Origin: Magnetococcales bacterium
GTDB lineage: Bacteria > Pseudomonadota > Magnetococcia > Magnetococcales > Magnetaquicoccaceae
Assembly: GCA_015231915.1 (NCBI GenBank)
Contig: JADGAR010000039.1
Span: 1-35,365, forward strand
Length of the DNA stretch: 35,365 nucleotides
Direction: 5' to 3'
The stretch's first letter is position 1, and every line of letters begins with the position of its first letter. Of this stretch, positions 1-35,365 are shown piece after piece. Under the pieces are notes generated by a model, which had not been told where the DNA came from, did no database searches, and worked only from the letters and a program-made list of their open reading frames with translations. Made by a program: the position numbers and the translations under genes.

Positions 1-2241
1 GGTCATGGCCGCGCGCAGGGCCATCTGGGCGGTCTCCAGGTCACGGATCTCCCCCACCAGGATGACATCCGGATCCTGCCGCAGGATCGAACGGATGCCG
101 GAAGCGAAATCGAGCCGGATCGCCTCGTTGACCGAGGTCTGGAGGATATAGGGCATGGGATATTCCACCGGATCCTCCTGGGTCATGATGTTGCGTTCCC
201 GGGCGTTCAGGGAGGAGATCATGGAATAAAGGGTGGTGGTCTTGCCGCTGCCGGTCGGCCCGGTGACCAGGATGATCCCCTCCGGGGTGCTCATCATGTG
301 GTCCAGGATGACGCGATTGCGCGCCGAAAGGCCAAGGGCCTCCAAAGAGAGGATCCGCCTGGCCCGGTCCAGGACGCGCAGCACGAGGTTCTCGCCGTGC
401 AGGGTGGGCTGGCTGGAACAGCGGAAATCGATCATCGTGGCCCCGAAGGCCATGTCGAAGTGCCCGTCCTGGGGCAGGCGGGTCTCCGAGATGTCCATGC
501 CGGCCATCACCTTGAGCCGCACGGTGATGGCGGCCTGGAACTTCTGCGGCAGGGAACGCACCGGATGCAACACCCCGTCCAGGCGGTAGCGGATCTCCAG
601 AAAACCGGCCATGGGACCGAAATGGATGTCCGAAGCCTCCCGGCGGATGGCATCCACCAAAAGGGCGTTGACCAGCCGCACCACCGGATGGGTGAACTCG
701 CTGCCCCCGGACGAGAGGCTGGCGAGATCCACCTCGCCGCTTTCGATCTCGCGCAGGATGCCGTCCACCGAGAGTTCGAACCCGTAGAGCCGGTCGAGGG
801 CCTCGTTGATCCCGCTTTCGGTGGCCAGTTTCGAGGTGACCGTGACCCCGCTCGGGAGACGGGCCATCAGGCGATCCAGGGTGGGCATGTCCAGGGTGTT
901 GGTCATCGCCACCACCAGATGGCGTTCCCCGGGGGACCAGGAGACCGGAACCACGCCATGACGGCGGGCGAACTCCTTGGGAATGAGGTTGGCCATCTCC
1001 GGATCGAGGGTCACCTGGCGCAGATCGACGCTCTCCTGGCTGAGGACCTCCCCGAGCAGGTCGCGCATGCGGATTTCGCTCAGGAAACCCAGGGTGACCA
1101 GCACCTTGCCCAGGGGCTGGCGGGTGCGGTTCTGTTCGTTGAGGGCGATCTCCAGCTGGTCACGGCTGATGGCCCGCTGCTCCACCAGGATCTCTCCCAG
1201 CCGCCGGGCCGGCAGTGGCAAGGCTGCGTGCGCCCCCTCCGGGGTGGGGCCAGGCACAGTCAGGCGTTCGCGCAGCCAACCGGGCAGCCAGGGGCCGATG
1301 CCGGCAGCCGTGGCGACCGGATAGCCCGACTCCCCATGCCGACCGCGCATGAGCAGTCGGGCGTAGAGCAGATCGATCTCCCCGCCACCCTCGGGCAGGG
1401 GGCCGGCGCCAATGCGCCGCGCCACTTCCGAGACGCGCAGGGGATGATAACGCGCCAAAGGATCGTCGAAGGCGGCCAGACGCTCCGCGAGGATGGCGGC
1501 GTCGGCGTCGGGAAGGATGACGAAGGCGCTCAGGGCGGCCTCTCTGGGGAGCAGACGCAGACTGGCCAGATACATGCGCGTTCTGGCCACCTCGGTGCGG
1601 ATGGCCTCGGCGCGGGCCGCGGCATCGGCAGGCAGGCCGGGGATCATGCGGCCCAGGATGGTGCGGCCCTCGTGGAAGCAGACCTGGCGCTGTCCCTCGG
1701 CATTGAAATGGATCAGCACGGCACTGGCGGCCCGGATCGGGGTGGCCAGGCGCAGCAGGGCACGCGCCAGCAGCGGCACGGACCACAACCCGACCACGGG
1801 CAGACGGTGCTCGCGGGCCAGGCGGAGCCACGGTTCGATCCGCTCCGGCTGGGTCAGGCCACAAAAAAGCACCCGCTCATGACCGGGCTGGCCGCGTCCC
1901 TGGGACTCCGCCAGCCGGAAGGGCGTGGCGCGGAACAGCCGGCGCAGGCGGGTGTCGATCAGGTCGCGACGGTTGGTGCCCATCAGACTGGGGACCGTCT
2001 CCCGGTGCAGATCCTCCTCCTGGAGGTCGGCCAGAAACAAAACCGGGGCCGCCTTGTCCGCCAGGAAACGGGCCGCCTCCCGCGCCCCTTCCCCGGAGTT
2101 GGCGAAGCGGATCCGTTCGCCATGCCGCTCCCCATCCCAGCGCAACAAAGTGACTTGCCGGTCGTTGAGGATCGCCAGCCACTTCCGTCGCGCCAGACGA
2201 ATGGCCAGGGTTTGCGTGATTCGCGCCGTGAGCGTATGCAT
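1..2241 (-). CDS. GspE/PilB/MshE-family motor ATPase with extra N-terminal domain (3' end cut by window)
   Basis: A single stop-free frame of 747 codons runs from ATG at 2241 off the left edge, so the C-terminus is missing. Residues from about 346 form an MshEN domain starting RRLGEIL, with a second half-motif LGKVLVTLG; this domain binds c-di-GMP in MshE. The motor domain follows: Walker A GPTGSGKT at 661-668, an Asp/Glu box QEDPVEYP and Walker B DVILVGEIRD. It should hydrolyse ATP to drive pilin polymerisation or retraction at the inner membrane. Residues 1-340 are not part of standard GspE proteins and have the look of a PilM/MshI-type actin-like fold, which is inference. The ATG lies 75 nt after mshE, preceded by GGGGAGG at very short spacing. 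It is a paralogue of the adjacent mshE. The tetracysteine zinc site, if present, lies outside the window. Confidence 0.88.
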   Translation of the reverse strand, partial: MHTLTARITQTLAIRLARRKWLAILNDRQVTLLRWDGERHGERIRFANSGEGAREAARFLADKAAPVLFLADLQEEDLHRETVPSLMGTNRRDLIDTRLRRLFRATPFRLAESQGRGQPGHERVLFCGLTQPERIEPWLRLAREHRLPVVGLWSVPLLARALLRLATPIRAASAVLIHFNAEGQRQVCFHEGRTILGRMIPGLPADAAARAEAIRTEVARTRMYLASLRLLPREAALSAFVILPDADAAILAERLAAFDDPLARYHPLRVSEVARRIGAGPLPEGGGEIDLLYARLLMRGRHGESGYPVATAAGIGPWLPGWLRERLTVPGPTPEGAHAALPLPARRLGEILVEQRAISRDQLEIALNEQNRTRQPLGKVLVTLGFLSEIRMRDLLGEVLSQESVDLRQVTLDPEMANLIPKEFARRHGVVPVSWSPGERHLVVAMTNTLDMPTLDRLMARLPSGVTVTSKLATESGINEALDRLYGFELSVDGILREIESGEVDLASLSSGGSEFTHPVVRLVNALLVDAIRREASDIHFGPMAGFLEIRYRLDGVLHPVRSLPQKFQAAITVRLKVMAGMDISETRLPQDGHFDMAFGATMIDFRCSSQPTLHGENLVLRVLDRARRILSLEALGLSARNRVILDHMMSTPEGIILVTGPTGSGKTTTLYSMISSLNARERNIMTQEDPVEYPMPYILQTSVNEAIRLDFASGIRSILRQDPDVILVGEIRDLETAQMALRAAMT

Positions 2242-2316
2242 GGCCTCCCCGCAAGGTGAATACCGAACCAACGGACACGCGTGTGTGTCCGCCTCAATGG
2301 ATAACACGTCAACGGG

Positions 2317-4044
2317 TCAACCTTCAAGACGTTTGGACAGGTCCAGCACGCGGGTGATCTCTTCCAGGCTGGTGGCGCCGTCGATCACCCGGCGGATGCC
2401 GTCCTCGGCGATGGAGGAGATCCCCTTGCGGCGCGCCAGCTCGGCGATGGCGGTCTTGGCCGCCCCCTTTTCGATCAGGGCGTCGAAATCGTCGTCGATG
2501 CGGATCGCCTCCATGACGGTCATGCGGCCCTTGAAGCCGATGAATTGACATTTCGCGCAACCCACCGCCGTGCGGAGCATCACCTGGCTCTCCTCCTCCA
2601 GCCCCAGCAGACGGCGCTCCAGGGGGGTGGGGGCCTGGGCGCGCTTGCAGGCCGGACACAACACCCGCACCAGCCGCTGGCTGAGAATGCCGATGATGTT
2701 GCCGGACAGAATCTCCGCGCTGACCCCCATGTCGAGCAGACGCGGAAAGACCCCCAGCGCCGAGTTGGTGTGCAGGGTGCTGTAGACCTGATGCCCGGTC
2801 ATGGCCGCGCGCAGGGCCATCTGCGCCGTATCCTTGTCGCGGATCTCGCCCACCAGGATGATGTCCGGATCCTGCCGCAGCATGGAGCGGATCCCGTTGG
2901 CGAAATCGAGATTGGCCACCGGATTGACCGCCGTCTGCCGCACCATCTGCATGGGATACTCCACCGGATCCTCGAGGGTCATGATGTTGACCTGCTCGGT
3001 ATTGAGGTAGCTCAACATCGAATAGAGGGTGGTGGTCTTGCCGCTCCCGGTGGGTCCGGTGACCAGGATGATCCCCTCCGGCTTGGCCATCATCAGCTTG
3101 AGGGTCTTCAGGGTCTGTCTGGCCAGCCCCAGATCCTCCATGCGCATGATCCCCTTGTTGCGGTCCAGGACGCGCAGCACCAGGTTCTCGCCGAAGGTGG
3201 TGGGCTGGGAGGCCACGCGAAAGTCGATGGCCCGCGAGGCGATGTTGAAGGAAAACCGGCCATCCTGGGGGGAGCGGGTCTCGGCGATGTTCATCCCCGC
3301 CAGCACCTTGATCCGCACGACCATGCCGGAGAGATAATCCCGATGCAGGCTGCGCACCTCCGACAACACGCCGTCGATGCGGTAGCGGATCCGCACGAAG
3401 CCCATCTCCGGCTCGATGTGGATGTCCGAAGCGTCGCGATGCACGGCGTCCGTCAGGAGCATCTCCACCAGCCGGACCATGGGATGACTGAACTGCATGG
3501 CCTGGTCGGTGGAGAGATTCTCCAGATCGACGGCGCCGGTCTCCAGCTCACGGATGATCCCGTCCAGGGAGACCTCGACCCCGTAATATTTCTGAATCGC
3601 ACGGGCGATCTCGGTCTGACCGGCCAGCACGGTGCGAATGGTGATCCCGTCATGGATGTTGGCCTGGATCTTGTCGATCACCGCCACGTCCTGGGTGTCG
3701 GCCATGGCCAGGGTGAGGGTGGCGGTTCTGCCGTCCCAGTCCACCGGGAGCACCTGATGACGCTCCACCAGCCGCTTTGGCAACACGGCCAGAACCCGCG
3801 GGTCGAGCCGGGTATTGTCCAGATCCATGCTGGCCTGGCCCAGGGCGCTGCCCAGCAGGTCCCGCATCACCTGTTCGGGAATGAACCCCAGCTTGACGAT
3901 GATGCGTCCCAACTGCTCGCCGGTCTTCTTCTGCTCGGTGAGGGCGATGGCGAGCTTGTCGGGTGTGATGAGATCGGCCTCCAGGAGGATATCCCCCAGT
4001 CTGCGCCGGTTTTGAGGGGGGGCGGGGGGAGACGGTGCGCTCAT
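2317..4044 (-). CDS. mshE: MSHA pilus extension ATPase MshE
   Basis: 575 residues, the usual length for MshE/PilB. The N-terminus (RRLGDILLEADLITPDKL, then QLGRIIVKLGF) matches the two-part MshEN c-di-GMP-binding motif. The motor domain has Walker A GPTGSGKT at 330-337, LEDPVEYP, Walker B DIILVGEIRD, and two Cys pairs, CPAC (463-466) and CAKC (496-499), that form the zinc site typical of GspE/PilB. It powers assembly of the MSHA-type pilus from the cytoplasmic face of the inner membrane. The start at 4044 is chosen because its ATGA overlaps the mshN stop, the same coupling seen upstream in the operon; the reading frame stays open further upstream but that part is out of character (low-complexity Arg/Pro antisense to mshN). 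Confidence 0.95.
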   Translation of the reverse strand: MSAPSPPAPPQNRRRLGDILLEADLITPDKLAIALTEQKKTGEQLGRIIVKLGFIPEQVMRDLLGSALGQASMDLDNTRLDPRVLAVLPKRLVERHQVLPVDWDGRTATLTLAMADTQDVAVIDKIQANIHDGITIRTVLAGQTEIARAIQKYYGVEVSLDGIIRELETGAVDLENLSTDQAMQFSHPMVRLVEMLLTDAVHRDASDIHIEPEMGFVRIRYRIDGVLSEVRSLHRDYLSGMVVRIKVLAGMNIAETRSPQDGRFSFNIASRAIDFRVASQPTTFGENLVLRVLDRNKGIMRMEDLGLARQTLKTLKLMMAKPEGIILVTGPTGSGKTTTLYSMLSYLNTEQVNIMTLEDPVEYPMQMVRQTAVNPVANLDFANGIRSMLRQDPDIILVGEIRDKDTAQMALRAAMTGHQVYSTLHTNSALGVFPRLLDMGVSAEILSGNIIGILSQRLVRVLCPACKRAQAPTPLERRLLGLEEESQVMLRTAVGCAKCQFIGFKGRMTVMEAIRIDDDFDALIEKGAAKTAIAELARRKGISSIAEDGIRRVIDGATSLEEITRVLDLSKRLEG

Positions 4045-5423
4045 GATCCCGGCCCGGCCCGTTCCAGGATGGCGATGCGCCGCTTCACGCCCTGCTCGTC
4101 GAAGCCGGCCCCCCCGCGCACGGCCAGCGCCCGCAGGGCCTCCTGGTAGAAGCGCAGGGCGGTGCGTTCCTGGCCCATGCGATCCAGGCAGACCGCCAGA
4201 TTGAACACGATGTCCGGATTGTCCGGCTCCAGCCGGTAGGCAGAGAAGAAGGCCTGCTGGGCCTCTGGCCAGTTCCTTTGTTCCACGAGGAGATTGCCGA
4301 GGACGAAATGGAGGTGGACGGCGTTGGGCAGCTCCCCGATCAATTGCCGCAGGCGGCTCTCGACGCGCGCCGGATCGCCCCGGTCGGCCAGCGAGACCAG
4401 GCCGGCGATGGCCAGGCTGTCTTGCGGATTCTCCCGCAGGATGGACCGGTACAAGCCGGCGGCCTGCTCGTAGCGGGTCTCCCGGATCTCGACGGAGGCC
4501 AGGCTGGCCATGGCGGAATGGTTGTGGGGTTCGGCCTCGAGCACCGCCTCGAAGCGTTGCCGGGCCGTGGCCAGATCCCCGTTCAGAAAGGCCTGACGTC
4601 CCTCCCGCAGCCAGCGTGGGGCATGACTGGTGACTTCCGGTGGAGGGGGCAGCGGCTTTTCCCGTGGCGGTGGCGGGGGTTCGGGTGGCGGTTTGGGTGG
4701 CTCCGGACGCGGCTCCGGGACGTGGATGACAGGGGACGGTTCCGCAACGGCGGGTGGCGCGCTGGGGGGGGAAGGCGGCGGAGGCGACGGCGGAGGCTCG
4801 ACAACCGGCGCAGGAGGCGGCGCAGGAGGCGGTGCCGGGGCGGTTCCCCTGGCCACGGCGACGGGACGCGGCCCTGCCGGGGCAAGGCCATCCTCGAAGA
4901 GAAGCAGATAAAAATAACCGGCAGCACCCAAACCGCACACAAGCGCGATCCCACTGCCCACGATCCAGTGCAATCGTCGGGAACGACCCGGCGACACGCT
5001 CCCGCCCGGAGCGGGCGGAATGGGTGAGGACACGCGCAAGGAGGCGTCCGGCACGATCACCGGCTCAACGGTCGGGATCGGTACAGGCTCCTCGACGGGC
5101 ACAGACTCCTTGACCAGGGAGACCACCGCGATTTCGGGCAGGCCATCCGGGACGGGCGCTTGCCGGGGTTCGGGCAACACGCCGGCAGCCTCCTGTATGA
5201 CCGGGGGCGGCTCCAGGGCAGGCAGAGCGCTTTCCGGTTCCTCCTCCTCGACCCACTTGAAGGCCTCTGCGGGGATCCCCTCCCGCTCGTCCGGAATGAA
5301 GAGCAGCTCCAACCCGCTGACCGGGGACAGCCCGCTCGTCTGGCCCGACTCGGAGGCGACGTTTTTGCGGCCTCGTCCGGTCTCCGGTTCCGTCTCCTGA
5401 AGCGTGTCGAGGAGCAAACTCAT
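4041..5423 (-). CDS. mshN: MSHA biogenesis TPR protein MshN
   Basis: 460 residues. A cytoplasmic N-terminal part of about 150 residues is followed by one membrane segment (IVGSGIALVCGLGAAGYFYL), a long Pro/Ala/Glu-rich periplasmic linker with many PPP/PPEP runs, and a C-terminal half made of TPR repeats (for example FEAVLEAEPHNHSAMASLAS and YRLEPDNPDIVFNLAVCLD). This is the architecture of MshN, a structural pilus-assembly factor linking inner-membrane and secretin parts. The start at 5423 overlaps the mshL stop by ATGA; a slightly earlier in-frame codon at 5447 exists but would lose this coupling. Identification rests on architecture and on position between mshL and mshE; TPR identity is clearer than the orthologue assignment. 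Confidence 0.85.
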   Translation of the reverse strand: MSLLLDTLQETEPETGRGRKNVASESGQTSGLSPVSGLELLFIPDEREGIPAEAFKWVEEEEPESALPALEPPPVIQEAAGVLPEPRQAPVPDGLPEIAVVSLVKESVPVEEPVPIPTVEPVIVPDASLRVSSPIPPAPGGSVSPGRSRRLHWIVGSGIALVCGLGAAGYFYLLLFEDGLAPAGPRPVAVARGTAPAPPPAPPPAPVVEPPPSPPPPSPPSAPPAVAEPSPVIHVPEPRPEPPKPPPEPPPPPREKPLPPPPEVTSHAPRWLREGRQAFLNGDLATARQRFEAVLEAEPHNHSAMASLASVEIRETRYEQAAGLYRSILRENPQDSLAIAGLVSLADRGDPARVESRLRQLIGELPNAVHLHFVLGNLLVEQRNWPEAQQAFFSAYRLEPDNPDIVFNLAVCLDRMGQERTALRFYQEALRALAVRGGAGFDEQGVKRRIAILERAGPGS

Positions 5424-7141
5424 AGCAAGGAGCGGTCCCGTCGCCAATCCTGGGGCACCGGTCGATCCCGTTCCCGGTACATCTCGCCGTCGTGGGCGTT
5501 AAGCAGGGAGCGCGGCTCCGTCATGACCACGGGACGCAGAAAGACCACCAGCTCGCTCTTGATGACGGAGTCGTCACGATAACGGAACAGCCCGCCCACC
5601 AGGGGGAGTTCCGCCAACCCAGGCAGCCCGTCGGTGGATTTCTTGCGGGATTGTTCCATCAATCCCCCCATGACCGCCACATGCCCGTTGGGGACCCGCA
5701 ACACGGAATCCATCTCCTGCACCTGCACCACCGGCACCTGGGGCGGCACGAAGTTGATGGCATTGTTGAGGTTCAGGCGCAGGTTGGGATCGGGATTGTC
5801 CACCCATTTCTCCACCCTCTGGATGGTGGGACGGATGTTCAGGGTGATCACCTCGCTGTCGCTGATCTGCGGGGTGACCTGCATGATGAACCCCAGGGGC
5901 ACGGTGCGAATCTGGGTCTCGCTGGTCCCGGAGGTGCGCAGGGAGCCGTTCTCGTTGAACGTCGGCTCGGTGACCCGGATCTGGAAGTAGACCTCGTTGG
6001 TGGTCACCCGCAGGATGGCGGTCTGATTGTTGAGCACCGTGATGCGCGGCGAGGAGAGCACCTTGGTGGTCCCGAACTTGGCCAACAGGCGCAGGGTGGC
6101 CGACACGTCCCGGTGACCCAGGACATCGGACAGAAACGGCACCTTGGTCCGTTCCAGGGTCATTTTGCCGATGGGCGCGGTCCCCAGACGGTTGGCGATC
6201 ATCAATGAAGCATTGTTGGGATCCACGGCCCCGCTCGCCTTGATCATCGACCAGTCGATGCCGGACTGGTACTGGTCGGACAGACGCACCTCGGCCACGG
6301 TGGCCTCGATGAGCACCTGACGCTGGGCGCTGTGGACCACGTTGTCGATGAACTCCTGGATCTCCTGATGCTGGCGGGAGGTGGCCAGCACGCTGACCAC
6401 GCCGGTGGATTCGTTCCAGATGATCCGCTTGTTTTCCTCGCTCTTGCCGTCCTGCTTGTCCGCTTCCTTCTTCTCCTCGTGACCGAGGACCTCGTTGAGA
6501 TTGGCAATCAGGTTTTTCCAGAAGTCGAGGGTGGAGGAGGTGTCCAGCTTGACGGTGGAGCTGTTGTTGATGGCCGGGGCGTTGGCGCCGGTCGAGGCGA
6601 CGGTGGTGGCGACGGAGACATCGGACGCCATCTTGCGGGCCGCAGCGACGTAATCCACCCGATAGGTGCGGCGGTAGGGGGCATCCGGCTCGACCTGCAG
6701 GACGTTGTCCCGGATCTGGTAGCGCAGACTGACCTGCCGGGCGATGCGCTCCATGATCTTTGGCAGGGACTGGTCGATGGCGTTGAGGGTGACGTTGCCG
6801 GTGATGCCCGGCAGGATGTCCACGTTCATGTGGGCATCCCTGGCCAGGGCGAACAGCACCTCGCGCACCGGCAGATCCGTCACCACCACGGTATAGGTGG
6901 CTTGGGTCATCGGCTTGCCGGCGACCGTCCCCCCAGGCAGGAAGGGGGCGACCTTGACCGTGTCGGGGATGGACCCCGCCCGCTCATCGACAGCCTCGCC
7001 CCTGACCTCTTCCTGGACCGGAGGGGGGGCAGGCCGGGGGGCGCAGCCGAGGCCGATGGACAGCATCCCCGCGCCCGCAAGCGCCAGCCAGAGGGAAAAG
7101 GGCACACAACGACGCGTCGGAAAGGAAAACATGACGGTCAC
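5420..7141 (-). CDS. mshL: MSHA outer-membrane secretin MshL
   Basis: 573 residues. The N-terminus has a signal peptide ending around GLGC, a possible but non-ideal lipobox. Residues 80-160 form an STN/N0-type domain (VVVTDLPVREVLFALARDAH). The secretin core follows: QRQVLIEATVAEVRLSDQYQ, and the C-terminal gate/barrel region with GHVAVMGGLMEQSRKK, GLPGLAELPLVGGLFRY and SELVVFLRPVVM. These are hallmarks of the GspD/PilQ/MshL family that forms the outer-membrane channel through which the pilus exits. The start used is GTG at 7141, whose GTGA overlaps the mshM stop; ATG at 7132 is an alternative that removes three residues. Gene order M-L-N-E differs from the Vibrio order L-M-N-E. Confidence 0.94.
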   Translation of the reverse strand: MTVMFSFPTRRCVPFSLWLALAGAGMLSIGLGCAPRPAPPPVQEEVRGEAVDERAGSIPDTVKVAPFLPGGTVAGKPMTQATYTVVVTDLPVREVLFALARDAHMNVDILPGITGNVTLNAIDQSLPKIMERIARQVSLRYQIRDNVLQVEPDAPYRRTYRVDYVAAARKMASDVSVATTVASTGANAPAINNSSTVKLDTSSTLDFWKNLIANLNEVLGHEEKKEADKQDGKSEENKRIIWNESTGVVSVLATSRQHQEIQEFIDNVVHSAQRQVLIEATVAEVRLSDQYQSGIDWSMIKASGAVDPNNASLMIANRLGTAPIGKMTLERTKVPFLSDVLGHRDVSATLRLLAKFGTTKVLSSPRITVLNNQTAILRVTTNEVYFQIRVTEPTFNENGSLRTSGTSETQIRTVPLGFIMQVTPQISDSEVITLNIRPTIQRVEKWVDNPDPNLRLNLNNAINFVPPQVPVVQVQEMDSVLRVPNGHVAVMGGLMEQSRKKSTDGLPGLAELPLVGGLFRYRDDSVIKSELVVFLRPVVMTEPRSLLNAHDGEMYRERDRPVPQDWRRDRSLL

Positions 7142-8571
7142 CCGGTAGCCGGAGCAAAATCGAGCGCCAGTTTCCGCACCGTCAAGCGAAGGCGCTCCAT
7201 GGTGCGGATGCTGGGACCACCGGTTTTCACCTGTGCGGGCAGACGCGTCAGAAAGGTCGCGGCCTCCTCCCGGGAGGCGAAGGTATTCAGGTAAACCAGC
7301 AGTGAGCCGTCCTTGATCCGGAAGACATGCACCTCGACGGGGACGATGCCGGCCAGTTGCGCCTCCAGGCGTCTCAGGCCGGCGTCATCACGCAACTGCA
7401 TGAGCTGGATGGTCACCCGTTCGTGCGACGCGGCGGCCAGCCAGCGATGAGCGACCAGAATCCGCTCCCGCAGCGGATCGTTCGGCTTGAGATGGGGCGC
7501 AGAGGATGGAGCGGATGCGACCGGAAGCGGGGTGGCGTCATGAGACCGCCGGGCATCCGCAGGCATGGCCTGCTCCGGGGGAGACCCGACCGCTTGCCGC
7601 GCCACGGGTTGCGTTGCCTGCCCGCGCGCCGGAGGGAGCGGCTCCATGTCCCGGACGCCGCCCAGCGTGCCCAAGGCCCAGGCATGCCAGGCCATGCCAC
7701 CGACCAGCATCCCCACCACCCAGGTGGCCAGATGCATGGGTGAGGGCACTCCGGGCCAGCGCTCCTCGATCTCCTGCGCACGACCGACTCGCAGGACATG
7801 ACGGCAGGTCACGCGGTCGGCCTGTCGGGCGGCGGCGTCGGCCAGTGCCAGGTGGGCCAGATGATTGAGCCGCCGCAGGTCGCCCCGCGCCCGCCAATGC
7901 AGGGCGAACGCCGCGCAACGGGAGAGCAGCTCCACCCCGTCGCCTCCGGAGAGCCGCAGACGGTGATCCAGATAGTCGCGGGTCCGGGCGGGGGAAAAGG
8001 GATTCAGGGCGATCAGGGTGGTGAAGCGATCAAGAATTTGACGGGCTTCCGGGGCCGCCAGGCGCTGCTCCAGAGCGGGCAGGCCAAAGAGCACGAATTG
8101 CAAAAGCGGACTGGAGCCGGTCTCCAGATTGCCGAGCATGCGCATTTCGGCCAGGGTCTCCAGGGGGAGGCAGTGGGCATCGTCGATCAGGACCACGGCG
8201 CGCCGGCCTTGCCGCCGCAGCGCGACGAGCCGTTCCAGCAATTGCTGCCGATCCTCCAGTCCCTCCCCCCCGTCCCCGGTGGGGATGCGCCACTCCCGCA
8301 GGATGGCCCAGACCAGCTGACGCGGCGTCAGATCGGGGTGGAGCAGCAGCGCGACCTGCACGGTGGAGTGCAATTCCCGACACAGCACCCGGCAAAGCAT
8401 GGTCTTGCCGCTGCCTGCCGATCCGATCACCCGGCAAAAGCCCTCACCCGCCAGGATGGCCTGGCGCAGTCGGTCCACCTGTTTGCGACGCCCGTTGCCC
8501 GGAAAAAATCGGTGAATCTCTGGCGTGAGAGAAAACGGGTAACCGCGCAAGCGAAAATGATCCAGATACAT
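7138..8571 (-). CDS. mshM: MshM/ExeA-type AAA+ ATPase with periplasmic C-terminal domain
   Basis: 477 residues. The N-terminus MYLDHFRLRGYPFSLTPE is the typical opening of ExeA/GspA/MshM ATPases. Walker A is GSAGSGKT (50-57) and Walker B VVLIDDAH (126-133), followed by the AAA+ lid. A membrane segment lies near 268-288 (ATWVVGMLVGGMAWHAWALG), then a Pro-rich linker and a C-terminal domain (about 370-470, with VEVHVFRIKDGSLLVYLN) that resembles a SPOR domain, which would bind peptidoglycan. ExeA-type proteins remodel or bind peptidoglycan so the secretin can be inserted, which fits the overlap with mshL. It begins 7 nt after the stop of the upstream sensor-like gene, so the two are probably cotranscribed. 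Confidence 0.9.
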   Translation of the reverse strand: MYLDHFRLRGYPFSLTPEIHRFFPGNGRRKQVDRLRQAILAGEGFCRVIGSAGSGKTMLCRVLCRELHSTVQVALLLHPDLTPRQLVWAILREWRIPTGDGGEGLEDRQQLLERLVALRRQGRRAVVLIDDAHCLPLETLAEMRMLGNLETGSSPLLQFVLFGLPALEQRLAAPEARQILDRFTTLIALNPFSPARTRDYLDHRLRLSGGDGVELLSRCAAFALHWRARGDLRRLNHLAHLALADAAARQADRVTCRHVLRVGRAQEIEERWPGVPSPMHLATWVVGMLVGGMAWHAWALGTLGGVRDMEPLPPARGQATQPVARQAVGSPPEQAMPADARRSHDATPLPVASAPSSAPHLKPNDPLRERILVAHRWLAAASHERVTIQLMQLRDDAGLRRLEAQLAGIVPVEVHVFRIKDGSLLVYLNTFASREEAATFLTRLPAQVKTGGPSIRTMERLRLTVRKLALDFAPATG

Positions 8572-8578
8572 GTTGCCT

Positions 8579-9829
8579 CTACCGCGATGGCGTGCCCCTC
8601 AAACCCGGAACCGTTCTGTTGCAAGAAACAAACCACATCGCCGCGCCCCCGGTCAACAGCACCACCAACAACGACAGGAACATCAATACCCGCAAACTCT
8701 CCCGCAGGGAGTCCCGCACCAGATCCAGCTGATAGGTATCGGCCAGGGTCTCGCGCATGGCCACCTCGATGAAAGGCAACAGATCCTCCCCCAGGGCGTC
8801 GGCCATGGTGTCGAATTCGCGCATCAGCGCATTCCCGCCCCGGGTCCCCTCCCGCACATAGGCGTCCGCCATGGCCACCCCTTTGGCGTAGAAGGCCGCG
8901 AACCGCTCCGCAAGATCGGCGATGTGGGCCATGCGCTCCGGTTTGTCCACCTGACGCGCCTGCTCCAGAAAGGCGGGCAGTTCGGCCTGGAACCGTTGCG
9001 CTGCCTGACGCGCCTGCTGCGCCCCCTCGTCCATGCCGTCCCTGCCCCGGGTCGCCGACAAATCGGTCAGCCACTGCTGGACATCGAGCACATGGCCGCG
9101 CAACCCCTGGGCGAGCAGGCTGACGTTCATGTTCCGTTCCCTGCGTTCGGCAGTGTCGGTGTAGCGGGTCAGGAAGCGCACGTAATGCTCCCTGGTCTCC
9201 TGGCCCATCAGGTGCATCCAGAGCACATTCGCCAGCCCCTCGGGGGCGCGAAAGCGCTCCGGGGGGGAACGCCCCCCCTGCCCGCGCGGGCCGCCATTCC
9301 GCTCCAGGGTGCGGATCACGCCCGCCAACATCTCCCGCAACTCCCTGGCCTGGTCATCGAAGAGACCCATCTTCCGGTTCCCTTCCAGGGTGCCGCTGTG
9401 GATGTAGGCCCGCGCCATCTCCAGCCCCTGTTCGTAATAGCGGGTGAAGGCCTCGGCCATCACGGCGATCTCTTCCAGCGCCTCCTGACCGGAACCCTGC
9501 CTGGCCACGAGCCGCATCAGGTTCTCAAGCCCCGCGTGGAACTCCTCGCGCGCCTCTTTGGCGCGTCTGAACCCATGATCGAGGCCATCCTGCCCCAGGG
9601 TGGCGGAAATGTCGGTGAGTTGATTCTGGATTTCGGCCACGGCATTGCTCAACTGACGTGCCTGCACCGCCTGCTTGCGGTACAGGTTGTCCCGGTAACC
9701 CTCCAGGAACGCGGCCTGACGCCCATGCAGGGAGCCGAGATTGAGCAGACACAAAAGCAGCAGGCAGAGGAGCGCACCTGCCACCACAAGCGGCAGGCGA
9801 CAGCGTGGCGCAAAAAAGCGGTGGGACAT
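8579..9829 (-). CDS. Membrane-anchored tandem helical sensor protein without output domain
   Basis: 416 residues with one membrane segment near each end (PLVVAGALLCLLLLCLLNLG at about 13-32, and VLMFLSLLVVLLTGGAAMWF near the C-terminus), placing the middle in the periplasm. The middle is two copies of one helical module: copy 1 has QLTDISATLGQDGLDHGF and YYEQGLEMARAYI, copy 2 has WLTDLSATRGRDGMDEGA and FYAKGVAMADAYV. This module resembles ligand-sensing four-helix bundles of bacterial chemoreceptors. The protein stops 16 residues after the second membrane segment, exactly where a HAMP and signalling domain would begin in a chemoreceptor. It is the first gene of the msh operon (GGGAGT about 7 nt before ATG) and could be an assembly factor or a truncated receptor. 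Function unknown. Confidence 0.8.
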   Translation of the reverse strand: MSHRFFAPRCRLPLVVAGALLCLLLLCLLNLGSLHGRQAAFLEGYRDNLYRKQAVQARQLSNAVAEIQNQLTDISATLGQDGLDHGFRRAKEAREEFHAGLENLMRLVARQGSGQEALEEIAVMAEAFTRYYEQGLEMARAYIHSGTLEGNRKMGLFDDQARELREMLAGVIRTLERNGGPRGQGGRSPPERFRAPEGLANVLWMHLMGQETREHYVRFLTRYTDTAERRERNMNVSLLAQGLRGHVLDVQQWLTDLSATRGRDGMDEGAQQARQAAQRFQAELPAFLEQARQVDKPERMAHIADLAERFAAFYAKGVAMADAYVREGTRGGNALMREFDTMADALGEDLLPFIEVAMRETLADTYQLDLVRDSLRESLRVLMFLSLLVVLLTGGAAMWFVSCNRTVPGLRGTPSR

Positions 9830-10020
9830 CCCGTGACTCCCGAGGCTTGGATCGAAAAGAGCGCATACTCGGGGACATGCAAGAGCGGTGCCCTATGCAT
9901 CGCTGTGCGCCGCGCGGATTTTGCCGCAGCGCCGCCTCGATGGGTCAGGCTTTTTTGCAGGGAAGCTGAAAGCTTCATTCGATTATGATGGAGAATCGCG
10001 AGAATCCGAACCGACAAATG

Positions 10021-10036
10021 CCAGGGCATCGCCTGG
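10021..10036 (-). terminator. Weak hairpin after the DUF4351-type gene
   Basis: Read on the minus strand this is CCAGGCGATGCCCTGG, a short stem with one bulge, 14 nt after the stop at 10051 and followed by ATTTGT. It could end the HD-GYP/DUF4351 transcript. There is no proper U-tract, so the call is tentative. The 220-nt gap to the next gene also contains a GAAGCT-gaa-AGCTTC hairpin at 9962-9976. Confidence 0.3.
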
Positions 10037-10050
10037 TCTGGTCCATCCAC

Positions 10051-10437
10051 TCACGCGGCGAACACCTCATCCACCGAATTGGCGAACACGAAGTTGTCAC
10101 TCCAGGTCTCGATCATTTCCAGGTGCGCCGATCTCACCTTCTGGATCACCCAGTCTGGCGTCTGGCCAAACTTGCGCCGCATCTGTTTGAGCAGCATGGA
10201 AGCGGCTTCTTCCTGGCGGCCTTCCTGGCGGCCTTCCTGGCGGCCTTCCTGGCGGCCTTCCAGCAAGCCATCCATGCGCTCCTTCATAAACAGTGGTCGC
10301 AGCACATCGTTTTCCATCACATTGAATGTAAGTGACATTTCTTCAGCCTCCCCTTTCACAGCGATCTCCAGCTTGCGCAGCCTGGACAAATTGTGCAAGC
10401 CAAAAAATGTCCTGTCCGACTCCCCGCCCGTTTGCAT
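10051..10437 (-). CDS. Small DUF4351-type protein, C-terminal part of Rpn/PD-(D/E)XK transposase-like family
   Basis: 128 residues. The C-terminal half (KQMRRKFGQTPDWVIQKV and EMIETWSDNFVFANSVDEVF) matches the DUF4351 tail found at the end of Rpn-like PD-(D/E)XK nucleases, preceded by the GRQE low-complexity linker usual in that family (four EGRQ units). The N-terminal nuclease domain that the family normally has is absent: there are only about 50 residues before the linker. Its ATG overlaps the stop of the upstream HD-GYP gene as TGATG, so translation is probably coupled. It may be a domesticated remnant or a small protein of its own; no function is assigned. The linker is encoded by a 12-bp tandem repeat. 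Confidence 0.7.
   Translation of the reverse strand: MQTGGESDRTFFGLHNLSRLRKLEIAVKGEAEEMSLTFNVMENDVLRPLFMKERMDGLLEGRQEGRQEGRQEGRQEEAASMLLKQMRRKFGQTPDWVIQKVRSAHLEMIETWSDNFVFANSVDEVFAA
10210..10257. repeat. 12-bp tandem repeat, four units
   Basis: Four exact copies of TTCCTGGCGGCC (plus strand), continued by a partial TTCC. They lie in frame in the small gene at 10051-10437 and encode the EGRQ repeats. In-frame 12-bp units can expand or contract by slippage without breaking the frame. Confidence 0.95.
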
Positions 10438-12194
10438 CAGGAGTCGATGTGCGCCTCGCGGATTTTCAGGATCTCCGGCAGGATGGCGCAAAAGACCTCC
10501 ACCAGATGGGGATCGAAGCAGGTTCCGGCCCCGGCGCGAATCTCCCGCACTGCGGCCTCGATGCTCCAGGCATGCTTGTAGGGACGCGCGCTGGTCAGGG
10601 CGTCGAAGACATCGGCGATGGCGCAGATGCGGCCCTCGATGGGAATCTGCTCCCCCGGCGCGCCGATGGGATAGCCCTTGCCGTCCCAACGCTCGTGATG
10701 GGTCAGGGCGATGATGTGGGCGGTGTTCATGGGTTCCGAATCGTAGCCGTGCAGCATCAGCGACCCGATGATGGTATGCCGCCTCATGATCTCCCACTCC
10801 TGCTCGTCCAGACGGCTCGGCTTGAGCAGAATGTGATCGGGAATGCCGATCTTGCCCACATCGTGCATGGGGGCGGCATGCAGCAGATTGTCACACTCCT
10901 CCTCGCTCAGGCCCGCAGCCCGCGCCAGGCACTCCGCGTACAGGCTCATGCGCACCACATGCTGGCCGGTGTCCTGATCCCGGAATTCGGCGGCCATGCC
11001 AAGCCGCCGGATGATGTCGAGCCGTGTCTTGCGCAGTTCCTCCTGCCTGGCCGCCAGGGCCGCCTCCATCTGCCGCCGACCGATGATCCCGGACAGGGTC
11101 CCGGCCAGGGTGGCGAGAAACTCATGCTCCTCGACGCCGTCATACCCGGGCTGCAACTGCAGATACAAAAGCCCCAAGGGCTGCTCCGGTCCGGGGATCG
11201 CCACGCAGTAGTTCCCCTGACCCGGCATGTTGTGGAAACAGACCACATGTTCGGGATTGTCCTGGGGAAAACGCGAGACCTTGCAGTTGTCGTGCTGGCA
11301 GAGACAGCGCGCGGCGGGGATGTGACGCACGGTATACTCCTCGCCCGGTTCGAGCAACCGCCCCGCCACCAGGTTCATCCGGGGTTTGTCGGGGTCGGCC
11401 AGGAAGAGTGCCCCCTTGCCGCTCAGGCCGATCCAGGACATGCCGCCGATGATCTCGATGGCCTTGTACAACTGGCTGTTCAGGTCCAAAGGCTGGAGGG
11501 CCGATTCGAGCAGTTCGTTGAGGACGGAGCGGGATTGCTGCATCCGCAGGTTGCGGGCATCCGCCTCCCGGCGTTCCACCACGGCCCGGGCGAAGAGCCA
11601 GGCGCCGATGGCCGACAAGCCCGCCAACAACGAGACCAGGATCGACATGCGCGTCCGCATGGCCGGCCACTCGAGTTGGAAGATCTCGGTCACCATGAAA
11701 AAAAACAGCAACAGCGGCAGGTAGAGCATCACGAACAGACGCTTCACCTGCCGTGCCGAACCGGAGGAGGCATGCCAATCGGCGCCGGTCTCCGTGATGT
11801 GCAGAAAGCGGATCAGGGGTGCGGCCAGCAGGGCGAGCAACGTGGCATCCAGCACCGCCTGCCGGAAACCGCCCGCCACCAGTCCGGCCAGGGGCAGAAA
11901 GAGCATGATGGCGCATTCGATGGAAAAGACCACGGCAAAGACGACCAACCCCAGGTGCAACACCTGGAGGAGCGACGGGAGCGCGCTCCCTCCGGACGGC
12001 ACGGAGATGCGCGGCAAAAGAAACGTGGCGACGATGGCCACCAGCGCGGAGTCCGTCAGGGTGGCCTGCCAGCTCTCCATGCCCTCGCCACCGAGGAAGT
12101 ACGGCAAGATCAACATGATCGCAAGTTCACTGACAAACAGTGCCAATGCGATCCACAGCAAATTCCGGCGGAAGGGTAGAACAAAACCGTTCAT
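10437..12194 (-). CDS. Membrane HD-GYP c-di-GMP phosphodiesterase with GAF domain
   Basis: 585 residues from ATG 12194. About six membrane segments fill the first 220 residues, followed by a short coiled coil and a GAF-like domain (about 240-400) containing a Cys cluster, RCLCQHDNCK, and VCFHNM. The C-terminal HD-GYP domain has the metal-binding HDVGKIGIPDHILLKP and the signature HHERWDGKGYP, so it should hydrolyse c-di-GMP. The start is uncertain: ATG codons at 12224 and 12242 are in frame, none with a strong ribosome-binding site; 12194 is preferred because it puts positive residues (FRRN) directly before the first membrane segment. The end overlaps the next small gene by one base (TGATG). 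It is divergent from the copper-protein gene. Confidence 0.9.
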   Translation of the reverse strand: MNGFVLPFRRNLLWIALALFVSELAIMLILPYFLGGEGMESWQATLTDSALVAIVATFLLPRISVPSGGSALPSLLQVLHLGLVVFAVVFSIECAIMLFLPLAGLVAGGFRQAVLDATLLALLAAPLIRFLHITETGADWHASSGSARQVKRLFVMLYLPLLLFFFMVTEIFQLEWPAMRTRMSILVSLLAGLSAIGAWLFARAVVERREADARNLRMQQSRSVLNELLESALQPLDLNSQLYKAIEIIGGMSWIGLSGKGALFLADPDKPRMNLVAGRLLEPGEEYTVRHIPAARCLCQHDNCKVSRFPQDNPEHVVCFHNMPGQGNYCVAIPGPEQPLGLLYLQLQPGYDGVEEHEFLATLAGTLSGIIGRRQMEAALAARQEELRKTRLDIIRRLGMAAEFRDQDTGQHVVRMSLYAECLARAAGLSEEECDNLLHAAPMHDVGKIGIPDHILLKPSRLDEQEWEIMRRHTIIGSLMLHGYDSEPMNTAHIIALTHHERWDGKGYPIGAPGEQIPIEGRICAIADVFDALTSARPYKHAWSIEAAVREIRAGAGTCFDPHLVEVFCAILPEILKIREAHIDS

Positions 12195-12301
12195 GGGTTC
12201 TTTTTCCGATTGATCAGCTTCCATGCCCCCTGGTGCAAGCATCCTACACGCAAACGTCGGGCATTTTCAACACTCCCTGTCCAGTTTTGCATTGCCAGAG
12301 G

Positions 12302-12331
12302 CCGACCGGATCTGGTAGGATGAATGGAAAT
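12302..12331 (+). promoter_or_regulatory. Candidate sigma70 promoter of the copper/heme protein pair
   Basis: TTGCCA (12302-12307), an 18-nt spacer, and TAGGAT (12326-12331) preceded by TGG, an extended -10 arrangement. It lies 36 nt before the start codon at 12368. It was found by eye and matches the consensus 5/6 and 4/6. Confidence 0.4.
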
Positions 12332-12367
12332 CGCTCTCTTTACCAGCTCGAAAAAGGAACCCGCTCC

Positions 12368-12835
12368 ATGCACACAAAAATCGCAAGCCGCATTGCCCTG
12401 ACCCTGGCCCTGGCCCTTGGCGCCGCAAGCCCGGCTTTCGCCGCCGAGGATTACGTGGTCAACAGCGCCGAGATCGTCAAGGCTGCGGATTGGAAAAACC
12501 TGGAAAAAATCACCGTCACTTTGGAAGAATTCTCCTACCAACCGAAAAAGCTGGTCTTCAAGGAAGGCAAGGCCTATCAGCTCATCCTGAAAAACGCGGG
12601 CGAAAAGAAGCACTACTTCACCGCCCCGGAGTTCTACAAGGCCATCGCCACCCGCAAGATCCAATCCAACAAGGACGGCGAGGTCAAGGCCCCCTACCTG
12701 CTCGCCGTGGAACTGACGGTGGGCGGCCAACTGGATCTCTATTTCGTGCCGGTCAAGAAGGGCACCTACCCGGTCTACTGCACCATCGACGATCATCAAA
12801 AACAAGGCATGGAAGGCCAGATCGTCATCGAGTGA
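12368..12835 (+). CDS. Periplasmic cupredoxin-like type-1 copper protein
   Basis: 155 residues. A clear Sec signal peptide (hydrophobic core ALTLALALG, cleavage after SPAFA) is followed by a single cupredoxin domain. The ligand set of a type-1 copper site is visible: His in EKKHYFTAPEF, then Cys, His and Met in YCTIDDHQKQGMEG. It most likely carries electrons in the periplasm. The start at 12368 is preferred over earlier in-frame ATGs because it puts the signal peptide at the N-terminus and has AAAGGAA 8-10 nt upstream. Five nt separate it from the heme-protein gene downstream, so the pair is probably one operon. A role like FtrB of the FtrABCD iron system is possible but the FtrD/P19 genes lie 11 kb away. 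Confidence 0.88.
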   Translation: MHTKIASRIALTLALALGAASPAFAAEDYVVNSAEIVKAADWKNLEKITVTLEEFSYQPKKLVFKEGKAYQLILKNAGEKKHYFTAPEFYKAIATRKIQSNKDGEVKAPYLLAVELTVGGQLDLYFVPVKKGTYPVYCTIDDHQKQGMEGQIVIE

Positions 12836-12840
12836 CCCCC

Positions 12841-13719
12841 ATGACCACAAAACGATCCGCCTTGCTCATGGGGTGTTTGCTGGCCGGTCTGATGCCCGTT
12901 GCCGGTCGTGCCGCCCCCGCCGCCCCGCCCATCCCGGTCCCGGTCGCCGCCCTGGCGGCGGCCCCGACCGTGGACGGCAATCTGGAGGAGTGGGGTGCGG
13001 ATGGGTGGAGCGACATTCCGGTCAAACCGGCCAAGGAGGACGACCCCGACAACTTCACCGGCAACCTGACGGTGCGCTTCAAGGCCGGCATCGCCGGGGA
13101 TCGGATCTTTCTCGCCTTGCGCTGGCCGGATGCGGCTGCCGACGTGAACTACCGTCCGTGGAAATGGGCCGGCAACCGCTACAAGCGCAGCAAACAGCGG
13201 GATGACATGCTGGCCGTGCGCTTCGACATGGGAGGGGATTATGCCGAGTGCATGCTCTCCAAGACCGACTACCGCGTGGACCTGTGGCAATGGTCCGCCG
13301 GACGGAGCGATCCGGCTGGCGTGGCCGAGGATTTCGTCCAGATCATCACCACCTCGCCGGTGGAAAACGCCGCCGAATACGAACACCCCGAAGGGGGGAT
13401 GGTCTACATCCGCAAGATCCGCGACGCGGGCAATCCGGTGCATGAACTGCTCGATGCCCCCGATGTCAACAAGGGCGACGAACTCCCCGGCGCACGAACC
13501 CTGCAAGGCGGCTCGGGAAGCCTGGTGGATGTCAGCGCCAGGGGGGTGTGGAAGGAGGGTTTCTGGAACCTGGAACTCTCTCGCAAGCTGGATACCGGAC
13601 ACGACGACGACGTGCGCCTGAGCGGCATCCGGGAGATCAGGGGGGCCATCGCCATCTTCAACAACGGCCACGCCGAACACAAAAGCTTCTCGCCGACCCT
13701 GCTGTTCCGCTTTCCTTGA
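12841..13719 (+). CDS. Ethylbenzene dehydrogenase gamma-like periplasmic heme-b-binding protein
   Basis: 292 residues with a signal peptide (MTTKRSALLMGCLLAGLMPV, cleavage near GRA-AP). The mature N-terminus has TVDGNLEEW, the typical start of the EB_dh/CBM9-like beta-sandwich, then FLALRWPDAAAD and later DDMLAVRFDM, AECMLSKTDYRVDLWQW and the terminal FNNGHAEHKSFSPTLLF. In the DMSO-reductase type II enzymes (ethylbenzene dehydrogenase, chlorate and selenate reductase) this fold binds heme b through Met and Lys. No molybdenum or Fe-S subunit gene lies nearby, so this is a stand-alone family member, most simply read as a redox partner of the adjacent copper protein. The actual ligand residues cannot be fixed from sequence alone. 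It converges on the cyclase gene with a 16-nt gap. Confidence 0.8.
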   Translation: MTTKRSALLMGCLLAGLMPVAGRAAPAAPPIPVPVAALAAAPTVDGNLEEWGADGWSDIPVKPAKEDDPDNFTGNLTVRFKAGIAGDRIFLALRWPDAAADVNYRPWKWAGNRYKRSKQRDDMLAVRFDMGGDYAECMLSKTDYRVDLWQWSAGRSDPAGVAEDFVQIITTSPVENAAEYEHPEGGMVYIRKIRDAGNPVHELLDAPDVNKGDELPGARTLQGGSGSLVDVSARGVWKEGFWNLELSRKLDTGHDDDVRLSGIREIRGAIAIFNNGHAEHKSFSPTLLFRFP

Positions 13720-13735
13720 ATCCGCGTGCGGGGCC

Positions 13736-15451
13736 TCATTTTTTGACCGGGATGGCCGTCTCGCACCCCGGCGCGAAGCTCACCCGGTTGCGCCCCGCCT
13801 GCTTGGAGGCGTACAGGGCGGTGTCCGCCTGCTTGAGCATGTCGGCGGGATCGCTCCCCACCCCCGGATGAATGGCCACCCCGATGCTGATGGTCACACG
13901 CAACCCGTCGATCACCTGGGATTCCACGGTCTTGCGCAGCCGTTCCGCCGCCAGATTGGCCCCCGGAAACCCGGTGTTGGGCAGAATCACGACAAACTCC
14001 TCGCCCCCATAGCGGCAGGGATGGTCCACGTCCCGGAACAACTCCCGCAACACCTTGCCGATGGTCTGCAATACCCGGTCGCCCTGATCGTGCCCGTATT
14101 GATCGTTGAACTTCTTGAAGTGATCCACATCGAAGAGCAGCAGGGCGAAGTGCTGATTGTAGCGTCTGCTGCGATTCCACTCCTCCAGGAGCACCTCGTC
14201 GAAACGGCGACGATTGAACAGGCCGGTCAGGGCATCCGTGGTGGAGAGCATGCGCAGCTGTTTTTCCAGCTTCTTTTCCTGGGTGATGTCCCGGATCAAC
14301 GCCGCCGAACCGATGCGCTCCCCGCCGACGAGATGAATCGTGGCCGCATGGAGGCTCAAGACCTTCCCCTTGTAGACCACCACGGTGGGGACATCCTGGC
14401 GGGTCTCGTCCAGAAGCGCCGCCATGTGTTCCGGATCGTCCAGAAGGTTGAGAAAACCGCCTGCGACGAGGGCATCGCGATCCTTTTCCAACAGCCGCTC
14501 CGCCGCCGGATTGACCAGGACCACCTCGCCGGAGCGATTGGTCACCACCATCCCCTCCAGGGCGCTCAGGATGATGGTGGTCAGCTTTTCCCGTTCGTTT
14601 TGCAGGCCGAGATGGACCTGGGCCAACTCGTGACTCATCTGGTTGAAGTTGCGCGCCATGCCGCCGAGTTCCTCGGTGTCGAATTCGGGCACCCTGGACT
14701 CCAGGTTGCCGCCCGCCACCTCGGCCATGGCCTGGGAGATTTTGCCGATGGGCCGGATCACCGAAAAACGCACCAGCAGTATGATCAAACCCAACACGCC
14801 CGCCATGGTGACGAACAGAATGACCTTGCCTTGCTGACGGGTCCGATGGATCGACTCGACGACCTCGGCCATGGAAAAGGTCAATTGCACCACGCCGCGC
14901 ACCGGATGTTTGCCGGAATGACAACGATGACAGGGCTTTTTGTTGAGGATCGGCGTGAGGACGGTCATGCTGGGTTCCTGTCCCGCCGCGTCGAGCACGA
15001 CACGGGTGATCGGAATCCGAGACTCCAGAACCTGCAGCAGATCGGGATCGTCGGCGGGCAACACCTGCTCTTTGGATTCGGAATCCCGTGGCCGGAACTC
15101 CTCCTCACCCAGCCGCTTGTTGACATCCAGAATGGTCAGGTTGTCGCGGAAGGCCTCCTGGCCGTTGATGCGCAGAATGCGAAACGCACGGATCTCGTGG
15201 ATGTTTTTCATGCGCTTGGCGTATTCGTGGGCGATGCTGGCCTCGCCGGCCAGCATGATCGCCTCCAGCCCTTCGTTGACGGAGCGCGCCAGGAAAAACA
15301 GGGTCTGCTGGTGCTGCTCGCTGATCATGCGCTCCTGGCGATCCGTATGGAACGTGGAGAGCCAAGTCAGCCCCGCGAACACCGCGATCCCCACCAGCAG
15401 CAGGATGCGGTCGCCAATACGCTTGAAACGAAGAAACGAAAGCCGCGTCAT
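13736..15451 (-). CDS. Diguanylate cyclase with c-type-heme periplasmic sensor, HAMP and PAS
   Basis: 571 residues. TM1 is at about 12-30 and the periplasmic domain at 31-205 with a CHRCH motif (C174, C177, H178), the CxxCH signature for covalent heme, as in DUF3365/Tll0287-like sensor domains. TM2 (VILFVTMAGVLGLIILLV) is followed by HAMP, a PAS domain (SALEGMVVTNRSGEVVLVNP) and a C-terminal GGDEF domain. The cyclase site is intact: FDVDHFKKFND, YGHDQGD and YGGEEF. The inhibitory RxxD site (RDVD) lies five residues before GGEEF. It should make c-di-GMP in response to heme redox state or a bound gas. The start at 15451, 7 nt after the chemoreceptor stop, fits a positively charged N-terminus before TM1; the frame extends further upstream but would overlap the chemoreceptor. 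Confidence 0.93.
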   Translation of the reverse strand: MTRLSFLRFKRIGDRILLLVGIAVFAGLTWLSTFHTDRQERMISEQHQQTLFFLARSVNEGLEAIMLAGEASIAHEYAKRMKNIHEIRAFRILRINGQEAFRDNLTILDVNKRLGEEEFRPRDSESKEQVLPADDPDLLQVLESRIPITRVVLDAAGQEPSMTVLTPILNKKPCHRCHSGKHPVRGVVQLTFSMAEVVESIHRTRQQGKVILFVTMAGVLGLIILLVRFSVIRPIGKISQAMAEVAGGNLESRVPEFDTEELGGMARNFNQMSHELAQVHLGLQNEREKLTTIILSALEGMVVTNRSGEVVLVNPAAERLLEKDRDALVAGGFLNLLDDPEHMAALLDETRQDVPTVVVYKGKVLSLHAATIHLVGGERIGSAALIRDITQEKKLEKQLRMLSTTDALTGLFNRRRFDEVLLEEWNRSRRYNQHFALLLFDVDHFKKFNDQYGHDQGDRVLQTIGKVLRELFRDVDHPCRYGGEEFVVILPNTGFPGANLAAERLRKTVESQVIDGLRVTISIGVAIHPGVGSDPADMLKQADTALYASKQAGRNRVSFAPGCETAIPVKK

Positions 15452-15458
15452 ACCTGCA

Positions 15459-18428
15459 TCACGTACCCCGTGCACCGGGCCTGCCGCCCGCGCGATAGAG
15501 CCGGTCCAAGGCCAGGAAGAGCCTCTGCCGGTCCACATGGAAGAACTCGATGATCTCTCTGGCCTCTTGGAGCTTCTCCTCCAGGAAGCCTTGGCCGTCG
15601 ATCAGCGAGGAGTTGTCGGCGGTTTTGCGCTTGTGCTCCGCGATCACCAGCCGGGACAACTCTACCAATTGCGCCATCCTGCCCTGCATGGACCGGAAGG
15701 TCTGCTCGACTTCGACGAATGCAGAATCCTTGCCAAAACGGGGAAGTCCTTCCCCGGTCATCCAGGATTCGAAAGCGCTGAGACGTTCCATAAGCTCCGT
15801 GCGGATCTCCTCCATGTGGTCATCCAACTCGAAGCGGATCAGGGTGTCCTCCATGAGGCGAATCCAGCCGAGGAGCGACTCCTTGAGGCGCTTGATGTCG
15901 AACATCCCGTCGGTGGGGATGGTCAACGAACGACGCACCTTGTCCAGGGAGTCGGCGGATTGGAGGGTGATGTCCGTGACGTGCCCGAAGGCGGTGGTGG
16001 CCCCGGTGGTGCTGCGGGCCAGACCGAAGACGCTCATGGCGAGTTCCACCACCTTGCGGGCGCCCTGTTCGCTCTCCTGGGCGGCCTGCAGGGTGCGATT
16101 GGCCAGGAGTTGGGTCTCGCCGGCCTGGGTGGCCGCCACCTCAGCCGCATTGGCCCCGGCATTGGCGGAGGCCACGATCCGCTCGGCAGCCAGGCGGGAA
16201 ACATCGGCGGCGCGCGCCACTTCGCCTGCGGCCAGAGAGAGTTCTGAGGCATTGTTGACCACCACCCCGGTCGCCTCGGAAACGTTGTCGATGGCATCGG
16301 AGATGGCATGGATCGACTGGTTCTGTTCCTCCACGGCGTCGGTGATGCGACCGTTGGCCTCTTCGATCTCGACGACGATTTCGGCCACGGTCTGGATGGC
16401 CGCGCCCACCTGGTCGGTATTGCCCTGGATGCCGGCAATGCGGGCGGAGATCATGCGGGTGGCCTCTGCGGTCTGACGCGCCAATTCCTTGACTTCGTTG
16501 GCCACCACGGCGAACCCCTTGCCGGCATCCCCCGCCCCTGCGGCTTCGATGGCGGCGTTGAGGGCGAGCATGTTGGTCTGCTCGGCGATGCTCTTGATCA
16601 CCTCGACGCTGGCACCGATCTCGCTGGCGGCGCGCGACAGGGCCAGCATCACCTCCCTGGCGTCGTCCGTATTGCTGGTGGCCACCCGGGAGAGCTTGCT
16701 CGCCTCGGCGCAGAGGTCCTGAATCCCACCCAGCGAGTCCACCATCCCGCGGATCTCGCCGTGGACATTCTCCACCGCGACATCCACCGCCCGCAGATTT
16801 TCGGTGACGTGCTCGATGTTCGAGGTCATTTCGATGGAGGCGCTGGCCACGGTGGCGGCATTGGCCAAACCGTCGCTGGCCGACTCGACGATGACGCCGA
16901 TGCTGGCGGACAGCTCGCGGGCGACCATGGAGATGTCGGCCATCCGTTCATCGACGTTTTCCATCAGGCTTTTGATCGCCGCGACGTTTTCGGCCAGATG
17001 GCGATTGGCATCCCCCATCACCCCCGCCTTGCCGGAGATCTCCTGGGCGCGCTCCTGCACATTGCTGCGGATGCCGTTCAGGCCATAGGCGCAGGCGGCC
17101 ACGGTCTCCGACTGCAAGGCGAGATCCCGTCCGATGGCCACCAGATTGCCGGCCATCTCGTCCACGGCCACCCCCAGATCCCGCAACTCCCCGGCGGGCA
17201 GGGTGGCGATGTCGATGGTCCGGGTCAGATCGCCCGTGGCCATCACCTGCACGGCACTGGTCAGCCCAACCAGGGGACGGGACATCTTGCGGGCGATGAA
17301 GACGATGACCACCACCGCGAACAGGAGCGCCAGCACCATGATCAGCAGGGTCAGCCTGGTCATGCGCGTCAAGGAGGCCTCGCTGACCTTGAGCAGATCC
17401 TCGTGGGAGTCGATGCGGGCGATGCTCCAGCCGAAGATGGGCAGGGGCTGATAGACGATGTGGAACAGCCGGCCCTGATCCTCGAAGGTGCCGACCCCGG
17501 ACCCCTGAGCCTTCATCTTGTCGATGATGGCCATGTATGCCGGACTGGCGGAGATGGAGTCCGCCTTGGGCAGATAGTCGGCCAGGTCGTGCTGGCCCTC
17601 CGGATCGGCGCCCTCGTGCAGTTTGATGTCGAACTTCTTGTGGCTGTCGGCGATCAGAAAGCCCTTGGGATCGAGAATGATGGTCCGCTTCGTCGCCTCG
17701 CCCTGGCGCGCATGGCTGGCAAGATCGGTTTGAGCGGTCTGCTCGCTGCCGGTGTTGAGTTCCCGGATGGTCTCCTGAAAGAGGGAAATCGGGATTTCGA
17801 AGTGGTAGAAGGCCGGTTTGGAGCCATCCTCGAGCACGATGGGGGAGGTATAGGAAAAGACCCACACATGTGCGTCCGCCGACATGTAGGGGTATTGGAC
17901 ATGCACCTCGTCCTTTTTGAGCTGCAGGGTCGGCTCGAAGAAGGGGGCGGTGTTCTCCTCACTGGAAAAATCCTCGTCCGGGGCCACCACCCCCAGGGTG
18001 AGGCGCGCATGCTCCTGGCCGGTCATGTCGATGATGCAGGTTTCGACGATGGGATACATGTGCTGGAGGCGCTGGACCCAGCGGTCCAGTTTGTTCTTGA
18101 CCTCCCTCTGGGCCTCGGTGAATTGGATGATCTTTTTGACCTCCTTCTCCCCCTGGACCTCCTCGTAGCGATTGCCGGCCCGGGTGTCTTTCAGGTCGAA
18201 ATACTCCTCGAAGCCGGGGTATTGCAGGGACATCAACAACATGTCCTTGGATTTGGCCTGCAACATCATGGCGCGGTTGCTGATCTCCTCCAGATCGTTG
18301 CGCATCCCTTGCACCGAGGATTCGATCACCGCCTGTTTGGTCAAGGCATAGGAAAAGAGGGTACTGACCGTGAGGATCACGCTCAGGATACCGGAAAAGA
18401 TCAGGATCAGCCGATATTGAATCTTCAT
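15459..18428 (-). CDS. Methyl-accepting chemotaxis protein with dCache sensor and degenerate CZB-like tail
   Basis: 989 residues, long for a chemoreceptor. TM1 is at 7-27 and a periplasmic double-Cache-like domain of about 330 residues follows ([34 protein letters not shown]). TM2 is at 360-379, HAMP at about 380-435, then a long coiled-coil signalling domain with the conserved hairpin tip ([37 protein letters not shown]). It would signal to CheA/CheW. The C-terminal 150 residues look like a CZB zinc-binding domain in spacing ([34 protein letters not shown]) but lack the His/Cys ligands. The start is taken at 18428 because [14 protein letters not shown] is a classic receptor N-terminus; ATG 18458 is also in frame. 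It sits between a response regulator and a cyclase on the same strand. Confidence 0.93.
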
Positions 18429-18498
18429 CCCGCCAACCAACCAAAGCGTAGCCAGCATGCGCCACGCGCCAAGAGTACCCCCCGGGTCCGTGCAGCGC

Positions 18499-18951
18499 CT
18501 ACAACGTCACCTCGTCCTCGGTGACGGTTTCCGCCGCGTATTCGCCCCACAGAAGTTCCCCCCAGCGGCGGGCGCGACTGGCGGCCTCGCGGATCACCGT
18601 GGCGAGCACAGGCATGTCCAGGGGCTTGCGGACGTAATCCGATGCGCCATGGGCCAGGGCCTCGATGACCCGGTCCAGGTCGCTGGCCCCGGTGATGACG
18701 ATGAACTGCACCATCGGGTATTTCTTCTTGGTCTGGCGGATGAACTGCAATCCGTTGCCGTCCGGGAGATTGATGTCCTGCAAAACGATCAGCGGACTGG
18801 ACTCCTCGAGCCGCGCCAACCCCTCCGCAAAGCTGCCGGCATGGATGATCTCCACCTCGCCCGTATCGTCCTGGAAGGCCAGATAACGTTCGATGGCGCC
18901 TCGGATCTCCGGTTCGTCATCGACCACCATGATTCGCATCGGATCGTTCAT
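18499..18951 (-). CDS. Single-domain response regulator (CheY-like receiver)
   Basis: 150 residues. The receiver domain is complete: acidic pair in [10 protein letters not shown], phospho-acceptor Asp in [11 protein letters not shown], Thr in VITGASD and Lys in YVRKPLD. There is no DNA-binding or enzymatic output domain, only a 25-residue acidic tail (ending TVTEDEVTL). It probably acts by protein-protein contact, for example on the chemoreceptor or cyclase encoded 70 and 3,500 nt downstream on the same strand. The start at 18951 has GCGGAGA about 9 nt upstream; the frame is open further upstream, but without receiver homology. The kinase that phosphorylates it is unknown; the histidine kinase at 20154-22628 is a candidate by proximity only. 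Confidence 0.9.
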
Positions 18952-19156
18952 TGTTTTGTCTCCGCAAAATTCCATTTTTTCTCCAGCATCCAATTTTCGT
19001 GCCATACCAGCGGAACGCACGGACGCCAGCCTCTCCCGCCTGTTAATATGCTGTAACTTTCCACCATAACGCAAAAAATGTCAAGCGCTTTCCATCAGTT
19101 GAACACAAATTATGTTTGTTTGACAATATTTGGCAATCAATGGATTATATATTATT

Positions 19157-19176
19157 TTGATAATGATTAATATCAA
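19157..19176. promoter_or_regulatory. Palindromic FNR- or Fur-like box
   Basis: TTGATA-N8-TATCAA is a perfect inverted repeat. Within it ATGAT-TAAT-ATCAA (19163-19176) matches the FNR consensus TTGATN4ATCAA at 9 of 10 positions, while TGATAATGATTAATA (19158-19172) matches the 7-1-7 Fur box at 12 of 14. Which regulator, if either, uses it cannot be decided from sequence. Confidence 0.35.
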
Positions 19177-19294
19177 TAAAATCCCATTCCGTACCGATAT
19201 TGATCGATCTGTTCGTCATTTATTACCAAATGTCAAAAAATAATGGTACAAAAAAAGCATAAAAAGATATTTTAAAATATACCATACAACGGGC

Positions 19295-19322
19295 TTGACG
19301 AGAGGTGGAAAAATTGTATCCT
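19295..19322 (+). promoter_or_regulatory. Candidate sigma70 promoter of the first PilZ gene
   Basis: TTGACG (19295-19300), 16-nt spacer, TATCCT (19317-19322), 55 nt before the start codon at 19378. Found by eye. Confidence 0.35.
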
Positions 19323-19377
19323 GTGCTTACTACATCACCCCCAACGACACGGATCTCGCTTCAGGGACAATCGCGAC

Positions 19378-20178
19378 ATGGACGCACCCCCCCCCGACAA
19401 TGCCCCCTCCCGCCGACGCCATGAACGGGTCTGGTTCAAATGCCAGGCCACGCTGAACCTGCCTGGAGGCAAAACGCTCTGGGGCATGACACGGGATGTC
19501 TCCCTGCGCGGCATCTTCCTGGCCATGGCCGCACCACCCACGGATGTCACCAAGGGCGCCACCGGAACCCTGCGGTTGACCGTCAACACCCTGCAAAAGG
19601 AATTTCCCTGCCGGGTGGCCCATGTCTGCGACCAGGGGGTGGGCATCGAACTGAACGACCAGGGGGAAAACTTTGGCGCCGCCTTGACCGCCAGCCTGCT
19701 CCAGGAAACGCAGGTCCGCCTGGGCGCCGATGTTTGCCACACCGACTTCATCCGCGTCGCCCGCCAGGGCAACGACACCACCGATGGTCGCCTGACCAAA
19801 ATCAGCATCAGCCACATGGAGTTCACCTTCATCCCCTCCTCCGGCTGGAACGAACCAAAACCCGGCGACGAACTGCGACTCGCCATCCTCCAGCCACGCA
19901 TGGAGCCTCTGCCGGTCAACGGGGTGGTGCGCACCGTCCTGAAAGGGGAAAAAGCCTCGGAAAAAACCTGTGCCCTGCTGTTCACCAATCTGTCCGACAA
20001 AACCACCGAGGCACTGAAAAAACTGGTCCAGTCCCTCCACGACCAACGCCTGAGGAACCTGGTCACGCAACGCACCACCGCCATCGGTCTGAACCGGGGA
20101 GGCGACACGCCCCGCTGGGCGCGCCCCGAGGTGCGCCAGAGACTGGAGCGATTCTACGGCCCCGGTCCCCGCTCCTGA
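19378..20178 (+). CDS. PilZ-domain c-di-GMP receptor protein
   Basis: 266 residues, soluble. The N-terminal PilZ domain carries both c-di-GMP motifs: RxxxR as R13-R17 in RRRHERVWF, and D/NxSxxG as DVSLRG at 40-45. The second half (about 110-240) has a similar beta-rich pattern with KISISHMEFTF where DxSxxG would be, suggesting a second, degenerate PilZ-like domain; this is inference. AGGGA lies 10 nt before the ATG. Its last 25 nt overlap the end of the convergent histidine kinase gene, so the two transcripts are antisense at their 3' ends. It is one of two PilZ genes flanking that kinase. Confidence 0.88.
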   Translation: MDAPPPDNAPSRRRHERVWFKCQATLNLPGGKTLWGMTRDVSLRGIFLAMAAPPTDVTKGATGTLRLTVNTLQKEFPCRVAHVCDQGVGIELNDQGENFGAALTASLLQETQVRLGADVCHTDFIRVARQGNDTTDGRLTKISISHMEFTFIPSSGWNEPKPGDELRLAILQPRMEPLPVNGVVRTVLKGEKASEKTCALLFTNLSDKTTEALKKLVQSLHDQRLRNLVTQRTTAIGLNRGGDTPRWARPEVRQRLERFYGPGPRS

Positions 20179-22628
20179 GCCGGGCGAGACCGCTTGCGCG
20201 CAGCCAACTGCTCCCGATGGAGCGCCAGGGTCGGCAGGATGATGACCACCTCGGTCTCCGTGTACTCTGCGGTTCGCGGCGGTGAAAAGATCGTGATCTG
20301 ACCGAGGTGATCCTTCACGATCCCCTCCACGATCGACAGACCCAGCCCGGTCCCCTTGGTCTTCCCCTTGCTGGTATAGAAGGGATCGAAAATCCTGTCG
20401 ATGGCCTCCGCCGGGATGCCGGGTCCATTGTCCTTCACCCAGATCCAGACATGCCGCTCGATGGCCTGCCCCACGACGGTGATCCGTTTCGGATGATCGG
20501 TAGGCATCTCCTCCAGGGCATCCAGGGCGTTGTTGAAGAGGTTTACGAAAACCTGTGACATCTGCTGACGGTCGCAATAAATAATCAAGTCATTGGGAAT
20601 CCGCACGGTCAAGGCGGCCTCGTCCTGACGGATGCGGTGCTGGAGGAGATGGATCGCGTCGCGCACCGGGTCTTCCAGGCGGCACTCCACCCGGTCGGTC
20701 TCCATGCCCCCCTTGGAATAGGTCTTGAGGCTGTCCACGATTTTGGAGATGCGCCCGCTGCCGTCCAGGATCCCCTCCAGGGTCTTGCCGATCTCGGCGT
20801 GGAAACGGCTCAAACGCCCGGAAGGATCCTCGCCGGCGTGCCTGAGCAGGACGGGGCCTGCCAGGCCCCAGTACTGCTGCAGAAACTGGATGTTGGCCGA
20901 GATGAAGGCGTTCGGGTTGTTGATCTCGTGGGCCATGCCCGCCGAAAAGGTCCCCAGGGTGGCGAGACGCTCGGCGTGGATCAACTGTCTGGTACGGGCC
21001 TGGACCATCTCCTCGAGGCGATCCGCGTACTCCTTGAGCGCCTGTTCGGCCTTCTGACGCTCGGTGATGTCCCGGGCGGAGGCCATGGCAAAGGAGGTCC
21101 CCTGGTATTCGAGCATATTGACGCTCACCTCCACCGGAAAGCTGCTCCCGTCCTTGCGATGCTGGGCAGTGGTGAAGACGAGGGTGCGCTGTCTGGTCAT
21201 CCTTTCCCAGAAGCCCGGCCACTCGGCAGCAGACAGCTGGGGCGCGATGTCATGGATGGTCAAGGCGAGCAGTTCCTCGCGGGTATGGCCGAGACCCATC
21301 CAGGCCGCCTGATTGACGGTGATGAAACGCCCGCGTGAGTCGATCCAGTAGATGGCGTCCTGGGCGTTCATCACGGAAAAACGGCTGAAGCGCAGCTCCT
21401 CTTCCAGCCGCCGCCGCTCGGTGATGTCCTGGGAGACGCCCAGAACCCCGATGATGGCGCCGTCCACGTCGGTCAGGGGGACGGTGCTGATCTCCAGCCA
21501 ACGCTCCGTGCCATCGGTGAGCAGTATGCGCCGCGCTTCGTTCAGGCGACCGACTCCCGAGACCATGACCTCCCGGTCGATCTCCCGGAGGGAATCGGCA
21601 TCGTGGCGCCAGGCCAATTCGCCGTCGCACCGGTTGAGGAGCTCCTCCGGCGCGGCCAGACCCGCGTGGCGGGCAAAACGGGCATTGCACCCCATATAAC
21701 GAAAATCGGCATCCTTCCAGAACAGATTGACCGGAATGGCGTCGAGGACCTGCCGCAGCATGACCCGCGACTCCTCGGCCTGATTGCGGGCCTGGATCAG
21801 ATGGGATTCCCGGGTGGCCAGTTCGGTTTCCATGCGGTTGAGCGCCTGGCTGAGCAGGTCGAGTTCCCGGATCTTCCAACTCCGGGGAAAGGGCGTGGCG
21901 AAATCCCCATGGGCGATGGCGGCGATGCGACCGGTGAACTCCTGGAATGGCCTGGGAATCCCCCGACCGGCCCAGAAGAGCGCCACGATCAGGACCCCCA
22001 CCTGGCCAAGGGCCGTGACGAGATTGCCCAGCATCCGGCGCCAGGCCTCCTCGCGGAAGTCGGCGAGGGGCAGCAGAAATTCGCTGTGCAAAAACCACCG
22101 CACCTCGTCTTTGGCGAGCACGCCGTCGCCGTCGCGATCCTGGCCGATGGCGACCACGGTCTTGTGGTGATCGCCATCCAGCCAGGAATAGGGAACCGAA
22201 AAATCCCGGTAATGCCGGTAGAATGGTTCGGCATGAATGTCGGAGTGCTCCAGTTGCGCCTTGGCATTGAGCGACGCATCATCCGATTCGAGGGCCAGGA
22301 TCTCCCATTCGGGGGAAAAGAGGATCATGTGGTCCGGGAGGCGGTCGTATTGACGGGCGACCTCCAGCCGGAAGCGAAAGAGGGAGTGGATCTCCCGGAG
22401 GTCCCTGGCGGCGGCCTCCTCGGCCCCTTCGTCCAGGTGGCGCCGATAATTCCCGAATACGGGATGCCCGGCGAGCAACTGGAGCTCGCGGATATCCGTC
22501 TCCATGGCCTTGCCGGCGATGAACGCCACCTCCTGGCGGTAATCCACCCAGTAGGCGACGCCGCTCCAGGCGCCGATGAGCAGCACCACGGGTGCCAAAA
22601 AATAGAAGAATCGGTGGGCAAGGGTCAT
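20154..22628 (-). CDS. Membrane sensor histidine kinase with EF-hand-bearing periplasmic domain and two PAS domains
   Basis: 824 residues. TM1 is at about 9-28 and the periplasmic domain runs from 30 to about 198. It contains DRDGDGVLAKDE at residues 164-175, a canonical 12-residue EF-hand calcium loop. TM2 is at about 203-220, followed by a HAMP-like linker, PAS1 (about 287-405, PAC end VLGVSQDITERRRLEEEL), PAS2 (to about 525, ASARDITERQKAEQAL), and a HisKA domain with H-box GMAHEINNPNAF. The ATPase domain has the N-box VNLFNNALDAL, G1 DNGPGIP, F-box IFDPFYTSKGK and G2 GTGLGLSIV. All catalytic motifs are present. No response regulator is adjacent. The start at 22628 gives a proper N-terminal membrane anchor; its ribosome-binding site is weak. 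Confidence 0.93.
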   Translation of the reverse strand: MTLAHRFFYFLAPVVLLIGAWSGVAYWVDYRQEVAFIAGKAMETDIRELQLLAGHPVFGNYRRHLDEGAEEAAARDLREIHSLFRFRLEVARQYDRLPDHMILFSPEWEILALESDDASLNAKAQLEHSDIHAEPFYRHYRDFSVPYSWLDGDHHKTVVAIGQDRDGDGVLAKDEVRWFLHSEFLLPLADFREEAWRRMLGNLVTALGQVGVLIVALFWAGRGIPRPFQEFTGRIAAIAHGDFATPFPRSWKIRELDLLSQALNRMETELATRESHLIQARNQAEESRVMLRQVLDAIPVNLFWKDADFRYMGCNARFARHAGLAAPEELLNRCDGELAWRHDADSLREIDREVMVSGVGRLNEARRILLTDGTERWLEISTVPLTDVDGAIIGVLGVSQDITERRRLEEELRFSRFSVMNAQDAIYWIDSRGRFITVNQAAWMGLGHTREELLALTIHDIAPQLSAAEWPGFWERMTRQRTLVFTTAQHRKDGSSFPVEVSVNMLEYQGTSFAMASARDITERQKAEQALKEYADRLEEMVQARTRQLIHAERLATLGTFSAGMAHEINNPNAFISANIQFLQQYWGLAGPVLLRHAGEDPSGRLSRFHAEIGKTLEGILDGSGRISKIVDSLKTYSKGGMETDRVECRLEDPVRDAIHLLQHRIRQDEAALTVRIPNDLIIYCDRQQMSQVFVNLFNNALDALEEMPTDHPKRITVVGQAIERHVWIWVKDNGPGIPAEAIDRIFDPFYTSKGKTKGTGLGLSIVEGIVKDHLGQITIFSPPRTAEYTETEVVIILPTLALHREQLAARKRSRPAQERGPGP
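22104..22139 (-). other. EF-hand calcium loop in the histidine kinase sensor domain
   Basis: Encodes D-R-D-G-D-G-V-L-A-K-D-E, which fits the EF-hand pattern DxDxDGxxxxxE at every ligand position (1, 3, 5, 12) and the central Gly. It lies in the periplasmic part, where calcium is high, and so may be a structural or sensory calcium site. Only one loop is visible, so it may be a single EF-hand or a dockerin-like half. Confidence 0.75.
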
Positions 22629-22854
22629 GGGCCAAGCGATGGAAAATTGTGTGAATGATCAAATGGATATTGTTATAGTATCCCGGTTTGCGTCCCTTGT
22701 CCACCCTTGATGCAACCGGGAACTTTTTCTCCAAATCGAGAAGGATCGGAAGAAAATTCCCATTTTTGAAAAAGAAAACAGATTGGGAAACAAAAAGTAA
22801 CAAATTGTAATGCGTTGATTTCAGATAGAAAACCCTCCCACGGCAACATGGCAT

Positions 22855-22873
22855 ATTGATTGCGATTATCAAT
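22855..22873. promoter_or_regulatory. Palindromic Fur-like box upstream of the PilZ/FtrD/P19 operon
   Basis: ATTGAT-N7-ATCAAT is a perfect 6-bp inverted repeat. TGATTGCGATTATCA (22857-22871) matches the 7-1-7 Fur box at 11 of 14 positions, with the right half exact. It is 44 nt before the PilZ start in the otherwise AT-rich 288-nt gap to the kinase gene. The downstream operon encodes iron-related proteins, which makes Fur a sensible candidate. Confidence 0.35.
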
Positions 22874-22916
22874 AGCAAAAATGCCCCTCAACCCTCCAAC
22901 TCCAAGGATCCCAGCG

Positions 22917-23312
22917 ATGTGGCCACGTCATCACATGGAAGCGAACCACAGCCCCACGGAAAGACACATGGATCCGGAGGAGAGCAGGCGGGAAAAACGC
23001 CGTCACGAGCGGTATTTCATGCAGTTTCCCGTCTCCATCGTTTTCGAAAACGGCCAAACCCTGCAAGGGATCTCCCATGACGTGAGCCTGGCCGGCCTGT
23101 TCGTCCATGCCAGACCGACCCTGGACATGGAAGAGACCACCAACGGCGAAGGGACGATCCAAATGGGCAAGGATCGTTATACCTTCAAGTGCCGGGTGGC
23201 CCGGCGCAACGCAGCGGGGTTCGGCATCAGCATCGTCCGCAACAACCCGATCCTGGGTTTTGCCATCACGAACCACATTTTCAACCAGATTTCCACCTGC
23301 CGTCTGATCTGA
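22917..23312 (+). CDS. Small PilZ-domain c-di-GMP receptor protein
   Basis: 131 residues from ATG 22917 (AAGGA 8 nt upstream). ATG at 22968 (GGAAAG about 5 nt upstream) is an equally plausible start that keeps the full PilZ domain and gives 114 residues. The domain has RxxxR in KRRHERYF and DxSxxG in SHDVSLAGLF, so c-di-GMP binding is expected. There is no other domain. It is the first gene of a probable operon: 28 nt to the polyferredoxin gene, which in turn is 23 nt from the P19 gene. Such a position suggests it tunes or is coexpressed with the iron system, though no known mechanism supports this. Confidence 0.85.
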   Translation: MWPRHHMEANHSPTERHMDPEESRREKRRHERYFMQFPVSIVFENGQTLQGISHDVSLAGLFVHARPTLDMEETTNGEGTIQMGKDRYTFKCRVARRNAAGFGISIVRNNPILGFAITNHIFNQISTCRLI

Positions 23313-23340
23313 CCCACGAGCACACCACAGGATAGGATGC

Positions 23341-24867
23341 ATGCCTTCAGGGACCCCCAGGGAGAAGCCAAATCCGGACGAGGATGATTTCGCGCTGCTT
23401 CCGGAGGGGATCCCGGATGCGGCAGCCGAGATGGAGCGCGGCCATGTCTCGCCCACACCTCCCGTGCCGCGCGAGGAGCGGCGCAAACGTCCCGATCAGC
23501 GACGGGCATGGTGGGTGTTGCGCGTGGAGCACTACTTCGCCCTGCGCCGCAACTGGTTTCCCGTCTGGCAACTGCTGACCCTGGTCATCTTCATCGCCCT
23601 CGTGTTCGTTCCCGCCTTTTTGCCCGAGCCTCCGGAAAACGCCACCCCCTGGAACAACTTCACCCGATTCGCCATTCATGCCATGTGGGGCATCTGGTTC
23701 CCGCTGGTGTTGCTTTCGGTGATCCTGGTGGGACGCGCCTGGTGCGGGATGTTCTGTCCGCAGGGGGCGATCTCGGAATGGGCCAGCCGCATCGGCCTGA
23801 AACGGGCGATTCCCAAATGGATGATGTGGTCGGGTTTGCCCATCGTCAGCTTTCTGCTGATCACGATGCTGGGCCAAACCCTGGGGGTGCGCGACCATCC
23901 CGAGGCGATCCTGGAACTGTTCGGGGGCACGCTGCTGCTGGCCCTGGTGGTGGGGCTGCTCTACAGCTACCGACAGCGGGCCTGGTGCCGGCACATGTGT
24001 CCCATCGGCCTGTTGCTGGGGATCTTTTCCCGGCTCGGCTCGGCCTTTTTCAGCTTCAGCGCCCTGCGCCCGGGGGGGGACCGCTACTGCAACAAATGCC
24101 TCTGCCCCACCATGGTGGACATCCGCTACAAATGCGAGTCGCGCCATTGCATCGCCTGCTTCAAGTGCATCACGCCCGGCGCCCGCAACGGCGTCAACCT
24201 GCAATTTCACCGCCCCGGTTGGGAGGTGGAGGCGATTCACGAACACAATCCCAATCTGGCCGAAGTGCAGTTCCTGTTCCTGGCGACCGGCATCGCCCTG
24301 GGGGCGTTCTTGTGGCTGGTGCTGCCGGAATACCAGACGTTCCGGGCCGTGGTGACCGACTGGTTCTTCGATCACGGCTGGTACCGGGCCGGGGAGGCAG
24401 GCCCGGCCTGGCTGATGAGCGTCCATCCCCAGCGGGGGGAGGTTTTCACCTGGATCGACTTTTTGAGCATCAGCGCCTTCATGATCGGCTTCATGGGGTT
24501 TCTCTGGCTGACCCTGACCGCCACCACGGCCTTGACCGCCCGGCTGGCACAAGCTTTGGCCGGGGGGGATTGGCGGGTGCATTTCGTGGCCCTGGGCTAC
24601 CAGTATGCCCCGGTGGCGATGATTTCGCTGCTGCTGGGCCTGGGAGGCGAGCTGTTCAAGATGCTCCACTGGGTGGGGGCGAGCCTGAGCGATATCAATC
24701 AGATCAAGATGGGCATCTTCTATTTTGCCCTGTTCTGGAGCGGTTATCTGGGGTGGTCCATCCTGAGTCACATGGGCATTCCGGCCCGCTGGCGCCTGTT
24801 CCCCATGGCCACCGGCTTGCTGGGCAGTCTGGTAATCGGTTATTTTTGGAAACGTGCCTTGTTCTGA
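23341..24867 (+). CDS. FtrD/NapH-like membrane polyferredoxin (4Fe-4S)
   Basis: 508 residues. A polar N-terminus of about 60 residues precedes several membrane segments. Two CxxxCP motifs (C135-C139-P140 in AWCGMFCPQG; C216-C220-P221 in AWCRHMCPIG) are the mark of NapH/CcoG/FtrD-type membrane proteins. A cytoplasmic cysteine array follows (C250, C253, C255, C265, C270, C273, C276; RYCNKCLCP and CESRHCIACFKC), suited to 4Fe-4S clusters. Further membrane segments fill the C-terminal half. It should pass electrons across the inner membrane. With the P19 gene directly downstream, the closest described context is FtrD of FtrABCD-type ferrous iron uptake. The FTR1 permease (FtrC) is not present. 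Start at ATG 23341 after CAGGATAGG. Confidence 0.87.
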   Translation: MPSGTPREKPNPDEDDFALLPEGIPDAAAEMERGHVSPTPPVPREERRKRPDQRRAWWVLRVEHYFALRRNWFPVWQLLTLVIFIALVFVPAFLPEPPENATPWNNFTRFAIHAMWGIWFPLVLLSVILVGRAWCGMFCPQGAISEWASRIGLKRAIPKWMMWSGLPIVSFLLITMLGQTLGVRDHPEAILELFGGTLLLALVVGLLYSYRQRAWCRHMCPIGLLLGIFSRLGSAFFSFSALRPGGDRYCNKCLCPTMVDIRYKCESRHCIACFKCITPGARNGVNLQFHRPGWEVEAIHEHNPNLAEVQFLFLATGIALGAFLWLVLPEYQTFRAVVTDWFFDHGWYRAGEAGPAWLMSVHPQRGEVFTWIDFLSISAFMIGFMGFLWLTLTATTALTARLAQALAGGDWRVHFVALGYQYAPVAMISLLLGLGGELFKMLHWVGASLSDINQIKMGIFYFALFWSGYLGWSILSHMGIPARWRLFPMATGLLGSLVIGYFWKRALF

Positions 24868-24890
24868 ACCGCCACATAGAGGAGTGACTG

Positions 24891-25460
24891 ATGAAACGTC
24901 CGTTGCATTGGAGTGCCATGATGGCCGGAGTCGCCATGCTGATTCCCTTCTCCACCCAGGCCGCCGTGATGGAGATCGGCAAAGTGGAAACGAATGGGAT
25001 GAAGGTGGCCGGCATCTACATTCAAAGCGTGGTCATGGAGGGCCATGGGGATCACCACGGAGGACATGCCGGGCACGGCGACCATCAGGCGCCGGCAACC
25101 GCACGCGCCGACTCGGACATCCACCTGGAGGCCCAGATTCACGCCCTGGACAAGAATCCCCACGGCTTTGCCGCCGGCTCGTGGATTCCCTACCTCGGCA
25201 TCGAATACAGCCTGGAGAAGGTCGGCTCCGACTGGAAAGCCAAGGGGGTCCTCATCCCCATGGCCTCCGGGGACGGCCCCCACTACGGCGAAAACGTGAA
25301 GCTGGCCGGACCGGGGAAATACAAGGTGGTCTACACGATCAGCCCCCCCTCCATCCCCTACCACGTGGACAAGGAGACGGGTGTGAGCGGTTGGTGGACG
25401 CCCTTCAAGCAGGAATGGGAGTTTAATTATACCGGGACGGGCAAGAAAGGGGGGTATTGA
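24891..25460 (+). CDS. P19/Tp34-family periplasmic iron-binding protein with His-rich insertion
   Basis: 189 residues. The signal peptide (MKRPLHWSAMMAGVAMLIPF, cleavage after STQA) is followed by the P19/FtrA fold: GIYIQSVVME, ADSDIHLEAQIHA, IPYLGIEYSLEK, KYKVVYTISPPS and YHVDKETGV. P19 proteins bind copper and iron through Met, Glu and His residues and deliver iron to an FTR1 permease. A loop at about 50-66 holds seven His in 16 residues (GHGDHHGGHAGHGDH), an insertion in the usual strand connection that could add metal-binding capacity. The ribosome-binding site GAGGAG 6 nt before ATG is the strongest in this operon. It ends 31 nt before a strong hairpin. Confidence 0.9.
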   Translation: MKRPLHWSAMMAGVAMLIPFSTQAAVMEIGKVETNGMKVAGIYIQSVVMEGHGDHHGGHAGHGDHQAPATARADSDIHLEAQIHALDKNPHGFAAGSWIPYLGIEYSLEKVGSDWKAKGVLIPMASGDGPHYGENVKLAGPGKYKVVYTISPPSIPYHVDKETGVSGWWTPFKQEWEFNYTGTGKKGGY

Positions 25461-25490
25461 CCCTTATATTGCCTGAAGGCGTTGCCTGAT

Positions 25491-25525
25491 CAAGGGTCCC
25501 TGGGAATCCTCCCACGGGACCCTTG
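25491..25525. terminator. Strong hairpin terminator between convergent genes
   Basis: CAAGGGTCCC (25491-25500) and GGGACCCTTG (25516-25525) form a perfect 10-bp stem, extended inward by TGGGA/TCCCA with an ATCC loop and one bulged C. It lies between the P19 gene (ending 25460) and the cytochrome gene (ending 25543 on the other strand), so it may serve both. No long U-tract follows. Confidence 0.7.
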
Positions 25526-25542
25526 ACGTTCACGCGGTGGCG

Positions 25543-26973
25543 TTACTGCTCCCGGGCCGGCGCGGCAGGCGGGGCATGATCGTGATGCTCCGGAGCGGGG
25601 GCGACGGCGGGCGAACCGTGATCGTGCGGTGCCGGAGCAGGGGCAGCGGCGGGCGGCGGCGCATGATCGTGATGCGCCGGAGCGGGGGCAGCGGCGGGCG
25701 GCGGCGCATGATCGTGATGCGCGGGAGCGGGAGCGGGAGCGGCGGCAGGCGAACCATGATCGTGCTGCGCCGGGGCGGGAACGGACGGCGGCGCATGATC
25801 GTGCTGCGCCGGAGCGGGAGCGGCAGCGGGCGAACCGTGATCGTGCTGCGCCGGAGCCGGGGCGGGTGCACCGTGATCGTGGTGGTCATGCGACGCCGGT
25901 TCCGGTTCCGCACCCGGACGAATGAACGTCTTGAAGACATATTCGGCCAGATTGGCGATCTCCTGATCGGTGAGAACCTTGTTCCAGGCCGGCATTTCCG
26001 TGCCGCGCATCCCTTCCGCAATCACATCGAACAGGTGGGAACGGTTGAACTTATGCTGAGACGCCGGATGCAGGAAATTCCTGGGCTTGGGATAGATGAA
26101 TTCGGAACGCCTGCCCTTGCCGTCCCCGGTTTCGCCATGACAGTCCGCGCAATGGCGGTCATAGAACTGCTTGCCCCATACCACATTGCCGGTCAACCCT
26201 TTCGGCATGGGCGCATTCATGCTGGCCGTGTCGAAATGGCTGTTGTGGTCATGGGGTTGCGCGCTGTCATGAGCGGCTTCCGGCTTGCGCGCCGGCTCCC
26301 CCGCGCCGCCGGGAAACAGGAAGGCGTGCCGAATATAATCGACCACCTGTTCGATCTCCTCGGTCTTGAGACGCCCCACCCAGGCCGGCATGGCGGTTTC
26401 GGCCCGGCCATAGGTGACGGAAAAGACCATGCGCTCACGGGTGAGTTCCCTGCGCGCCAGATCCGAGGTGAAATTGCGCGGGGCCGGGGAAAGACCGCTG
26501 CGCGCCCAAACCGCCACATCCCCCTTGTCCCCATGACAGACGGAACAGTTGCTGGCGAAGATCTTGCGACCTGGACTCGCATCCTTGTCGTAGGAGGAGA
26601 GCATCAGGTCGTCACGAATGTATTCGGTCACGGCGAGAATCTCCTCATCGGAGAGCACCCCTTGCCAGGCGACCATGGCGGTTCCCTTGCGCCCTTCGCG
26701 AATGGAACGCACCATCCGCTCCCTGGTCAGGGTGACCAGCGCGCCCGGCGCGGTGAAATCTCCGGGGGGGGGTTGCATGCCGCTCCCGGCTGTGGTCCTG
26801 CCATCACCGGACTTGCCGTGGCAGACGGCACAATGTTTCCGATAGAGGTCTGCCGCCGGGGCTGCGGCATCCGCACTCAGCCAGGGCAGGCAAACCATGA
26901 GCGACACCGCCGCCCGACGCACCAGGGCGCCCGGCGAAAAACGCAAAAACAAAAAATGCGGGATTGCGAACAT
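25543..26973 (-). CDS. Periplasmic tri-domain cytochrome c with His-rich repetitive tail
   Basis: 476 residues. A signal peptide with a long basic N-region (cleavage near ADA-AA) is followed by three class I cytochrome c domains: CAVCH (48-52), CSVCH (143-147) and CADCH (275-279), each with a downstream Met in an AM- or EMPAW-type ligand context (GTAMVAW, TAMPAW, TEMPAW). A His-rich linker (AQPHDHNSHFD) separates domains 2 and 3. Residues 361-476 are a Pro/Ala-rich tail holding nine HDH motifs at fairly regular spacing. The hemes suit electron transfer in the periplasm; the tail resembles metal-binding His repeats. AAGGAA lies 6 nt before the ATG. It converges on the P19 operon, suggesting a shared link to iron or copper, but no enzyme partner is adjacent. 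Confidence 0.92.
   Translation of the reverse strand: MFAIPHFLFLRFSPGALVRRAAVSLMVCLPWLSADAAAPAADLYRKHCAVCHGKSGDGRTTAGSGMQPPPGDFTAPGALVTLTRERMVRSIREGRKGTAMVAWQGVLSDEEILAVTEYIRDDLMLSSYDKDASPGRKIFASNCSVCHGDKGDVAVWARSGLSPAPRNFTSDLARRELTRERMVFSVTYGRAETAMPAWVGRLKTEEIEQVVDYIRHAFLFPGGAGEPARKPEAAHDSAQPHDHNSHFDTASMNAPMPKGLTGNVVWGKQFYDRHCADCHGETGDGKGRRSEFIYPKPRNFLHPASQHKFNRSHLFDVIAEGMRGTEMPAWNKVLTDQEIANLAEYVFKTFIRPGAEPEPASHDHHDHGAPAPAPAQHDHGSPAAAPAPAQHDHAPPSVPAPAQHDHGSPAAAPAPAPAHHDHAPPPAAAPAPAHHDHAPPPAAAPAPAPHDHGSPAVAPAPEHHDHAPPAAPAREQ
25546..25893 (-). repeat. In-frame repeats coding the HDH/Pro-Ala tail
   Basis: Imperfect repeats of about 36-45 bp (unit: HDHGSP or HHDHAPP followed by an Ala/Pro spacer such as AAAPAPA) make up the 3' end of the cytochrome gene. 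Eight repeat units carry nine HDH triplets. The DNA is very GC-rich and would be prone to slippage, so length may vary between strains. Confidence 0.9.
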
Positions 26974-27119
26974 ACGAAATTCCTTGTCAAGTGAAAATGG
27001 CCATTGCCAGAACGGATTCGCAACATTAAGAAGGCGTGCGTCATTTGAAAGAGTAGCATTTCAGACGCCGTGGTTCAACCGCAACCGGTCGGATCATGCG
27101 TCGAGACCGAAATCCCGTT

Positions 27120-27148
27120 TTGCTTCCCCCTGCGGATTCTGATACACT
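27120..27148 (+). promoter_or_regulatory. Candidate promoter of the GGDEF-EAL gene
   Basis: TTGCTT (27120-27125), 17-nt spacer, TACACT (27143-27148) preceded by TGA, giving an extended -10. It lies 37 nt before the ATG at 27186. The -35 match is weak. Confidence 0.33.
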
Positions 27149-27185
27149 TGGTTACAGGGGGAGAGGTCACCGTTGGGAGGCATCC

Positions 27186-29747
27186 ATGCGCGCTGCGCCG
27201 AAATTCAGGCTTCTGTTTCTCACAAGCATGTCGATCATGCTTGTCCTGCTCGGCCTGCTCGGGTACCTGCACCGACAGGTGATGACCGGACAGCTCATCG
27301 ACCTGAGCGCAAAGAATCACCTCCTGCTCACCCACCTCATGGCCAACGGCCTGTGGTCCAACCTCGACCAACTGGTCCATCTCTCCACGACCGATCCCGA
27401 TACCCTGCGTCGGCATCCCGAAATGGAGAACCTGCGCAAGGCAGTCGCTCACTACTCGCAAGATTTTCCGCTCCTTGAATTGAAGATCTACAATCGTCAC
27501 GGGGTGACCCTCTTTTCCACCCGTCCCGAAAAGATCGGCGAGGACCAGTCCCGCAATCCCTCCTTTCAACTCGCCCTCAAAGGCGGCGTGATCAGCGAAC
27601 TCGTTCCGGACACCGGGACCTCCGCCGATGGAGGAAATGCGGATCGATTCATGATGGAAAGCTACGTACCGTTGCGCCATGGGATGGATCAGCATATCGA
27701 GGGGGTCTTCGAACTCTATCAGGATGTCACCCCGCTCATGCAGCGCATCAACAGCGCCCGCTGGCAGGAACTCCTCGCCACCGGCTGCGCCTTTCTGGCC
27801 CTCGCAGGCCTGTTCGGCTTCATGATCCGCTACCTGCAAAACGCCTTGAACATCCATGAACAAAACCGCCAGGCCTTCATCCAACGCATCCAGGAGGACA
27901 AGGAAGGACTCGAACAACGGGTCGCGGAACGTACCAGCGAGTTGCGCAAGACCAATACGGCCCTCCAGATCGAAGTCGCGGTGCGCCGTCAGACAGAGGT
28001 CGAACTCTGCCTGGCCGCCAGCGTCTACCAGAACACCACCGAAGCCATTCTGGTCACCGACGCCAAAGGGGTGATCGAGTCCGTCAACCCGGCCTTCACC
28101 ACCATCACCGGCTATAGCGAGGAAGAGGCGCTCCACAACCCGGTCAGCATGCTCTATTCCAATCACCACGACGAGGCATTCTACGATTTTATCCATCACG
28201 AACTGGATACCCATGGCAAATGGCGCGGCGAGATGTGGTCGCAACGCAAGAACGGCTCCCTCTACCCGGAATTCGCCAGCATCAACGCCATTTACGACGG
28301 GAATGGCCAGATCATGCGGTTCGTCAAGGTCTTTTCCGATCTCTCCGGCATCAAACGCTCCGAACAGCAACTCCAGTTTCTCGTCCATCACGACTCCCTC
28401 ACCGGGCTGCCCAACCGCATCCTGCTCAAGGACCGCATGCGCCAGGCCTTCTCCTATGCCCAGCGTTTCAACCAGGTGGTGGGCATCCTCTTTCTGGGGC
28501 TGGACCGCTTCAAGTTGATCAACGAGGCGGTGGGCCGCGAGGTGGGCGATCAACTCCTCCGCGAGGTGGGGGTCCGGCTCGGCCAGTGTCTGCGCGACGA
28601 GGACTCACTGGCCAGGGTCGGCGGCGACGAATACGTGATCCTGGCCACCGGTCTGCAACAGGGATCCAATGCCAGCCGCATCGCCAAAAAGCTCCTCGAG
28701 GCCCTCAACGCGCCCTGTCAGATCGACAACGAGCGCTATTTCCTCACCGGCAGCATCGGCATCTCCCTCTTTCCCACGGACGAGGGGGACGAGGAGGAAC
28801 ACCTCAAGAAGGCCGAGTCCGCCATGCGCCAGGCCAAGGACCTGGGCGGCAACGCCAGCCACTTCTTCACCAGGGAAATCGATGTCGTCTCCATCAAACG
28901 CATGACCATCGAAAACGGCCTGCGCCTCGCCCTGGAACGCGACGAGCTGTTCTTGCACTATCAACCCCAGATTCATGTGGTCACCGGTCGCCTCATGGGC
29001 GTGGAGGCCCTCATCCGCTGGAAGAGTCCGGAACTCGGCCTGGTCTCTCCGGTCAATTTCATCCCGGTGGCCGAGGAGAGCGACCTGATCATCGCCATCG
29101 GCGACTGGGTCATGCGTACCGCCTGCCAACAGAGCATGCGCTGGCAGGAAGAGGGATTCGCCCCCATCCGCATGGCGGTCAATCTCTCCGCGCGGCAGTT
29201 CCAGCAGCCCGATCTCCCGGCCAAACTCCAACAGGTGTTGCGGGATACCGGTCTGGATCCCCATCTTTTGGAACTGGAACTCACCGAGGGGATGTTCATG
29301 CGCGATGTCTCGGCCACCGTGAATACCCTGCATACCCTCAAGGAGATGGACCTGCAGCTCTCCATCGACGACTTCGGCACCGGCTACTCTTCCCTGAGCT
29401 ATCTCAAGCGTTTTCCCATTCATACCCTGAAGATCGACCGGGCCTTCGTGCGCGACATCATCTCCGATCCGGACGACGCGGCCATCACCAGGACCATCAT
29501 CGCCATGGCCAAGACCCTCAACCTCCAGGTGGTGGCCGAAGGGGTGGCGTCTCCGGATCAACTGGAGTTTCTGCGCACCCTGGGCTGCGATCTGGTACAG
29601 GGATTCCTCTTCAGCCAGCCCGTCCCCCCGGAGGAGATCGCCCTCTTTCTGGAGGAAGACCAGGTCTATCGCCAACAGCCCGAATTCGCGCCCAAGCTCC
29701 TGTCCGGATCGGGAACGCCATTGATTTTTCCTGGATCGAGCGCATAA
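27186..29747 (+). CDS. Membrane PAS-GGDEF-EAL protein, probable c-di-GMP phosphodiesterase
   Basis: 853 residues. TM1 is at 9-28, then a periplasmic sensor of about 170 residues, TM2 near 200-222, a coiled coil, PAS (TEAILVTDAKGVIESVNPAF), GGDEF and EAL domains. The EAL active site is complete: GVEALIRW, NLSARQ, ELTEGMF, DDFGTGYSSLSYLKRF, LKIDRAF, VAEGV and QGF. The GGDEF domain keeps VGGDEY and an RxxD I-site (RDED), but the first metal-binding Asp, normally in a DLDRFK-type motif, is Gly (FLGLDRFK), so cyclase activity is doubtful. The likely net role is c-di-GMP hydrolysis, with the GGDEF domain possibly regulatory. The start at 27186 has GGGAGG 5 nt upstream, much better than earlier in-frame codons. 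It converges on the glycosyltransferase gene with a 12-nt gap. Confidence 0.93.
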   Translation: MRAAPKFRLLFLTSMSIMLVLLGLLGYLHRQVMTGQLIDLSAKNHLLLTHLMANGLWSNLDQLVHLSTTDPDTLRRHPEMENLRKAVAHYSQDFPLLELKIYNRHGVTLFSTRPEKIGEDQSRNPSFQLALKGGVISELVPDTGTSADGGNADRFMMESYVPLRHGMDQHIEGVFELYQDVTPLMQRINSARWQELLATGCAFLALAGLFGFMIRYLQNALNIHEQNRQAFIQRIQEDKEGLEQRVAERTSELRKTNTALQIEVAVRRQTEVELCLAASVYQNTTEAILVTDAKGVIESVNPAFTTITGYSEEEALHNPVSMLYSNHHDEAFYDFIHHELDTHGKWRGEMWSQRKNGSLYPEFASINAIYDGNGQIMRFVKVFSDLSGIKRSEQQLQFLVHHDSLTGLPNRILLKDRMRQAFSYAQRFNQVVGILFLGLDRFKLINEAVGREVGDQLLREVGVRLGQCLRDEDSLARVGGDEYVILATGLQQGSNASRIAKKLLEALNAPCQIDNERYFLTGSIGISLFPTDEGDEEEHLKKAESAMRQAKDLGGNASHFFTREIDVVSIKRMTIENGLRLALERDELFLHYQPQIHVVTGRLMGVEALIRWKSPELGLVSPVNFIPVAEESDLIIAIGDWVMRTACQQSMRWQEEGFAPIRMAVNLSARQFQQPDLPAKLQQVLRDTGLDPHLLELELTEGMFMRDVSATVNTLHTLKEMDLQLSIDDFGTGYSSLSYLKRFPIHTLKIDRAFVRDIISDPDDAAITRTIIAMAKTLNLQVVAEGVASPDQLEFLRTLGCDLVQGFLFSQPVPPEEIALFLEEDQVYRQQPEFAPKLLSGSGTPLIFPGSSA

Positions 29748-29759
29748 AAAGCGCCAGCA

Positions 29760-30884
29760 TCACGCCAGTTGCGCGCGCACCACTGCCAGCAACTCGCCGA
29801 TCCGGCGGGCGAAGGTGTGTTCGGTGCGCACCGTCTCCTTGCCACGACGGGCGATCGCCTCCCGTGGACCGGGATGCGCGAGATAATAGGCCGTCTTGTC
29901 GGCCAGTTCCTCCACCGAGCCGAACCCCTCGAGATCCCGTCCCTCCTCGAACAGCTCCAGCAGGGCCGCCGTGCGGTCGGTGAGCAGAAATCCCCCGGCA
30001 AAGAGCACATTGAAAATCCGGTCGGTCAAGCCACAGCGGGCATGGGGTCGCGTGATGCTCAGATTGACGCGGCTGGCGGAAAAAATGTTCCCGGAAGCCT
30101 CGTATTGGGCAACCGGTCCCAGATAATGCATCCCCTCCCAGCCGTTGCCGCGCCAATCCTCGGCCCCGAACACCACCACCCCCGGAACCGCCCGCAGACA
30201 GGCCTCGCGATAGCGACGGCCCGCCTCTTTGGCCAGCAGGGAGGCGGCAAAATCGGCATCCAGCGGCAGCGGGGAGCCAACGCCCAACCGCTCCAGTTGA
30301 CCGGCATGGGCCGCCACCCGTGCGCGGAAATCCGGCGGCGGATCCTGGGCTGCCATCAACTCGGCCAGCAGCGTCTCGAACAGGCCATCCACCGCCCCGG
30401 GATCCGGCTGCGCCTCCACATACCGCCGGTACGGATACCCCCGTTCCCCGCTCCCCACGAAGGAGACATCCCATCGATACCCCCTCTCTTGCCCGTTGTG
30501 CTCCTTGATATTATATGCAAACGGCAAATAATGACCATGAAAGCCAAGGGCGCGCAGTTGCGCCACATCCTGGCGATAAGTACAGAATAAAATATCATAA
30601 TGTGTAAAACTTTCCGAATGAAACCACTCCCCATTCATCAATTTATCCAGTTCCCAATGAACCACCGGACATTTCAGCGCGGGAGCCAGACGGGACAAGG
30701 GCAATGAAATCGGAATGGTGAACAAAAAATCCGGTTGCCGGCGCACCACCCCCTCGGCCAGCTTTTCCAGAAAATCCGGATCCTCCAGGAACAGGGTCTC
30801 GACCGCGACGCCCCACCGGCCAAAGGCATCGGCAACCTCGTCGTGAAACCGGAACCGTTGTCGCCAGACGATCAGAACGCGCAT
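29760..30884 (-). CDS. CgeB-like glycosyltransferase family protein
   Basis: 374 residues. The N-terminal [17 protein letters not shown], the middle [34 protein letters not shown] and [16 protein letters not shown], and the C-terminal [20 protein letters not shown] with FAGGFLLTD and [18 protein letters not shown] match the pattern of CgeB/DUF3880-type glycosyltransferases: a GT-B fold with a glycosyl_trans_1_2-type C-terminal domain. The sugar and acceptor are unknown; surface polysaccharide, spore or flagellin glycosylation have been associated with this broad family. It stands alone, convergent with the GGDEF-EAL gene and divergent from the efflux operon. The start at 30884 has GGGAG about 7 nt upstream. 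Confidence 0.82.
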
Positions 30885-30948
30885 CCCGCACTCCCAATTC
30901 ACGAAAGCCAGAAAACCACCTTCGCCAACATGAGCCAAATCGCGACGG

Positions 30949-30976
30949 TTGTCAACAAGCCCACCTTGCGGATACT
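30949..30976 (+). promoter_or_regulatory. Candidate sigma70 promoter of the RND efflux operon
   Basis: TTGTCA (30949-30954), 16-nt spacer, GATACT (30971-30976), about 68 nt before the start at 31044. An 8-bp direct repeat CCTTGCGG occurs at 30964-30971 and 30991-30998, overlapping and following the -10, as a repressor site might. There is no local regulator gene. Confidence 0.35.
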
Positions 30977-31043
30977 GGCCTGACGACCCGCCTTGCGGTA
31001 CACTGCCAGCCACACCTGAACTTTCAAGGAGTCCGTGGCCCCG

Positions 31044-32261
31044 ATGACCCTGTTTCGCCGCCGCATTGCCCCAGTGGCGTTGATACTGCTTCTCGCCGGA
31101 GCCGGCTGGTGGTGGTACGCCGGACGCCCGGCGCCTCCCTGGCAAAAGGAGGGAGAACCACAGCGTGGCCGCCACAATCGCGACGACGGCCCGCGCCCGG
31201 TCACCGTGGGGGAGGTCAAGATCACCGATCTGCCGGTCTGGCTGACCGCCATCGGTACGGTCACGCCCCTGGCCCAGGTGACGGTGCGGCCACGGGTGGA
31301 CGGCGAACTCGAAAAAATCCATTTCCAGGAAGGCAGCCTGGTCCGGGAAGGCGACCTGCTGGCCGAAATCGATGCCCGCCCGTTTCGGATCCAGGCGCGC
31401 AAGAGCGCGGGACAACTGACCAGGGACGCTGCCCTGCTGGACAACGCCCGCCTCGACCTCAAACGCTACCAGGATCTGTGGTCCAAGGACGCCATCGCCA
31501 AACAGCAGGTGGATGCCCAGGAGGCCCTGGTGCGGCAATACCAGGGCACGGTGGAAAGCGACAAAGGCGAAGTGGAAAACGCCCGCCTGCAACTCGAATA
31601 CACCCGCATCACCGCCCCCATCGACGGTCGCATCGGCCTGCGGCAGGTGGACCGGGGCAACACCGTGCGCGCCAACGATACCGCCGGACTGGCGGTGATC
31701 ACCCAACTGCGGCCCATCGCCGTGCTTTTCTCGCTCCCGGAGGGTCATCTCCAGGCCCTGCTGAAAAAACTCGCCGCCGCCGCGCCCGTGACGCTGGAAA
31801 TCCTCGATCGCGACCGGAAGAGCACCCTGGCCACCGGTCGCCTGGTTGCCACCGACAGTCTCATCGATGCCAGCACCGGGACCATCCGCCTGAAAGGGGA
31901 GTTCCTCAACGAGGATCTCACCCTCTTTCCCAACCAGTTCGTCCAGGTCCGGCTGTTGATGGAAACCCTGTCCAACGCCGTGACCGTACCCTCTGCCGCG
32001 ATCCAGCAAGGCCCCAAGGGGAGCCATCTCTTCCGTGTCGGGGAGGAAAACACGGTCTCGGTGGTCTCCGTGACCCCAGGAGCCGAAACCAACGGCCTTA
32101 CGGAGGTGCGCGACACTCCCCTCCAGGCCGGCGAGCGCGTGGTGCTGGAGGGGATCGATCGCCTGCGCGAAGGCAGTCGCGTGGCAGTGGTCACCCCCGG
32201 CGCACCTCCACCCGCCGCCCCCCAGGAACGGAAGGAGTGGAGAAAAAAGCAGTCGCCATGA
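31044..32261 (+). CDS. RND efflux periplasmic adaptor (MdtA-like membrane fusion protein)
   Basis: 405 residues. One N-terminal membrane/signal segment ([20 protein letters not shown]) is followed by the barrel-sandwich half ([19 protein letters not shown] and [16 protein letters not shown]), a helical hairpin (about 100-170, [18 protein letters not shown]), the second lipoyl half ([20 protein letters not shown]) and the beta-barrel and membrane-proximal domains ([14 protein letters not shown]). It should bridge the inner-membrane pump to an outer-membrane TolC-type channel; none is encoded here. ATG 31044 is chosen, since AAGGAG at 31026-31031 is only 3 nt from GTG 31035, the in-frame alternative. 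Its stop overlaps the pump gene by ATGA. Confidence 0.92.
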
Positions 32262-35200
32262 ATCTCTCCCGCCCGTTCATCCTGCGGCCCATTGCCACTT
32301 CCCTGCTCATGATCGCCATCCTGCTCGTCGGCTCGGTGGCCTACCGTCTGCTCCCGCTTTCCGCCCTGCCGGACGTGGATCTTCCCACCATTCAGGTCAG
32401 CACCTTTCACCCGGGGGCCAGCCCGGATGTCATTTCCTCTGCCATCACCGCGCCTTTGGAGCGCCAGTTCGGTCAGATGCCGGGGTTGCGCCGCATCTCC
32501 TCCATCAGTTCCGGCGGGGCTTCTCTCATCACTTTGCGCTTCGGCCCCGCCATCACCCTCGACGTGGCCGAACAGCAGGTGCAGGCTGCCATCAACGCTG
32601 CCGCCAACCTCCTCCCCAACGACCTTCCCATGCCCCCCACCTACGGCAAGATCAACCCGGCGGACGCCCCGATTCTCACCCTGGCGGCCTCCTCCTCCTC
32701 TCTTGCCCGACCCCGCCTGCACGAAATGGTCGAGGAACGGGTGGCGCAACGTCTTTCCCGGCTTCCTGGCGTGGGCCTGGTTTCCCTGGCCGGGGGCAGC
32801 CGTCCGGCGGTGCGCATCCAGGCCAATCCCAAAGCGCTTGCCGCCGCCGGCCTTTCTTTGGAGGACCTGCGCAGCGCGGTTGCCGCCGCCAACGTCAATC
32901 AACCCAAGGGGAGCTTCGACGGCCCACTGCGTGCTTCCACCATCGACGCCAACGACCAGTTGCGTTCCATTTCGGACTACGAGTCCCTCATCATCGCCTA
33001 TCGCAACGGCAGCCCTCTGCGCCTGCGGGAGGTGGCCGACATTGTGGAAGGGGAAGAGAACGCCCGTCTCGCCGCCTGGGCAGACGAACAGAGCGCCGTG
33101 ATCCTCAACGTGCAGCGTCAGCCTGGGGCCAATGTCATCGAGGTGGCCGACCGGGTCAAGGCTTTGCTTCCGCAGTTGCGTCTGACTTTGCCCGAAAACC
33201 TGGAACTGGCCATCCTGGCCGACCGCACCACCACCATCCGCGCTTCGGTTGCGGAAATGCGTTTCGATCTGCTGCTCTCTGTCGCCCTGGTGGTGCTGGT
33301 GATCCTGCTTTTCCTGCGTTCGCCTTCGGCCACCCTGATCCCGGCCCTGGCTGTCCCCATCTCGCTGGTGGGGACTTTCGGCGTGATGTACCTGGCAGGC
33401 TTCGGCATCAACAACCTCACCCTGATGGCTCTGGCCATCGCCACCGGCTTTGTGGTGGACGATGCCATCGTCATGATCGAAAACGTGGCCCGTTACGTGG
33501 AGCAGGGGTTTTCTCCCATGCAGGCTGCCCTCAGGGGGGCCAGGCAGATCGGTTTTACCATTCTTTCCCTCACGGCCTCGCTTTTGGCCGTATTGATCCC
33601 TCTGCTTTTCATGGAGGACGTGGTGGGTCGTCTGTTCCACGAGTTCGCCATCACCCTGGCGGTGGCGATTTTGATTTCCGCTGTGGTCTCTCTCACCCTG
33701 ACCCCCATGTTGTGCGCCCGACTGCTCAGGCCCACTCCGCCGGAACGCGCCCCCTCCTGGATCGACAGGCTTCTTTCTGCTTATGGCCGTGGCTTGACCC
33801 TGGCCCTGGACCATGCCGGGATCACCCTGGGGGTGGCTGCTGCCACTCTGCTTTTCACGGTTCTGCTCTACCTGTGGATCCCCAAGGGATTTTTCCCCAT
33901 GCAGGACACCGGCATCCTTCAGGGTTTTACCGAGGCCTCCCAGACCATTTCCTTTCCGGCCATGGCGCGCAAGCAGCAGGAGATGACCCGCGCTTTGCTC
34001 GCCGATCCAGCGGTGGACAAGATCGCCTCGTTCATCGGCATTGACGGGATCAATACCGTGCTCAACAACGGTCGTCTGCTCATCGCCCTCAAGCCTCTGG
34101 AAGAGCGTGGCCTTGCCATGGCTGAGGTCATGCATCGTCTCCAGGGAAGTGCGGACGTCGTGCCCGGCATCACCCTTCATCTGCAGGGGGTTCGGGACCT
34201 GACCCTCGAGGAGCGCATGACCAAGACCCAGTACCAGTTGTTGCTCGGTTCCCCGGATCCTGCGCAGTTGGCCGTCTGGACCCCGAAGCTTTTGGAGGCT
34301 TTGGCGACCTTGCCGCAGCTGGCGGATGTGACCAGCGATTTGCAGGACCAGGGTGCCGGGGTGCGTGTGGCCATTGACCGCACCGAGGCTGGCAGGCTCA
34401 ACGTTTCCACGGCCACCATCGACAACATTCTTTACGATGCCTATGGCCAGCGTTTGATTTCCACCATCTTCACCCAATCCGGCCAGAAGCGGGTTGTGCT
34501 GGAGGTGCGTCCGGAGTTTCGCCGTGCTCCGGATTCACTGCTTGATTTGCATCTCCCAGCCAGCGACGGGCGGCAGATCCCTTTTGCCGCTGTGGCGCGA
34601 ATGTCGGAGGCGCGCACTGTCCTGGTCAACCATCACGTCAACCAGTTTCCGGCGGCCACGCTCTCTTTCAATCCTGCTCCCGGTGTTTCTCTGGGGGAGG
34701 CCATGGTTGCGATTCAGGCCGCCATCGAACGGCTTGGGCTGCCGGCGAGTATTGAGACTGCCTTTCAGGGTGCAGCGCTCATGTTTCTGGATTCCCTTGC
34801 CAACATTCCTTTGCTTTTTTTGGCCGCCATTATCACCATGTACATCGTGCTTGGGGTTCTTTATGAAAGTTATATTCATCCGGTCACGATTCTTTCCACC
34901 CTGCCTTCTGCCGGGGTGGGTGCTTTGTTGGCGTTGGGTTGGGCTGGCATGGAATTGGACATCATCGGGGTGATTGGCATTATCCTTTTGATTGGCATTG
35001 TCAAGAAGAATGCCATCATGATGATTGATTTTGCCATCGAGGCCAGGCGTCAGGAAGGGCTTGATGCTCGCGAGGCGATTCATCGTGCTGCTTTGCTCAG
35101 GTTGCGTCCCATTCTGATGACCACCTTCACCGCGTTGTTGGGCGCGCTCCCGTTGATGGCGGGAAGTGGCATTGGTGCGGAGTTGCGGCAGCCCTTGGGA

Positions 35201-35302
35201 ATTACCATGGTGGGAGGGTTGTTGTTGAGTCAGGTATTGACGCTGTTCACCACGCCGGTGATTTATCTTGCATTTGACAAGATGGCGCGGTCCAGAGTGT
35301 AA
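32258..35302 (+). CDS. RND efflux inner-membrane pump (HAE1 family, MdtB/MdtC-like)
   Basis: 1014 residues, full length for the family. TM1 opens in [20 protein letters not shown] and is followed by the porter segment [20 protein letters not shown]. The TM4 proton-relay Asp pair is in [13 protein letters not shown], and the TM10 Lys in [14 protein letters not shown]. Two large periplasmic porter loops separate the twelve expected membrane segments. It exports hydrophobic or amphiphilic compounds by proton antiport together with the adaptor upstream, whose stop overlaps this start (ATGA). The first residues ([17 protein letters not shown]) are typical of MdtB/MdtC. The 3' third uses visibly more T-ending codons than the 5' part. 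Confidence 0.95.
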
Positions 35303-35323
35303 GGACAATCAATTATTAGGGGT

Positions 35324-35365
35324 CCAGGGGGATTATCCCCCTGGTGGGATCCAAGGGCGAAGCCC
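35324..35365 (+). terminator. Double-hairpin sequence after the efflux operon
   Basis: CCAGGGGG-attat-CCCCCTGG (35324-35344) forms an 8-bp stem 21 nt after the pump stop. A second small hairpin GGGC-gaa-GCCC (35355-35365) follows and reaches the window edge. The first could terminate the operon. The composition (repeated GGGGTCCA/GGGATCCA with hairpins) resembles the dispersed intergenic palindromes of several GC-rich proteobacteria; whether it recurs in this genome cannot be seen here. Confidence 0.5.

Follow-up and report, generated by a model that had tools for sequence, protein, structure and literature searches.

The locus described here encodes an FtrD-type membrane iron-sulfur (Fe-S) protein and a P19-type periplasmic metal protein as a two-gene unit in a magnetotactic-type bacterium in which the usual iron permease, FTR1, was not detected. 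In the current view, P19 and FtrD assist the FTR1 permease, and no description of an FTR1-less FtrD-P19 pair was found in the portion of the open-licence literature available to us. On balance, and with a good deal of caution, our results incline us to regard FtrD-P19 as an iron-responsive two-gene module for metal capture and redox chemistry that may exist without FTR1. The window, that is, the whole 35,365-nucleotide stretch of Magnetococcales DNA that was analysed, contains the following features:

12344..13716, + strand: pair of genes for a cupredoxin and an EB_dh heme protein
22857..22877, + strand: Fur-box-like site TGATTGCGATTATCAATAGCA, agreeing with the 7-1-7 consensus at 11/14 positions; a 10/14 match overlaps it
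22917..23312, + strand: PilZ-domain protein of 131 aa (PF07238), RxxxR and DxSxxG motifs intact
23341..24867, + strand: FtrD-like (NapH-type) membrane Fe-S protein of 508 aa (PF12801), with invariant C135, C139, C216, C220, C255, C270, C273 and C276
24891..25460, + strand: P19/FtrA-type periplasmic metal protein of 189 aa (PF10634), with conserved H78, E80, M124, D128, H131 and H158
25543..26973, - strand: triheme cytochrome c whose C-terminal part carries ten HDH motifs
27096..29747, + strand: PAS-GGDEF-EAL protein

The PilZ, FtrD and P19 genes are co-oriented, with intergenic gaps of 28 nt (PilZ-FtrD) and 23 nt (FtrD-P19), and the domain matches confirm the identities that the original prediction had assigned to the three products. 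In the host assembly (4.02 Mb, 133 contigs, completeness estimate 100%), P19 is present as a single copy by genome-wide search, no second full-length FtrD relative was found, and PilZ domains number 17. The closest named relatives are Magnetococcales MAGs. With respect to one relative, G001, dN/dS amounts to 0.25 for FtrD, 0.20 for P19 and 0.31 for PilZ, and by this measure all three genes are under purifying selection.

The P19 protein matches PF10634 with 162.8 bits against a cut-off of 21, and its best solved relative is FtrA-P19 (7r4z, E 9e-42), the other close entries being likewise named FtrA or P19; the FtrA-P19 entries are presumably linked to Rubrivivax gelatinosus. H78, E80, M124, D128, H131 and H158 are invariant in an alignment of 13 FTR1-less and 27 FTR1-adjacent P19s, and five of them (H78, E80, M124, H131 and H158) presumably correspond to the published His/Glu/Met metal ligand positions. 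Judged from the alignment, the metal ligands of the window P19 are intact. All three Magnetococcales P19 copies carry, in addition, an added His-rich loop.

The FtrD-like protein matches PF12801 (Fer4_5) twice, comprises about eight hydrophobic segments and holds eight cysteines that are invariant in 41 sequences. It matches the gene that follows FTR1 in a P19-FTR1-FtrD locus (L008) as well as P19-linked genes in two further loci (L009 and L010), and by these sequence features an FtrD-type membrane Fe-S protein is present at the locus. The Fer4_5 domain and CxxxCP motifs are shared with NapH-like membrane Fe-S proteins, but the window protein scores far under curated NapH cut-offs (37.5 bits for the NCBIfam NapH model, cut-off 234). 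Searches of PDB sequences with FtrD and with PilZ gave no match, and Foldseek with the FtrD model (mean pLDDT 81) returned none at E<=0.001, so that no function can be drawn from the fold.

Scanning genome contigs for FtrD yielded 51 loci, 45 of which carry P19 on the FtrD strand, 43 after FtrD and two before it (L059 and L063). The spacing is within 215 nt in 42 of those 43, the remaining one (L064) being at 722 nt. No P19 was seen at six of the 51 loci (L029, L034, L037, L038, L040 and L056), with less than 500 nt of sequence available past FtrD at L037 and L056. By gene order, the succession FtrD-P19 forms a widespread conserved module, and PilZ lies outside it: a PilZ gene upstream of FtrD occurs only in the window and in a close relative, L014, among the 51 database loci. 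The concern, raised with the original prediction, that the trio might be confined to this genome thus nearly describes the situation of PilZ and does not apply to FtrD-P19, which is found in that order at 43/51 loci.

FTR1 (PF03239) was not found in the host genome by a search in which four control genomes were positive, and it was likewise not found in 46 of 48 genomes of the class, which bears out the predicted absence of the permease. The two class genomes with FTR1 have no P19, and P19 occurs in three of the 48, all in the host's genus. Since the assembly is in 133 contigs, an FTR1 gene may still have been lost at a contig break. It is improbable, in our estimation, that the permease lies in unassembled sequence or that the pair is left over from a lost FTR1 system: the draft state of the assembly and the majority of FTR1-adjacent relatives (31/54 rows of the FtrD tree) would fit this explanation, but searches of G001, G003 and most class genomes gave no FTR1 either, and dN/dS values of 0.20-0.25 together with intact ligands argue against a remnant.

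The expectation that P19 and FtrD normally act with FTR1 holds insofar as loci ordered FtrD-P19 usually have FTR1 upstream, and seems not to hold throughout: in the 50 of 51 genomes from the FtrD scan that the FTR1 search took in, FTR1 was found in 36 and not detected in 14, which belong to several lineages and are mostly MAGs lacking completeness figures, two of them being the Magnetococcales relatives themselves. On the FtrD tree, whose outgroup rows L009 and L010, from genomes outside the FTR1 search, have distFTR1 as their default label, the FTR1-less label requires 8 changes, at least 4 of them forced by supported branches. Pairs without FTR1 are thus a recurring arrangement and no peculiarity of the host genome. 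No shared substitute for FTR1 was found beside them, as assessed by gene calling at 12 non-Magnetococcales loci and by Pfam for ten selected neighbours. Individual neighbourhoods hold various other genes: at L024 (4330-9263) an FTR1-less FtrD-P19 pair is followed downstream by porin, FMN_bind and PepSY_TM genes, resembling a ferric-reductase neighbourhood; a thioredoxin-like gene lies near the FTR1-less pair of L032; and multicopper-oxidase domains are encoded about 2 kb beyond that of L052 (8052-9182).

Regulatory sequences point in the direction of iron. The site upstream of PilZ (22857-22871) agrees with the Fur 7-1-7 consensus at only 11/14 positions (shuffle p 0.03), and the block that holds it is identical in G001. 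Taking a match as significant when its score is reached by at most 5% of dinucleotide shuffles, Fur-like sites with p<=0.05 were found upstream of 13 among 23 FtrD-P19 or FTR1-FtrD-P19 operons, vs 2 of 53 control regions, taken upstream of other genes from FTR1-less loci. The operon starts were picked by the analyst and some of the 23 are close relatives, so that a p-value combined over them comes out too small. The difference nonetheless speaks for iron control of the module both with and without FTR1, though not every FTR1-less locus outside Magnetococcales reaches the same threshold (5 of 11). The FtrD-P19 module is, on this evidence, probably under iron regulation. Given its position, the Fur-like site places the PilZ gene within the presumed transcript of the window, which suggests that PilZ, FtrD and P19 are now iron-regulated together. 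A further Fur-box-like match (12/14) lies at 19158-19175, with a response regulator on one side and the first PilZ gene on the other.

Comparison with characterised systems delimits how such a module could operate. As in FtrABCD of Bordetella and Brucella (PMC11966278), P19-type and FtrD-type proteins are encoded together and have a role in iron; unlike FtrABCD, the window has no detected FTR1-family FtrC, the order is FtrD then P19, and the operon is without the FtrB cupredoxin. The published FtrABCD model relies on the FtrC permease and a ferrous oxidase (PMC11966278), so that the window system cannot work in exactly this way. The FtrAPBCD system of Rubrivivax gelatinosus has its likeness to the window in the closest solved relatives of the window P19, entries named FtrA-P19, but its FtrC permease was not found in the window system. 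With FetMP and FetMP-FetABCDEF of Campylobacter and E. coli (PMC10783030), the window shares a P19/FetP homologue; it differs in lacking the FetM permease and adjacent ABC or thioredoxin genes, and in having an FtrD-like protein instead.

Further redox genes lie near the pair. The triheme cytochrome gene (25543-26973) is kept in G001 between P19 and GGDEF-EAL. Its ten HDH motifs sit in an Ala/Pro-rich C-terminal tail, which may be metal-binding. No cupredoxin was seen in the window other than one that is encoded about 10 kb upstream of FtrD-P19 and paired with EB_dh. The pair has this distance of about 10 kb in G000 and G001, and in G003 its orthologue immediately precedes FtrD-P19 (L015). An arrangement in which the His-loop P19, the HDH triheme cytochrome and cupredoxin-EB_dh make up a periplasmic chain for electrons or copper, and not an iron-uptake accessory, would accommodate the His-rich loop of the three Magnetococcales P19s, the HDH motifs of the adjoining cytochrome and the gene order of G003. 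We nevertheless consider it unlikely, as the Fur-like sites point to iron and cupredoxin-EB_dh occurs widely in class members that have no P19. Being a conserved two-gene unit common in many Magnetococcia genomes without P19, cupredoxin-EB_dh was rejected as an obligate partner of FtrD-P19. With regard to ferrous iron import, FeoA and the start of FeoB were found at the end of contig C63 (L162:1196-1875) and a further FeoB_N fragment at the end of contig C29; FeoB_C was not detected in the genome, the best FeoB copy being cut by the contig end.

The window PilZ matches PF07238 with 39 bits, its RRHER (RxxxR) and DVSLAG (DxSxxG) motifs are intact in translation, and by these motifs it is a predicted c-di-GMP receptor. 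Seven genus genomes in which P19 was not detected hold orthologues of it (44-54% identity), and in G002, G005, G006, G007, G008 and G009 these directly precede the orthologue of the PAS-GGDEF-EAL gene (27096-29747). In most such genomes another PilZ gene and one for a FecR-like protein lie upstream, forming a FecR/PilZ/PilZ/GGDEF-EAL cluster; G010 has the FecR-PilZ-PilZ part, the stretch read there giving no match to GGDEF-EAL, and no close PilZ was found in G003 and G004. The proposal that PilZ is the defining lead gene of the operon is not sustained by this distribution. In the window, FtrD, P19 and the cytochrome c gene separate PilZ from GGDEF-EAL, and G001 is collinear, with about 9.5 kb extra between P19 and the cytochrome. 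This extra segment starts with a PDDEXK_2 transposase-family gene. Most likely, by parsimony across 11 genus genomes, several of them incomplete, FtrD-P19 was inserted into an older c-di-GMP cluster, loss from the other genus members being less likely, and PilZ stands beside FtrD-P19 because the unit landed within these older signalling genes.

It could be argued, alternatively and in line with the original prediction, that PilZ binds c-di-GMP and thereby governs how active or how abundant FtrD-P19 is. The intact PilZ motifs, the 28-nt gap to ftrD, the Fur-like site upstream of PilZ, the retention of the arrangement in G001 with a PilZ dN/dS of 0.31 and the density of c-di-GMP genes in the window are compatible with such tuning. 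We find it doubtful, since most of the genus has PilZ orthologues by GGDEF-EAL without FtrD-P19, cupredoxin-EB_dh takes the upstream place in G003, the third genome with P19, and PilZ occupies that position in no other lineage among the 51 loci.

The findings presented here allow us to outline how an iron-responsive FtrD-P19 module may function without FTR1. Following insertion of the pair between PilZ and GGDEF-EAL, PilZ would have become co-transcribed with it; P19 would capture periplasmic iron, with copper as in characterised relatives; FtrD would carry electrons across the inner membrane, setting the redox state of the P19-captured metal; and ferrous iron would then enter via another importer such as Feo. 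A more far-reaching version, which we put forward only tentatively, is that FtrD-P19 is an FTR1-independent, Fur-regulated system with repeated occurrence across Proteobacteria, and that a c-di-GMP cluster captured it in this genus, bringing iron status and a c-di-GMP receptor onto one transcript. If true, the repeated occurrence of pairs that lack FTR1 and show iron-type regulation would mean a permease-independent function for FtrD-P19, and the role of FtrD, still unsettled, would thereby become open to direct testing.
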